Shown piece after piece: positions 1 through 55,775 of a stretch of 55,775 bases of DNA. Under the pieces are notes generated by a model. The model saw only the letters and a list, made by a program, of their open reading frames with translations, did no database searches and was not told the DNA's origin. The stretch is from contig WGBX01000130.1 in assembly GCA_015494075.1 (NCBI GenBank), positions 1 through 55,775 of the forward strand, in the 5' to 3' direction. Numbering within the stretch: position 1 is the stretch's first letter; each line of letters starts with the position of its first letter. Source of the DNA: Flavobacteriaceae bacterium. GTDB lineage: Bacteria > Bacteroidota > Bacteroidia > Flavobacteriales > Flavobacteriaceae. A program made the position numbers and the translations under genes.

Positions 1-254
1 GCAGCCAAATGAAATACCATATCACAATCCTTCATTGCTGTACGTACACCGTTCGGATCACGAATATCTCCGGTAAAGACTTCTATTTTAGCCAATTTCT
101 CTTTTGGAAAAGTATCTAACCATCCCCAGGAATTAAATGAGTTATAATAGCAAAAAGCTTTGACAGAATAGCCTTCATCTACCAACTTTTCTACTAAGTG
201 ACTACCGATAAAACCATCGGCTCCTGTAACTAATATTTTATTATTTTTATTCAC
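1..254 (-). CDS. NAD-dependent sugar-nucleotide 4,6-dehydratase, LegB-like (partial, N-terminus only)
   Basis: About 84 N-terminal codons are present; the rest lies beyond the left edge. The translation opens with a Rossmann nucleotide-binding motif (ILVTGADGFIGSHLVEKL) and continues through NSWGWLD and FTGDIRDPNGVR to VFHLAA, an extended SDR epimerase/dehydratase pattern that I recognise from LegB-like dehydratases of nonulosonic (legionaminic or pseudaminic) acid and related pathways. The start is GTG at 254. Its G is also the last base of the TAG that ends the upstream gene once that gene's frameshift is corrected (TAGTG), which supports both the start and translational coupling. The exact substrate is not certain. 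Family confident; LegB subtype moderate. Confidence 0.72.
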   Translation of the reverse strand, partial: MNKNNKILVTGADGFIGSHLVEKLVDEGYSVKAFCYYNSFNSWGWLDTFPKEKLAKIEVFTGDIRDPNGVRTAMKDCDMVFHLA

Positions 255-1307
255 TATTGAATGTTTTTACAATTAAGGAATATTTTTTTTTCGATATTGT
301 CTTTTGCATGCATTCCGTCATAAAAATCTTGTTGATCCAGCCCTAACTTTGACGGGTCATAAGAACCTATTACCTCAATGCCATTTTTTATTGCTATTTT
401 GCGAATCGTATCTTCCACTTCCAAGACAATTCTATAATCGCGTTTGATTCTGTTAAATACTAATGGATGATATGGCGAAAGTACAAAAATTAACCTTATT
501 TTTTTTGTCTAAAATATTTTGAATTAGTTTGTTAAACTCAGCCATTTTTTTGTCGGAAATACTGTTGAAATCTCCCAATGAATATACTTCGCCCCTACAA
601 TATTGTTCAGCTCTTTTGTTTACTACTTCAATTCCTACATTCATATAAACATCACCGTAAACATGAGAACCGTCAGAAAGTTTGATATTATGCAGATTGG
701 ATTTGCTTTTTGTAGCTACCGGCTGATCTTTACCTGTTAATACTCTTGGTAAATTCCTCAAAGATACTTGAAAATAAGATAGTGAGAAAAGTTGTTCCAA
801 CTTGTCATAATCAATAAACTCCGTTTGTTCAGGTTGCCTCATAAATTTATAATATTCATTTTTTAAAACTTTCCAACGAAATTGTCCGTTATGCTCATTA
901 AAAATCCAAGGGTCAACACCTAAAATAATTTCTTTGGGAATAATTCTTTTAGAAATATTCATTTGATAAATTGCTATTATATCTTCAAGTGTCGCTCCAG
1001 ACACAAAGTGATTTCGCAGTTTTTTGTCCTTAAAAAATTCACTATTAATTGCTTTCACTCTACTTGAACCTAAAACAAGAATATCGGGAGCAGTTTTAAT
1101 TTGACTAATAATTTCTTTTTGTAACAATCTTTCATCATAATTAGATATATTGGTAACATTAGATTTATTGATTAGCAACCGTGCAATCTTTTTTACATAA
1201 TCAGGATGAAATAACTTGGCACTATCACCCACATAATTAACCGTTACAATGAACAAAATAATTATAACTAGGAATTTTACGATTTTGCTAATAAACTTCT
1301 TCATCAT
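254..1307 (-). pseudogene. Frameshifted SGNH-hydrolase-like membrane-anchored protein, partner of the MBOAT acyltransferase
   Basis: The listed ORF (453-1307, 284 aa) is only the N-terminal part. It starts with one membrane anchor (FLVIIILFIVTVNYVG) and carries ILVLGSSRVKA, which resembles SGNH block I with GSS as the nucleophile motif. At a run of eight A's on the coding strand (plus 499-506) the frame is lost. In the next frame the protein continues as LIFVLSPYHPLVF and reaches FYDGMHAKD, the expected C-terminal Asp/His block of SGNH-type proteins, ending at TAG 254-256. Removing one A would restore about 350 aa. Proteins of this type sit beside MBOAT acyltransferases and are thought to help O-acetylate exported glycans. 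Its ATG overlaps the MBOAT stop (TAATG). The break could be a real mutation, phase variation or an assembly error. Confidence 0.75.
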
Positions 1308-2758
1308 TAAAATTGAAAATATATAAATTGATTTTCCTTAAAATTGCCAAATGCCATTATTATGAAAACAATTATAAAATAAAATAGATATCTTATAAAA
1401 TTATTATTAAGCATATAGATTCTTTCAATACCATATTTGCTAGTTCTTCCAATCCATTCTACGACCACAAAAGTAAATATAAAAAATAGAATTAATATAG
1501 AATGCCGTTTTCCGGGAAAATCGGGTATTGTAAACAGTGATTTTGAAAATATTTCATTTAGATATGAAAGTGCATGTTTTACATTACTGGCCCTAAAAAA
1601 AACCCAAGCCAAAACCGTGAGCCAAAAAGTTATATTTAGTTGTATAAATTCCTTGAAATTTGGTAATAACTTGCCTTCAGCAACCGTATTAGTATGTTTC
1701 CTATTTTTTTTAGTCAGTAATAAGGGTAGAAAATAAATAGCATTTAATGCACCCCATACAATAAAAGTCCAGTTGGCACCATGCCAAAAACCACTGACAA
1801 TAAATATGATAAAAGTGTTTCTAATTTTCTTCCAAGTTCCCCCTCTGCTGCCACCTAATGGAATATACAAATAATCGCGAAACCAGGTGGATAATGAAAT
1901 ATGCCAACGCCGCCAAAATTCGGCAATATCTCTGGAAAAATAGGGAAAATTGAAATTTTGCATCAAATCGAAACCAAACAATCGAGAAGTCCCGATTGCA
2001 ATATCCGAATAGCCGGAAAAGTCGCCATATATTTGAAACGTAAAAAATAAAGCACCTAACAATAAGGTACTCCCTGAATAATTTTCTGAGTGATTAAATA
2101 TTTCGTTGGCATAACGAGCAGCATTATCAGCAATGACCATTTTCTTAAAAAGTCCCCATAGTATTTGTCGCAATCCATCAACGGCTTTGTCATATTCAAA
2201 AACACGTCTTTTATAAAACTGGGGTAATAAATGTGTAGCACGTTCGATAGGTCCGGCAACCAATTGTGGAAAAAAGCTTACAAAAGCAGCAAAATCAATA
2301 AAATTTTTGGTTGGTTTTAATTTACCCCTGTAAACATCTATGGAGTAACTCAAAGTTTGAAATGTATAAAAGCTAATACCAACCGGTAAAATAACATTTA
2401 AACCTTGTGGATTTATGGAATAACCAAAAAATTTAAAAGCTTCAACGAAATTATCTAAGAAAAAATTGTAATACTTAAAGAAGCCTAGCAGGCCTAAATT
2501 AACGAATAAACTAATAAACAAAAGTAGTTTTTGTTTCTTTGGATTTTTTTGATTTAATAAACCTAAACCTACGAAATAATCAACCAAGGTACTAAATGCA
2601 ATCAAAGACAAAAAACGCCAATCCCACCAACCGTAAAAAACATAGCTGGCAATAACAATTAATAAGTTTTGCCACTTCAAACTCTTATTAAAAACAAACC
2701 AATACAAAATAAAAACGATTGGTAAAAAAATGGCAAAATCTAAAGAATTAAATAGCAT
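1307..2758 (-). CDS. MBOAT family O-acyltransferase (AlgI/DltB-like)
   Basis: A polytopic inner-membrane protein of about 483 aa with roughly ten hydrophobic segments. The typical MBOAT/AlgI landmarks are present: the N-terminus MLFNSLDFAIFLPIVFILYW, LPVGISFYTFQTLSY, FPQLVAGPIERA, FPYFSRDIAEFWRRWHISLSTWFRDYLYIPLGG, and the catalytic-histidine segment FIVSGFWHGANWTFIVWG. The family transfers acyl (usually acetyl) groups across the membrane to polysaccharide or teichoic acid. I prefer ATG 2758 over the TTG at 2767 because it gives the family's usual start. The gene lies 27 nt after the epimerase and shares one base with the next start codon (TAATG), so it appears to be one operon devoted to glycan acylation. 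The acceptor glycan is unknown. Confidence 0.93.
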   Translation of the reverse strand: MLFNSLDFAIFLPIVFILYWFVFNKSLKWQNLLIVIASYVFYGWWDWRFLSLIAFSTLVDYFVGLGLLNQKNPKKQKLLLFISLFVNLGLLGFFKYYNFFLDNFVEAFKFFGYSINPQGLNVILPVGISFYTFQTLSYSIDVYRGKLKPTKNFIDFAAFVSFFPQLVAGPIERATHLLPQFYKRRVFEYDKAVDGLRQILWGLFKKMVIADNAARYANEIFNHSENYSGSTLLLGALFFTFQIYGDFSGYSDIAIGTSRLFGFDLMQNFNFPYFSRDIAEFWRRWHISLSTWFRDYLYIPLGGSRGGTWKKIRNTFIIFIVSGFWHGANWTFIVWGALNAIYFLPLLLTKKNRKHTNTVAEGKLLPNFKEFIQLNITFWLTVLAWVFFRASNVKHALSYLNEIFSKSLFTIPDFPGKRHSILILFFIFTFVVVEWIGRTSKYGIERIYMLNNNFIRYLFYFIIVFIIMAFGNFKENQFIYFQF

Positions 2759-2785
2759 AACAATCAACTAATTTTATATAAACTC

Positions 2786-3838
2786 TTAAGAATAAATTAT
2801 TTTATACCTCTCCACAAATTTTGCCACGCCTTCTTCAAGAGGCGTTTGTGGTTTAAATTGGATATATTCAAACAAATCTGCCACATCGGCATAGGTGCTT
2901 TCTACATCTCCGGCTTGCATTTCTTTTAAGTTTAACTTAGCTTTTCTACCGGTGGCTGCCTCTATGGCTTTTATAAAATCCATCAAAGCCACAGGCTGGT
3001 TGTTCCCGATATTAAACAAACGGTAGGGTGCGGAGCTAATCGCCGGATTGGGATGCTTTGCATCAAAATCAGGATTGTTTTTAGAGGGAGCTTTGGGCAA
3101 CAAACGTTTAATACTTTCAGTAATATCATCAATATATGTAAAATCACGACTCATATGGCCATAATTAAACACATCTAATTCCCGGTCTTGCAAAATGGCT
3201 TCCGTAAAAAGATGCAGTGCCATATCCGGACGACCGTAAGGGCCGTAAACCGTAAAAAAACGAAGTCCCGTTGTGGGAATATCAAAAAGATGGGCATAGG
3301 AGTGGCCCATCATTTCATTAGATTTTTTGGTGGCTGCATAAAGAGAAACAGGATGATCAGTGTGATGTATTGTCTTAAAAGGGACTTGTTTATTAAGCCC
3401 GTAAACAGAACTTGAAGAGGCAAAAATAAAATGTTTTGGTCGATGTTTTCTAGCCGCTTCCAAGAGATTTAAAAATCCGGTGATGTTACTGTCAATATAG
3501 GCTTGCGGATTTTTTAGCGAATAACGGACGCCCGCTTGTGCTGCTAAATTAATAATATAATCAAATTGAGTTTTAGCAAATAAAGCTTCCAGATTTTCTT
3601 TATCGGTCAAGTCCAATTTATAAAAAATAATTTTTCCTTTAAGCGGCTTGTTATATTCTATGGAGGTGGTATCGATTTTCAAATCTTGAAGGCGGGCCAA
3701 TTTCAAATTGACATCATAATAATCATTAAGATTATCAATACCGGTAATTGAATAACCGTTTTGTTGTAAAAGTTTGGCAAGATGATGCCCTATAAAGCCG
3801 GCAACACCGGTGATTAATACTTTGGGTTTAGAAGTCAA
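2786..3838 (-). CDS. NAD-dependent epimerase, probably UDP-glucuronate 4-epimerase
   Basis: 350 aa, the usual length of the family. It shows the Rossmann motif TGVAGFIGHHLAKLL, the substrate-side NDYYDVNLKLARL typical of UDP-glucuronate 4-epimerases, NLAAQAGVRYSL, the serine segment ASSSSVYG, the catalytic YAATKKSNE (Tyr-x-x-x-Lys) and RFFTVYGPYGRPDMA. These point to conversion of UDP-glucuronate to UDP-galacturonate in the cytoplasm for a surface polysaccharide. The only start in the right place is TTG at 3838; an ATG slightly upstream is out of frame and runs quickly into a stop. A TATTTTTG -7-like box lies about 26 nt upstream on the minus strand. Other UDP-hexose epimerase activity cannot be excluded. 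Confidence 0.85.
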   Translation of the reverse strand: MTSKPKVLITGVAGFIGHHLAKLLQQNGYSITGIDNLNDYYDVNLKLARLQDLKIDTTSIEYNKPLKGKIIFYKLDLTDKENLEALFAKTQFDYIINLAAQAGVRYSLKNPQAYIDSNITGFLNLLEAARKHRPKHFIFASSSSVYGLNKQVPFKTIHHTDHPVSLYAATKKSNEMMGHSYAHLFDIPTTGLRFFTVYGPYGRPDMALHLFTEAILQDRELDVFNYGHMSRDFTYIDDITESIKRLLPKAPSKNNPDFDAKHPNPAISSAPYRLFNIGNNQPVALMDFIKAIEAATGRKAKLNLKEMQAGDVESTYADVADLFEYIQFKPQTPLEEGVAKFVERYKIIYS

Positions 3839-3863
3839 GACGCATAAAATTTATAGTATTAAA

Positions 3864-3871
3864 CAAAAATA
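3864..3871 (-). promoter_or_regulatory. Possible -7 box for the epimerase-MBOAT operon
   Basis: TATTTTTG on the minus strand fits the Bacteroidota -7 consensus TAnnTTTG and lies 26 nt before the epimerase start. I see no clear TTTG at the expected -33 distance, so this is tentative. The rest of the 197-nt gap to rfbA holds nothing else I recognise. Confidence 0.35.
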
Positions 3872-4035
3872 AACATAATCTCTTAAATAAAGCACTGTAT
3901 TTTTTTGAAAATCGGATTTAAAGCCAAGCATGTCAGCCTGACGAATAAAGCAATTTAGCAAAGCATATTTTCATATTGCCTTTGCAGATTTATCTATAAA
4001 ACACTTGTAACAGAGATTTTAAGCTGTATGAGTCT

Positions 4036-4905
4036 TTACTTTATAACCTTTCGGATATATGCGTAATACGAACTTTTTTGTCCTTCAATTGTGTTAAGCA
4101 AGTTTTCCTTTGAAACCCAATTATACCGCCAAGCAATTTCTTCTAAACAGGCAATTTTTAAACCGGTACGTTTTTCTATTACTTTTACAAACTCGGTGGC
4201 ATCGGCTAGCGCTTCATGTGTACCCGTATCAAGCCATGCAAAACCGCGACTCAACTTAACCAGATGTAAACGTTCCAGTGCTAAATAAGCTTGATTAACA
4301 CTGGTGATTTCCAACTCACCACGCCATGATGGTTTGACATTTTTGGCAATTTCTATCACATTGTTTGGGTAAAAATATAAACCGGTAACAGCATAATTAG
4401 ATTTTGGTTCTTTGGGCTTTTCTTCAATGCTTGAGACTTGTCCGTCGGCATCAAACTCTGCCACGCCATAGCGTTGTGGATCATGAACATAAGTACCGAA
4501 AATAACGGCTTTTTGGTCGTTTTCAACGGTTTGAATCGCTTGAGTCAGTAAGTTTTGCAAACCTGCACCGTAAAAAATATTGTCGCCTAAAACCAATGCA
4601 ACAGCATCATTGCCAATAAATTTTTCACCTATAATAAAAGCTTGGGCCAATCCGTCTGGACTGGGCTGCTCGGCATAAGACAATTGAAGACCGAATGTAG
4701 AGCCATCTCCCAACAATTTTTTAAAAGCCGGCAAACCTTGTGGCGTTGAAATAATCAATATTTCGCGAATACCGGCCAACATTAATACCGACAAAGGATA
4801 ATAAATCATCGGCTTATCATACACCGGCAATAACTGTTTGGAAACACTGATGGTCAATGGATGTAAACGTGTACCGGCACCGCCGGCTAAAACAATTCCT
4901 TTCAT
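4036..4905 (-). CDS. rfbA: Glucose-1-phosphate thymidylyltransferase
   Basis: 289 aa, full length for RfbA/RmlA. It makes dTDP-glucose from dTTP and glucose-1-phosphate, the first committed step to dTDP-L-rhamnose and other dTDP-sugars. The nucleotide-binding loop [11 protein letters not shown] is followed by the conserved [24 protein letters not shown], the metal-binding VLGDNIFYG and [19 protein letters not shown], and the C-terminal [10 protein letters not shown]. The other dTDP-rhamnose genes (rfbB, C, D) are not in this window. It has a TATCTTTG box 21 nt upstream and seems to be transcribed separately from the epimerase gene downstream. Confidence 0.96.
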
Positions 4906-4925
4906 AAAATTACTTTACAATAAGT

Positions 4926-4933
4926 CAAAGATA
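4926..4933 (-). promoter_or_regulatory. -7 promoter box for rfbA
   Basis: TATCTTTG on the minus strand is a very common Flavobacteria -7 element and sits 21 nt before the rfbA ATG. No well-spaced TTTG at -33 is evident. Confidence 0.5.
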
Positions 4934-4995
4934 CAAAAGAAATAAACAAAGCCGTAAGACTTTTTCACAACAACATTTTTATAAAGGGTATTTAT

Positions 4996-5031
4996 AAAAA
5001 AGCAACACTCAATATGTAAGTGCTGCTTTTT
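4996..5031 (-). terminator. Intrinsic terminator of the cytochrome bd operon
   Basis: Read on the minus strand, AAAAAGCAGCACT pairs with AGTGTTGCTTTTTT around a 9-nt loop, with one G-U pair, and ends in a T run. It lies 46 nt after the small ORF that follows cydB. The G-U pair forms only in minus-strand RNA, which fits that direction. Confidence 0.7.
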
Positions 5032-5076
5032 AAGGAAGTATCAAATAAATTATAGCACGATGTTAAAACATAAACA

Positions 5077-5190
5077 CTATGCTTTTGAATGTTTTTGATC
5101 ATATTTCTTAATGGCCCAAACGCTCAGAATATAACTGAGGTAAATAATGACAGGCCAACTGATAAAATGTATAAGTCCATAAGTAGTCAT
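5077..5190 (-). CDS. 37-aa single-span membrane protein downstream of cydB, candidate CydX-like subunit
   Basis: Not in the ORF track. ATG at 5190 to TAG at 5077 reads MTTYGLIHFISWPVIIYLSY followed by ILSVWAIKKYDQKHSKA. It has one transmembrane stretch (about residues 5-26) and a basic C-terminal tail, the usual shape of tiny respiratory-complex subunits. It begins 12 nt after the cydB stop, before the operon terminator, and is the only ORF there. E. coli CydX is also 37 aa and is encoded right after cydB, but I see no convincing sequence similarity, so the parallel is one of position, size and topology. The function is inference; that this is a real gene is fairly likely. Confidence 0.68.
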   Translation of the reverse strand: MTTYGLIHFISWPVIIYLSYILSVWAIKKYDQKHSKA

Positions 5191-5202
5191 AAGGATATTT
5201 TT

Positions 5203-6384
5203 TTAATATTTGTCTAATTCTTGTTTTAATTCTTTTTGGTTAATTTTTCTGGCATCCATAGCGCGCCAAGCCCAAATAATATATGCCAATACAAACGGAA
5301 CCATTAAGGATACATAAGACATTACAATCAATGTAAACCGGCTGGAAGAACTATTTGCTATAGAAATAGAGCTTTGCAAATCATAAGTAGACGGATAATA
5401 TGGTGTATGGTTGAAGCCGGCTATAAAAAATAATGCTATTACTGTTAATATGGTACCAACTCCTGTATACCAAAATGCTTTTTCATCTTGCTTAAAATTG
5501 GCTTTGTATAAACCATATAAAACACTAGCCAAACCGGCCAATAATACCAGTAAGGTTAAGGGCGATCCAATCAAATTGTCAAAATATTTATGAGCTTGCA
5601 TAAATACCTCTTTAGTATCCGGATTGATAGCAAAACCGTCAATAAATAACAAACGAATAAACCAAGTTAAAAATAAAACCAAAAATATAACGCTATGACG
5701 TGGAATACATTTATTAACCTTGCTTAAAATAGCAGGTTCGTTAGTCATCTTGCGAATATATAACAGCGCATTTAAACGGGCTAACATTAAGACTGCCAAA
5801 CCTAAAAGTATATTTTGTAAAAAAGCCAAATGTTCAGTTGTCCATAGTGCTTCCAAGCCATGCCAAGGGGTTGCCCATTGTGAGATAATAGCTTCTACAT
5901 TACTGTTGAGTTTTACGATATTGTCTTTGTGAATACTAAAGGCACTTCCCGTAAAAAAGGTAGATACTGCAACACCCAGTAAAAATGGAGCTGCATAACC
6001 GTTAAATTTTAAAAAGGCTTCGAATGTTTTACTGCCCAAAAAGTTATTTTTCTTTTTGCGGTATTCATAAGAGACGGCTTGTACTATAAATGCAAACAAG
6101 ATGGCATACCAAACCCAATAGGCGCCACCAAAACTTGTTGAATAAAACAATGGAAAAGAGGCGAAAAAAGCACCGCCGAATACAACTAATGTTGTAAAAG
6201 TAAATTCCCATTTATGACCAATAATGTTGACCACAACTGTTTTCTCACCTTCATTGTCGCTTAATTTGTCTATTAGAGTTTGCCCTCCTTGAACAAATAA
6301 AAGGAAAACCAAAAATCCGCCTAATATTGAGATAATGATCCACCAATAAATCTGTAAATTTTCATATGATAATGCTTCAAACAT
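5203..6384 (-). CDS. cydB: Cytochrome bd ubiquinol oxidase subunit II
   Basis: 393 aa with about eight or nine membrane segments, starting MFEALSYENLQIYWWIIISILGGFLVFLLFVQGGQTLI, the typical CydB opening for this phylum. FASFPLFYSTSFGGAYWVWYAILFAF and LGVAVSTFFTGSAF match conserved CydB regions. CydB is the structural partner of CydA in the high-affinity oxygen-reducing quinol oxidase of the inner membrane. It lies 12 nt after cydA and is followed 12 nt later by a 37-aa membrane ORF. Length and segments look intact. Confidence 0.95.
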   Translation of the reverse strand: MFEALSYENLQIYWWIIISILGGFLVFLLFVQGGQTLIDKLSDNEGEKTVVVNIIGHKWEFTFTTLVVFGGAFFASFPLFYSTSFGGAYWVWYAILFAFIVQAVSYEYRKKKNNFLGSKTFEAFLKFNGYAAPFLLGVAVSTFFTGSAFSIHKDNIVKLNSNVEAIISQWATPWHGLEALWTTEHLAFLQNILLGLAVLMLARLNALLYIRKMTNEPAILSKVNKCIPRHSVIFLVLFLTWFIRLLFIDGFAINPDTKEVFMQAHKYFDNLIGSPLTLLVLLAGLASVLYGLYKANFKQDEKAFWYTGVGTILTVIALFFIAGFNHTPYYPSTYDLQSSISIANSSSSRFTLIVMSYVSLMVPFVLAYIIWAWRAMDARKINQKELKQELDKY

Positions 6385-6396
6385 AATTGTAAATTT

Positions 6397-7968
6397 TTAG
6401 TTGCTAAATCCTTTTTTAATTTCAGTCGACATAATTTTCAATTCGGCAATTAATAAAGCCGTAAAGGTGATGAAAAATAAGAAAAAGGTTATCATCACAC
6501 TGGTGCTTTCAATATGAGAAACGGCCATAAAAGTAGGCATCAAATCTTGGATAACCCAAGGCATACGACCGGCTTCAGCAGTAATCCATCCGGCTTCTTG
6601 AACAATAAAACCTAATGGTAAGCCTAAAACGCCGAGGCGAAGTAGCCATTTGTTTTTTTCTATTGTACCTCGCATTACAGCTCGAAAAACCAAAATAAAA
6701 AAGATAAAAAACCATCCGCCTAATATGACCATAGTATGAAATGATGTAAAGGTGATAGCCACCGGTGGCACCAATTCATTCAAATCATGACCGTCAAAAT
6801 AACCGTAACCGAAATCTTTAAAATGTGCACGAAAAGTAGCTAAATATTTTTTAGCAGCTTCGGTGTCACCTGATTTTTTAGCTTTTTTGTAGTTCGCTAA
6901 TGCCTCAATACTGATTTTACCGCTTTTAATTCGTTCTTGATAAGAAGGAATACCTTCTTTTTCATTGCCATATACTAAGTCGTCAATACCGGGAACAAAG
7001 GCATCGGGATCATTAAATGCTAAAACTGATAATCCATAAGGAATTTCAAAGCCTTCTGCTGCAACATTTAATTGATCTTCACCCTTTAAATCTTTTAAAA
7101 CTTCTTTGTGTGTCGGTTCGCTTTTTAAATGTTTGGGCTTACCAATTGCTATAATAGGAGCACCACGTGAGCCTTTTTTTAAACCTTCCATTGAGGCTAA
7201 TTTCATTGGTTGATACCTTGCCACTTGCTTAGCAGAACCATCGCCGGTAATAATTGTAGCGGAAATACCTATAAAGCCAAAAATAGAAGCAATAAGCATA
7301 CTGTATTTAGCCAATGACTTATCTTTGCCTTTAATTAATAAATAAGAACTGATAGCAATGACAAATAAGGCAGCAAAAGTATAAGCCGAAGTAATGGTAT
7401 GCAAAAATTTATTAACCGCTACCGGATTGAATAATACTGCTAAGAAGTCATGCATTTCATTACGCATGGTGTCCGGATTAAACTCCATACCTACCGGATT
7501 TTGCATCCATCCGTTTGCAACAAGTATCCATAATGCTGATAAATTACTGCCAATAGCCGTTAACCATGTAGCCCATAAGTGAGTTTTTTTGCTGACTTTG
7601 TTCCAGCCGAAAAACATTATAGCGACAAAAGTCGATTCCATAAAAAAGGCCATAATACCTTCAATGGCTAAGGGTGCACCGAAAATATCACCGACAAACC
7701 ATGAGTAGTTTGACCAGTTGGTGCCAAACTCAAATTCAAGAATAATACCGGTTGCTACACCAATTGCAAAGTTAATTCCAAATAGTTTAAGCCAAAATTT
7801 TTCTATTTTCAGCCATTTTTCATCGCCGGTTTTAACATAAATGGTTTCCATGATGGCCAACATAAATGACAGCCCTAAAGTAAGTGGTACAAATATCCAA
7901 TGATATAAGGCTGTTAGCGCAAATTGCGCCCGTGACCAATCGACTAATTCCCAATTGATATGTTCCAT
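6397..7968 (-). CDS. cydA: Cytochrome bd ubiquinol oxidase subunit I
   Basis: 523 aa. CydA carries the haems and oxidises quinol while reducing oxygen to water. The expected ligands are visible: His23 in ALYHWIFVPLTLGLSF (haem b595 type), the His of NKFLHTITSAYTF and the Met of SFHTMVILGGW (haem b558 type), and the quinol-site Lys and Glu in MKLASMEGL. A Q-loop of about 130 residues follows, and GRMPWVIQDLMPT stands where GRQPW is usual. It sits inside the operon DUF4492-cydA-cydB-small ORF. This supports respiration at low oxygen or under respiratory stress. Confidence 0.97.
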   Translation of the reverse strand: MEHINWELVDWSRAQFALTALYHWIFVPLTLGLSFMLAIMETIYVKTGDEKWLKIEKFWLKLFGINFAIGVATGIILEFEFGTNWSNYSWFVGDIFGAPLAIEGIMAFFMESTFVAIMFFGWNKVSKKTHLWATWLTAIGSNLSALWILVANGWMQNPVGMEFNPDTMRNEMHDFLAVLFNPVAVNKFLHTITSAYTFAALFVIAISSYLLIKGKDKSLAKYSMLIASIFGFIGISATIITGDGSAKQVARYQPMKLASMEGLKKGSRGAPIIAIGKPKHLKSEPTHKEVLKDLKGEDQLNVAAEGFEIPYGLSVLAFNDPDAFVPGIDDLVYGNEKEGIPSYQERIKSGKISIEALANYKKAKKSGDTEAAKKYLATFRAHFKDFGYGYFDGHDLNELVPPVAITFTSFHTMVILGGWFFIFFILVFRAVMRGTIEKNKWLLRLGVLGLPLGFIVQEAGWITAEAGRMPWVIQDLMPTFMAVSHIESTSVMITFFLFFITFTALLIAELKIMSTEIKKGFSN

Positions 7969-8001
7969 AGGTTACATTTTTTAAGTGTTATATAAAAGTT
8001 A

Positions 8002-8223
8002 TTATTGTGGATTTTTGGTAATAATCAGTTCTTGTTCTATATGTTGAATGCGTTCTGTATCGTTTTTATAGTTTTCTTTCATAATGTCAGGAAAAAAGAA
8101 ATACTTTAAGATGGCAAACATGATAAAAAGCTTGATTAAAATAATTAACCAAAGCTTTTTGCCGCGGGGAGTCATCTCTTTAAAACCTTCCAAATAAAAG
8201 TTAAGGATTTTTTTTAGAATCAT
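8002..8223 (-). CDS. DUF4492 protein, small membrane protein of the cytochrome bd operon
   Basis: 73 aa with a central hydrophobic span (LWLIILIKLFIMFAILKYFFFP) after an amphipathic start (NFYLEGFKEMTPRGKK) and before a charged tail. FYxEGFKxMT-GKxLWLIILIKLFIMF is the pattern I associate with DUF4492, a Bacteroidota family found just upstream of cydA. It begins the operon, 33 nt before cydA, downstream of a strong promoter. Its position suggests a role in assembly or stability of the bd oxidase, but no function is established from sequence. Confidence 0.85.
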   Translation of the reverse strand: MILKKILNFYLEGFKEMTPRGKKLWLIILIKLFIMFAILKYFFFPDIMKENYKNDTERIQHIEQELIITKNPQ

Positions 8224-8241
8224 TCTAAATTAATTTTTATA

Positions 8242-8273
8242 CAAAGTTATGGCATTTTATGACTTAATGCAAA
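8242..8273 (-). promoter_or_regulatory. Promoter of the cytochrome bd operon
   Basis: On the minus strand TTTG (8273-8270) and TAACTTTG (8249-8242) are 20 nt apart, an excellent match to the Bacteroidota TTTG/TAnnTTTG promoter. It lies about 19 nt upstream of the DUF4492 start and downstream of the sucC terminator, so the bd operon is an independent unit. Confidence 0.75.
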
Positions 8274-8313
8274 TGATTATTTATAAAATTAGTACAATTG
8301 GAATAGAGCATAA

Positions 8314-8339
8314 AAAAAGCTGCCATTTGGCAGCTTTTT
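8314..8339 (-). terminator. Intrinsic terminator after sucC
   Basis: AAAAAGCTGCC and GGCAGCTTTTT form a perfect 11-bp stem around a 4-nt loop, 17 nt after the sucC stop. On the minus strand it ends in a T run. Confidence 0.85.
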
Positions 8340-8356
8340 ATGAGGTGTTATTCTTA

Positions 8357-9559
8357 TTATGCGGTTTCTTTTAAGACTTCTTGTACTTTATCGGCAGCTT
8401 CTTGAAATTCAGTTACAAAATGAACCGGAATACCTGATTTTTCTATCAATTCTTTGGCTTTGTCAGCATTGGTACCTTGTAAACGGACAATAATAGGAAC
8501 ATGAATTTCGCCTTTCATGTTATTATAAGCATCTACTACACCTTGTGCGACACGATCGGCTCGTACTATACCACCGAAAATATTGACTAAAATAGCTTTT
8601 ACTTTAGGGTCTTTTAAGATAATACGGAAGCCTTTTTCAACTCGTTCAGCATCGGCAGTACCACCTACATCAAGAAAATTGGCTGGTTCGCCACCTGCTT
8701 GCTTGATCAAATCCATAGTAGCCATGGCCAATCCGGCACCATTTACCATACAACCAACATTACCGTCTAAATCTACATAACTTAATCCGGCTTGTTTTGC
8801 TTCTACTTCAATGGGGTTTTCTTCTCTGGTGTCACGCATTTCAGCAATGTCTTTGTGTCTAAACAAGGCATTGTCATCAATTACAACTTTTGAGTCAACT
8901 GCTAATATTTTATTATCAGAGGTTTTTAATACCGGATTAATTTCAAATAAAGAAGCGTCGTTTTTGGTATAAGCATTGTATAAAGATTTAACAAATTTAA
9001 CCATTTCTTTATAGGCTTGACCGCTTAAACCTAAATTAAAGGCTATGCGACGGGCTTGAAAATCTTGTAATCCATGAGCCGGGTCAATCAATTCTATAAA
9101 AATTTTATCCGGTGTTTTTTCAGCCACTTCTTCAATATTCATACCGCCTTCGGGCGAATACATGATCATATTTTGGCCTTTGCCGCGGTTGAGCATTACA
9201 CTCATATAATACTCTTCGGGTTCTGTTTCACCAGGATAGTAAACATCTTCTGCAATTAATACCTGATTGACTTTTTTACCTTCCGGTGGTGTTTGAGGCG
9301 TCACCAATTGCATACCGATAATTTTAGAAGCCAGCTCTTTTACTTCATCTAAATTTTTGGCTAGTTTTACACCGCCACCTTTGCCACGACCACCGGCATG
9401 AACTTGTGCTTTCACAACATACCATTTGGTACCGGTTTCTTCTGTGAGTTTTTTGGCGGCTTCAACAGCCTTTTCAGGAGTGTCGGCGACGATACCGCGT
9501 TGTACACGTACGCCCGATTTGCTTAATATTTCTTTACCTTGATATTCGTGTAGGTTCAT
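8357..9559 (-). CDS. sucC: Succinyl-CoA ligase (ADP-forming), beta subunit
   Basis: 400 aa, full length. The start MNLHEYQGKEILSKSGVRVQRG and the ATP-grasp features VKAQVHAGGRGKGGGVKLA, FEINPVL and VDSKVVIDDNA are diagnostic. The C-terminal CoA-ligase domain shows GNVGCMVNGAGLAMATMD, NFLDVGGTA and NIFGGIVR. With SucD (not in this window) it makes ATP from succinyl-CoA in the TCA cycle. A TACATTTG box upstream and a hairpin downstream suggest monocistronic transcription. Confidence 0.97.
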   Translation of the reverse strand: MNLHEYQGKEILSKSGVRVQRGIVADTPEKAVEAAKKLTEETGTKWYVVKAQVHAGGRGKGGGVKLAKNLDEVKELASKIIGMQLVTPQTPPEGKKVNQVLIAEDVYYPGETEPEEYYMSVMLNRGKGQNMIMYSPEGGMNIEEVAEKTPDKIFIELIDPAHGLQDFQARRIAFNLGLSGQAYKEMVKFVKSLYNAYTKNDASLFEINPVLKTSDNKILAVDSKVVIDDNALFRHKDIAEMRDTREENPIEVEAKQAGLSYVDLDGNVGCMVNGAGLAMATMDLIKQAGGEPANFLDVGGTADAERVEKGFRIILKDPKVKAILVNIFGGIVRADRVAQGVVDAYNNMKGEIHVPIIVRLQGTNADKAKELIEKSGIPVHFVTEFQEAADKVQEVLKETA

Positions 9560-9602
9560 AATTTATAATTTTTCCGTTTTTGGTCTTATGATTGTATGAC
9601 AA

Positions 9603-9610
9603 CAAATGTA
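9603..9610 (-). promoter_or_regulatory. Possible -7 box for sucC
   Basis: TACATTTG on the minus strand matches TAnnTTTG and lies in the 82-nt gap between tpiA and sucC, 43 nt before the sucC ATG. No clear -33 element is seen. Confidence 0.4.
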
Positions 9611-9641
9611 ATAATTTGTTTTGAAATGGAGCTGATAAAAA

Positions 9642-10400
9642 TCAAGATTTTGCAGCTGTTACAATCGCATTAAAGTCTTCGGCATTTAAAGAGGCACCTC
9701 CTATTAAACCACCGTCAACATCGGGTTGAGAGAATATCTCGGAGGCATTAGCGGGTTTGACACTACCGCCATATAAAATACGAACATGATTGGCCAAATC
9801 ACGACCATATTTTTGAGCGAGTGTTTCACGAATAAATCGGTGCATTTCTTGGGCTTGCTCCGGACTGGCAGTTTGACCGGTACCTATAGCCCAAACAGGT
9901 TCGTAAGCAATAACTATTTTTTTGTAGGCTTGTAAAGGCAAATCAAATAAAGCTTTTGATAGCTGATTTTTAACTACTTCAAAATGTCGGCCTTTTGTGC
10001 GGTCTTCTAATTGTTCGCCTACACAAAAAATATTAGTCATATTTTTTTCATAGGCTTTCTGTGCTTTTTTTTGTAAAACATCATCGGTTTCATTAAAATA
10101 AGCGCGTCGTTCACTATGTCCTAAAATAACTGTGTCAACTCCGATGGCTTTTAACATATCGGCTGAGATTTCGCCTGTATAAGCACCATGATCGGCAAAA
10201 TGCATGTTTTGAGCAGAGACAGCAATGGGAAAATCTTGTAAAAGTTCAACAGCCTTAGGCAGATTGACATAGGCCGGAGCAATAATAACTTCTACTGTTT
10301 TGTCTGGTTGGATATTATTTTTTAAGGCTTCAATTAAAGCCACGGCTTCCGGAAGGGTCTTATTCATTTTCCAGTTACCGGCTACTATTTTTGTTCTCAT
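9642..10400 (-). CDS. tpiA: Triose-phosphate isomerase
   Basis: 252 aa, full length. It interconverts dihydroxyacetone phosphate and glyceraldehyde-3-phosphate in glycolysis and gluconeogenesis. All catalytic landmarks are present: GNWKMNK (Lys), ILGHSERR (His), AYEPVWAIGTG (Glu) and the phosphate-binding ILYGGSVKPAN and GGLIGGASL. It ends an apparent operon M23 peptidase - GH3-like - DUF4286 - tpiA, 54 nt after DUF4286. Confidence 0.98.
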   Translation of the reverse strand: MRTKIVAGNWKMNKTLPEAVALIEALKNNIQPDKTVEVIIAPAYVNLPKAVELLQDFPIAVSAQNMHFADHGAYTGEISADMLKAIGVDTVILGHSERRAYFNETDDVLQKKAQKAYEKNMTNIFCVGEQLEDRTKGRHFEVVKNQLSKALFDLPLQAYKKIVIAYEPVWAIGTGQTASPEQAQEMHRFIRETLAQKYGRDLANHVRILYGGSVKPANASEIFSQPDVDGGLIGGASLNAEDFNAIVTAAKS

Positions 10401-10454
10401 ATTTTTTTATGTGCAATTTACTAAACTTTAAGAGATATTGGTGTCAAAAAATTA

Positions 10455-10787
10455 TTAAGATTGGCCGGTGATATGATGTTGTTGCTGATCAATTACAGCC
10501 AATTCTGTTGCAAAATAGACCATTTTGGGGCTGAATTTTAAATATAGTTGATGGAGAATAGGCGCTAATTCTTTTTCAATAAAACTTTTGAGATCAGCTT
10601 GATTTTCTGCCATAAATTGTATGGCATAGGATTGTCCTTGTGCTTCATCAACCATAATTTTACTGGTAACAGCTTGCCTGAGTAAACCGCTTTTAAGCAT
10701 TTTGGGAACAAAACTGTTTTGTATATAATCAAGCCAGGCTTTTTCAATGTCATGATCAACATTAAACGTAATATTGTAAATATACAT
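10455..10787 (-). CDS. DUF4286 family protein
   Basis: 110 aa, cytoplasmic, no signal or membrane segment. MYIYNITFNVDHDIEKAWLDYIQ, followed by YAIQFMAENQADLKSFIEKELAP and KFSPKMVYFATELAVI, matches the small DUF4286 family common in Bacteroidota. The fold looks like a ferredoxin-like alpha/beta domain, but that is a guess. It lies 5 nt after the GH3-like gene and 54 nt before tpiA, so it is co-transcribed. Function unknown. Confidence 0.85.
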   Translation of the reverse strand: MYIYNITFNVDHDIEKAWLDYIQNSFVPKMLKSGLLRQAVTSKIMVDEAQGQSYAIQFMAENQADLKSFIEKELAPILHQLYLKFSPKMVYFATELAVIDQQQHHITGQS

Positions 10788-10792
10788 AGTGT

Positions 10793-12301
10793 CTATTTTG
10801 ATGAGTCTATTAAATTCATTTGATATAAAGTATCTGCAATTTTTCTGTTATCTGATAAATGTGGCATTTTATTTTGGCCACCTAGTTTACCGATACTTTT
10901 CATATATTGATCAAATCCACCTTTTTTTACCGGAGTAATAACAGCAGACCGTAAAATCTTTCCTTGAATTAAGTCTTTATAATAGGGATTTTGATTTTGC
11001 ATTGCTATTTCAATAGATTTAGCAAAGTTTGATAAATTTTTGGGCGTCGAATCAAACTCAACTAACCATTCATGATACGGCAAACCTTCAACCGGATTAA
11101 TTTGCGGAGCTACAGTAAATTCATTCAGATTTATACCGGTTTTTTCTTGAGCTTTTTTTATGGCAGTTTCCACTTCTTTGGCAATAACATGCTCACCAAA
11201 TGCCGAAATAAAATGTTTAATACGGCCGGTTACTTTTAAACGGTAAGGTGCTATCGAGGTAAACATAACTGTATCACCGATAATATAACCCCATAAGCCG
11301 GCATTGGTGTTCAAAATCAAGGCATACGGCACATTCGGTTTGACTTCTGCCAGCGATAAACGTGTAGGGTGTTCATCAAAAATTTCATTAGCCGGAACAA
11401 ATTCATAAAACATACCATGCTGTGTCAATAACAATAAATCATCACGGTCGGGTTTATCCTGATAAGCAAAAAAACCTTCGGACGCCGGATATAATTCAAT
11501 ACTATCTACTTCTCTGCCGATAAGTTTATGAAATTTTTGCCGATAGGGTTCAAAATTAAGACCGCCGTAAACAAAAAGGTTAAAATTTGGAAAAAGCACA
11601 CCCACTTTTTGGCCTGTTTGTTCTATGAGATTTTCAAAATAGGTTTGTACCCACGAAGGAATACCACTGATAAGCCGCATATCCTCCTGTAAGGTTTCTT
11701 CTATTATCGCTTGCACTTTGGTTTCCCAATCTTCAATAATATTGGTTTTCCAGCTGGGCATTCTGTTTTTTTGTAAATAGCTAGGGACATAGTGGGCAGC
11801 TATGCCGGACAAACGGCCGGTTTTAATACCACCGACTTTAGATAAAACAGGACTTCCTTGTAAAAATATCATTTTACCATCTACAAAATTTGAGCGGCCG
11901 GTTTCATAAATGTAATGTAACAATGCATGCTTGGCACCAATGATATGATAAGGCATTGACTCACGACTAATAGGAATGTATTTGGTGCCGGAAGTAGTGC
12001 CAGAAGTCTTGGCAAAATATAAAGGACGCCCTTTCCATAAGACATTATAGGCACCATTAATGATACGGTCTATATAAGGTTTGAGTTGCTCATAATTTCG
12101 TAAAGGCACTTTTTTTTTAAAATCTTCGTAATCTGTAATAGATTTAAAATTATGATCTTGACCAAATTGTGTATGAGCGGCTTTACTTAAAAGTTGCCTG
12201 AAGGTAGCTTGTTGGGCAGCTAGTGGATTTTGTATCCATTTTTGATTTTTTTTTACAATATAATGTGCATAAATTTTGGCTAATGTAGTTTTGATCCCCA
12301 T
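10793..12301 (-). CDS. GH3 auxin-responsive promoter family protein (acyl-adenylate-forming)
   Basis: 502 aa. FAKTSGTTSGTKYIPISRESMP is the ATP/AMP-binding P-loop of GH3-type acyl-acid amido synthetases and related adenylate-forming enzymes. Other family landmarks are LYPASEGFFAYQD, YALILNTNAGLWGYIIGDTVMF, RLKVTGRIKHFISAFGEHV and the C-terminal HEWLVEFD. Plant GH3 enzymes join amino acids to hormones; bacterial homologues are common in Bacteroidota and their substrate is generally unknown. It follows the M23 peptidase gene by 3 nt and precedes DUF4286 by 5 nt. Confidence 0.9.
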   Translation of the reverse strand: MGIKTTLAKIYAHYIVKKNQKWIQNPLAAQQATFRQLLSKAAHTQFGQDHNFKSITDYEDFKKKVPLRNYEQLKPYIDRIINGAYNVLWKGRPLYFAKTSGTTSGTKYIPISRESMPYHIIGAKHALLHYIYETGRSNFVDGKMIFLQGSPVLSKVGGIKTGRLSGIAAHYVPSYLQKNRMPSWKTNIIEDWETKVQAIIEETLQEDMRLISGIPSWVQTYFENLIEQTGQKVGVLFPNFNLFVYGGLNFEPYRQKFHKLIGREVDSIELYPASEGFFAYQDKPDRDDLLLLTQHGMFYEFVPANEIFDEHPTRLSLAEVKPNVPYALILNTNAGLWGYIIGDTVMFTSIAPYRLKVTGRIKHFISAFGEHVIAKEVETAIKKAQEKTGINLNEFTVAPQINPVEGLPYHEWLVEFDSTPKNLSNFAKSIEIAMQNQNPYYKDLIQGKILRSAVITPVKKGGFDQYMKSIGKLGGQNKMPHLSDNRKIADTLYQMNLIDSSK

Positions 12302-12304
12302 AAT

Positions 12305-13168
12305 TTATTTTTTAAAATTGATAAAATCTTGAGGATTTACAGGCGTGTCTTTAATCCATAATTCAAAATGTAAATGAGGTCCGGTAGTTTGTTCTCCTGT
12401 ATTGCCCGAAAGAGCAATAACTTCACCTTGCTGGACAATATCGCCTGTATGGCGCAACAATTTTTTATTGTGCTTATAGATAGAGACAACATTATAAGGG
12501 TGTGAAATGATAAGTGTATTGCCGGTAGCTGCTGACCAATCGGAAAAAATAACGCGGCCTTTTGCAATACTTTTAATAGGTGTATTTTGAGGCAAAGCAA
12601 TATCTATAGCATAATGTTTTTTTTCAGGATTAAAGCCATTAACCACAATACCTTTAACAGGTGCTATAAAATTATAAGATAATGTGTTATTTTGTTTGTT
12701 GACCATAAAGCGTTCACGTTCTTCAACTTCTTTTCGTAATAAAGAGTCTACTTTTCCCGGAGCGAGTTTTAAGGTATCAGGATTGATACTTTTTAAAGCA
12801 TAATTTTTATTAAAGTCTTCCATACTTATTTCATTATTTAAGACTTTTCTCAATTGATCGACATAGTAAGTGTTGATTCGTAAAGCTTTTTCAAGTGAAT
12901 CGGTTTTGATTTGTAAATGCACAGCTTTTTTTCGCAATCCGGGGGCTATGTACCCGGGAATGTAAGTCTTTATAGGTGTAAAGGCAATAAGTATAGTGGT
13001 AATTAAAATTAAAAAGAAAGCAAATAAGCCGGTGAAAACAAATACATTTAACCGGTTTAATTTAAAACTGAGTTTTTCATCATAGGTGTCATCATTGATA
13101 ATCAAAACCCGGTAATGATAAGTTAGTTTTTTAAGAAAACTGGATGTTTTTTTTTGTGATCTCGCCAT
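12305..13168 (-). CDS. M23 family (LytM-type) metallopeptidase, membrane-anchored
   Basis: 287 aa. A cytoplasmic head of about 40 residues is followed by one membrane span (VFTGLFAFFLILITTILIAF), a coiled-coil-like stretch (LQIKTDSLEKAL) and a C-terminal LytM domain with KKHYAIDIALP (HxxxD), SHPYNVVSIYKHNKKLL and GPHLHFELW (HxH). All zinc ligands appear present, so it is probably an active peptidoglycan endopeptidase in the periplasm. It is the first gene of the M23-GH3-DUF4286-tpiA group and starts downstream of the rplY terminator. Confidence 0.93.
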   Translation of the reverse strand: MARSQKKTSSFLKKLTYHYRVLIINDDTYDEKLSFKLNRLNVFVFTGLFAFFLILITTILIAFTPIKTYIPGYIAPGLRKKAVHLQIKTDSLEKALRINTYYVDQLRKVLNNEISMEDFNKNYALKSINPDTLKLAPGKVDSLLRKEVEERERFMVNKQNNTLSYNFIAPVKGIVVNGFNPEKKHYAIDIALPQNTPIKSIAKGRVIFSDWSAATGNTLIISHPYNVVSIYKHNKKLLRHTGDIVQQGEVIALSGNTGEQTTGPHLHFELWIKDTPVNPQDFINFKK

Positions 13169-13220
13169 GGAAAATATTTTTGTAAAAGTACAAAAGTTTT
13201 ATGGCTTTTAAAATAAAAAA

Positions 13221-13241
13221 AGGCTGTCAGTAAGACAGCCT
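13221..13241 (-). terminator. Intrinsic terminator after prs-rplY
   Basis: AGGCTGTC and GACAGCCT form a stem with a 5-nt loop. On the minus strand it is followed by TTTTTTT. It sits 27 nt after the rplY stop. Confidence 0.85.
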
Positions 13242-13267
13242 CTTGGTTTTGTTTTTGTAAGCATATT

Positions 13268-13858
13268 TTATTCTTGTGCAGCAGCTTTGGCTTCTTGGGC
13301 TGCTTTCATAGCTGCTCTTGACATCTTCACTTGTACAACGACTACATTGTCAGGGTGCATTAATTTATATTTATCATTTCTTAATTCGGAAACATAAACT
13401 TTATTACCAATGTCTAATTTACTGATATCTACAACAACAGCATCGGGTAAGTTAGCCGGAATCGCTTTAACTTTTAATTTTTTCATAGTTAAACTTAAAG
13501 ATCCCCCTTTGATAATACCCGGTGCTACACCTGTTGTTTTAACCGGTACCGTAACGGTAACTTCTTTGTCGGGAAACAAGCGGTAGAAATCAACGTGTAA
13601 AATTTTATCCGTAACAGGATGAAATTGAATGTCTTGCATAATGGCATTATGCTTACTGCCATCTTCCAATTCAATCATAACGGTATGCGTTTCGGGGGTG
13701 TACACCAAGTTTTTAAATGCACGTTCGTCTGCTGAAAAATGCAAGGGTTCGCCACCTCCGTATAAAACGCAAGGGACACGTCCAGCATTACGTAGGGCTT
13801 TTGTGGCTTTTTTGCCCACGCTTTCTCTTTTTGAGCCTTTAATTGTTAATGATTTCAT
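13268..13858 (-). CDS. rplY: 50S ribosomal protein L25 (general stress protein Ctc)
   Basis: 196 aa, the long Ctc-type L25. The N-terminal 5S rRNA-binding domain shows [33 protein letters not shown] and ILHVDFYRL; the C-terminal beta domain shows [18 protein letters not shown] and a basic/Ala-rich tail ([18 protein letters not shown]). It lies 39 nt after prs, the conserved prs-ctc pair, and ends at a strong terminator. Confidence 0.96.
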
Positions 13859-13897
13859 TACTTTTAGTTTTTATTAATTAATATTTTGTTTGATCAG

Positions 13898-14842
13898 TTA
13901 CATTATAAATTTAGAACTGATTGATTTATGCACATGTACATTACGCATGACATCTGCAAATAGAGGCGCGCAAGTTAGCACTTTTATTTTTTTTGACAAA
14001 ATTTTTCTAGGAATAGAGTCCGTTACAACCAATTCTTCTATTTCTGAATTGGCAATACGTTCTTGAGCATTATCTGATAATAAAGCATGTGTGCAAACAG
14101 CTCTTATACTTTTGGCGCCATTTTCTTTCATTAAAGAGGCCGCTTTGACCAACGTGCCTCCTGTGTCAATAATATCATCAACCAAAACAACATTTTTACC
14201 TTCAACATCTCCTATTAATTCCATGCTGCCGATTATATTGGCTTTTTTTCTCTGTTTATAACATATAACAACATCGCTTTTTAAAAATTTAGAATAAGCA
14301 TAGGCTCTTTTAGAACCGCCCATATCCGGTGAAGCAATAACCAAATTATCTAACTTTAGATTTTGAATATAAGGTACAAAAATTGTACTTGAGTACAAAT
14401 GGTCTACCGGAATTTCAAAAAAACCTTGAATTGGATCGGCATGTAAGTCCATTGTAATTACGCGTGAGGCACCTGCCGCCTCCAACATATTAGCGACTAA
14501 TTTAGCGGCAATAGGAACACGAGGTTCATCTTTGCGCTCTTGGCGAGCCCATCCGAAATAAGGAATAACAACATCAATATATTCGGCAGAGGCACGTTTA
14601 GCAGCGTCAATCATTAATAAAATTTCCATTAAATTGTCTGATGGTGCAAATGTAGAGCCGATAATAAACACGCGCTTTCCTCTTATAGATTCTTGAAAAG
14701 AAGGTTTAAATTCACCATCTTTAAATTTTTGCAATTCGACTTGGCCAAGTGGCATGCCAAAAGAGTCTGCTATTTTTTTTGCTAAATCACGGCTTTGAGA
14801 ACTGGCAAAAATTTTTGCTTCTTTGATTTTTTTTGAAGACAT
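13898..14842 (-). CDS. prs: Ribose-phosphate pyrophosphokinase (PRPP synthetase)
   Basis: The ORF track starts at 14998, but the conserved protein begins MSSKKIKEAKIFASSQSRDLAKKIADSFG at ATG 14842, giving 314 aa, the usual size. It makes PRPP from ribose-5-phosphate and ATP for nucleotide, His and Trp synthesis. The family segments are present: FKDGEFKPSFQESIRGKRVFII, PYFGWARQERKDEPRVPIAAKLVANML, the pyrophosphate-binding TMDLHADPIQGFF and the PRPP loop VVLVDDIIDTGGTL. A TATCTTTG -7 box lies 22 nt upstream of this start, so the longer ORF would begin before the promoter. Confidence 0.97.
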   Translation of the reverse strand: MSSKKIKEAKIFASSQSRDLAKKIADSFGMPLGQVELQKFKDGEFKPSFQESIRGKRVFIIGSTFAPSDNLMEILLMIDAAKRASAEYIDVVIPYFGWARQERKDEPRVPIAAKLVANMLEAAGASRVITMDLHADPIQGFFEIPVDHLYSSTIFVPYIQNLKLDNLVIASPDMGGSKRAYAYSKFLKSDVVICYKQRKKANIIGSMELIGDVEGKNVVLVDDIIDTGGTLVKAASLMKENGAKSIRAVCTHALLSDNAQERIANSEIEELVVTDSIPRKILSKKIKVLTCAPLFADVMRNVHVHKSISSKFIM

Positions 14843-14864
14843 CTCGATTATTTTGTTTCTATGA

Positions 14865-14872
14865 CAAAGATA
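14865..14872 (-). promoter_or_regulatory. -7 promoter box for prs
   Basis: TATCTTTG on the minus strand lies 22 nt before the chosen prs ATG and decides the start against the longer upstream reading. Confidence 0.5.
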
Positions 14873-14959
14873 ATTTATTTTGATGGGTATTAAAATTTTC
14901 ATCTGAAAAACTTTATAAAATATTATGATATAAGATGCTTTAAGTATAAAAAATAATAA

Positions 14960-14967
14960 TAAATTTG
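14960..14967 (+). promoter_or_regulatory. Possible -7 box for oxyR
   Basis: TAAATTTG matches TAnnTTTG and lies 18 nt before the oxyR ATG at 14986, facing away from prs. No clear -33 element. Confidence 0.4.
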
Positions 14968-14985
14968 TTTTTAAACTTTTTATGT

Positions 14986-15927
14986 ATGACAATCGCACAA
15001 TTAAAGTATTTATTAGCTGTTGCCAAGTATCTTAATTTTACTAAAGCTTCACAACAATGTCATGTAACACAGCCAACATTGAGTATGCAAATACAAAAAC
15101 TCGAAGATGAGCTTGGTGTGATTATTTTTGATCGAAACAAAAAACCCATAAAGGTAACTGAAATTGGCAAAAAAATTATCGATCAAGCCAAAACTATTGT
15201 TAATGAAAGCGCCCGAATTAATGATTTGGTTCAACAGGAAAAAGGTTATATAGGAGGAGATTATAAATTGGGAATTATCCCCACAATAATCCCGACCTTA
15301 TTACCTATGTTTTTAAAGAATTTTATTAAAAAATATCCGGAAGTTCGTATAGAAATTGTTGAAATACCAACCCAACAGATGGTTGAACAAATTATGGAAG
15401 GAAAATTAGATGCGGGTATAGCAGCAACACCATTAGAAGAACCTCAAATTGTCGAAAAACCTTTGTTTTATGAACCTTTTGTGGGATTTATTCCAGAAAC
15501 ACACCGACTTTTTAAGAAAAAAGAATTAGATGAACAAGATTTAGATGTCAAAGATATTTTATTGTTAGACGAAGGTCATTGTTTTAGAGATAATATTTTA
15601 AATATTTGTCGCATGAAAACCGATGACGATCAGCCATTTTCGTTAAATATCGGTAATTTTGATGCTTTGATAAAACTCTCAAAGGACGGATTAGGAATGA
15701 CGCTTTTACCGTATCTGCAAACCGAAGATTTATGTCCTTCTGATAAAAAATATTTGCGAAATTTTAAAAAGCCTGAACCCGCAAGAGAAGTGAGTTTGAT
15801 ACATTCTAAAGACATCTTTAAAAAAAATATTACTGATGCTTTATACAAAACCATCAAGGGTATTGTCAAAGGTGCTATCGAATTTTATGATGTTAAAATT
15901 ATCAGCCCGCTTCCGGCCAAACATTAA
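14986..15927 (+). CDS. oxyR: Hydrogen peroxide-sensing LysR-type regulator OxyR
   Basis: I place the start at ATG 14986 (MTIAQLKYLLAVAKYLNFTKASQ), giving 313 aa; the listed start is an upstream TTG. The N-terminal winged helix matches LysR regulators (FTKASQQCHVTQPTLSMQIQKLEDELGV). The C-terminal domain carries GHCFRDNILNICRM, two cysteines nine residues apart exactly as the peroxide-sensing pair of E. coli OxyR. It probably activates peroxide defence genes, none of which is adjacent. dgt follows 17 nt later. Confidence 0.93.
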   Translation: MTIAQLKYLLAVAKYLNFTKASQQCHVTQPTLSMQIQKLEDELGVIIFDRNKKPIKVTEIGKKIIDQAKTIVNESARINDLVQQEKGYIGGDYKLGIIPTIIPTLLPMFLKNFIKKYPEVRIEIVEIPTQQMVEQIMEGKLDAGIAATPLEEPQIVEKPLFYEPFVGFIPETHRLFKKKELDEQDLDVKDILLLDEGHCFRDNILNICRMKTDDDQPFSLNIGNFDALIKLSKDGLGMTLLPYLQTEDLCPSDKKYLRNFKKPEPAREVSLIHSKDIFKKNITDALYKTIKGIVKGAIEFYDVKIISPLPAKH

Positions 15928-15944
15928 ACACTTACTTTTATTTT

Positions 15945-17294
15945 ATGGATTGGATTACTTATTTTGAACATGCCAAAGAGCGATTGTTTGATTATCAAAT
16001 AAAGGATGATGATGAACGATCGGTATTTCAAATGGATTATGATCGTATTGTATTCTCTTCTGCTTTCCGGCGTTTACAAAACAAAACGCAAGTATTGCCT
16101 TTCCCAAATTCCGATTATGTACGAAACAGGCTTACTCACAGTTTAGAAACAGCTTCAGTAGGACGTTCATTAGGTAATTTTGTGGGAGGTAGTATTTTAA
16201 ACAAATATCCTGATTTAAAAAAGAATGCAGGTATTTTACCAACGGATTTTGGGCATTTGGTCTCTGCAGCTTGTTTGACACACGATATTGGCAATCCACC
16301 TTTTGGGCATAGTGGCGAAGCAGCTATCAGCAATTTTTTTAAAAGTAATGCCGCTAAAGATTTAATAGAATCTCTGAGCGCTCAGCAAATAGCCGACTTG
16401 CAAAATTTTGAAGGTAATGCCTCCGGATTACGACTTATATCACATACCCCTGAAAAGCAATCGGCCATTAAAGGCGGCTTAAGACTTAGTTTAGGTACTT
16501 ATGCAACTTTTACCAAATATCCCAAAGAATCATTGCCTAATCGACGCAATGAAAAACAAGCCAGCTTAAAAAAATTTGGTATTTATCAATCGGAAATTGA
16601 GTTATTTGATAAGCAAATTGCTGCCAAATTAAATTTGATTCCTCAACACACCTCTGAGGGCAAAGCGTGGAAACGTTTTCCTTTAACATTTTTAGTTGAA
16701 GCAGCTGATGATATTTGTTATCATATAGTAGATTTTGAAGATGGTTATCATATGGGATATATAGACTTTAAAACTATTGAACAACATCTGTTAGACTTAA
16801 TAGATGATAAAAAATTTAAATGGAATCGCTATAAACAAATTTATCTACCAACAGAAAAAATAAACTACTTACGTAGTATTGCCATCAACCACTTGGTATA
16901 TATAGCCGGTCAAATTTTTATAGAAAACGAGTCAGATTTTGTCAATGGGCGATTAGATAAAGCTTTATTAGATTTGTTTCCACATAAATTAAAATCGAAT
17001 CTTGATAAAATTATTCAAATAAGTATAGATAGAATTTATCAGTCGGATACTGTACTCCGTATTGAAATGGCCGGAATGAAAGTTTTGCCGGATTTACTTC
17101 AAAAATTTGTTTCGGCAAACTTAGAACCTAAAAAACACAAACAGCTTTATAGACTTTTGCCTGAAATTTATCATGACGGAGCTAGTATATACGAAAAGAT
17201 TTTAAATGCAACAATGTATATTAGTAATATGACTGACCGGCAAGCGGTTGCCTTATATAAAAATTTGAATGGTGTAGAATTGGCAGGATATTAA
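15945..17294 (+). CDS. dgt: Deoxyguanosinetriphosphate triphosphohydrolase-like dNTPase
   Basis: 449 aa HD-domain enzyme releasing triphosphate from dNTPs. The N-terminus FQMDYDRIVFSSAFRRLQNKTQVLPF and the metal ligands RNRLTHSLETASVGRSLG (His) and CLTHDIGNPPFGHSGE (His-Asp) are typical, with EAADDICYHIVDFEDG supplying the later Asp. It follows oxyR by 17 nt and is probably co-transcribed. Its stop overlaps the convergent LOG-like gene's stop through a shared TTAA. Confidence 0.94.
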   Translation: MDWITYFEHAKERLFDYQIKDDDERSVFQMDYDRIVFSSAFRRLQNKTQVLPFPNSDYVRNRLTHSLETASVGRSLGNFVGGSILNKYPDLKKNAGILPTDFGHLVSAACLTHDIGNPPFGHSGEAAISNFFKSNAAKDLIESLSAQQIADLQNFEGNASGLRLISHTPEKQSAIKGGLRLSLGTYATFTKYPKESLPNRRNEKQASLKKFGIYQSEIELFDKQIAAKLNLIPQHTSEGKAWKRFPLTFLVEAADDICYHIVDFEDGYHMGYIDFKTIEQHLLDLIDDKKFKWNRYKQIYLPTEKINYLRSIAINHLVYIAGQIFIENESDFVNGRLDKALLDLFPHKLKSNLDKIIQISIDRIYQSDTVLRIEMAGMKVLPDLLQKFVSANLEPKKHKQLYRLLPEIYHDGASIYEKILNATMYISNMTDRQAVALYKNLNGVELAGY

Positions 17295-18403
17295 GTTGTT
17301 GTAAAATTTAAAATATCTTGCAATATTTCAGCCGGATCATCATGAATTGACAAAATTAAATTTTGATATTTATGGTCTTCAAGCATTTTTTTCAAACAAG
17401 GATATATAGGTTTTTCAACAGTCCAATAATATTTATTCATAAAAATCATAGGGCTTGCATAACCGAGACTTAAATAATGGTCTTGTGTTGCCTCTTGAAA
17501 GATTTCTTGAATTGTGCCGGCATTACCCGGAGCGAAAATAATACCGCCTTTGGCAATTGTTAATAATTTGTCTTCACGAATGCTATTGGCAAAATATTTA
17601 GCAATATGTGTAGCAAACACGGCAGTTGGCTCATGCCCATACAACCATGTTGGAATGGCTAAACTTTTATAAGTTGTCTTAGTAGGATATTTTTGTCGTA
17701 CAGATAAGGCTAAATCTAACCATTCGGGATGTTTAAATGTAGGCGCCTGTGCCATAAATTTTATACTGTCAGTTAATGCTTCAACGGGCTGCCCCGCAAA
17801 CCAAGCGCCCAAATGGGTAGCTTCCATAGCTCCCGGGCCACCTCCGGAGCTCATTAAATAGCCCATTTCAGTGAGTTTTTTACTTAATAAAGCTATTTGT
17901 TTGTAGCTGTCATCATGACGCGGTAGCGCATGGCCACCCATAAATGCAACAATCTTTTTTTCAGCATACGCCGACAAAAAATCATCCAACGCATCTGTAA
18001 TAGCATGGTCATGTAAACTTCTGGCCAAAGTCTCTTTAATATCTTGGGCATATTTTCCGGTTTTTAAAAAATGACGGTACACGATTTGATCAAATGTTTC
18101 AGAAAAAGTGCTGGGATGCCCTAATTTGTAACCTCTATATAAATGTTCAGGCGTATATAACCGGTTTAGATAAGTGTTATACGGAAGATCTAGTTTTGGA
18201 AAAATAAAGCAATTGTTCAATTCATAATTAACCTTATGAGGCAGTTCACATCCTAAAAATAAACAATGTTTGAATATTTTATGATTTAGTTTATCGGTAA
18301 AAGGGCGAAAATCAAGACTTTGAAAAGCAACATATTCAATGACATCTGTTTGATGTAACAATTTAGATAAAGCTTCTTGGCTTTCAATTTCACGGTATTT
18401 CAT
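17291..18403 (-). CDS. LOG-like Rossmann-fold nucleotide-binding protein
   Basis: 370 aa. A C-terminal LOG/lysine-decarboxylase-like domain has VAFMGGHALPRHDDSY and MSSGGGPGAMEATHLGAW, followed by IIFAPGNAGTIQEIFQEA. The usual family motif is PGGxGTxxE; here it reads PGNAGTIQE, keeping the Thr and Glu but replacing the second Gly. The N-terminal ~130 residues (FRPFTDKLNHKIFKHCLFLGCELPHK) are an extension not found in small LOG proteins. LOG relatives hydrolyse nucleoside 5'-monophosphates; whether this one does is not established. It starts 7 nt after a YqaE-type gene. Confidence 0.8.
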   Translation of the reverse strand: MKYREIESQEALSKLLHQTDVIEYVAFQSLDFRPFTDKLNHKIFKHCLFLGCELPHKVNYELNNCFIFPKLDLPYNTYLNRLYTPEHLYRGYKLGHPSTFSETFDQIVYRHFLKTGKYAQDIKETLARSLHDHAITDALDDFLSAYAEKKIVAFMGGHALPRHDDSYKQIALLSKKLTEMGYLMSSGGGPGAMEATHLGAWFAGQPVEALTDSIKFMAQAPTFKHPEWLDLALSVRQKYPTKTTYKSLAIPTWLYGHEPTAVFATHIAKYFANSIREDKLLTIAKGGIIFAPGNAGTIQEIFQEATQDHYLSLGYASPMIFMNKYYWTVEKPIYPCLKKMLEDHKYQNLILSIHDDPAEILQDILNFTTT

Positions 18404-18410
18404 ATCGGTT

Positions 18411-18587
18411 TTATTTTTGTGTCATACGTTTAGCATTCCTGGCATCTAACAAGGAGGCAACAGCCCATATGGCAGCCGGAAGCCAACCGATTAATGTGAT
18501 TTGAAGAATTAGACACAATAAGGCTTGAAAAATTTTACCTCTTAGTAAAAATGACAGCCATGGTAAGAGTACTGCAATTAAAATCAT
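18411..18587 (-). CDS. YqaE/Pmp3 family small membrane protein
   Basis: Not in the ORF track. ATG 18587 to TAA 18411 encodes 58 aa: two hydrophobic hairpin segments (ILIAVLLPWLSFLLRGKIFQALLCLILQITLIGWLPAAIWAV) and a basic tail. LLPWLSFLLRGK and LIGWLPAAIWAV match the two-helix YqaE/Pmp3 (UPF0057) proteins, linked in other organisms to membrane potential and salt or cold stress. It lies 7 nt before the LOG-like gene. A perfect 15-nt palindrome and a TATTTTTG box lie just upstream, so it may be controlled by a repressor. Confidence 0.85.
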   Translation of the reverse strand: MILIAVLLPWLSFLLRGKIFQALLCLILQITLIGWLPAAIWAVASLLDARNAKRMTQK

Positions 18588-18606
18588 GAAAATGAGCTTA
18601 TAATTT

Positions 18607-18621
18607 ATGACATTATGTCAT
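18607..18621. promoter_or_regulatory. 15-nt palindrome upstream of the YqaE-type gene, possible operator
   Basis: ATGACATTATGTCAT is perfectly symmetric around one central base. It sits 20 nt before the YqaE start and about 20 nt downstream of a TATTTTTG -7-like box on the minus strand (18648-18641), close to the likely transcript start. It lacks a T run, so it is not a terminator. The binding protein is unknown. Confidence 0.45.
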
Positions 18622-18753
18622 TAATTTTATTATTGACAGACAAAAATACAATTTTTTGTGTCAAAACTACTTAATTTAAAAATGTTTTTTAAATGGCATA
18701 ATCATTGACAAAATTCTTTCAAACGAAATTAATAATAACTAAAAAAATTAACT

Positions 18754-20673
18754 ATGAGCGACAAAGGAAATAAAATAATCGGTATAGATTTGGGAACTAC
18801 CAACTCTGTTGTAACCGTAAGAGAAGGAAATGACACGGTGGTTATTCCTAATCCCGAAGGCAATAGAACAACACCTTCTGTTGTTGCATTTACTGATAAA
18901 GGAGAAATAAAAGTAGGTGATCCTGCAAAGCGTCAAGCTATTACAAATCCTGAACGAACCATTTCATCCATAAAAAGATTTATGGGTAATAAATACTCCG
19001 AAGTTAAGGAAGAAGTAGAACGTGTACCTTATAAAGTAGTTCAAGGTCCTAATGATACACCACGTGTTGATATTAATGGCAAGCAATATACACCACAAGA
19101 AATTTCGGCAATGATTTTACAAAAATTGAAAAAAACTGCCGAAGATTATTTAGGTCATCCTGTAAAAGAAGCTGTTATTACTGTACCTGCATATTTTAAT
19201 GACTCTCAACGCCAAGCTACAAAAGAAGCCGGAGAAATTGCCGGCCTAAAAGTCAGACGTATTATTAATGAACCGACAGCAGCGGCTTTGGCATATGGTT
19301 TGGATAAATCTGACAAAGAAAAGAAAATTGCGGTATTTGACCTCGGTGGCGGAACATTTGATATCTCTATTTTAGATATAGGTGATGGTGTAACTGAAGT
19401 ACTGTCTACTGCAGGTGACACACATTTAGGTGGTGACGACTTTGATCAACGTATAATTGATTGGTTGGCTGATGAGTTCAAAAAAGAAGAAGGCATAGAT
19501 CTTAAAAAAGATCCTATGGCTTTACAACGCTTGAAAGAAGCTGCTGAAAAAGCTAAAATAGAATTATCTTCTTCACCTGAAACTGAAATTAATTTACCTT
19601 ATATTACAGCAACAGCTTCAGGTCCAAAACACTTAGTGAAAAAATTGACCAGAGCCAAATTTGAGCAATTAACCGATGATTTGGTAAAACGAGCCATGAA
19701 ACCGGTTAAAGAAGCTTTGGAACAAGCCGGTTTAAAACCTTCTGATATTGATGAAGTGATTTTGGTTGGAGGTTCTACCAGAATTCCGAAAGTGGTAGAA
19801 GAAGTAGAAAAATTCTTTGGTAAAAAAGCTTCTAAAAATGTGAACCCTGATGAAGTAGTGGCTAAAGGTGCCGGAATTCAAGGAGCTGTTTTAACAGGTG
19901 ATGTCGATGATGTTTTATTACTTGATGTTACACCTTTATCATTAGGTATTGAAACTATGGGTGGTGTAATGACGAAACTTATTGAAGCAAATACAACCAT
20001 TCCAACTAAGAAATCTCAAATATTTTCTACTGCCCAAGATAACCAACCAAGTGTTGAAATTCATGTTTTACAAGGAGAAAGACCTTTAGCTAAGGATAAT
20101 AAAACAATTGGTCGTTTCCACTTAGAAGGTATTCCACCTGCAAAACGTGGTGAGCCACAAATTGAAGTAACTTTTGATATTGATGCTGATGGTATTATTC
20201 ATGTTACTGCCATGGATAAAAAATCCGGAAAGTCTAAAGATATTCGTATTGAAGCTTCAAGTGGTTTGAGTAAAGAAGAAATAGAAAGAATGAAAAAAGA
20301 AGCAGAAGCTAATGCAGAAGCCGATAGAATTGCAAAAGAAAAAGTTGAAAAATTGAACAAGGCTGATGCGACTGCTTTCCAATTAGAGAAATTGGTAGAA
20401 GAACATAAAGATAAAATTTCTGAGGAAAACAAAACGGCTATTGAAAATATGGTTAAAAAGCTGAAAGAAGCTTTTGACAAAAAAGATGCAGATATGGCCG
20501 AAGCAGCAACCAAAGAAGCTGAAGACTTAATGATGAAAGTTGGACAAGATATTCAAAATGCAGCACAAGCACAAGGAACAGCTGGTGCACAAACGCAACA
20601 ATCTACTTCAAATGATACACAAGATGGCAATAATGATGATGTACAAGATGTAGATTTTGAAGAAGTAAAATAG
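18754..20673 (+). CDS. dnaK: Molecular chaperone DnaK (Hsp70)
   Basis: 639 aa, full length. The nucleotide-binding domain shows [46 protein letters not shown] and [10 protein letters not shown]; the substrate-binding domain shows [20 protein letters not shown]; and the C-terminus has a Gln-rich linker ending [11 protein letters not shown]. It is a cytoplasmic chaperone working with DnaJ and GrpE, neither of which is next to it. No CIRCE inverted repeat is seen in the 166-nt upstream region. A very strong hairpin ends the transcript. Confidence 0.99.
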
Positions 20674-20707
20674 TGGAGAGTTAAACTTTCATATTGATTG
20701 GATAAAT

Positions 20708-20739
20708 AAAGCCTGTTTCAAATATTTGAAACAGGCTTT
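20708..20739 (+). terminator. Intrinsic terminator after dnaK, probably bidirectional
   Basis: AAAGCCTGTTTCAAAT and ATTTGAAACAGGCTTT form a perfect 32-nt palindrome flanked by A and T runs. It lies between convergent dnaK and the porin gene and can serve both. Confidence 0.88.
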
Positions 20740-20744
20740 TGTAT

Positions 20745-22658
20745 TTAATTAAAAAATATCCAGCGCAATCCAAACCGGATGTTAAAATCTTGATAAGGCT
20801 CTAAGGGCGCTGCATAATAATCAGGGTATTTTTGCTTAGTAAGCGCGTTTATATGTGCTAGTTTTAAATAAAATCTGAAACGTTTTATTTTTAAATTTAT
20901 AAAATAATCCAAAATCGGATACCCACCAATCTTTTGATTTTCTTGCAAAACAAAATCGCTTAAAACCGGATTATAAGCGTCTGCATAGTAGGCTTCAAAA
21001 TATTTTACAGTAAAACCTGTTTGGATATAAAGGTTGTGCTGATAAAAATAATTGGAATAAAATAAACTGCTTCTGATAATATAAGTAGGCAAATGTAATA
21101 AATCACTTCCTTGCAGTACCTTTTGAAGTTTAAAATCAGTCGCTAATCCCCATTTTTTATAGCTTAAATCTTTTTGATATTTTAAGGATGTGTATTTAAC
21201 ACCTTGAGCATTTTGATGTGCTAAAGAATCGGTTCCGAAATAGGTGTAATTATTAATAATAATTTGTTTAAAAGTCAGATTTCCCCAATTTTTATAATTT
21301 ATGTTTCCTGTAATGTCTTGAGTTAGTTCATTTTTATAGTCAGTATGATTCCAATTATATTTATCATAGGCACTTTGATATAATATATATTTAAAATCAG
21401 GTCGTTTAGATATACTTTTGATTTGTCCTGTAAAGGCTGTTTCTTCGTTTGGCATGTAGTTAATGCTGCCTTTTAGGTAATAACCGGACAGATTGTTGGT
21501 AAAACCAATATTTAATTGACCATCAATTTGTAGTTGTCCCAGATTTACATTCATTTTATTATCTAGGATCAGGTCATCATATGTTAGTTTTTTCGGTATT
21601 TGTATGGTTTGTATAATTTTAAGACTATCAAAGCCATAAGTTTGATGTACATAACGAAGCCCGCTACGAAGCTCTATTTTTTGTTTAAGCGAAAATTTTA
21701 AGGCAGTCAAGTTTTCTAATCGGTCTAAATATACGCTGTCTTTTATGGCACTATTTATACTGCTTGTCCCAATAGAGTTATCAGGAATGTTTTGTTCAAA
21801 TTTGTAGGCATTTGTATGATAGGTCAATTCATCTATTAAATGCAATTTTTCTTTAATTAATGCATATTCTTGTCCGGCATAAAGTCGTCGCTTTACCAAT
21901 TGGGTTTGTGCATCTGATAAATTGACTTCAATCCGGCTTCTATCACTAAATATGTCGCCGGATTGTTCAAACTGTTCAGGATATTTTAAGCCACCGTTTT
22001 CTTCGTTAGTTTTTTCATAAGTATAATAATAAAATTTTAATTGGTATAGATTGTTTTTTGATTTATAATTTAAACTTCCTGAGAACCTGCCCGAAGTGGC
22101 AATACTGTTTTTATAAAGGCCTAATGAACTCAAACCGCGATATCCGGCAGAAATATTTAGCCTTTTATTAATATTACTAGCAAATATTACTTTTAATATT
22201 TGCCCTTGACCGATTCCATTCAGGTAAGATATGTCAGAGTAGGGTGTGGGAGTTTTGTAAAACGGCACTTGATTATGGTACCAATAGTCTGTCAATTTCG
22301 ATTGTGCAACAAAACCGGGTAACAAATTGTCTGTTTTGACATTATAACTTAAATTTGTAAGTACATAGCCTATATTTGAAAATGATAAATAATCAAAATC
22401 ATCTTTAAATAGTTGATTAAAGCGATAGGCATCACGAATGCTTAAAGTTGTGTCAACCTGTATAGTGTCGTTTTCTATATTAAATAATTTATAACGGCTG
22501 GCAGGAAGTTGAGGTAATTTTTTTTTAATACTGTCTTTTTTTTGACTGGCCTGTTTTATTTCATTTTGTTTTTCAGCGCCTTCGGGGTTTAATTGACGGA
22601 TTTGACTGTGGGCGATAAGAGTGGTAAATAAAAAGAGATAACGAATAAGACTTTTCAC
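20745..22658 (-). CDS. Putative porin (Bacteroidota outer-membrane beta-barrel)
   Basis: About 637 aa from the start I prefer. YKLFNIENDTIQVDTTLSIRDAYRFNQLFKDDFDYLSFSNIGYVLTNL is the characteristic N-terminal block of the Bacteroidota putative porin family. The rest is amphipathic beta strands with many Tyr/Asn turns and a C-terminal strand ending FGLRWIFFN, as expected for an outer-membrane barrel. The ORF track begins at 22721, but a -7 box (TAAATTTG) lies at 22687-22680 and GTG 22658 directly yields a signal peptide (VKSLIRYLFLFTTLIAHSQ), so I place the start there. Substrate unknown. Confidence 0.85.
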   Translation of the reverse strand: MKSLIRYLFLFTTLIAHSQIRQLNPEGAEKQNEIKQASQKKDSIKKKLPQLPASRYKLFNIENDTIQVDTTLSIRDAYRFNQLFKDDFDYLSFSNIGYVLTNLSYNVKTDNLLPGFVAQSKLTDYWYHNQVPFYKTPTPYSDISYLNGIGQGQILKVIFASNINKRLNISAGYRGLSSLGLYKNSIATSGRFSGSLNYKSKNNLYQLKFYYYTYEKTNEENGGLKYPEQFEQSGDIFSDRSRIEVNLSDAQTQLVKRRLYAGQEYALIKEKLHLIDELTYHTNAYKFEQNIPDNSIGTSSINSAIKDSVYLDRLENLTALKFSLKQKIELRSGLRYVHQTYGFDSLKIIQTIQIPKKLTYDDLILDNKMNVNLGQLQIDGQLNIGFTNNLSGYYLKGSINYMPNEETAFTGQIKSISKRPDFKYILYQSAYDKYNWNHTDYKNELTQDITGNINYKNWGNLTFKQIIINNYTYFGTDSLAHQNAQGVKYTSLKYQKDLSYKKWGLATDFKLQKVLQGSDLLHLPTYIIRSSLFYSNYFYQHNLYIQTGFTVKYFEAYYADAYNPVLSDFVLQENQKIGGYPILDYFINLKIKRFRFYLKLAHINALTKQKYPDYYAAPLEPYQDFNIRFGLRWIFFN

Positions 22659-22679
22659 TAGATTACTTTTTGTTTCATG

Positions 22680-22687
22680 CAAATTTA
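22680..22687 (-). promoter_or_regulatory. -7 box for the putative porin; decides its start
   Basis: TAAATTTG on the minus strand lies 21 nt before the GTG start. If it is the promoter, the longer ORF starts at 22721 and 22709 cannot be used. Confidence 0.42.
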
Positions 22688-22727
22688 CAATTTTAAATTG
22701 GCTTTTCATTTCAGATATCAATATTAT

Positions 22728-22759
22728 AAAAAAGCCGGATGATTACATCCGGCTTTTTT
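22728..22759 (-). terminator. Intrinsic terminator of the rplM-rpsI-rpsB-tsf operon
   Basis: AAAAAAGCCGGATG and CATCCGGCTTTTTT form a perfect 14-bp stem around ATTA, 17 nt after the tsf stop. Confidence 0.9.
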
Positions 22760-22776
22760 ATAAAGTTCAATAAAAA

Positions 22777-23751
22777 TTAATCTCCCAGTCCAACACGTTG
22801 GAATCCGGTAATTTCTAATTCGTCAGCAATACTTTTAATATAATCATTAACAGTCATATTGCCGTCTTTAATATAATCTTGATCAAGCAAGCAAGCTTCC
22901 TTATCTAATGTTGTATTATCGTCGATAAATCTTTGCAATTTACCCGGCACAATTCGGTCCCAAATTTTTTCAGGTTTCCCTTGTGCTTTTAATTCTGCTT
23001 CAATATCAGCTTTAGCTTGAGCTATAACTTCATCGGGCAATTGAGCTTTTGATATATATTTAGGTACATGTTTAAGTGTTTTGCCTAAACGTGCCAATTC
23101 AATGTTGTCCTTTTCAATTGCAGCAATACGTGCTCCTGTCTCAGCTTCTAAAAATTCAGGTGTAAAATCTTTATAGCTCAATACCAGTGGTTTCATAGCA
23201 GCTACTTGCATGGCAATATTACGTGCTACTTCAGCGGCATTGTCAAAGGCTTGATTTAAGCCGGCTAAGGCTGCAATTTTGTTATTGGCATGTACATAAG
23301 ACCCTACAAAAGGAGCTTCTAATGATTTGAAATCACCGATTTCAATTTTTTCACCGATAACACCGGTTTGTTCAATAACTTTATCATTGATGGTGCCATC
23401 TTCAAACGGTGCAGCCAAAAATTCTTCTTTAGTATTATAGTTTAAAGCGATGTCTGCCATTTTGTTGGCTAAATTGACAAAATCTTCATTTTTAGCAACA
23501 AAATCAGTTTCACAATTTAATGTAAAAACCACACCTTTTGTATTATCAGCATTTATCCGGGCAATAGCAACACCTTCGGAAGAATCACGGTCTGCTCTTT
23601 TGGCAGCAACCTTTTGACCTTTTTTACGCAAAATTGCTATTGCTTCGTCAAAATCGCCATTTGCTTCTACCAATGCCTTTTTACAATCCATCATGCCGGC
23701 ACCGGTCATGTCTCTTAATTTTTTTACATCTGCGGCTTTAATATTTGCCAT
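22777..23751 (-). CDS. tsf: Translation elongation factor Ts
   Basis: 324 aa. The N-terminal UBA-like region and first core motif read VKKLRDMTGAGMMDCKKALVEANGDFDEAIAILRKKG, followed by NCETDFVAKNEDFV, the contact region with EF-Tu. The core is duplicated, as in longer EF-Ts proteins, and the end FQRVGLGD is typical. It catalyses GDP/GTP exchange on EF-Tu. It follows rpsB by 37 nt and ends the ribosomal operon at a strong terminator. Confidence 0.98.
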   Translation of the reverse strand: MANIKAADVKKLRDMTGAGMMDCKKALVEANGDFDEAIAILRKKGQKVAAKRADRDSSEGVAIARINADNTKGVVFTLNCETDFVAKNEDFVNLANKMADIALNYNTKEEFLAAPFEDGTINDKVIEQTGVIGEKIEIGDFKSLEAPFVGSYVHANNKIAALAGLNQAFDNAAEVARNIAMQVAAMKPLVLSYKDFTPEFLEAETGARIAAIEKDNIELARLGKTLKHVPKYISKAQLPDEVIAQAKADIEAELKAQGKPEKIWDRIVPGKLQRFIDDNTTLDKEACLLDQDYIKDGNMTVNDYIKSIADELEITGFQRVGLGD

Positions 23752-23788
23752 AGTTTTATATTTTTTTTGATTAATAGATGTTTATAAT

Positions 23789-24589
23789 TTATTTTTCTTC
23801 TGCTTGAGGCGTTGCTTCGGGTGCTTCTTCAACCTTTTTTTCGGCTTTTTCAGCCATTTGTTTAGCAGCTTCCTTTTCAGCTTTTGCCTTTTCTTTTTCT
23901 TCTTTACGAATAGCTAATCCTTCGGCAATGGCATCAGTTAAATATTCTAACACCAAATCAATAGATTTAGATGCGTCATCATTAGCAGGAATAGGATAGG
24001 TTACTTTACGTGGATCTGTATTGGTATCAACGATTGCAAAAACAGGAATACCTAATTTGTTAGCCTCTGCAACGGCTACGTGTTCTTTGTTAATGTCTAC
24101 AACAATAAGAGCTGCTGGTAAGCGCGTCATATCAACAATAGAGCCGAGGTTTTTCTCTAACTTGGCTCTTAATCGATCTGTTTGCAAACGTTCTTTTTTA
24201 GATAAGGTTTCAAAAGTTCCGTCCTTTTTCATTTTGTCAATCGCAGCCATTTTTTTAATAGCTTTACGAATAGTGACAAAATTTGTCAGCATACCTCCCG
24301 GCCATCTTTCGGCGATATAGGGCATGTTGACCTTTTGGGCTTTTTCGCCAATAATTTCTTTGGCTTGTTTTTTAGTAGAAACGAATAAGATTTTTCTACC
24401 GGCAGAAGAAATTTGCTTTAAAGCTTTTTGTGCTTCGTCTATTTTAGCTGCCGTTTTATATAAATTGATGATGTGAATACCGTTTTTTTTGCCATAGATG
24501 TATGGCGCCATGTTCGGATTCCATTTTTTGGTTAAATGACCAAAATGGGCTCCGGCATTTAATAATTCTTGTATGTCTACTTTTTTCAT
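23789..24589 (-). CDS. rpsB: 30S ribosomal protein S2
   Basis: 266 aa. GAHFGHLTKKWNPNMAPYIYGKKNGIHIINLYKT, ISSAGRKILFVSTKKQAKEI, RWPGGMLTNF and PVFAIVDTNTDP are diagnostic. A charged Ala/Glu/Lys-rich C-terminal extension of about 40 residues follows the globular fold, as is common in Bacteroidota S2. It is third in the operon, 96 nt after rpsI. Confidence 0.98.
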   Translation of the reverse strand: MKKVDIQELLNAGAHFGHLTKKWNPNMAPYIYGKKNGIHIINLYKTAAKIDEAQKALKQISSAGRKILFVSTKKQAKEIIGEKAQKVNMPYIAERWPGGMLTNFVTIRKAIKKMAAIDKMKKDGTFETLSKKERLQTDRLRAKLEKNLGSIVDMTRLPAALIVVDINKEHVAVAEANKLGIPVFAIVDTNTDPRKVTYPIPANDDASKSIDLVLEYLTDAIAEGLAIRKEEKEKAKAEKEAAKQMAEKAEKKVEEAPEATPQAEEK

Positions 24590-24685
24590 TTTGTATTTTT
24601 TTAGTTTACGTTCCGTAAAATTAGCAATGCACCAATTCGAGATGCATTTGGATGCTAAACTAAGAACAGATTAAATTGATAGTGA

Positions 24686-25072
24686 TTAACGTTTAGAGAA
24701 TTGGAATTTCTTACGTGCTTTTGGTTGTCCGTATTTTTTACGCTCAACCATTCGCGGATCTCTGGTCATTAATTTTTCTTTTTTCAATAAAGGTTTAAAT
24801 TCCGGATTGACTTCGACCAATGCTCTGGCAATGCCTAAACGTAAAGCTTCTGCTTGGCCGGTAACGCCTCCACCTTTGATAGTTGCATTAATGTCAAATT
24901 TACCTTCGGTGTCAGTAACGGCAAAAGCTTGGCCTACCGCTTTAAGGTGTGCCGGTACAGTGAAATATTCTTTCACATCTTTACCATTGATGACAATTTT
25001 TCCGGTTCCTTCATTTAAGAAAACTCTAGCAACAGATGTTTTTCTTCTTCCTATAGTATGAATTGTATCCAT
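24686..25072 (-). CDS. rpsI: 30S ribosomal protein S9
   Basis: 128 aa. TIGRRKTSVARVFLNEGTGKIVINGK, GGGVTGQAEALRLGIARAL and the basic C-terminus MTRDPRMVERKKYGQPKARKKFQFSKR, which reaches the ribosomal P site, are diagnostic. Its ATG shares one base with the rplM stop (TAATG), so the two are translationally coupled. Confidence 0.98.
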   Translation of the reverse strand: MDTIHTIGRRKTSVARVFLNEGTGKIVINGKDVKEYFTVPAHLKAVGQAFAVTDTEGKFDINATIKGGGVTGQAEALRLGIARALVEVNPEFKPLLKKEKLMTRDPRMVERKKYGQPKARKKFQFSKR

Positions 25073-25533
25073 TATTTAAATTCGTTTAAATCAATTTTTT
25101 TAGGTTTTTGTGCTTCTTGATTATGCGCTGCACCGGCATATACATAAAGATTTTTATAAATCTTGCGTCCCAATTTATTTTTGGGCAACATTCCTTTAAC
25201 AGCATTTTCAACTAAACGAATGGGGTGTTTAGCCAACAATTCTTCTGCTGTAATTTCACGTCTTCCACCGGGATATCCCGTGTGTCTTACATAAACCTTG
25301 TCTTGCCATTTGTTACCGCTCAATGCAATTTTATCTGCATTTATAACGACAACATTGTCACCACAATCTACATGAGGTGTAAAGTTAGGTTTGTGTTTTC
25401 CTCTGATCAACTTGGCAACTTTTGAAGCCAAACGACCTAATGTCTGTCCTTCTGCATCGACAAGAATCCATTCTTTATTGACGGTCTTGTCATTTGCTGA
25501 AATTGTTTTGTAACTTAATGTATTCACTTTCAT
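25072..25533 (-). CDS. rplM: 50S ribosomal protein L13
   Basis: 153 aa. [68 protein letters not shown] and [23 protein letters not shown] are diagnostic. It is the first gene of rplM-rpsI-rpsB-tsf, about 38 nt downstream of a strong promoter. Confidence 0.98.
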
Positions 25534-25571
25534 TCAATTTTCGATTAATAATTCGATTCTAAAACGGTCTG

Positions 25572-25602
25572 CAAATTTATGAATATTTTTTTGAATGACA
25601 AA
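25572..25602 (-). promoter_or_regulatory. Promoter of the rplM-rpsI-rpsB-tsf operon
   Basis: On the minus strand TTTG (25602-25599) and TAAATTTG (25579-25572) are separated by 19 nt, a textbook Bacteroidota promoter, leaving a short leader before rplM. Confidence 0.75.
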
Positions 25603-25844
25603 ACTATAATTAGGCCTTTTTCTTTTTACTTTGTGCTCTCTTGTGCTTTTGAAATACATTGCATTTTTTTTGGAAAGAAAAGCCGTAAGCAATGTTTGAG
25701 TCGTAATAAATGCAGACTTATCTCATTCATTTTGTCTAAATAATAAATGGCTCCGCCTTCACTTGTTTAAAACACATAAAATAGTTTTATATGTTAAGCT
25801 TTTGTCAACTTTTTTATACAGGTTTTTTTGTAAAAAAAATAATG
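25603..25844. other. Intergenic stretch with no recognised feature
   Basis: Part of the 339-nt gap between divergent rplM and the M28-like gene. Apart from the rplM promoter on one side and a -7-like box on the other, I find no ORF with a recognisable product, no tRNA and no strong hairpin. The AT content is high and homopolymer runs are frequent. Confidence 0.5.
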
Positions 25845-25852
25845 TAATTTTG
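25845..25852 (+). promoter_or_regulatory. Possible -7 box for the M28-like lipoprotein gene
   Basis: TAATTTTG matches TAnnTTTG and lies 20 nt before the ATG at 25873. No good -33 element is seen. Confidence 0.4.
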
Positions 25853-25872
25853 TAAGTTATAATTTTTGTCGC

Positions 25873-27474
25873 ATGAAAATATATTATATTATTATTGTTA
25901 GCACTATACTTTATTTAGGAATTTATTCTTGTGGTTCTAAAAAGAAATTGCGTCAAAAGTATGGAATAGAAGAAAAAGAGGCTAAAAAGAACAATGGACA
26001 TACACCGACATTAGCAGAGATCTTTGCTGAAAGCATCACGGCAGATGATTTGGATTATCATGTTTATAATTTGGCTAATGATTCTATGCAAGGCAGAGAA
26101 ACCGGTAAAAAAGGCGGTAAGTTGGCAGCTAAATACATATGGGACTATTATCTTGATATGCATTTGCTTTTTCCTAAAAAATTAGATGGCTATTTTCAAA
26201 AATATACCGCTGCCGAAAATAATAAACCTAAAGTTGTTTTAGCGACTGACCGTCAGGCTTATCAATATGGGAAAGATTTTATTTCTTTTTTTCCGCATGA
26301 CAGTATTAGCATACAAACAGACACCATTATTTATGTCGGTTATGGTATTGAAGATCCGAAATATAATGATTACGCCTACCAAGATGTAAAAGGAAAAGTA
26401 GTTTTAGTAGCCGGTGGCGAACCTCGTGACAAATACGGTAATTATATTATATCTAATGAGGTCAATCCTTATACGGGGCGTTCTTTACCTTCAGTTTGGA
26501 GTAAAGATCCTATAAAAGCATATATTTTGAGACGTAATGCCGCCATGAAACATGGTGCCAAAGCTATGTTATATTATGACCCGCAACATCTAGAGTATTT
26601 TTGGACAAATTTTAAAAAACATTTTGCTAAAAGAAAGTTAGAAGTTACTGTAAAAAAAGATTCGGTTTACGATTTTTTTATCAACAAAGCTATTTTTGCG
26701 GATATAACCGGTTACGACCGTCCTCAAGATATTGAATATACTAAAAAAACACGCCTTTATAAAGTGCCTTTACAAATTGATTATAAAAATAATAATGACC
26801 TGATTGAAGGAAGTAATGTAATTGGTATTATGGAAGGTACGCCAAAAACAGATGAATATATTTTGATTTTAAGCCATTACGACGGACAAGGTATGTTTGA
26901 TGGTAATATTTATAATAGTGCTAATGACAACGCTACCGGTGTTGCTGCTTCATTTGAAATTATTGAAGCTTTTCAAGCGGCTATCGATTCGGGTTTTGTC
27001 CCCAAAAGACATTTGGTTTTTCTGAATCTATCCGGAAAAGAACAAGATATGATTGGCGCTAGATTTTATATAGAACATCCGGTGATACCAATTGAAAAAA
27101 CAGTCGCAGTCATTGAGCTAGACCGATTGGGGCGTATTAAAGATGTTGGAGATGATGAAGTTATTCCTAATTTCTATCCGATAAATATTGCTTTTAATGG
27201 TTTTGAAGAGGCAACTTTTAAAAAAAATATTCAAGATATGCAAGCCTATAATAATTATATGACTATTAAGTTTAAACCTTTAGTTGAACAAGGCGAATAT
27301 TCTTATTTTATGAAAAAGAATATTCCTGTAATTGACTATTACGGAACTAAAAATTATAGCGATTATCATCAACCAACAGATACACCTGATAGAGTTAGCT
27401 ACGATATTTTAGAAAAACGTACGCGATTTATTTTTCAAATTATCTGGCAATTGGCATACCAAAAAAAATTATAA
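25873..27474 (+). CDS. M28 family peptidase-like lipoprotein with PA-like insert
   Basis: 533 aa. A lipoprotein signal (IIIVSTILYLGIYSCGSKKK) puts Cys near residue 20 at the mature N-terminus. Residues ~50-300 include a protease-associated-like region (VGYGIEDPKYNDYAYQDVKGKVVLVAGGEP). The catalytic domain follows, with metal-ligand candidates SHYDGQGM, YNSANDNATG, IELDRLGR and YSDYHQPTDTPD. The position that is normally Glu-Glu in M28 (general base plus ligand) reads LSGKEQDMIGA, so Lys replaces the likely general-base Glu. It may be inactive as an aminopeptidase or use another mechanism. pgm follows 28 nt later. Confidence 0.85.
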   Translation: MKIYYIIIVSTILYLGIYSCGSKKKLRQKYGIEEKEAKKNNGHTPTLAEIFAESITADDLDYHVYNLANDSMQGRETGKKGGKLAAKYIWDYYLDMHLLFPKKLDGYFQKYTAAENNKPKVVLATDRQAYQYGKDFISFFPHDSISIQTDTIIYVGYGIEDPKYNDYAYQDVKGKVVLVAGGEPRDKYGNYIISNEVNPYTGRSLPSVWSKDPIKAYILRRNAAMKHGAKAMLYYDPQHLEYFWTNFKKHFAKRKLEVTVKKDSVYDFFINKAIFADITGYDRPQDIEYTKKTRLYKVPLQIDYKNNNDLIEGSNVIGIMEGTPKTDEYILILSHYDGQGMFDGNIYNSANDNATGVAASFEIIEAFQAAIDSGFVPKRHLVFLNLSGKEQDMIGARFYIEHPVIPIEKTVAVIELDRLGRIKDVGDDEVIPNFYPINIAFNGFEEATFKKNIQDMQAYNNYMTIKFKPLVEQGEYSYFMKKNIPVIDYYGTKNYSDYHQPTDTPDRVSYDILEKRTRFIFQIIWQLAYQKKL

Positions 27475-27502
27475 ATAAATCTATTTAAAAAAAAATATTC
27501 CT

Positions 27503-29221
27503 ATGAATCAACAAGATATATTAAAAAAAGCCAGTGCTTGGACTCAAGCTCCTTTTGATGAAGAAACCCGAAAAGAAGTAACCGAAATGATACAGAATCA
27601 GCCGAAAGAGTTGGTTGATAGTTTTTATAAAAATCTTGAATTTGGTACCGGTGGCATGCGTGGTATCATGGGTCCGGGAACAAACCGTATTAACAAATAT
27701 ACATTAGGACGAAACACGCAAGGTTTAGCTAATTATATCAACCGTGTGTCTAATAAAAAGGAAAAAAGTGTTGCCGTAAATTACGATGTGCGTCATAACA
27801 GTCAAAAATTTGCCAAAATTGTAGCAGATGTTTTATCTGCAAACGGCATTAAAGTTTATTTGTTTTCACAGTATAGACCTACGCCCGAGTTATCTTTTGC
27901 CGTACGTTATTTAGGTACTGATGCAGGTATCGTGTTGACAGCATCTCATAATCCGCCGGAATATAACGGTTATAAAGTTTATTGGAGTGATGGCGCTCAA
28001 ATTGTACCGCCGCAAGATCAAGAAATAGTGGAAGAAATAAATAAAGTAAAATTTGAAGAAATTAAATTTACGCCTAATGAATCTTTGATTACATATGTAG
28101 GTAAAGAGTTAGATGATGCCTTCTTAACAGCCTCAATAGCTCACGGAACATTTGATGCACCTGACAGGTCAAATATCAAAATATTATTTACCTCTTTACA
28201 TGGCACTTCCATTACTTTAATGCCGGAGGCTATGAAACGTGCCGGATTTAGTGATTTTCATATTGTAGAAGAACAAATGTATCCTGATCCGGAATTTTCA
28301 ACAGTAAAATCTCCCAATCCGGAAGAACCCGAAGCCTTTACAATCGCCTTAAAAAAAGCTGATGAAATTGGAGCGGACATTATTTTGGCTACTGATCCTG
28401 ATTCAGACCGGATTGCTGTGGCAGTACGTGAGCCTGACGGCAAAATGCGTTTGCTCAATGGTAACCAAACCATGTCCATGATGGATGCTTTTCTAATAAG
28501 AAAGTGGAAAGAACAAGGCAAGCTAGACGGTAAAGAATTTATCGGATCAACAATTGTTTCTACTGATCTTATTAAAAAAATAGGCGCAGCAGATAAGGTC
28601 GATGTTAAAGTAGGTTTGACCGGCTTTAAATGGATTGCTAAAATGATTCGTGAAGCCGAAGGTAAACAAAAATTTATTGGAGGTGGTGAAGAAAGTTTTG
28701 GATTTATGGTGGGCGATTTTGTGAGAGATAAAGATGCTATAACTTCCGGATTATTGGCTGCTGAAATAGCATCAGAAGCTAAGTCAAATAACAGCTCTTT
28801 CTTTGAAGAATTACTCAAATTATATACAAAACATGAATTTTACAAAGAGGATCTGGAATATTTAATAAAAAAAGGTATAGAAGGACAAGATATTATTAAA
28901 AAAATGATGATTGAATTTAGAGAAAATCCACCTAAATCTTTTGATGGTTCACCCGTGGTGCGTATTGAAGATTATCTAACATCCAAAGCTAAAAATCTTA
29001 CAAACGGTACTGAAGAAATTTTAAAGGTAGAACCTTCCAATGTATTGATTTTTTATACCGAAGATAATAGTAAAATTGCTGTTAGACCAAGTGGTACTGA
29101 ACCTAAAATAAAATTTTATTTTAGTGTTCATAAACCTATAGATAATATAAAAAATTATAAAGCAATAGAAAAAGATTTGGATAACAAAATAAGCCGTATT
29201 AAGAAAGACCTGAAATTATAA
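27503..29221 (+). CDS. Phosphoglucomutase/phosphomannomutase family protein (phospho-sugar mutase)
   Basis: 572 aa, the length of the PGM2/PgcA-type subfamily. It has LEFGTGGMRGIMGPGTNRIN, the phosphoserine loop VLTASHNPPEYNGYKVYW, the metal-binding DPDSDRIAVAV, the sugar-specificity segment GGGEESFGFMVGDFVRDKD and the phosphate-binding RPSGTEPKIKFYF. It interconverts hexose 1- and 6-phosphates, feeding glycolysis or the sugar-nucleotide pathways seen at the left end. The exact sugar is not certain. It overlaps the next start (TAATG). Confidence 0.94.
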   Translation: MNQQDILKKASAWTQAPFDEETRKEVTEMIQNQPKELVDSFYKNLEFGTGGMRGIMGPGTNRINKYTLGRNTQGLANYINRVSNKKEKSVAVNYDVRHNSQKFAKIVADVLSANGIKVYLFSQYRPTPELSFAVRYLGTDAGIVLTASHNPPEYNGYKVYWSDGAQIVPPQDQEIVEEINKVKFEEIKFTPNESLITYVGKELDDAFLTASIAHGTFDAPDRSNIKILFTSLHGTSITLMPEAMKRAGFSDFHIVEEQMYPDPEFSTVKSPNPEEPEAFTIALKKADEIGADIILATDPDSDRIAVAVREPDGKMRLLNGNQTMSMMDAFLIRKWKEQGKLDGKEFIGSTIVSTDLIKKIGAADKVDVKVGLTGFKWIAKMIREAEGKQKFIGGGEESFGFMVGDFVRDKDAITSGLLAAEIASEAKSNNSSFFEELLKLYTKHEFYKEDLEYLIKKGIEGQDIIKKMMIEFRENPPKSFDGSPVVRIEDYLTSKAKNLTNGTEEILKVEPSNVLIFYTEDNSKIAVRPSGTEPKIKFYFSVHKPIDNIKNYKAIEKDLDNKISRIKKDLKL

Positions 29222-31053
29222 TGGATAAAAGAGTTCAACAGACTTTTGTTAAATATATAAAGCCGTATAAAAAACAAGCTGTCTTAAGCATTATAAGTAA
29301 TGTCTTTTTTGCTTTGTTTTCAACCTTGTCATTTATCGTATTTATCCCTTTATTAGAAATTCTTTTTAAGGAAGAAAAACGCGAGCATGTTGCCAAACCG
29401 GTATGGCATGGTATTACGCATCTCAAGCAATTTTTAAATGCTTACGTCGATTACCATTGGGTCAATTACATAAATTTACATGGTTTTAAAGGCGCATTAG
29501 TAGCTATTATGGTTTTAATCATTCTTATTATTTTGTTGAAAAACCTCTTTAATTATTTGGCTCTGTATTTTATGACTTTTTTGCGTAATGGTATTTTAAA
29601 AGATATGCGCAATGATATGTATGACAAAATTATCAATTTGCCAATATCTTTTTTTTCCGAAAAACGCAAAGGCGATGTAATTACCCGCATGACTTCTGAT
29701 GTGGTGGAAGTGCAATGGGCGTCACTAATTATTTTAGAAATTATAGTTCGAGAACCCTTAACTATTTTGTTTTCTGTAATCACTATGCTGTTTTTAAATG
29801 TCAAATTGACACTATTTATTTTTGTTTTTACACCAATAGCAGGTTTTTTTATTTCTATTATAGGCAAGCGGTTGCGTAAAGATTCTCATTTGGTACAAAA
29901 ATATGTAAGTATCTTTCTATCACATATTGAAGAGACTTTGACAGGTTTGAAAATTATCAAGGGATTTAATGCGGAAAAACAATTTTCAGATCGTTTTAAA
30001 CAAATGACCTACAATATTTTTAAATCCAACAACCGTTTGGTAAACCGTCAAAATTTGGCCCATCCTGTAAGTGAATTTTTAGGCGTTTTAGTCATTGTTG
30101 TTATTTTATGGTTTGGAGGAAGTATGGTTTTACGTAAAGAATTGGCACCGGCCGTATTTTTAACTTTTATTGCTTTGGCATATAATATTTTGACCCCTGC
30201 AAAATCCATTGCCCGAGCCGGTTATACTATCCGTAAAGGGATGGCCTCAGTAGATCGGATTTTCAGTATTTTAGATGCCAAAAATCCACTACAAGATAAA
30301 CCCAATGCTATTGTAAAGAAAAGTTTTGATAGAAATATTGAGTTTGACCATGTTTCTTTTCGATATGAAAAGGAAAATGTCTTAAAAAATATTAGTTTTA
30401 AGATTAATAAAGGCGAAATGGTAGCCTTGGTAGGACAATCCGGTAGTGGAAAATCCACCATTGCTAACCTATTAATGCGATTCTATGACGTCAATGAAGG
30501 CGCCATTAAAATTGATGGTTTAGATTTAAGAGATTTAACTAAAAAGTCACTGAGAAACCTTATGGGCTTAGTTACTCAGGATTCAATTTTATTTAATGAT
30601 ACAGTACGCAATAATATTGCTTTAGGCAAACCCGGTGCGCGTATGGATGAAATCATTCACGCAGCTAAAATAGCTAATGCGCACGATTTTATTATGGAAT
30701 TGCCACAAGGTTATGAAACCAATATCGGAGATAGTGGCAACCGTTTATCAGGAGGTCAAAAACAGCGTCTTAATATTGCCCGTGCGATTTTAAAAAACCC
30801 ACCGGTTATGGTATTAGATGAAGCAACTTCAGCTTTAGATACAGAATCTGAAAAATTGGTACAAGATGCTTTAGATAATTTAATGGTAAACAGAACTTCT
30901 GTGGTAATTGCACACAGGTTATCTACTATTAAAAATGCTAATAAGATTATTGTAATGCATCGTGGCGAAATTGTAGAAATGGGCTCACATCAAGAGCTGA
31001 TGAATCAGAAAGGGGTTTATCATAATTTGATTATGTTGCAATCTTTTGCTTGA
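29221..31053 (+). CDS. ABC transporter, fused permease and ATPase (MsbA-like lipid/drug exporter)
   Basis: 610 aa half-transporter. The N-terminal membrane domain (~1-330) has about six spans and RNDMYDKIINLPISFFSEKRKGDVITRMTSDV, typical of type I exporters. The nucleotide-binding domain has ALVGQSGSGKSTIANLL (Walker A), the Q-loop VTQDSILFNDTVRNNI, LSGGQKQRLNIARAIL (signature), VMVLDEATSALD (Walker B) and the switch His in VIAHRLSTI. It probably works as a homodimer in the inner membrane; MsbA-like lipid flipping is plausible but the cargo is not shown. Its ATG overlaps the pgm stop. Confidence 0.93.
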   Translation: MDKRVQQTFVKYIKPYKKQAVLSIISNVFFALFSTLSFIVFIPLLEILFKEEKREHVAKPVWHGITHLKQFLNAYVDYHWVNYINLHGFKGALVAIMVLIILIILLKNLFNYLALYFMTFLRNGILKDMRNDMYDKIINLPISFFSEKRKGDVITRMTSDVVEVQWASLIILEIIVREPLTILFSVITMLFLNVKLTLFIFVFTPIAGFFISIIGKRLRKDSHLVQKYVSIFLSHIEETLTGLKIIKGFNAEKQFSDRFKQMTYNIFKSNNRLVNRQNLAHPVSEFLGVLVIVVILWFGGSMVLRKELAPAVFLTFIALAYNILTPAKSIARAGYTIRKGMASVDRIFSILDAKNPLQDKPNAIVKKSFDRNIEFDHVSFRYEKENVLKNISFKINKGEMVALVGQSGSGKSTIANLLMRFYDVNEGAIKIDGLDLRDLTKKSLRNLMGLVTQDSILFNDTVRNNIALGKPGARMDEIIHAAKIANAHDFIMELPQGYETNIGDSGNRLSGGQKQRLNIARAILKNPPVMVLDEATSALDTESEKLVQDALDNLMVNRTSVVIAHRLSTIKNANKIIVMHRGEIVEMGSHQELMNQKGVYHNLIMLQSFA

Positions 31054-31076
31054 TTATTTTTTTTGATACTTGAAAC

Positions 31077-33533
31077 GTGAAAAATCAAACGGCTTTTTAT
31101 ATCGATGTTATTTTACCTTTAAACTTATGGAATAGCTTTACATATGAAGTAAATGCCGAAGAATATAGTTTTTTACAAAAAGGAATGCGAGTTGCTGTAA
31201 GTTTTGGTAAACAGCACGTCCAAACAGCCTTGGTTTTTCGCAAACATACACAAAAACCACTTCATTATGATACCAAGCCAATTTTACATATTATAGATAA
31301 TGAGCCAGTAGTGAATAACTATCAATGGCAATTATTTCAGTTTATTTCTTCATACTATCTAACGCCATTAGGCTTGGTTGTTAAAGCGGCATTGCCGGCT
31401 TCGTTTATGTTAGAAAGTGAAACTTTTTTAATGCTCAACGAAACCGCTTATGAGGACGAAAAAAAATTGTCTGATGAAGAGTATCTAATTATTGAAGCCT
31501 TGAGACTTCAAAAAATGGTATCAGTTAAAATGTTGCAAAAGCTGTTTGAACATAAAAATATTTTCAAAATTATACATCTCTTAATAAAAAAGAATTTAGT
31601 AAAAAGTTTACAAGAAATAAAAGAAAAATATACTCCCAAAACAGATACATATCTGCAATTATCTCCTCAATGGCAAAATCATAACATCAATGATTTATTT
31701 GAACTTTTGTCATCAAATGCACCTAAGCAACATCAAATTTTATTACAATTTTTTAGTTTACAAAGACAAGGACGGCCGGTTTTAAAAAAACAACTTTTAG
31801 AAAGAAGTAATGCCGGTTATGCCAGCCTTAAAGCTTTGGTTGACAAAGGTATATTTTTTGAAACCAAAACAGATATTGATCGTATTAATTTTGAAGCGGC
31901 TTCACAAAAAAAGAAAGCTCTATCAGAAGAACAAATAGATGTGTTGCGTAAAATACAACAAGCTTTTTCTCAGAAAAAACCGGTTTTATTACATGGCGTA
32001 ACTGCTAGTGGTAAAACAGAAATTTACATCCATTTAATTGAAAAAGTAGTTGCACAAGGACAGCAGGTGTTGTTTTTGGTACCCGAAATAGCTCTGACAA
32101 CACAATTAGTGCAACGCTTAATCAAAATATTTGGAAACCGAATAGCGGTTTATCATTCAAGATATTCACAACAAGAAAGGCGAGAGGTCTGGATGAATGT
32201 TTTACATCAAAAAGATACAGCACAAATAATTTTAGCAGCACGTTCTGGTATTTTTTTACCGTTTCAAAATTTAGGACTAATTATTGTAGATGAGGAACAT
32301 GAAACGTCATATAAACAAATGCAGCCCTCGCCTCGTTATCAAGCTCGCGATTTAGCTGTTTGGTTACACAAACTTTTTGTAACACCAATCTTATTAGGCT
32401 CTGCAACTCCTGCCATTGAATCTTATTATAATACCCAACGTCATCGGTATAAGTTGATTAGTTTAAATCAGCGTTTTGGGGGTGTTAAACTGCCCGAAAT
32501 TAAAATTGTAGACTTAAAGGCGGCTGCGAAACGTAAAAAAATAAAAGCTCATTTTTCATTAGAGGTTTTACATGCAATTGAACAAACCTTAACCCAACAA
32601 AAACAAGTTATTGTTTTTCAAAATAGACGAGGTTATGCGCCGGTGGCACAATGTGAAGATTGTGGCCATGTAATAGAATGCCCGCATTGCGATGTAAGTC
32701 TGACTTTACATAAGCATCAACATAAACTTAAATGCCATTATTGTGGTTATCAAATAGAAGCACCCTTAGTTTGTCCGGCATGTGGAAACCCTTCCATTAA
32801 TTATAAAGGTATTGGAACAGAACAAATTCAGCATGATTTGCAATACTTGTTTAAAAATGCCATTATTGACCGTTTGGATAGTGATACCACACGACAAAAA
32901 AATAGTTTTGCAGCAATTTTATCCAAATTTCAAAATCATGAAACGGATATTCTGGTTGGAACACAAATGTTGGTTAAAGGTTTGGATTTTGCTCATGTGG
33001 GTTTAGTTGTCGTTATGAATGCCGATCAATTACTTTTTTACCCTGATTTTAGAGCTGATGAACGTAGCTTTCAAATGTTGATGCAAGTAGCTGGAAGAGC
33101 AGGCCGTAAAAAGGAACAGGGTAAAGTAATGATTCAGACTTATAACCCAACACATCCGGTTTTAAAAATGGTTTTGTCTGGCAATTACCAACAACTTTAT
33201 ACACAACAAATAGCACAACGCCAAGTTTTATTTTACCCCCCTTTTAGTAAAATGATTAACTTTCAAATAAAAGATCGAAATTTACAAAAACTAATAGAAG
33301 CTGCTGATTGGCTACACACATCTTTTTCAAATACCTTTGAAAAAGTTTTAGGCCCTTCCGATGCTTTGATTCCGCGAATAAAAAACCGATATATTAAAGA
33401 AATATTAATAAAATTACCACCATCAAGTCATTTGCACACTCAAAAAAAACTGATTTTAAAAATATTGAATACCTTTCAAAATATACCATATTTTAAATCG
33501 GTTCAAGTTATTATAGATGTTGATCCATACTAA
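31077..33533 (+). CDS. priA: Primosomal replication helicase PriA
   Basis: 818 aa starting at GTG 31077, 23 nt after the ABC gene. The N-terminal 3'BD domain (FYIDVILPLNLWNSFTYEV) is followed by the helicase core: Walker A LLHGVTASGKTEIY (~residue 305), IIVDEEHETSYKQMQPSPRYQARDLA and LLGSATPAIESY. Eight zinc-binding cysteines lie at ~525-570 (CEDCGHVIECPHCD ... CHYCGY ... CPACG). The second RecA domain shows ILVGTQMLVKGLDF and AGRAGRKKEQGKV. It restarts stalled replication forks. Confidence 0.97.
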   Translation: MKNQTAFYIDVILPLNLWNSFTYEVNAEEYSFLQKGMRVAVSFGKQHVQTALVFRKHTQKPLHYDTKPILHIIDNEPVVNNYQWQLFQFISSYYLTPLGLVVKAALPASFMLESETFLMLNETAYEDEKKLSDEEYLIIEALRLQKMVSVKMLQKLFEHKNIFKIIHLLIKKNLVKSLQEIKEKYTPKTDTYLQLSPQWQNHNINDLFELLSSNAPKQHQILLQFFSLQRQGRPVLKKQLLERSNAGYASLKALVDKGIFFETKTDIDRINFEAASQKKKALSEEQIDVLRKIQQAFSQKKPVLLHGVTASGKTEIYIHLIEKVVAQGQQVLFLVPEIALTTQLVQRLIKIFGNRIAVYHSRYSQQERREVWMNVLHQKDTAQIILAARSGIFLPFQNLGLIIVDEEHETSYKQMQPSPRYQARDLAVWLHKLFVTPILLGSATPAIESYYNTQRHRYKLISLNQRFGGVKLPEIKIVDLKAAAKRKKIKAHFSLEVLHAIEQTLTQQKQVIVFQNRRGYAPVAQCEDCGHVIECPHCDVSLTLHKHQHKLKCHYCGYQIEAPLVCPACGNPSINYKGIGTEQIQHDLQYLFKNAIIDRLDSDTTRQKNSFAAILSKFQNHETDILVGTQMLVKGLDFAHVGLVVVMNADQLLFYPDFRADERSFQMLMQVAGRAGRKKEQGKVMIQTYNPTHPVLKMVLSGNYQQLYTQQIAQRQVLFYPPFSKMINFQIKDRNLQKLIEAADWLHTSFSNTFEKVLGPSDALIPRIKNRYIKEILIKLPPSSHLHTQKKLILKILNTFQNIPYFKSVQVIIDVDPY

Positions 33534-33653
33534 TTTATATATTTTAGTTGATATAAATTTTTCTTTAAAAAATACATAAAAAGTATACCTTTCTTATTGA
33601 CATATTTGCCATAAAACATGCAAATGTCAGTTTTTTTTTTTTATCTTTACGGC

Positions 33654-33691
33654 AACTTAACTAAAAAACTTAACTAAAAAAACTTAACTAT
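33654..33691 (+). repeat. Triple tandem repeat in the leader of the TonB-dependent receptor gene
   Basis: AACTTAACTA occurs three times in a row, separated by A runs of slightly different length. The third copy runs into the ATG at 33690. A TATCTTTA box lies just upstream, so the repeats form most of the 5' untranslated leader. They could influence translation initiation or mRNA stability, or be neutral slippage products. Confidence 0.75.
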
Positions 33692-36494
33692 GAAAAAGAT
33701 TACATTATTCCTTTTCTTTTTAGGCTTGGTCACTATTGCGCAAGCTCAAAAATTGAAAGGGGTGGTTGTCGACCAAAACAATGAAGCCATTCCCGGCGCC
33801 AATATTATGGTAGTAGAAACTAATCAAGGAACTTCTTCTGATTTTGATGGTAAATTTTATATAGACATCAAAGAATTTCCGGTAACTCTAAAAGTGTCTT
33901 TTATGGGATACCAACCGGTTACATTAAAATTAGACGCTCCTAAAACACTTAAAATTGTTTTAAAAGACAATAATGAATTTTTAGATGATGTAGTTGTAAC
34001 AGCATCTAGAGGTAAAGAAAAAATTAAAGAGTCTCCGGTGAGTATTGAACGCATGGGTTTGCGTGAAATCAAACGTAATACTGCACCATCTTTTTATGAT
34101 GGGCTAGCTAACTTAAAAGGTATTGATATAAATACAAACTCTTTGACTTTTCAATCTGTTAACGCAAGAGGCTTTGCAACATTTGCTAATAACAGATTTT
34201 TGCAATTAATTGATGGTATGGACAACTCATCACCGGCTTTAAATTTTCCATTAGGTAACTTGGTAGGCATAAATGAATTAGACGTCAAAAGTGTAGAAAT
34301 TTTACCCGGTGCGGCTTCTGCTTTATATGGCGCAAATGCTTTTAATGGCGTTTTAAATATGCAAAGTAAAAGCCCATTTAACTATAAAGGTCTAAGTGCT
34401 TATGTAAAATACGGTGTAACGACTCAGGATGCTGCCGGTACTAATCCTTACCAAGATGTGGGCATACGTTATGCGTGGGGTGGTGATTATGCCGCTGCCA
34501 AAATAAACTTTTCTTATTTAAAAGGAACAGATTGGTATGCAGTAGATTATTCAGATATTGATATAGATCCTATGAATCCGGATTTAAAAGGAAGCCGTGA
34601 AACCAACCCTTCATATGATGGAATGAATATTTATGGTGATGAAATTGTAACAACTTTGCCTATTAATGCGCAAACCGGGGGTTTCTATGATGATATTCGT
34701 GTTTCACGAACCGGATATAAAGAAATTGATTTGACAGACTATGAAGCTAAAAGTTTAAAAGCTGATATAGGTTTTTACTATCGGCCAAGCGGTCAACCAG
34801 GTAAATTAGAATTTATATGGAATTCAAGATTTGGAACAGGAAAAACCATCTATCAAGGTGCTAACCGTTATGTTTTAGATGGGATTTTTATTCACCAACA
34901 TAAATTAGAAATTAAAAATAAAAATTGGTTTGTACGTGCATATTATACAGGTGAAGATGCCGGAGATTCATATGATACAAAGTTTACAGCCTGGAACATA
35001 AACCGTAAATGGCGAAGTGATGAAGCATGGTTTACAGACTATGCTCGAATATATGTTAATGCCCGTATTACAGGGGCAGATGAAGCTACGGCACACCAAA
35101 TTGCCAGAAATTTTGCAGACAATAGCCCTGTAGATTCCTACGGAAACCCTAAAACACCACGCTATCTTCCCGGCACACCGGAATATGAGCAGGCTTTTGC
35201 TGAAGTTACGAATGACCCGAATTTTAAAACCGGTGGAAAATTCATAGATAAAACAACCTTAAAACATGTTGAAGGCAACTATAATTTCCGTGACTTAATT
35301 TCATTTGCTGAAATTCAAGTAGGTGGATCTTTGAGACGCTACTCTTTAAATTCCGAAGGTACAATTTTTACAGACTATCCCGGATTATCCTCCATTTATA
35401 TTGACGAGGGCGGCGCCTATATACAAATAAGCAAAAAAATGATGGATGAACGTTTAAAATTATCAACCTCTTTGCGTTATGACAAGCAAAATCAATTTGA
35501 TGGTAATTTTTCGCCACGTTTTTCGGCAGTATATTCAGCCGGTGTTAATAAAGAACACAATTTTAGAGTTTCATTTCAAACAGGATTTAGAAACCCTTCA
35601 ACTCAAGATTTATATATTGGTCTAAATTTAGGCCCTATTACTTTGTTAGGTGCTGCTCCCGACAACTGGGATCGTTATGAAGAGACCGTACAAGCTTATG
35701 ATCCTAACAATAATGTCTTTTTTCCGGCTACTGTTACCGGAACTGACGCTTATACAAATGCCTATACACTATCCTCTTTTAAGAAATTTGGCGAAACGCA
35801 TAACCCAGATGATTTGGAAGTGGCGTCGGTAGATGCCATTAAACCGGAGCAAGTAACTACAATAGAATTTGGTTACCGTGGAGAGCTGGTTCGCAATTTA
35901 AGCATGGATTTTGCGGCTTATTACAACCAATATAATGATTTTGCTGCCGGCATACGTGTCATGGCATTATCTAGTGAAGTGGGTACAGTTGATAATTTTG
36001 CAAATGCCTTACCTGCGATAGGTACAGGCGCCTATAAACCATTTCAATTGTATACCAATGCCAAATCAACTGTAACTTCTTATGGCCTTGATATCGGATT
36101 TAATTATAAAGCAGGGCATTATATGTTCGGGCTGATTTATGATTATGCCAAGTTTGATTTTACACCGGCTCCGGGTGAAGAAGATTTTCGTCCCGGATTT
36201 AATACACCTGAACATCGTATCAAAGCATCTTTTGGAAATGATCAATTATTTAAAAATTTAGGATTTAAAATAGATTATAAATACCAAACATCTTTTGAAT
36301 GGCAATCGTCATTTGCAGATGGTACGGTGCCTGCAAGAAATATAGTAGACGCTCAAATTAATTATAACATAAAAAAGTATAAAACCAAAATTAAAGTCGG
36401 CGGTTCAAATATTCTTGGAGAAGAATATTTGCCGGCCCCCGGAACCGGTAAAGTTGGAAGTATATTTTATATGGGTTTAACTTACGGGTTATAA
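33690..36494 (+). CDS. TonB-dependent outer-membrane receptor with N-terminal carboxypeptidase-regulatory domain
   Basis: 934 aa. The signal peptide MKKITLFLFFLGLVTIAQAQ is followed by a carboxypeptidase-regulatory-like domain (KLKGVVVDQNNEAIPGANIMV), a plug domain (ESPVSIERMGLREIKRNTAPSFYDGLANLKGIDI ... GAASALYGANAFNGVLNMQSK) and a large barrel ending VGSIFYMGLTYGL. It imports an unknown ligand using TonB energy. No SusD partner or uptake gene is next to it, so the ligand cannot be guessed. It is probably monocistronic, ending at a hairpin. Confidence 0.94.
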   Translation: MKKITLFLFFLGLVTIAQAQKLKGVVVDQNNEAIPGANIMVVETNQGTSSDFDGKFYIDIKEFPVTLKVSFMGYQPVTLKLDAPKTLKIVLKDNNEFLDDVVVTASRGKEKIKESPVSIERMGLREIKRNTAPSFYDGLANLKGIDINTNSLTFQSVNARGFATFANNRFLQLIDGMDNSSPALNFPLGNLVGINELDVKSVEILPGAASALYGANAFNGVLNMQSKSPFNYKGLSAYVKYGVTTQDAAGTNPYQDVGIRYAWGGDYAAAKINFSYLKGTDWYAVDYSDIDIDPMNPDLKGSRETNPSYDGMNIYGDEIVTTLPINAQTGGFYDDIRVSRTGYKEIDLTDYEAKSLKADIGFYYRPSGQPGKLEFIWNSRFGTGKTIYQGANRYVLDGIFIHQHKLEIKNKNWFVRAYYTGEDAGDSYDTKFTAWNINRKWRSDEAWFTDYARIYVNARITGADEATAHQIARNFADNSPVDSYGNPKTPRYLPGTPEYEQAFAEVTNDPNFKTGGKFIDKTTLKHVEGNYNFRDLISFAEIQVGGSLRRYSLNSEGTIFTDYPGLSSIYIDEGGAYIQISKKMMDERLKLSTSLRYDKQNQFDGNFSPRFSAVYSAGVNKEHNFRVSFQTGFRNPSTQDLYIGLNLGPITLLGAAPDNWDRYEETVQAYDPNNNVFFPATVTGTDAYTNAYTLSSFKKFGETHNPDDLEVASVDAIKPEQVTTIEFGYRGELVRNLSMDFAAYYNQYNDFAAGIRVMALSSEVGTVDNFANALPAIGTGAYKPFQLYTNAKSTVTSYGLDIGFNYKAGHYMFGLIYDYAKFDFTPAPGEEDFRPGFNTPEHRIKASFGNDQLFKNLGFKIDYKYQTSFEWQSSFADGTVPARNIVDAQINYNIKKYKTKIKVGGSNILGEEYLPAPGTGKVGSIFYMGLTYGL

Positions 36495-36520
36495 AAAAAA
36501 CAATATTTAGTTTTTAAATA

Positions 36521-36546
36521 AAACCTGTCTAAATATAGGCAGGTTT
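36521..36546 (+). terminator. Intrinsic terminator after the TonB-dependent receptor gene
   Basis: AAACCTGTCT pairs with AGGCAGGTTT (one G-U) around a 6-nt loop, followed by a T-rich stretch, 26 nt after the stop. Confidence 0.72.
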
Positions 36547-36627
36547 TGTTATGTTTAATAAATAAATTTAAGCCTTTTGCTAAATTATTAATTTAAAGTA
36601 AATTTTCTAAATTGACGTTTAAAATCA

Positions 36628-36657
36628 TTTGATAAGAAAAATAGTTTCATACCTTTG
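36628..36657 (+). promoter_or_regulatory. Promoter of nifJ
   Basis: TTTG (36628-36631) and TACCTTTG (36650-36657) are 18 nt apart, a strong Bacteroidota promoter match 45 nt before the nifJ ATG. Confidence 0.7.
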
Positions 36658-36702
36658 TGTGTTTCAATAATTAGTTTAATCAAAACAAAAAAATAAATTA
36701 CT

Positions 36703-39700
36703 ATGGCAAAACAATTTCCTAAATTTATTGGGGATGCGAATGAAGCGGTAGCTAGAGTGGCACACAAAATCAATGAAGTGTGTGCAATCTACCCCATTAC
36801 GCCATCCTCTCCAATGGGCGAACATGCCGATGCGCTAAGTGCCAAAGGAGAAAAAAATATTTGGGGTGAAATTCCCCGTGTAATTGAAATGCAAAGTGAG
36901 GGAGGAGCTTCCGGTGCTGTTCATGGTGCTTTACAAGGTGGTGCATTAACCACAACCTTTACAGCTTCACAAGGCTTACTGCTCATGATCCCAAATATGT
37001 ATAAAATTGCCGGTGAGTTGCTACCGACCGTATTTCATATTGCAGCTAGAACAGTTGCCACACATGCACTGTCTATTTTTGGTGATCATTCAGATGTAAT
37101 GGCAACCCGCCAAACGGGTTTTGCTATGTTATTTGGCGGATCAGTTCAAGAAGCACAAGATATGGCTCTATTGGCACAAGTGGCATCTTTAAATACACGT
37201 GTGCCTTTTTTGAATGTGTTTGATGGATTCAGAACGTCGCACGAAATTCAAAAAGTTGATGCTATACCTGATGAAATTTTGAAAGAAATGATTCCGGAAG
37301 AAAAAGTTATGGAGCATAAAGTAAGAGCTTTAGATCCTGACAAACCTAAATTGAGAGGCTCTTCACAAAACCCGGATGTATTTTTTCAAAATAGAGAACG
37401 TTCTAATCCTTATTACCAAAGAGTTCCCGGTGTTGTTAAAGAAACTTTTGATAAGTTTTATAAATTAACCGGTCGTCGTTATGAATTATATCAATATTAT
37501 GGTGCGCCTGATGCCGAAAAAATGATCATCATCATGGGTTCAGGTATGGGAGCAGCTTTAGAAACTGTTGAAGAAATGACTAAAAACGGTGAAAAAGTCG
37601 GTGTTTTAGTCGTTCGTTTATATCGTCCTTTTTCTGTTAAAGATTTTATTGATGCCATTCCTCAAACTGTCAAAAAAATTGCAGTTTTAGACCGTACTAA
37701 AGAATCTGGCAGTATTGGTGAACCCTTATATATGGACACGGTTAATGCTTTTGTTGAGTCTGATAGAGATATGCCTAAAATTGTAGGTGGTCGTTATGGA
37801 TTATCATCCAAAGAATTTAACCCTTCACATGTTAAAGGTATTTTTGATGAATTAGGCAAAGAGCAACCTAAAAATCATTTCACGGTTGGTATTGTCGATG
37901 ATGTAACATTTACCAGTATTGATAAAGATGACAACTTTAAAGTAAAAACTAATAATAAAGGTTTCTTATTTTTCGGGTTAGGCTCAGATGGAACTGTTTC
38001 GGCTAACAAAAACTCAATCAAAATCATTGGGCAAACAACAGACAATTATGTTCAAGGATATTTTGTTTATGATAGTAAAAAAGCCGGTGCAAGAACCGTT
38101 TCTCACTTGCGCTTTGGTCCCGACCCCATTAAATCAACTTATTTAATTGATGAAGCTGACTTTGTCGCTATTCATCAATTTAACTTCGTGCAAAAATATA
38201 ATTTCGTCAAAAATGTTAAAAAAGGCGGAACATTATTATTAAACTCACCTTTTACAGCTGACGAAATTTGGGAGCAATTACCCAAAGAAATTCAAAAAGA
38301 AATAATTGATCGTGAATTAAAATTCTATGTAGTCGATGCTTCAAGAGTCGCTTTTGAAGCTAAATTAGGTCGAAGAACAAATACCGTTTTACAAACATGT
38401 TTCTTTGCCATTTCAGGTATATTGCCTCAAGACGAAGCTATTGAAAAAATTAAAAATGCTATTGTCAAATCCTATTCACATAAAGGAGACGCCATTGTTC
38501 AAATGAACTTTAATGCTGTTGATAAAGCATTAGAATATCTGCAAGAAGTTAATTATCCTAAGCAAGTTACAAGCGATAGAAATTTGGAAAGTGTAATGCA
38601 TGAAGATGCACCTGAATATGTATTGGACGTTTTAGGTAAAATTTATGCCGGAGAAGGCGATTCATTACCTGTAAGTGCATTTGAGGCTGACGGAACTTTC
38701 CCGTTGGGAACTGCAAAATATGAAAAATCAAATATTGCTGATTTTGTGCCTACTTGGGATGATACGGAACTTTGTACCCAATGTAATAAATGTGTACATA
38801 TTTGTCCTCATGCAGCTATTCGTTCAAAAATTATTGATGTTGAAGCTTTAGCTGATGCTCCCGAAGACTTTAGAAAAACTAAAATCAAAGGACGTTATGA
38901 AGGCGTTGATACCTATATTTTACAAGTTGACCCGGAACACTGTACAGGCTGTAACCTTTGTGTAGCTGTTTGTCCTGCTGAAAGCAAAACAGAACCCGGT
39001 TTTAAAGCTATTAATATGCACCCTCGTATGGAAGTGCAACCTGTTGAACAAAAATTATGGGATTACTTTGTTGACTTACCTTGGTATGATCGTAAGAAAT
39101 TAAAATTGAATACTGTTAAAAATGTTCAATTTTTACAACCGTTATTTGAATATTCAGGTGCTTGTCCGGGTTGTGGCGAAACGCCTTATATAAAAGAAGT
39201 TACTCAATTATATGGCGATAGTTCATTAATTGCTAATGCTACTGGTTGTTCTTCAATCTATGGCGGTAATTTACCAACTACACCTTATACAACCAATGAA
39301 AGAGGACAAGGTCCTGCATGGGCTAACTCGTTATTTGAAGATAATGCTGAATATGGTTTGGGTATGCGATTGGCAATGACCGAAAAACAAAAAACTGCAC
39401 GAACCTTATTAAAGAAATTTGAAGATGTAATAGGTAGTGAGTTGGTTGAAGCCATTCTTAATAATCCTGAATCTGATGAAACACAAAAAGAACAGCAACT
39501 TGATAATATCAAACAAGTAAGAGAAGCTATCAAAGATATCGATTCTGACGATGCCAGACGTTTGATGGTTTTAGCAGATGATTTGCGCAAAAAATACATT
39601 TGGATCTTTGGTGGTGACGGATGGGCATATGATATTGGTTATGGTGGCTTAGATCATGCTATTGCGAGTGGCGAAAATATCAATATTTTAGTTATGGATA

Positions 39701-40227
39701 CCGAGGTATATTCCAATACCGGTGGTCAAGCTTCAAAAGCTACTCCAATTGGTGCAAGTGCCAAGTTTGAAGTGGCCGGTAAATCTATACCTAAAAAAGA
39801 TATTGCTTTGCAAGCTGTAGCTTATGGTAATGTTTACGTTGCACAAATTGCTAGTGGCGCCAAAGACCAACAATCTTTAAAGGCTATTAAAGAAGCTGCT
39901 GAATATGATGGCCCATCTATTTTGATTGCATATTCTCATTGTATTGAACATGGATATGATATGGGTGACGGTGCTGAGCATCAAGAGTTGGCCGTTAAAT
40001 CAGGTTATTGGCCATTATTTAGATATGATCCACGTAAACCAATAGGTAAACGGTTCCAATTAGATAGTAAAGCACCTTCTATTCCGGTTACAGAATTAAT
40101 CGATAAAGAAGCCCGTTTTGCCAGAGTTAAAAAAGCCAATCCCGAACGTGCTAAAATGTTGCAAGATATGTTGCAACAAGAAATTAATAACCGTTGGGAA
40201 AGATTAGAATTGTTATCTAAATTGTAA
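36703..40227 (+). CDS. nifJ: Pyruvate:ferredoxin (flavodoxin) oxidoreductase
   Basis: 1174 aa, the full single-chain form. Domains in order: pyrimidine-binding thiamine domain (KINEVCAIYPITPSSPMGEHAD, ~1-240), transketolase C-like domain (MIIIMGSGMGAALETVEEM), gamma domain, two-cluster ferredoxin domain at ~690-760 (CTQCNKCVHICPHAAIR and CTGCNLCVAVCPAESK), and the thiamine-pyrophosphate domain with CPGCGETPYIKE, GDGWAYDIGYGGLDHA and NTGGQASKATPIG. It oxidises pyruvate to acetyl-CoA and CO2 with reduction of ferredoxin or flavodoxin and is oxygen-sensitive in most organisms. It has its own promoter and terminator. Confidence 0.98.
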   Translation: MAKQFPKFIGDANEAVARVAHKINEVCAIYPITPSSPMGEHADALSAKGEKNIWGEIPRVIEMQSEGGASGAVHGALQGGALTTTFTASQGLLLMIPNMYKIAGELLPTVFHIAARTVATHALSIFGDHSDVMATRQTGFAMLFGGSVQEAQDMALLAQVASLNTRVPFLNVFDGFRTSHEIQKVDAIPDEILKEMIPEEKVMEHKVRALDPDKPKLRGSSQNPDVFFQNRERSNPYYQRVPGVVKETFDKFYKLTGRRYELYQYYGAPDAEKMIIIMGSGMGAALETVEEMTKNGEKVGVLVVRLYRPFSVKDFIDAIPQTVKKIAVLDRTKESGSIGEPLYMDTVNAFVESDRDMPKIVGGRYGLSSKEFNPSHVKGIFDELGKEQPKNHFTVGIVDDVTFTSIDKDDNFKVKTNNKGFLFFGLGSDGTVSANKNSIKIIGQTTDNYVQGYFVYDSKKAGARTVSHLRFGPDPIKSTYLIDEADFVAIHQFNFVQKYNFVKNVKKGGTLLLNSPFTADEIWEQLPKEIQKEIIDRELKFYVVDASRVAFEAKLGRRTNTVLQTCFFAISGILPQDEAIEKIKNAIVKSYSHKGDAIVQMNFNAVDKALEYLQEVNYPKQVTSDRNLESVMHEDAPEYVLDVLGKIYAGEGDSLPVSAFEADGTFPLGTAKYEKSNIADFVPTWDDTELCTQCNKCVHICPHAAIRSKIIDVEALADAPEDFRKTKIKGRYEGVDTYILQVDPEHCTGCNLCVAVCPAESKTEPGFKAINMHPRMEVQPVEQKLWDYFVDLPWYDRKKLKLNTVKNVQFLQPLFEYSGACPGCGETPYIKEVTQLYGDSSLIANATGCSSIYGGNLPTTPYTTNERGQGPAWANSLFEDNAEYGLGMRLAMTEKQKTARTLLKKFEDVIGSELVEAILNNPESDETQKEQQLDNIKQVREAIKDIDSDDARRLMVLADDLRKKYIWIFGGDGWAYDIGYGGLDHAIASGENINILVMDTEVYSNTGGQASKATPIGASAKFEVAGKSIPKKDIALQAVAYGNVYVAQIASGAKDQQSLKAIKEAAEYDGPSILIAYSHCIEHGYDMGDGAEHQELAVKSGYWPLFRYDPRKPIGKRFQLDSKAPSIPVTELIDKEARFARVKKANPERAKMLQDMLQQEINNRWERLELLSKL

Positions 40228-40247
40228 TAGATAATAAAGACAAATAT

Positions 40248-40272
40248 AAAAGCCCGCAATTTGCGGGCTTTT
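40248..40272 (+). terminator. Intrinsic terminator after nifJ
   Basis: AAAAGCCCGCAA and TTGCGGGCTTTTT form a GC-rich stem ending in a T run, 20 nt after the nifJ stop and just before the tRNA. Confidence 0.88.
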
Positions 40273-40294
40273 TATTATTTTTGCATATCAAAAT

Positions 40295-40378
40295 GCCCGA
40301 ATGGCGGAATTGGTAGACGCGCATGATTCAGGGTCATGTGTCCGCAAGGACGTGCAGGTTCGATTCCTGTTTCGGGCA
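40295..40378 (+). tRNA. tRNA-Leu (anticodon CAG)
   Basis: 84 nt. The acceptor stem GCCCGAA pairs with TTCGGGC, with A as discriminator. The anticodon arm CATGA-TTCAGGG-TCATG gives anticodon CAG, reading CUG codons. A long variable arm (TGTCCGCAAGGACG) marks a class II tRNA, and the T arm GCAGGTTCGATTCCTGT is canonical. CCA is not encoded. It stands alone, 5 nt from the end of the convergent namZ gene. Confidence 0.97.
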
Positions 40379-40382
40379 CTTT

Positions 40383-41582
40383 TTATTTATAAAGCAAATA
40401 TTTTTTTCGTATTTCTTTAAAATTTTCAATGTCTTTTTGCCATTGAGCTTTTATGCTTTTTATTGATAACCCTTTTTTTATGTTAGCCTCTAGAGTCTGA
40501 TTTCCGGCAAGTTTTGAAAAGAATTTATTGAAGAATTTACTTTTTACAGATGTATCATATTGTTGGTAAGTTTGAATGAGCCATTCTAAATTTATTTCAT
40601 GTGGAGGCGTAATATTTCTTAAATCACGGCCATAACAAACTTCGCCTTGGTGTTTTGGCCATTTGCTCCCTGCATTAGGTTGAGGCGTAAAAGAAAATTT
40701 TGAGTGAGGCAAGTAGGGTGACCCGTAAACTTGAAAAGGAAAGTCAGTACCACGTCCAACACTGATATCTGTTCCTTCAAACAGACATAAGGAAGGATAT
40801 AATCGAATAGCTTGATAATTAGGTAAATTTGGTGAAGGTTTTACAGGCAAATGATACACAGACTGATGATCATAATTTTTTATGGGAATAACTGTCAAGT
40901 CAGCTGTTAAGTTATTTCCTAACCAATGCTCGCCATTAATCATTTGAGCATATTCGCCAATAGTCATACCATAAACTATCGGAACCGGATGCATGCCGAC
41001 AAATGAAGTTTGGGTTGGCGTCATTACAGGGCCATCAATATAGTCTGCGTTGGGGTTGGGTCTGTCCAATACAATAATTGGAATTTTTTGCTCGGCTGCT
41101 GCTTCCATAACATAATGCAAGGTAGATAAGTAAGTATAAAACCGTACACCGACATCCTGAATGTCAAATACTAAGACATCCACATTTTTAAGATCTTCTG
41201 TTGTTGGTTTTTTATGTTTGCCGTATAGAGAAATAATAGGAAGTCCTGTTTTAAGATCTTTTGAGTTAGCAATCAATTCACCTGCTGAGGCTTTCCCTCT
41301 AAAACCATGTTCTGGAGCAAAAACTTTAGTAATATTAATGCCTCTTTGTAATAAAGTATCGACTAAATGTGTGCCATTAATCTCTGAGGTTTGATTACCT
41401 ATTAAAGCAACATTTTTAGTCTTTAATAAAGGTAAATAACTATCAAAATTGTAAGCTCCGGGTATTATTTTTTGCGTTTTAAAATGCTTTTGAGATATTG
41501 CTTTGTGCAAAGATTGACTTTGACAAGTGAAAAAATAAAAAAATAGGAGAATCGTGAATAAATATGTATTTTTGGTTTGCAT
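40383..41582 (-). CDS. namZ: DUF1343 protein, probable exo-beta-N-acetylmuramidase NamZ
   Basis: 399 aa with a signal peptide (NTYLFTILLFFYFFTCQSQ). NVALIGNQTSEINGTHLVDTLLQRGI, KVFAPEHGFRGKASAGE, GLPIISLYGKHKKPT, FDIQDVGVRFYTYLSTLHYVMEAA, LDRPNPNADYIDGPV and YPSLCLFEGTDISVGRGTDFPFQVYGSP are the hallmark blocks of DUF1343, now known to include the peptidoglycan-recycling exo-muramidase NamZ. It would release terminal MurNAc from muropeptide sugars in the periplasm. Its start is only 14 nt from the divergent permease start. Confidence 0.9.
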   Translation of the reverse strand: MQTKNTYLFTILLFFYFFTCQSQSLHKAISQKHFKTQKIIPGAYNFDSYLPLLKTKNVALIGNQTSEINGTHLVDTLLQRGINITKVFAPEHGFRGKASAGELIANSKDLKTGLPIISLYGKHKKPTTEDLKNVDVLVFDIQDVGVRFYTYLSTLHYVMEAAAEQKIPIIVLDRPNPNADYIDGPVMTPTQTSFVGMHPVPIVYGMTIGEYAQMINGEHWLGNNLTADLTVIPIKNYDHQSVYHLPVKPSPNLPNYQAIRLYPSLCLFEGTDISVGRGTDFPFQVYGSPYLPHSKFSFTPQPNAGSKWPKHQGEVCYGRDLRNITPPHEINLEWLIQTYQQYDTSVKSKFFNKFFSKLAGNQTLEANIKKGLSIKSIKAQWQKDIENFKEIRKKYLLYK

Positions 41583-41596
41583 AAATTACTTAAATT

Positions 41597-42829
41597 TTGA
41601 ATGTTAATATTTTTATAGCTAAACGTTTAATCGGATCAGGCCAATACAAAAATAAGATTTCTTCTCCGATAATTAAAATCGCAATTATTTCGATAGCTAT
41701 CGGAATGGTTATCATGCTTATTTCTATGGCTACAGGATTTGGATTGCAACATAAAATTCGTGAAAAAATTTCAGCTTTTTCAGGTCATATTATCATTAGC
41801 AATTATGATACCAATCAATCAGGATTAACCCTTAATCCTATTTCCCTACACCAAAAATTTTATCCCGAATTTAAACAGATAAAAGGTATTAAAAATGTGC
41901 AATCTTTTGCCACCATAGGTGGTATAATACGTACACCGACAGATTTTGAAGGTGTCATATTTAAAGGAGTAGATAGTTTATACAACTGGGATTTGTTTAA
42001 GCCTTATTTAATTGCAGGACAAATTCCTAATTATGGTAATAAAGTAAATGATAGTGTGATTTTATCTAAAACGATTGCCGACCGTTTACAACTGAAATTA
42101 CATCAAAAAATTACGACATATTTTTTACGTGAAGGTTCTCAAAAACCACAACTAAGAGTTTTTAAAATTGCAGGAATCTATGATTCGGGTTTTGAAGATT
42201 TTGATAAAACTTATATGTTAGGAGACTTAAAAATAGTACAAAAACTTTACAAATGGCCTGATAGTCTTACAGGTGGCTTTGAGGTGATTTTAAATGATTT
42301 TGCTCAAATAGTTCCTAAAACAAAAGCCATATATCAGGTAGTGCCTTCTACCTTAAATACAGAATCTATTATTGATAGATATCCATTAATTTTTAACTGG
42401 TTAAATATGTTTGATTTTAATATTTTGCTGATATTGGTGATTATTATTTTTATTGCCGGATTAAACATGATTACAACACTACTTGTGATGATTTTGGATA
42501 AACGCCAGTTTATTGCCATTATGAAAGTTATGGGAAGTACAAATACTAAACTACAACGTATTTTTTTAATACAAGCGGCTTATATTATAAGTATAGGACT
42601 ATTTATAGGTAATGTATTGGGTTTAGGCTTAATTTTGCTTCAAAAACATTTTGGTTTTATTAAACTGAATCCGGAGACATATTATGTCAAAACAGCTCCT
42701 GTTTATATAGATATAAAGGATATTTTATTATTGAATACCGGTGTTTTATTAGCAATTTTAATTATGCTTCTGTTACCGGTATTGGTCATTAGTCGTATCT
42801 CTCCGGTAAAAGTTTTAAAGTATGATTAG
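41597..42829 (+). CDS. ABC transporter permease, LolC/LolE (FtsX-like) family
   Basis: 410 aa with one N-terminal and three C-terminal membrane spans around a ~220-residue periplasmic MacB-like domain (SGHIIISNYDTNQ, LILSKTIADRLQL). FIAKRLIGSGQYKNKISSPIIKIAIISIAIGMVIMLISMATGFGLQ matches the N-terminus of lipoprotein-release permeases. The start appears to be TTG at 41597, since the nearby ATG is out of frame and this start gives the conserved N-terminus. Probably extracts lipoproteins for transport to the outer membrane together with a LolD-like ATPase not encoded nearby. Confidence 0.85.
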   Translation: MNVNIFIAKRLIGSGQYKNKISSPIIKIAIISIAIGMVIMLISMATGFGLQHKIREKISAFSGHIIISNYDTNQSGLTLNPISLHQKFYPEFKQIKGIKNVQSFATIGGIIRTPTDFEGVIFKGVDSLYNWDLFKPYLIAGQIPNYGNKVNDSVILSKTIADRLQLKLHQKITTYFLREGSQKPQLRVFKIAGIYDSGFEDFDKTYMLGDLKIVQKLYKWPDSLTGGFEVILNDFAQIVPKTKAIYQVVPSTLNTESIIDRYPLIFNWLNMFDFNILLILVIIIFIAGLNMITTLLVMILDKRQFIAIMKVMGSTNTKLQRIFLIQAAYIISIGLFIGNVLGLGLILLQKHFGFIKLNPETYYVKTAPVYIDIKDILLLNTGVLLAILIMLLLPVLVISRISPVKVLKYD

Positions 42830-42841
42830 AGATATTTACCA

Positions 42842-44377
42842 TTATATCCAACCTTCTCTATCTAAACTCCGGTATTGAATGGCTTCTGCTATGTGATGAC
42901 TTTTAATGGTTTCATTTTGTTCTAAATCGGCTATAGTGCGGGCTACTTTCAAAATACGATCATAAGCTCTTGCTGAAAGGTTCAGTTTTTCCATTGCATT
43001 TTTTAATAAGTTTAGAGAAGCAGTGTCCAATTGGCAATGTTTTCTAATTTCTTTGGTGTTCATTTGCGCATTGTAATGAATTTTGTCTTGCACAGAAAAA
43101 CGTTTGGTTTGTATTTTTCTTGCAGCTATTACACGTTCTCTAATTATTTTACTTGGCTCGCCGCGCCGGTCATCTGATAATTTATCAAAAGGTACCGGAT
43201 TAACTTCCACATGAATATCGATTCGGTCGAGTAAGGGGCCTGAAATTTTGTTTAAGTACCTTTGCATTTCGGCAGGACTTGATGTCATTCGTTGGTCACC
43301 ATCATTAAAATAACCTGAAGGGCTTGGGTTCATACTGGCAACTAACATAAAGCTGGCAGGATAAGTTACTGAAAAACGAGCACGTGAAATATGTACTTCA
43401 CGATCTTCTAAGGGTTGTCGCATAACTTCAAGCACGGTACGTTTAAATTCGGGCAATTCGTCTAAGAACAATACGCCGTTGTGAGCCAATGAAATTTCTC
43501 CCGGTTGCGGATAGCTGCCACCACCAACTAAGGCAACATCTGAGATAGTATGGTGTGGACTACGAAAGGGCCGTTGGCTTATAATGCCGTTTTCATCTTT
43601 GAGTTTGCCTGCAACCGAATGGATTTTAGTCGTTTCTAAAGCTTCTTGTAATTCCATAGGAGGCAAAATCCCTGAAATACGTTTTGCTAACATGGTTTTA
43701 CCACTTCCGGGCGGTCCTATCATGATGATATTATGTCCTCCGGCAGCGGCAATTTCTAAACACCGTTTAACAGTTTCTTGTCCTTTAACATCGGCAAAGT
43801 CAAATTCCGGAAACTCCAGTTGCTTGTAAAACAAATCTTCTAAATCAATATGCTCGGGCTGCAACGTCTTTTTGCCTTCAAAAAAATGAATGACATCTAA
43901 AATATTTTCAACACCATAGACCTTTAAATCATCGACAATAGCTGCTTCTTTGGCATTTTGTGCCGGTAAAATAATACCTTCAAATCCTAATGCTTTGGCT
44001 TTTAAAGCAATAGGTAAGGTGCCTTTGATGGGTTGTAAACCACCGTCTAAAGAGAGCTCACCCATAATCAAATATTTATTCAAATCATCGGTAATTAGTT
44101 GTCCGGTGGCATGTAAGATCCCTATAGCAATAGGCAAATCATAGGCAGACCCTTCTTTGCGTAAGTCTGCCGGTGCCATATTGATGATGTATTTTTTGCC
44201 GGGTAGCCGGTAACTGACATTTTGTAATGCTGCAGTAATGCGATAGTTGCTCTCACTCACGGCTTTATCAGGCAAGCCTACCAAATGATAACCAATCCCT
44301 TTATCGACATTTACTTCAATAGTCACAGAATGGGCATCAATGCCATAAATGGCAGCAGCAAAAACTTTGGTAAGCAT
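42842..44377 (-). CDS. YifB/ComM family Mg-chelatase-like AAA+ ATPase
   Basis: 511 aa. The N-terminal Lon-protease-fold domain (VFAAAIYGIDAHSVTIEVNVDKGIGYHLVGLPDKAVSES) precedes an AAA+ Mg-chelatase core with MIGPPGSGKTMLAKRISGILPPM (Walker A), GEISLAHNGVLFLDELPEF (Walker B) and MASMNPSPSGYF, and a C-terminal lid domain (LSARAYDRILKVARTIADLE). In Gram-negative bacteria this family includes ComM, a branch-migration helicase helping natural transformation. The same role here is a family-based inference. Confidence 0.94.
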   Translation of the reverse strand: MLTKVFAAAIYGIDAHSVTIEVNVDKGIGYHLVGLPDKAVSESNYRITAALQNVSYRLPGKKYIINMAPADLRKEGSAYDLPIAIGILHATGQLITDDLNKYLIMGELSLDGGLQPIKGTLPIALKAKALGFEGIILPAQNAKEAAIVDDLKVYGVENILDVIHFFEGKKTLQPEHIDLEDLFYKQLEFPEFDFADVKGQETVKRCLEIAAAGGHNIIMIGPPGSGKTMLAKRISGILPPMELQEALETTKIHSVAGKLKDENGIISQRPFRSPHHTISDVALVGGGSYPQPGEISLAHNGVLFLDELPEFKRTVLEVMRQPLEDREVHISRARFSVTYPASFMLVASMNPSPSGYFNDGDQRMTSSPAEMQRYLNKISGPLLDRIDIHVEVNPVPFDKLSDDRRGEPSKIIRERVIAARKIQTKRFSVQDKIHYNAQMNTKEIRKHCQLDTASLNLLKNAMEKLNLSARAYDRILKVARTIADLEQNETIKSHHIAEAIQYRSLDREGWI

Positions 44378-44484
44378 AAAATCAAGGCTTTAAATTATAT
44401 AATAAATTGTATCATTAACAAATTTAAGCAAAATTTTTATTTTAAGAGTTATTTTGTATATTTCATATCTAAATATTTATAACA

Positions 44485-45120
44485 ATGTCTTTAAATAATG
44501 CTATTATTAAAGCTTTAAATTGGCGTTATGCAGTCAAAAAGTTTGATTCTGAAAAAAAATTGAATAATTTGCAAATTGATTTACTTAAAGAAGCTTTCAA
44601 TCTTACTCCAACGTCTTATGGTTTACAACCTATTAGAATGAAAGTCATCTCTGATGAGAGCTTAAAAGTTAAACTAAAACAGGCCGCTTTTGATCAAATT
44701 CAAATAACAACTTGTTCACATGTATTGGTTATATGTCATCAAACTGATTTTGGCACAAAAGATATTAATCATTTTACAGCTTTAAAAATAGCTTTAATGC
44801 CGGATAAAAAAGATGAAATTTTTGAATATGGAGAATTGCTAAAATCTCGATTTGCTGTAAAATCTGAGAAGGATATTACACTTTGGGCTAGAGAGCAGGC
44901 GTTTATTGCTTTGGGTAATTTGTTGACTGTTTGCGCAATTGAGTCTATTGATGCTTGCCCAATAAGTGGTTTTATTCCGGATGAAGTCAATAAAATATTA
45001 GATCTTGATGATTTGCATCTCAATTCTGTTGCTTTGTTACCAGTAGGTTACAGAGCAATTGATGATGCCCATCAATTTGATCCGAAAATTCGCCGTTCGT
45101 TGTCTGATATCATTATTTAA
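44485..45120 (+). CDS. NAD(P)H-dependent nitroreductase family oxidoreductase
   Basis: 211 aa FMN-dependent nitroreductase-fold protein (NfsB-like). ALNWRYAVKKFDSEKKL gives the FMN-contacting Arg and Lys, LTPTSYGLQPIRMKVISD the next FMN loop, and ACPISGFIPDEVNKILDLD with VALLPVGYRA the C-terminal flavin/dimer region. It reduces quinones, nitro compounds or flavins; the natural substrate is unknown. It stands alone between divergent comM and convergent rlmD. Confidence 0.9.
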   Translation: MSLNNAIIKALNWRYAVKKFDSEKKLNNLQIDLLKEAFNLTPTSYGLQPIRMKVISDESLKVKLKQAAFDQIQITTCSHVLVICHQTDFGTKDINHFTALKIALMPDKKDEIFEYGELLKSRFAVKSEKDITLWAREQAFIALGNLLTVCAIESIDACPISGFIPDEVNKILDLDDLHLNSVALLPVGYRAIDDAHQFDPKIRRSLSDIII

Positions 45121-45122
45121 TC

Positions 45123-46538
45123 TTAGATTTTTTTACGTTCTAATAAGACAATGTTTTCGACATGGTGCGTATGAGGAAACATATCTACAGGTTGCATTTT
45201 TATTATTTCATAATCTTCTTTCATTAATGCTAAATCACGTGCTTGAGTAGCACTGTTACAACTGACATAAACGATACGCTTAGGAGCCAAAAACAGTAAA
45301 TTTTCGACAACTTTTGGATGCATACCATCACGGGGCGGGTCTGTAATTACAATATCAGCTTTTCCATATCGGTGAATAAAATCTGTTGAAAAAACATCTT
45401 TCATGTCGCCTACTACAAATTCTGTATTGGTGATATGATTGAGCTGTGCATTTTTACGCGCATCATCAATAGCATCAGCAACGGCTTCAACACCTACAAC
45501 CTTTTTGGCATCTCTTGCCACAAATTGAGCAATACTACCTGTGCCGGTATATAAATCATAGACTGTTTCATGAGGTTGTATGGCAGCATATTCTCTTACT
45601 TTTTGATAGAGGCGTAGTGCTTGTTCAGAATTGGTTTGAAAAAAAGATTTGGCAGAAATGCGATAGGTTAAATTTTCCCATTTTTCTTCAATATAAGGAC
45701 GTCCATAATATAAAATAACATTTTGATCGTAAAAAGAATCATTATCCTTTTCGTTTACAATATATTGAAGCGAAGTTATTTTCGGAAATTTTTCTTTCAA
45801 ATGATTCAGAATTTTTTCAATGGCTGTTTGGTCGTCTTTAAATACTTGTAAAACAACCATCCATTCGCCAATAGATGTATTTCTAATCATTAAAGTACGC
45901 AATAAGCCGGTTTTGGATCGAGGATCAAAAAATGAAATTTGATGTTGTTTAGCAAAGCTTCTAACGGCATTACGAATTTGATTAGACGGCTCTTCTTGCA
46001 AATGGCAGTTGTCTATATCTAAAACTTTGTCCCACATACCTGCAATATGAAAACCTAAACCCTGCGGATTTTCAATGGTTTTTTCAGACTTGATTTCATC
46101 TGGGGTTAACCAGCGGCGTGCCGCAAAAGAAAACTCCATTTTGTTGCGGTAATGATAGATTTTTGGCGATCCCATAATAGGGTCAATGCTTGTTGGCAGT
46201 TTTAGTTTTCCTAAACGTTTAAGATTATTCTCTACTTCTTTTTGTTTGTATTTAATTTGTTGCGTATAATCTATATGTTGTAATTTGCAGCCACCGCAAG
46301 TACCGAAGTAATCACAAACCGGTTGGGTTCTGATAGAGCCATACTTTTTAATATGTACTGCTTTGGCTTCATAATAAGCCTTACGTTTTTTGACTATTTG
46401 AAGGTCTGCAACATCTCCGGGAGCTAAATAAGGTGCAAAAATAATGCGTCCGTCCGGAGCATGACCTATAGCTTTGGCTTTAGCCCCCAAATCGGTTATT
46501 TCTATGTCTGTAAATAGTGGTTTTTGTCTTCTGCTCAT
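45123..46538 (-). CDS. rlmD: 23S rRNA (uracil-5-)-methyltransferase, RlmD family
   Basis: 471 aa. The N-terminal TRAM domain (ITDLGAKAKAIGHAPDGRIIFAPYLAPGDVADLQI) is followed by the iron-sulphur cysteine motif CDYFGTCGGCKLQHIDY and a SAM-methyltransferase domain with VYDLYTGTGSIAQF, ITDPPRDGMHPKV and the catalytic IVYVSCNSATQARD. It probably makes m5U in 23S rRNA; the exact uridine (1939 or 747 type) is not resolved by reading alone. It ends 2 nt from the nitroreductase stop, convergent. Confidence 0.92.
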   Translation of the reverse strand: MSRRQKPLFTDIEITDLGAKAKAIGHAPDGRIIFAPYLAPGDVADLQIVKKRKAYYEAKAVHIKKYGSIRTQPVCDYFGTCGGCKLQHIDYTQQIKYKQKEVENNLKRLGKLKLPTSIDPIMGSPKIYHYRNKMEFSFAARRWLTPDEIKSEKTIENPQGLGFHIAGMWDKVLDIDNCHLQEEPSNQIRNAVRSFAKQHQISFFDPRSKTGLLRTLMIRNTSIGEWMVVLQVFKDDQTAIEKILNHLKEKFPKITSLQYIVNEKDNDSFYDQNVILYYGRPYIEEKWENLTYRISAKSFFQTNSEQALRLYQKVREYAAIQPHETVYDLYTGTGSIAQFVARDAKKVVGVEAVADAIDDARKNAQLNHITNTEFVVGDMKDVFSTDFIHRYGKADIVITDPPRDGMHPKVVENLLFLAPKRIVYVSCNSATQARDLALMKEDYEIIKMQPVDMFPHTHHVENIVLLERKKI

Positions 46539-46635
46539 AATGCCGCAAAAATAATATATTTTTTCTACTGATAAAGATTAAGGTTTTTTAAGCAATGTTT
46601 TTTTATTTTAGAGATTGTAAATTAATAAATTGTAT

Positions 46636-46650
46636 ATGCTTTTAAAGCAT
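46636..46650. promoter_or_regulatory. 15-nt palindrome before the UmuD-like gene, candidate SOS-type operator
   Basis: ATGCTTTTAAAGCAT is symmetric with 6-nt arms and a 3-nt centre. It lies 6 nt upstream of the TATCTTTG -7 box, in the spacer where a repressor would block RNA polymerase. UmuD homologues are usually LexA-controlled, so it could be this organism's LexA site, but no comparison was possible. Confidence 0.45.
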
Positions 46651-46656
46651 TATTAG

Positions 46657-46664
46657 TATCTTTG
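46657..46664 (+). promoter_or_regulatory. -7 promoter box of the UmuD-like gene
   Basis: TATCTTTG lies 19 nt before the ATG at 46684. The -33 element is weak, which would suit a regulated promoter. Confidence 0.6.
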
Positions 46665-46683
46665 TAGTTATAATTTCCAATTT

Positions 46684-47133
46684 ATGCACTTACGACATCT
46701 AAGTTCTTCTAAACAAATTGATTTCTATGCAGCAGATACGCATACTCATATAGATTTGCCATTTGTCAATGAAGGTATTGCTGCCGGATTTCCTTCGCCG
46801 GCACAAGATTATATGGAGCTGACATTGGATTTAAATAAGGAACTTATCAAACATCCATCAGCGACCTTTTATGGACGTGTGAGAGGTTTATCTATGAAAG
46901 ATGCGGGCATCGATGATGGTGATATTTTGGTAATTGACAGATCACTAGAATACCGGAATAATATGACAGCAGTATGCTTTATAGATGGTGAATTTACTGT
47001 TAAAAAATTAAAATTAGAAAAAGAAAAAGTATTTTTGATGCCTGCCAATGCTGATTTTAAGCCTATTGAAATAACCTCTGAAAATGATTTTATCATTTGG
47101 GGTATTGTCACTTATGTAATTAAAAAAGTTTAA
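46684..47133 (+). CDS. UmuD-like S24 family self-cleaving protein, without UmuC
   Basis: 149 aa. The auto-cleavage region reads GIAAGFPSPAQDYMEL, as in UmuD; the catalytic Ser lies in VRGLSMKDAGIDDGDILVIDRS and the catalytic Lys in CFIDGEFTVKKLKLE. It lacks a helix-turn-helix domain, so it is UmuD rather than LexA. The usual GDSM is GLSM here. umuD is normally followed by umuC (DNA polymerase V), but here DUF1599 follows after 53 nt. A polymerase partner could be encoded elsewhere. A palindrome upstream suggests damage-inducible control. Confidence 0.88.
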   Translation: MHLRHLSSSKQIDFYAADTHTHIDLPFVNEGIAAGFPSPAQDYMELTLDLNKELIKHPSATFYGRVRGLSMKDAGIDDGDILVIDRSLEYRNNMTAVCFIDGEFTVKKLKLEKEKVFLMPANADFKPIEITSENDFIIWGIVTYVIKKV

Positions 47134-47186
47134 AATTTTAATTAGACTTATTTATAGTCGATATATAACCATATGGAATAATAAAA

Positions 47187-47744
47187 ATGAAAAAAACTTC
47201 AAAACAATACGATCAAGTTATTAATAAAGCACGTGAAATTTTTATTAAGAAAATGGAAGATTACGGTAGTGCTTGGCGTGTTTTACGTATGCCTTCTTTT
47301 ACAGATCAAATGTATATTAAAGCATCGCGTATAAGACAATTGCAAGAAAATCTTGAACATAAAGTAGATGAAAGCGAGATTCCGGAATTTTTAGGTTTGA
47401 TTAATTATGCTATTATGGCATTGATTCAGTTAGACAAAGGCATTGCAGATCAGCCTGATTTAACCTTGCAGGAAGCCGTAAAGTTATATGATACTAAAAT
47501 AAAATTAGCTAAGACACTGATGGAAGCCAAAAATCATGATTACGGAGAGGCTTGGCGAGATATGCGTATTAGTTCTATTACCGATTTGATTATTCAAAAA
47601 TTATACAGAGTTAAGCAAATTGAAGAAAATAAAGGTAAGACTCGTATATCGGAAGGTGTTGATGCCAATTATTTAGACATTATCAATTATGCTGTTTTTG
47701 CTCTCATTTTGTTGATGGAGCAGGGAAAAGATATCAAGATTTAA
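47187..47744 (+). CDS. DUF1599 (nucleotide-modification-associated domain) protein with internal duplication
   Basis: 185 aa, cytoplasmic, all-alpha. Two copies of one ~85-residue unit are visible: KMEDYGSAWRVLRMPSFTDQMYIKASRIRQLQE...EFLGLINYAIMALIQL and NHDYGEAWRDMRISSITDLIIQKLYRVKQIEE...NYLDIINYAVFALILL. This is DUF1599, a family proposed to act on modified nucleotides; function unproven. It may be co-transcribed with the UmuD-like gene (53-nt gap). Its 3' end overlaps the convergent glycosyltransferase by 11 nt. Confidence 0.88.
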   Translation: MKKTSKQYDQVINKAREIFIKKMEDYGSAWRVLRMPSFTDQMYIKASRIRQLQENLEHKVDESEIPEFLGLINYAIMALIQLDKGIADQPDLTLQEAVKLYDTKIKLAKTLMEAKNHDYGEAWRDMRISSITDLIIQKLYRVKQIEENKGKTRISEGVDANYLDIINYAVFALILLMEQGKDIKI

Positions 47745-48669
47745 GAGGGTTATATACAAATAATCCCAGTCCTTTCTCTCTTAATTTTAACTGAATCTTT
47801 TTCAGTAATTTTAAGTATCCCGAAGGTAATCGGAGCAAGATTTTTTGTTTTAGATTTAAATTTTCAGGCGTAATTTCAGCTGCTAATTGTTTAGCTTCCA
47901 AATTTTTATTTTTTAATTTATATTCTATACTCCAAGCAAAACGGTGTATGTCTAAATATCTTTTTAAATCAGCATCATAACGAGCCTGATCTTTGAAGAA
48001 ATCTAATAAACGTTTTTTTTTAGCCAGTTTATACTGTGCAAATAAACTATTTTCAGCAGCATTAATATGTAACATGGTGACTTCGCGGCTATAAGCCATC
48101 GGATATTTAAGAGATACTCTTATAAAAAATTCTGTATCTTCTGCATGTATATGTGTTTTGAAGCCATTTTCTTTTAAAAATATATTTTTGCGCATGGCAA
48201 AATTACTTACAAAAAATAAAGCTTGTCCTTGATCATGATGATAGAATTTAGACAACAAAAGATCTTTTTCGGGTATTTTTAAGGCAAAAGTACGTTTATA
48301 TTGTTTGTATTGTATTTGGTATGCAGTCGCAAAAAAAGCGGCTTGAGGATATTTTTTTTGTAGTTGCCAAATGTTTGATAAATGATGTTTAAACCATTGA
48401 TCATCGGCATCTAAAAAAGCTATAATAGAAGCTTGAGCCAACTGAGCACCTTTGTTTCTAGCTTTTGACACGCCTTCATTTGCTTGGTCAATAACCTTAA
48501 GCCGCGAGTCCTTAAAAGAATGAATAATTTCCATTGAATGATCTGTAGAGCCATCATTTATCAAGATAAGTTCAAAATCTTGAAAATCTTGTGACAGAAC
48601 ACTTTTAATTGTAGCCTTTAAGTAAGCCGCTTTGTTATAGACCGGTATTACAACAGATATTTTTGGCAT
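47734..48669 (-). CDS. Glycosyltransferase family 2
   Basis: 311 aa GT-A fold enzyme. KISVVIPVYNKAAYLKATIKSVLSQDFQDFELILINDGSTD is the nucleotide-sugar-binding start and IAFLDADDQWF holds the DxD-type metal motif. No clear membrane span. It follows another glycosyltransferase by 6 nt and ends the ftsE-like operon. Donor and acceptor are unknown; a surface glycan is likely. Confidence 0.92.
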   Translation of the reverse strand: MPKISVVIPVYNKAAYLKATIKSVLSQDFQDFELILINDGSTDHSMEIIHSFKDSRLKVIDQANEGVSKARNKGAQLAQASIIAFLDADDQWFKHHLSNIWQLQKKYPQAAFFATAYQIQYKQYKRTFALKIPEKDLLLSKFYHHDQGQALFFVSNFAMRKNIFLKENGFKTHIHAEDTEFFIRVSLKYPMAYSREVTMLHINAAENSLFAQYKLAKKKRLLDFFKDQARYDADLKRYLDIHRFAWSIEYKLKNKNLEAKQLAAEITPENLNLKQKILLRLPSGYLKLLKKIQLKLREKGLGLFVYNPLKS

Positions 48670-48675
48670 GTAACT

Positions 48676-49560
48676 TTATTTTAATTGAAGGTAATAAAGC
48701 AATTTATAAAGATCAAATAACATAAGAGAGGGTTTTTGTGTCTTTAATTGCCATTCTAAAAATGGTTTTTTTAAATCAAAAAGCCATTTCATTATTTTCC
48801 AAGGCAAAAAAGCTTTGATGTTATCACCTGTTCGTGTAAGTTTAATATAATTAGCCGGTATTTTTTTGTTAGTAACCAAATAATAGTAGGTGTTTATGGC
48901 TTTTTGGGTTTTTTTTAAAAAAATTGGAGTGGGTTCTAACCCCAAATGTGTAATGGGATTTTGATAATGCCATATGCTTTTTTGTTGCTGTTTGAGTAAA
49001 TAAGAAAAATAAATATCCAAACCATATCTGTTAATTGGCAAAATTTGTTCGGCAGTTTGTAAAAAAACCGATTTTTTAAGGCTAATGGCACCAAAAAGCA
49101 AACTTCTATATGGATATTTTTGACGGGTTTCCAAGTCTAAACTTTCACGTTTTTGCCCATATTCCCATCGTAACATTTTATCATGAGATGGAGGGTTTGA
49201 TGGAACATTAATGCCTCCGAAATAAACATCAGCCGGATATTTTTCAATGGTTTTAATTAATTTTGAAACAAAAAACCGATCCTTTGGAAACACATCGGCA
49301 TCTAACATTAACAGTTGATCAAAACGTGCTTGAACAGCCATTTGATATCGCAATGATAAGCGACCTTGATTCTGTAACATTTTTTTATAAACTATTTGCG
49401 GCAATTCTGTGATCAGTTGATTAGCTTCAAAAATTTGATTAGAGGCATCGTCAAAAACTATAATTTCAAAATCGATACCTGCTTTTGAAAATTGTTTATG
49501 CAATTCTTTCACAAGCGGATATACATTGTAGTTATAAGTAGGGATAAGGGTTGATATCAT
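48676..49560 (-). CDS. Glycosyltransferase family 2
   Basis: 294 aa. [39 protein letters not shown] and LLMLDADVFPKDRFF give the GT2 nucleotide-sugar and metal motifs; FGAISLKKSVF and RYGLDIYFSYLLKQQ resemble the acceptor side of this Bacteroidota subfamily. Its ATG overlaps the ABC ATPase stop (ATGA), indicating tight coupling. Substrate unknown. Confidence 0.88.
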   Translation of the reverse strand: MISTLIPTYNYNVYPLVKELHKQFSKAGIDFEIIVFDDASNQIFEANQLITELPQIVYKKMLQNQGRLSLRYQMAVQARFDQLLMLDADVFPKDRFFVSKLIKTIEKYPADVYFGGINVPSNPPSHDKMLRWEYGQKRESLDLETRQKYPYRSLLFGAISLKKSVFLQTAEQILPINRYGLDIYFSYLLKQQQKSIWHYQNPITHLGLEPTPIFLKKTQKAINTYYYLVTNKKIPANYIKLTRTGDNIKAFLPWKIMKWLFDLKKPFLEWQLKTQKPSLMLFDLYKLLYYLQLK

Positions 49561-50243
49561 TCGCTTAAATCTAATTCTACTTCATAAAGTTCACCGGCAT
49601 CACATTTGTACGTAGCAGCCGGAAATTGATAAATTAGCGCATAATCATGGGTTGCCATCATGACAGTTTGACCGTTTTGGTTGAGATGCTTGAGCAATTG
49701 CATAATATCTTGAGAGGTTTCAGGATCTAGGTTGCCGGTGGGCTCATCTGCCAAAATTAATTCAGGATTATTAAGCAACGCACGGGCTATGGCAATTCTT
49801 TGCTGTTCGCCACCTGATAATTGGTGAGGTAAGCTATATGTCTTTTCTATCATCCCTACTTGATCTAGTACTTTTGCTATTTGTTGCTGAATTTTTTTAG
49901 GATTTTTCCATCCGGTAGCTTTTAAGACAAATTTCAAATTGTTAAAAACATTTCTGTCGTTTAGAAGTTGAAAGTCCTGAAAAACAATTCCTAAGCGTCT
50001 TCTTAAAAAGGGGATTTCCTTTTGCTTTAATCTGCGTAAATTAAAATTTATGACTTTACCTTGACCTTTAATTAAAGGTAATTCCCCATATAATGTTTTT
50101 AGTAAACTACTTTTTCCGCTACCTGTAGAACCAATTAGATATAAAAAATCGCCTTGGTTAACTTCAAGATTTACTCCTGTTAAAACCGGTTTTTTACGTT
50201 GTAAAATATCCGCATTTTTCAGTAAAACTAAATTTTCTGACAT
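49557..50243 (-). CDS. ABC transporter ATP-binding protein, FtsE-like
   Basis: 228 aa, one nucleotide-binding domain: [21 protein letters not shown] (Walker A), [22 protein letters not shown] (Q-loop), [16 protein letters not shown] (signature), [16 protein letters not shown] (Walker B) and MATHDYALI (switch His). The [18 protein letters not shown] segment resembles FtsE, which with FtsX controls septal peptidoglycan hydrolases. No ftsX is adjacent; two glycosyltransferases follow instead. A LolD-like role is the alternative. Confidence 0.85.
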
Positions 50244-50315
50244 AAATATTATTTATGGACGAAATTATATAAAATATTCTTAGAAAAAAAATGTTTTAAT
50301 ATAGATGGCATTATA

Positions 50316-50347
50316 TTTGACATGTCCTTAAAATAATAGTATTTTTG
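50316..50347 (+). promoter_or_regulatory. Promoter of the small barrel protein gene
   Basis: TTTG (50316-50319) and TATTTTTG (50340-50347) are 20 nt apart, a very good match, 21 nt before the ATG at 50369. Confidence 0.72.
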
Positions 50348-50368
50348 ATTTAACTAAAAATTTATTCA

Positions 50369-50827
50369 ATGAAAAAAATTGTTTTTATCCTCTTGCTTAT
50401 TGCAGGATTAACTGCCAAAGCACAAGATTATGAACAAGCTGTTGGGTTACGTGGCGGATTATACAATGGTATAACTTATAAAAAGTTTATAACGGCTGAC
50501 AAAGCAATTGAGGGTATTTTGCACACCCGTTGGCAAGGTTGGGAGTTGGTAGGCTTATTAGAATATCACCAACCTATTGTTGATGTGCCTGACTTATATT
50601 GGTTTTATGGTTATGGAGCGCATATTGGTTTTTTTGATGCCGAGTATTCGCCATATGGCACAGGTGCTTATACAGTACTTGGTGTCGATGGTATAATCGG
50701 ATTGGAATATAATATTCCGAGAGCGCCTATTACTATTGGTTTGGATTGGAAGCCTTTTATCAATTTAGTAGGATATACTCATGTTTTTGGCGATGGTGGG
50801 GCATTATCTATCAGATATACATTTTAG
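50369..50827 (+). CDS. Small outer-membrane beta-barrel protein
   Basis: 152 aa. A signal peptide (KKIVFILLLIAGLTAKAQ) is followed by alternating strands: AVGLRGGLYNGITYKKFI, AIEGILHTRWQGWELVGLLEYHQPI, YGYGAHIGFFD, IIGLEYNIPRAPITIGLDWKPFINLV, ending ALSIRYTF. A C-terminal Phe and about eight predicted strands fit a small outer-membrane barrel. No functional family beyond that is recognised. It has its own strong promoter and ends 11 nt from the convergent xerD-like gene. Confidence 0.85.
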   Translation: MKKIVFILLLIAGLTAKAQDYEQAVGLRGGLYNGITYKKFITADKAIEGILHTRWQGWELVGLLEYHQPIVDVPDLYWFYGYGAHIGFFDAEYSPYGTGAYTVLGVDGIIGLEYNIPRAPITIGLDWKPFINLVGYTHVFGDGGALSIRYTF

Positions 50828-50838
50828 GCCATTATTTT

Positions 50839-51744
50839 TTATAACTGACCATGCGGATGATATTTGCGCAAAGTATCTTGCAAATGTTTTCTATCTACAT
50901 GCAAATAAATTTCAGTAGTAAGAATACTTTCATGTCCCAAAAGCAGTTGTATGGATCGCAAATTGGCACCATTTTCTAATAAATGCGTAGCAAAAGAGTG
51001 GCGTAATGCATGCGGACTGATATTTTTATCAATACCGGCTTTTTGTGATGCCTGTTTAACAATATTATATATCATTATACGAGATAATTTTTTCCCACGT
51101 CTGTTAAGATATAAAATGTCGGTAGCTTCTTTATGAATGTTTTGTTTATTACGAATATGTTTTTGATATATTTCGATATACTTTTGCGCTGTATTATTTA
51201 TCGGAACTAAACGTTGTTTATTACCTTTACCTGTAACTTTAATAAAACCTTCGTCAAAATATAAATCGGAAAGTCGTAAGTTGACAAGTTCTGACACTCT
51301 TAATCCACAGCTGTACAAGGTTTCAATAATACTGCGATTTCTTTCGCCTTCAGGTTTTGATAAATCAATAGATGCAATCATGCTATTAATTTCGTCCAGA
51401 CTTAATACTTCAGGAAGTTTTCGAGGCAGCTTAGGAGATTCAAGCAAATGGGTAGGATTTTGATTTATATAATTTTCTAGTATTAAAAATTTAAAAAATA
51501 AACGCCATCCGGACAACATGCGTGCCTGAGTATGTGGCGATATAAAATCAGCTGTTTGATATAAATAACTACTAAGCAAATCTGTTGTAACGGCTATAGG
51601 AAGGATTGGCGGTTTATAAGAGCAAGCATAGATTTGTAATTTATGTACATCATTGGTATAGGCTGCAATGCTATTTTGTGACATTTTTTTTTCCAGTTTT
51701 AAAAACATTTTAAATTGTGCTTTGGCAGTTTCCCAATCTATCAT
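50839..51744 (-). CDS. xerD: Site-specific tyrosine recombinase, XerD-type
   Basis: 301 aa. An N-terminal SAM-like DNA-binding domain (FLKLEKKMSQNSIAAYTNDV) precedes the catalytic domain, where all active residues are visible: Arg in YSCGLRVSELVNL, Lys in TGKGNKQRLVPI, HALRHSFATHLLENG (HxxR), LLGHES (His) and TTEIYLHVD (Tyr nucleophile). It probably resolves chromosome dimers at dif. Nothing around it looks like an integron or phage, so a housekeeping role is favoured. Confidence 0.95.
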   Translation of the reverse strand: MIDWETAKAQFKMFLKLEKKMSQNSIAAYTNDVHKLQIYACSYKPPILPIAVTTDLLSSYLYQTADFISPHTQARMLSGWRLFFKFLILENYINQNPTHLLESPKLPRKLPEVLSLDEINSMIASIDLSKPEGERNRSIIETLYSCGLRVSELVNLRLSDLYFDEGFIKVTGKGNKQRLVPINNTAQKYIEIYQKHIRNKQNIHKEATDILYLNRRGKKLSRIMIYNIVKQASQKAGIDKNISPHALRHSFATHLLENGANLRSIQLLLGHESILTTEIYLHVDRKHLQDTLRKYHPHGQL

Positions 51745-51747
51745 AGG

Positions 51748-51778
51748 TTGTATATTTGAAGAAAAATATGCATCTTTG
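51748..51778 (+). promoter_or_regulatory. Likely promoter of the PorT-like barrel gene
   Basis: TTG (51748-51750) and CATCTTTG (51771-51778) are 20 nt apart. The -7 box differs from TAnnTTTG at its first base. It lies downstream of the listed ORF start at 51756, so translation must begin at ATG 51807. Confidence 0.55.
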
Positions 51779-51806
51779 CTTAAAATTCAAATTAAAAAAT
51801 AAAGAT

Positions 51807-52409
51807 ATGAAAAAAATAAGTGTGTTATTGGCTTTCTTTTTAAGCCTTTCGGTTTGGTCTCAAGATTTAAAAATAGGTTTAACATTAGCCCCGACAATAA
51901 ATTTTAATAAGTTAGAAACAAAAGATGCTGATGGTAATTGGGTAACAGACCCGGATGGCTCTGGGGGTCTAGGTTGGAAAGGAGGTTTATTGGGAGATTA
52001 TCAATTTGCTGATAATTACTATTTGCATTCAGGTTTGCTGATTCATAGTAAAGCTTTTAATACCGATAATGAAGACATGACGGTTACGACATTAGAAATA
52101 CCTCTTGCTTTGAAACTTCGCAGTCAAGAAGTAGCCGATAATGTTCATATTACAGGTTTTTTCGGTGGTACTTTTGATATAAATGTAGCGGCTAAACAAA
52201 AAATCGGTGGTGTAGAAATTGATGCTCTAGATACTATTAATTCTTTTGGTATGAGCTTTATGGCCGGTGCAGGAGCTGAGTATGATTTGGATTTTGGAAG
52301 TGTCGGAATAGGTTTGTCATATCATTTAGGCTTTACTGATATTTCTGCCTATGATAATAAAAGAATTATACCTAAACACTTAGCTATTGATTTAGTTTTT
52401 TATTTTTAA
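51807..52409 (+). CDS. PorT-like outer-membrane beta-barrel protein
   Basis: 200 aa from ATG 51807 (MKKISVLLAFFLSLSVWSQ, a clear signal peptide); the listed ORF adds 17 residues from upstream of the promoter. DLKIGLTLAPTINFNKLET, GLGWKGGLLGDYQFADNYYLHSGLLIHSKAF, LEIPLALKLRSQEVADNVHITGFFGGTFDINV and VGIGLSYHLGFTDI alternate as in PorT-type barrels. Some relatives serve type IX secretion; this copy cannot be assigned to that. It ends at a strong terminator. Confidence 0.85.
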   Translation: MKKISVLLAFFLSLSVWSQDLKIGLTLAPTINFNKLETKDADGNWVTDPDGSGGLGWKGGLLGDYQFADNYYLHSGLLIHSKAFNTDNEDMTVTTLEIPLALKLRSQEVADNVHITGFFGGTFDINVAAKQKIGGVEIDALDTINSFGMSFMAGAGAEYDLDFGSVGIGLSYHLGFTDISAYDNKRIIPKHLAIDLVFYF

Positions 52410-52428
52410 AAATAAAGTCCTTGATAAG

Positions 52429-52454
52429 GCCCGGAAATAAACAATTTTCCGGGC
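52429..52454 (+). terminator. Intrinsic terminator after the PorT-like gene
   Basis: GCCCGGAAA and TTTCCGGGC form a 9-bp stem, followed by TTTTGTTTTTT, 20 nt after the stop. Confidence 0.85.
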
Positions 52455-52494
52455 TTTTGTTTTTTAGTTTAAATTTTATTTAAAAATATTTATA

Positions 52495-53682
52495 ATGATT
52501 AAAAATATTTTTCTGTTGCCCTTACTTTTAGTAATCTTTTCCGCTTGTAATAATGTAAAGACAATTCAACAAACTTTGTATGCCGGCAACTATGACAAAG
52601 CCATTAATTTATCGTTGGATAAAATCAAAAAGAAAAAAGGAAAGAAAAGTGCCGACCCTTATATTAAGTTATTAAAAGAAGCGTATGATAAGGCTTTGGA
52701 AAAAGATGAAGCGCTTATTAACAAATTAAATCATTCTGAAAATCCGGATAAATGGCGCCAGTTATATAGCCTTTACTTAAATATGGAAAACCGCCAAGAA
52801 AGAATAAAGCCGGTTTTACCTTTATCATTAATTGGTACACCTACACTTATCAAATTTGATTTCAACGATTATACGGCTCAGATACAAAATGCAAGACAAC
52901 ATTTAGCAGATTATTTATATAATAAAGCGATAACTTTGTCTAAAAGTTCTAACAAGTCAGAAATTCGTCAAGCTTATGATTTACTAGATGAATTAGATCG
53001 TCTCAATCCCGGATATAAAGATGTAAACCATTTGATGGAGTTAGTGCATCAAAGAGGCATGACTTATACTTTAGTAAATATCGAAAATCAAACCGATAAA
53101 ATTATACCCGAAAAATTACAAGACGAATTGTTAAATTTCAGTTCTTATGGGGCTAATAATTTTTGGGTAACTTATCATAAAAATAAGCAACAAGGACAAA
53201 CTTATGATTATCAGGTCAATTTAAAATTTACTCAAATTAAACTATCTCCTGATCAAGAAAGAGAAAAGGAAATTATAGAAGAAAAAGAAATTCAAGATGG
53301 TTATACCTACCAAAAAGATGCAGAAGGCCGTATTGTTAAAGACAGTTTAGGTCAGCCTATTAAGGTCCCGCATATGGTAAAATTACGCACAAAAGTTTAT
53401 TTGTATCAACAATATAAAACGGCATATGTACAAGCATTGGTTGAAATAAAAGACCGCCATAACGGACAACTTGTGGATCAATTTCGATTAAAAAGTGATT
53501 ATGTTTTTGATTATCATTATGCAACTTACAGTGGTGATAAAAGGGCAATTAGACAAGAATATTTAGATTTTTTACAAAAAAAACGCGTGCCTTTTCCCAG
53601 CTCTGAACAGATGATTTATGACGCTGCAAAAGATATTAAAACACAATTTAAAGATATTTTAAATAAAACAAATTTCTTATAA
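52495..53682 (+). CDS. Lipoprotein of unknown function
   Basis: 395 aa. The N-terminus KNIFLLPLLLVIFSACNN is a lipoprotein signal with Cys at about residue 18. A helical, Lys-rich region follows (YAGNYDKAINLSLDKIKKKKGKKSADPYIKLLKEAYDKALEKDEAL), suggestive of tetratricopeptide-like helices. The C-terminal half is mixed alpha/beta and ends in a helical segment. I do not recognise the family. It stands alone, with a 159-nt gap before DUF1858. Confidence 0.8.
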   Translation: MIKNIFLLPLLLVIFSACNNVKTIQQTLYAGNYDKAINLSLDKIKKKKGKKSADPYIKLLKEAYDKALEKDEALINKLNHSENPDKWRQLYSLYLNMENRQERIKPVLPLSLIGTPTLIKFDFNDYTAQIQNARQHLADYLYNKAITLSKSSNKSEIRQAYDLLDELDRLNPGYKDVNHLMELVHQRGMTYTLVNIENQTDKIIPEKLQDELLNFSSYGANNFWVTYHKNKQQGQTYDYQVNLKFTQIKLSPDQEREKEIIEEKEIQDGYTYQKDAEGRIVKDSLGQPIKVPHMVKLRTKVYLYQQYKTAYVQALVEIKDRHNGQLVDQFRLKSDYVFDYHYATYSGDKRAIRQEYLDFLQKKRVPFPSSEQMIYDAAKDIKTQFKDILNKTNFL

Positions 53683-53841
53683 AGAAACATTTTAATAAAA
53701 ATATTTATTCATGCATATTAATTAATATTTTATCTAAACCCCAAAGTATAAATTTTATTAAAATAGAGTTTAATTAATATGTTTTTTGTAAAATAATATT
53801 TCAATAAAAATCAGTATTTTTACAATACAAAATTTTAAATT

Positions 53842-54120
53842 ATGGAAATAGAAAAAGATATGACCATTGAAGATTTGGTAGAAGACTATCCTTTTGCCGA
53901 AGAGTTTTTGCGTGTCAAAGGTATCAAATGTATTCGCTGTGGTGAACCCATTTGGGGAACCATTGAAGATGCCTGTAAAGAAAAGGGCTTTACTGATGCG
54001 GAAATTGATAAAATTATCATAGAAATTAATCAAGAATTAGAACAAAATAAAAACCAAAATAATGAGCAAAACAATCAACATACAAGACGTATTGAAACGT
54101 CTCGGCTTAAAAGAGATTAA
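53842..54120 (+). CDS. DUF1858 domain protein with CxxC motif
   Basis: 92 aa. DMTIEDLVEDYPFAEEFLRVKGIKCIRCGEPIWGTIEDACKEKGFTDAEIDKIIIEINQEL covers the whole DUF1858 domain, including the paired cysteines CIRC. The remaining ~28 residues (EQNKNQNNEQNNQHTRRIETSRLKRD) are low-complexity and basic, and 59 nt of their coding overlap the aldehyde dehydrogenase gene in another frame. The domain is complete by about residue 66, so the tail could be an extension caused by an indel in the A-rich stretch near 54040-54060. Function unknown; redox or metal binding is possible. Confidence 0.8.
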   Translation: MEIEKDMTIEDLVEDYPFAEEFLRVKGIKCIRCGEPIWGTIEDACKEKGFTDAEIDKIIIEINQELEQNKNQNNEQNNQHTRRIETSRLKRD

Positions 54121-55621
54121 CGAAGGTGTCACCACCGGAACACAGTGGTTTGATACAGACGGGAAAATAAATAATTCATACTCTCCGGTTGACGGATCAC
54201 TGATAGCAAGTGTCAAAACAGCTACACTTGACGATTATGAAAAAGTAATGCAAACGGCTCAAAAAGCCTTTGAAGAGTGGCGTATGACACCGGCGCCCGT
54301 GCGTGCCGAAGTTGTGCGTCAAATTGGTAATGCTTTGCGTGATGCCAAAGAAGATTTGGGTGCTTTGGTAACTTACGAAATGGGTAAAATCTATGTAGAA
54401 GGTTTGGGCGAAGTGCAAGAAATGATTGATATCTGTGATTTTGCCGTTGGTCAAGCCCGTACCATGAATGGCTTTAATTTGCAATCGGAACGCCCTATGC
54501 ACCGCTTAATGGAACAATACCAACCGCTTGGCATTGTGGGTATTATCTCATCTTTTAACTTTCCTGTAGCCGTATGGATGTGGAATACGGCTTTGGCTAT
54601 TACCGCCGGTGATGTGGTGGTTTGGAAACCTTCGTCAAAAACACCTTTGACAGCTATTGCTTCGCATAAAATCATTGAAAAAGTTTTACGAGATAATAAT
54701 GTTCCCGAAGGGGTATTCAATTTGATTATCGGTCGTTCGTCAGTAATGGGTGATAATTTTTTAGATGACAAACGCGTTCGTTTAATGTCGATGACCGGTT
54801 CTACGGCTGTCGGTAAACGCGTAGGCGAGCGGGTCGGCAAACGTTTGGGTAAAACCATTTTGGAATTAGGCGGTAATAATGCCGTAATAGTCACACCCAA
54901 AGCCAACTTAAACATGGCCTTGATGTCAACAGTATTTGGTACCGTAGGTACAGCCGGACAACGTTGTACTTCGACCCGACGTATCATCTTGCACGAAGAT
55001 ATTTATGAAGACTTTAAAAATAAAATGGTTAACGCCTACAAGAAAATCAAAGAGAAAATCGGGAATCCGTTAGATTCGGAAGTATTGGTAGGACCTTTGC
55101 ATGATATTCACGCCGTTAACCAGTTTAAATATGCCATAGAGCAAGTGCAAAAAGAAGGCGGTAAAATGATTTTCGGTGGCGAAATTCTTGAAGGTCCCGG
55201 CTTTGAAACCGGTACTTATGTGGTGCCAGCCATTGCCGAAGCCGAAAACCATTTTGATATTGTTCAAGAAGAAACTTTTGCGCCTATTGTTTATTTGATA
55301 AAATATAGCGGCGATGTTGAAAATGCGATTGCTATCAACAATGATGTACCGCAAGGTTTGTCATCAGCTATCTTTACACAAGATATGCAAGAGGCTGAGA
55401 AATTCTATTCGGCTATGGGTTCTGATTGTGGTATTGCCAATGTCAATGCCGGAACATCCGGTGCTGAAATAGGTGGTGCCTTCGGTGGTGAAAAAGATAC
55501 CGGTGGCGGTCGTGAGTCCGGCTCTGATGCTTGGAAGGCCTATATGCGGCGCCAAACGACTACAGTCAATTTTAGTTCTGATTTGCCATTGGCACAAGGG
55601 ATTAAATTTGATTTGGATTAG
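54062..55621 (+). CDS. Aldehyde dehydrogenase, ALDH7/aminoadipate-semialdehyde dehydrogenase type
   Basis: 519 aa. FNFPVAVWMWNTALAITAGDVVVWKPSSKTPL (NAD-binding region), GSTAVGKRVGERVGKRLGKTILELGGNN (with the general-base Glu), GTAGQRCTSTRR (catalytic Cys near residue 302) and VQEETFAPIVYLIKY are diagnostic. Overall it most resembles ALDH7A1 (antiquitin), which oxidises alpha-aminoadipic semialdehyde in lysine breakdown; other aldehydes are possible. ATG 54062 (MSKTINIQDVLKRLGLKE) lies inside the end of the DUF1858 ORF. Confidence 0.94.
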   Translation: MSKTINIQDVLKRLGLKEINEGVTTGTQWFDTDGKINNSYSPVDGSLIASVKTATLDDYEKVMQTAQKAFEEWRMTPAPVRAEVVRQIGNALRDAKEDLGALVTYEMGKIYVEGLGEVQEMIDICDFAVGQARTMNGFNLQSERPMHRLMEQYQPLGIVGIISSFNFPVAVWMWNTALAITAGDVVVWKPSSKTPLTAIASHKIIEKVLRDNNVPEGVFNLIIGRSSVMGDNFLDDKRVRLMSMTGSTAVGKRVGERVGKRLGKTILELGGNNAVIVTPKANLNMALMSTVFGTVGTAGQRCTSTRRIILHEDIYEDFKNKMVNAYKKIKEKIGNPLDSEVLVGPLHDIHAVNQFKYAIEQVQKEGGKMIFGGEILEGPGFETGTYVVPAIAEAENHFDIVQEETFAPIVYLIKYSGDVENAIAINNDVPQGLSSAIFTQDMQEAEKFYSAMGSDCGIANVNAGTSGAEIGGAFGGEKDTGGGRESGSDAWKAYMRRQTTTVNFSSDLPLAQGIKFDLD

Positions 55622-55644
55622 TTTTGTTTAAATCCGTTAAAAAA

Positions 55645-55668
55645 GAGGCTGTCTCAAAAGGCAGCCTT
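55645..55668 (+). terminator. Hairpin after the aldehyde dehydrogenase gene; terminator or insertion-sequence end
   Basis: AGGCTGTCT and AGGCAGCCT form a stem around CAAA, followed by TTTTTT, as an intrinsic terminator would. The preceding GAGGCTGTCTCAAAAG also resembles the terminal repeats of Bacteroidota IS1182-type elements, and a transposase-like start lies 60 nt further on. Confidence 0.7.
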
Positions 55669-55682
55669 TTTTATATAAAAAA

Positions 55683-55704
55683 ACGGGAGAATTTCTTCTC
55701 CCGT
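55683..55704 (-). terminator. Second hairpin, T run on the minus strand
   Basis: ACGGGAGAA and TTCTCCCGT form a 9-bp stem around TTTC. On the minus strand it is followed by TTTTTTTATATA, so it would stop transcripts entering from the right. Confidence 0.6.
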
Positions 55705-55729
55705 CCCTAAAAATTTTGTATCTTTAGGT

Positions 55730-55775
55730 ATGCAAAGTTCAACAAATATAAGATTTAAAAATTACACTCAACAAC
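55730..55775 (+). CDS. Start of a possible IS1182-type transposase (partial)
   Basis: ATG 55730 opens a frame running off the right edge after 15 codons: MQSSTNIRFKNYTQQ. This resembles the opening of IS1182-family transposases as I remember them (M..RFK.Y.Q.Q). A TATCTTTA box lies 4 nt upstream and a possible terminal repeat lies at 55645. Fifteen residues are too few to be sure. Confidence 0.35.
   Translation, partial: MQSSTNIRFKNYTQQ

Follow-up and report, generated by a model that had tools for sequence, protein, structure and literature searches.

A short ORF at the end of the cydAB operon

The window, a 55,775-nucleotide stretch of Flavobacteriaceae DNA, encodes a bd oxidase on its minus strand. 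Subunit I, which has a long Q-loop, is encoded by cydA (6397-7968; PF01654, E 8e-160) and subunit II by cydB (5203-6384; PF02322, E 3e-61). Exactly 12 nt beyond the cydB TAA, an ATG opens an ORF of 37 codons (5190→5077, minus strand; hereafter the sORF), a candidate gene for a bd-oxidase subunit that is CydX-like in function. Its translation is MTTYGLIHFISWPVIIYLSYILSVWAIKKYDQKHSKA followed by a stop codon. The ORF was assigned to the minus strand because the same interval on the plus strand contains a stop. A 73-aa DUF4492 gene (8002-8223, minus strand; PF14899, 93.5 bits) comes first; with cydA, cydB and the sORF in order and DUF4492 upstream of cydA, the operon reads DUF4492-cydA-cydB-sORF. 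Its end is marked at ~4997-5031 (minus strand), about 45 nt past the sORF, by an intrinsic terminator-like hairpin with a 15-bp stem and a U-run (dG -17.5 kcal/mol; z -5.8, computed against shuffles), which was absent from the list returned by a simple terminator scan. The initial annotation had placed a 37-codon ORF at 5077-5190, 12 nt after cydB and ahead of the terminator, and was correct in each respect; the strand, which it left unstated, is minus. The four operon genes (5077-8223, minus strand) share one reading frame and are separated by spacers of 33, 12 and 12 nt. The next gene past the sORF in the window is rfbA.

The length of the sORF is no evidence for a gene, since the window contains 135 ATG ORFs of 30-60 aa. 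What goes beyond chance is how well its frame, start, position and residues are conserved. A single helix is predicted for residues 3-35 (mean pLDDT 86), in agreement with the single-span membrane protein originally described. About three Lys/Arg residues lie past the helix versus about zero net charge ahead of it; positive charge after the helix suggests an N-out, C-in topology, going by charge bias only. A Foldseek search with the lone helix returned zero matches.

Residue columns were counted over 60 aligned sORF proteins from Bacteroidota. Pro13 is found in 60/60 and Trp12 in 52/60, position 20 is aromatic in 56/60 (Tyr20 in 42/60), and Glu or Asp occupies position 31 in 52/60. Ser19 (40/60), Lys28 (46/60), Lys29 (40/60) and Trp8 (35/60) are less uniform; the window protein has His at position 8. 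The family is defined by Pro13, Trp12, the aromatic residue at position 20 and a Lys-Lys-x-Glu motif where the helix ends.

The CydA of the window aligns across the entire Q-loop with E. coli bd-I and bd-II, whereas its alignment with short-loop enzymes is piecemeal only. The best matches of the whole-enzyme model were likewise E. coli bd-II and bd-I, the carriers of AppX and CydX. AlphaFold was given an in-frame read-through CydA-CydB-sORF chain in which stops were read as Gly. The oxidase fold was recovered, and the sORF helix was modeled with low confidence (pLDDT ~34-66), so no contact or placement claim is drawn from this model.

Constraint on the sORF and its occurrence after cydB

Thirteen genomes of the genus were sampled, including the window's own, and cydB was found in seven. 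All seven carry the sORF, 4 to 13 nt past the cydB stop, and the genus sORFs align without gaps before the C-terminal tail, save for one start-proximal Thr codon. Searches with the final profile gave no significant match in five of the six sampled genus genomes that lack cydB, and a first search found no sORF in the sixth, an incomplete assembly. A weak profile match (E 0.06) was seen in the cydB-less genus genome G012.

Summed over genus pairs, pN/pS is 0.257 in the sORF frame and 1.04 and 2.60 in the two alternative frames, as compared to 0.184 for cydB; these are rough figures because dS values are near saturation. Neutral evolution was simulated 5000 times for each of four pairs, and only 0-2 runs per pair reproduced the observed protein conservation without stops. 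Differences among the sORFs are distributed 170/97/291 over the three codon positions, a third-position bias. The sORF is an evolutionarily constrained gene under purifying selection. A dN/dS comparison had been proposed with the initial annotation; the in-frame pN/pS in the genus rounds to 0.26. The initial annotation had also held that loss of the reading frame after cydB in relatives, or frequent stops within it, would speak against a gene; in the relatives examined the frame is conserved.

These figures also bear on whether the ORF could be incidental and its conservation a reflection of the 3' end of the cydB mRNA (RNA structure, a leader or coupling). The stretch from cydB to the terminator, in which the sORF sits, is a place where RNA signals are found, but the third-position bias and a low pN/pS in one frame only argue for a protein, as do amino acids that are conserved phylum-wide while spacer lengths and DNA diverge. 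We therefore regard an RNA signal as highly improbable.

Occurrence beyond the genus was assessed in the 80 best cydB loci from one scan of a named-genome collection; the cydB query was Bacteroidota-trained, and many of these loci are metagenome assemblies. A profile seeded with the seven genus proteins was iterated over the 18,558 six-frame ORFs of the 80 loci. At E < 0.01 it detected the sORF in 60 of these 80 best named Bacteroidota loci, in every case on the cydB strand and downstream of cydB, and the next-ranked ORF scored E 0.67. The sORF starts within 300 nt of the cydB stop in 59 of the 60 loci, and the gap is at most 35 nt in ~60% of measurable loci. The exception, locus L077, has an inserted gene (~5200-5761) between cydB and the sORF, whose product resembles four-helix-bundle proteins of the rRNA intervening sequence type. 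A 61st sORF is visible below threshold at L065 and was scored as present on the CydB tree described below. An evenly drawn sample of the class yielded the sORF in 3 of 13 other cydB genomes. A profile search of 395 other genomes of the phylum gave zero matches at E <= 1e-4; this search scores best first-look candidates only and bounds false positives better than prevalence.

At seven loci (L017, L020, L037, L038, L044, L047 and L058) the gene after the sORF encodes a small protein that we take to be NifX-like, with a dinitrogenase iron-molybdenum cofactor domain. The operon tail in several relatives is thus not purely made up of oxidase genes, as would be expected if the sORF encoded a membrane protein with another job (supplying quinone or iron/haem, for example) and were only a passenger in the operon. 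The sORF nevertheless trails cydB in 60 loci regardless of which gene follows, and the profile finds no copy away from cydB in genomes sampled across the phylum; an unrelated job is very unlikely. The sORF is a real gene common to many Bacteroidota, and it most likely encodes a small helper subunit of the oxidase that is missing from catalogues and comparable to E. coli CydX. A CydX-like small gene is thus the rule in many Bacteroidota cydAB operons too.

Relation to known small subunits and proposed role

Searches of Pfam, NCBIfam and the PDB with the window protein, the 60 members and the profile gave no family match. Since the family is absent from the curated libraries searched, "CydAB" expressed from the cloned cydA and cydB of such bacteria may miss a subunit. 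Sub-threshold hits, PspB among them (E 0.0013-0.12), were rejected because their scores do not come near the curated cut-offs (52-90 bits).

The initial annotation noted no obvious resemblance in sequence to CydX, and CydX profiles indeed do not detect the sORF: none of the 60 members matches the Pfam or NCBIfam CydX models. Ranking of the sORF family with a CydX HMM gave an AUC of 0.71 with no significant score, and hhalign of the two families gave a probability of 28%; membership of the CydX family by sequence was rejected on these three results. A gapless alignment over 27 columns pairs W8, W12 and E31 of the sORF with W2, W6 and E25 of CydX, with weak statistical support. The general features agree: like CydX and AppX, the sORF is the last small gene after cydB, encodes 30-40 aa with one helix and accompanies a long-Q-loop CydA. 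Most members share with CydX a pair of Trp residues four apart at the helix start, and a Glu lies 23 residues past the first Trp. The CydX N-terminus, M-W-Y-(F/L)-x-W-x-L-G, is missing from the sORF family, which instead has W-[LFY]-x-[STA]-W-P preceded by further residues (6-8 extra at the N-terminus). An invariant Pro follows the second Trp, the C-flank reads KKxE, and no Gly matches CydX Gly9. CydX itself is described as confined to some of the qOR1 oxidases with a long Q-loop (PMC13189123); the Q-loop extension has been described as proteobacterial. Because the similarity is weakly supported, the sORF product is said to work most likely like CydX and is not named CydX.

CydY/CioY of Epsilon- and Deltaproteobacteria (Allen 2014, PMC4325964; Froschauer 2025, PMC11955535), rather than CydX, is probably the closest published analogue. 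The choice of CydX in the initial annotation fits in size, position and single span, but CydY/CioY probably lies nearer. In operons that have a long-Q-loop CydA and no cydX, CydY/CioY is likewise encoded after cydB; it is ~34 aa long in C. jejuni and has one helix with a Trp at its start. A further hydrophobic small protein is encoded upstream of cydA in those operons as well (PMC4325964, PMC11955535). Its reported conserved Trp, Pro and Tyr have counterparts, when compared by description, in Trp12, Pro13 and Tyr20 of the sORF at the frequencies given above. The two differ in phylum, and their likeness rests on published descriptions rather than sequences; plasmids, phages and viral contigs searched for a Campylobacterota CydY sequence contained none. 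On this comparison by description we lean slightly towards the two being one family, of which the sORF may be the Bacteroidota arm. The name CydY has also been given, by a 2019 paper on the E. coli structure, to the unrelated YnhF/CydH of that species (PMC6853902).

The initial annotation was aware of no established subunit at this position in the phylum. This stands insofar as no library searched contains the family, but at the opposite end of the operon the phylum does have CydW/DUF4492: CydW of P. gingivalis is a published small cyd-operon protein in Bacteroidota (PMC4668044). From its size and position, DUF4492 is probably CydW. Like the sORF product, it is a small membrane protein that this Bacteroidota operon encodes; it differs in its length (73-82 aa), its place ahead of cydA, its unrelated family and its retention where the sORF is missing. 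A PF14899 search matched the neighbor at 8002-8223 and did not match the sORF. Of the 72 Bacteroidota cydAB loci whose upstream sequence reaches far enough, 68 have DUF4492, which makes it a second, more universal, candidate subunit of the same oxidase.

Other single-helix accessory proteins of bd oxidases include CydS (Geobacillus), CydZ (DUF2474), CydH (YnhF) and CydP. CydS and CydZ accompany short Q-loops, and CydH is encoded away from cydAB. The sORF matched neither the CydZ/DUF2474 (PF10617) and CydP models nor any PDB chain, among them those of the E. coli bd and Geobacillus bd structures. Identity with CydZ was rejected for lack of a PF10617 match and because the window's CydA has a long Q-loop, not a short one.

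Taken with the conserved frame and the linkage to cydB, these comparisons suggest that the sORF is quite probably the translated last gene of the operon and encodes a single-helix integral bd-oxidase subunit working like CydX. The candidate CydX-like subunit first proposed is supported to this extent by a frame kept in 7/7 genus genomes and 60/80 best loci under purifying selection; we infer its expression, topology, binding and function. In E. coli, CydX lies on TM1, 5 and 6 of CydA; its C-terminus is cytoplasmic, and Glu25 serves as a "float" (PMC6853902). CydX also lends stability to the bundles that carry the haems, and dimers of bd-II and of bd-I form through it (PMC8585947, PMC13189123). 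Going by charge, the sORF product would have its N-terminus towards the periplasm and its C-terminus, rich in Lys and Glu, towards the cytoplasm. The helix would be capped on the periplasmic side by the WP motif, with Glu/Asp31 at the cytoplasmic edge like CydX Glu25. The helix would most likely pack on the outer CydA face at TM1/5/6, the CydX site, where it could stabilise the haem-bearing bundles and/or assist assembly, possibly dimerisation too.

A partner of the oxidase could instead act away from the CydX site, for instance by binding CydB or lying above the oxygen channel at haem b595 as CydH does in E. coli, or by helping assembly and then dissociating from the finished enzyme. What the analysis demonstrates is linkage within the operon and joint occurrence with cydB, and the similarity between sORF and CydX sequences is not significant, both of which leave room for such a placement. 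The Trp-x3-Trp and Trp-x22-Glu register and the gene position resemble CydX, however, and CioY, the nearest analogue in the literature, binds CioA in C. jejuni and has been modeled at the CydX site (PMC11955535). We consider an off-site partner unlikely.

Absence of the sORF from one CydB clade

The distribution of the sORF was mapped on a tree of 86 CydB proteins, whose root is unsettled. In one supported clade the sORF is absent from 13/13 scorable members, while in the rest of the tree it is present in 64/70. The clade comprises Bacteroides, Phocaeicola, Mediterranea, Barnesiella, Prevotellaceae, Tannerella and relatives, together with two long-branched genomes of the window's order. Presence and absence require 7 changes on the tree as compared to 19.7 when shuffled. 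The pattern is consistent with vertical inheritance and either clade-level loss or gain after the split of that clade. Whole-genome searches of genomes with cydAB of the type found in this clade gave no convincing sORF copy elsewhere. DUF4492 is kept in 16 of 17 loci without the sORF and in 52 of 55 loci with it.

The sORF is therefore not universally required, since an entire clade whose cydAB is related gets by without it. For P. gingivalis, the absence of cydX, cydY and cydZ has been reported (PMC4668044), which makes its cyd operon a published example without such a small gene downstream. Absence in the Bacteroides/Prevotella/Tannerella clade provides a natural comparison for the role of such subunits. 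A more elaborate history is conceivable but rather doubtful, in which the family arose independently of CydX, CydS and CydY, was ancestral to most Bacteroidota cydAB operons, was lost in the gut/oral Bacteroidales clade and works by a mechanism unlike that of CydX (e.g. gating of oxygen access, or dimerisation with DUF4492).

Isolated absences within carrier clades are seen at L063, L053, L099 and L120; L063 is sister to the carrier L046. At L038 (991-1449, genome G583), the first part of cydA runs in frame into the last part of cydB and ~2 kb are missing, by either deletion or assembly collapse; L058 has intact cydA and cydB and an sORF protein identical to that of L038. A contig catalogued as viral (IMG/VR 3300022753_003446; L150 / L159) bears a Bacteroidales-type cydAB, which is presumably host DNA.
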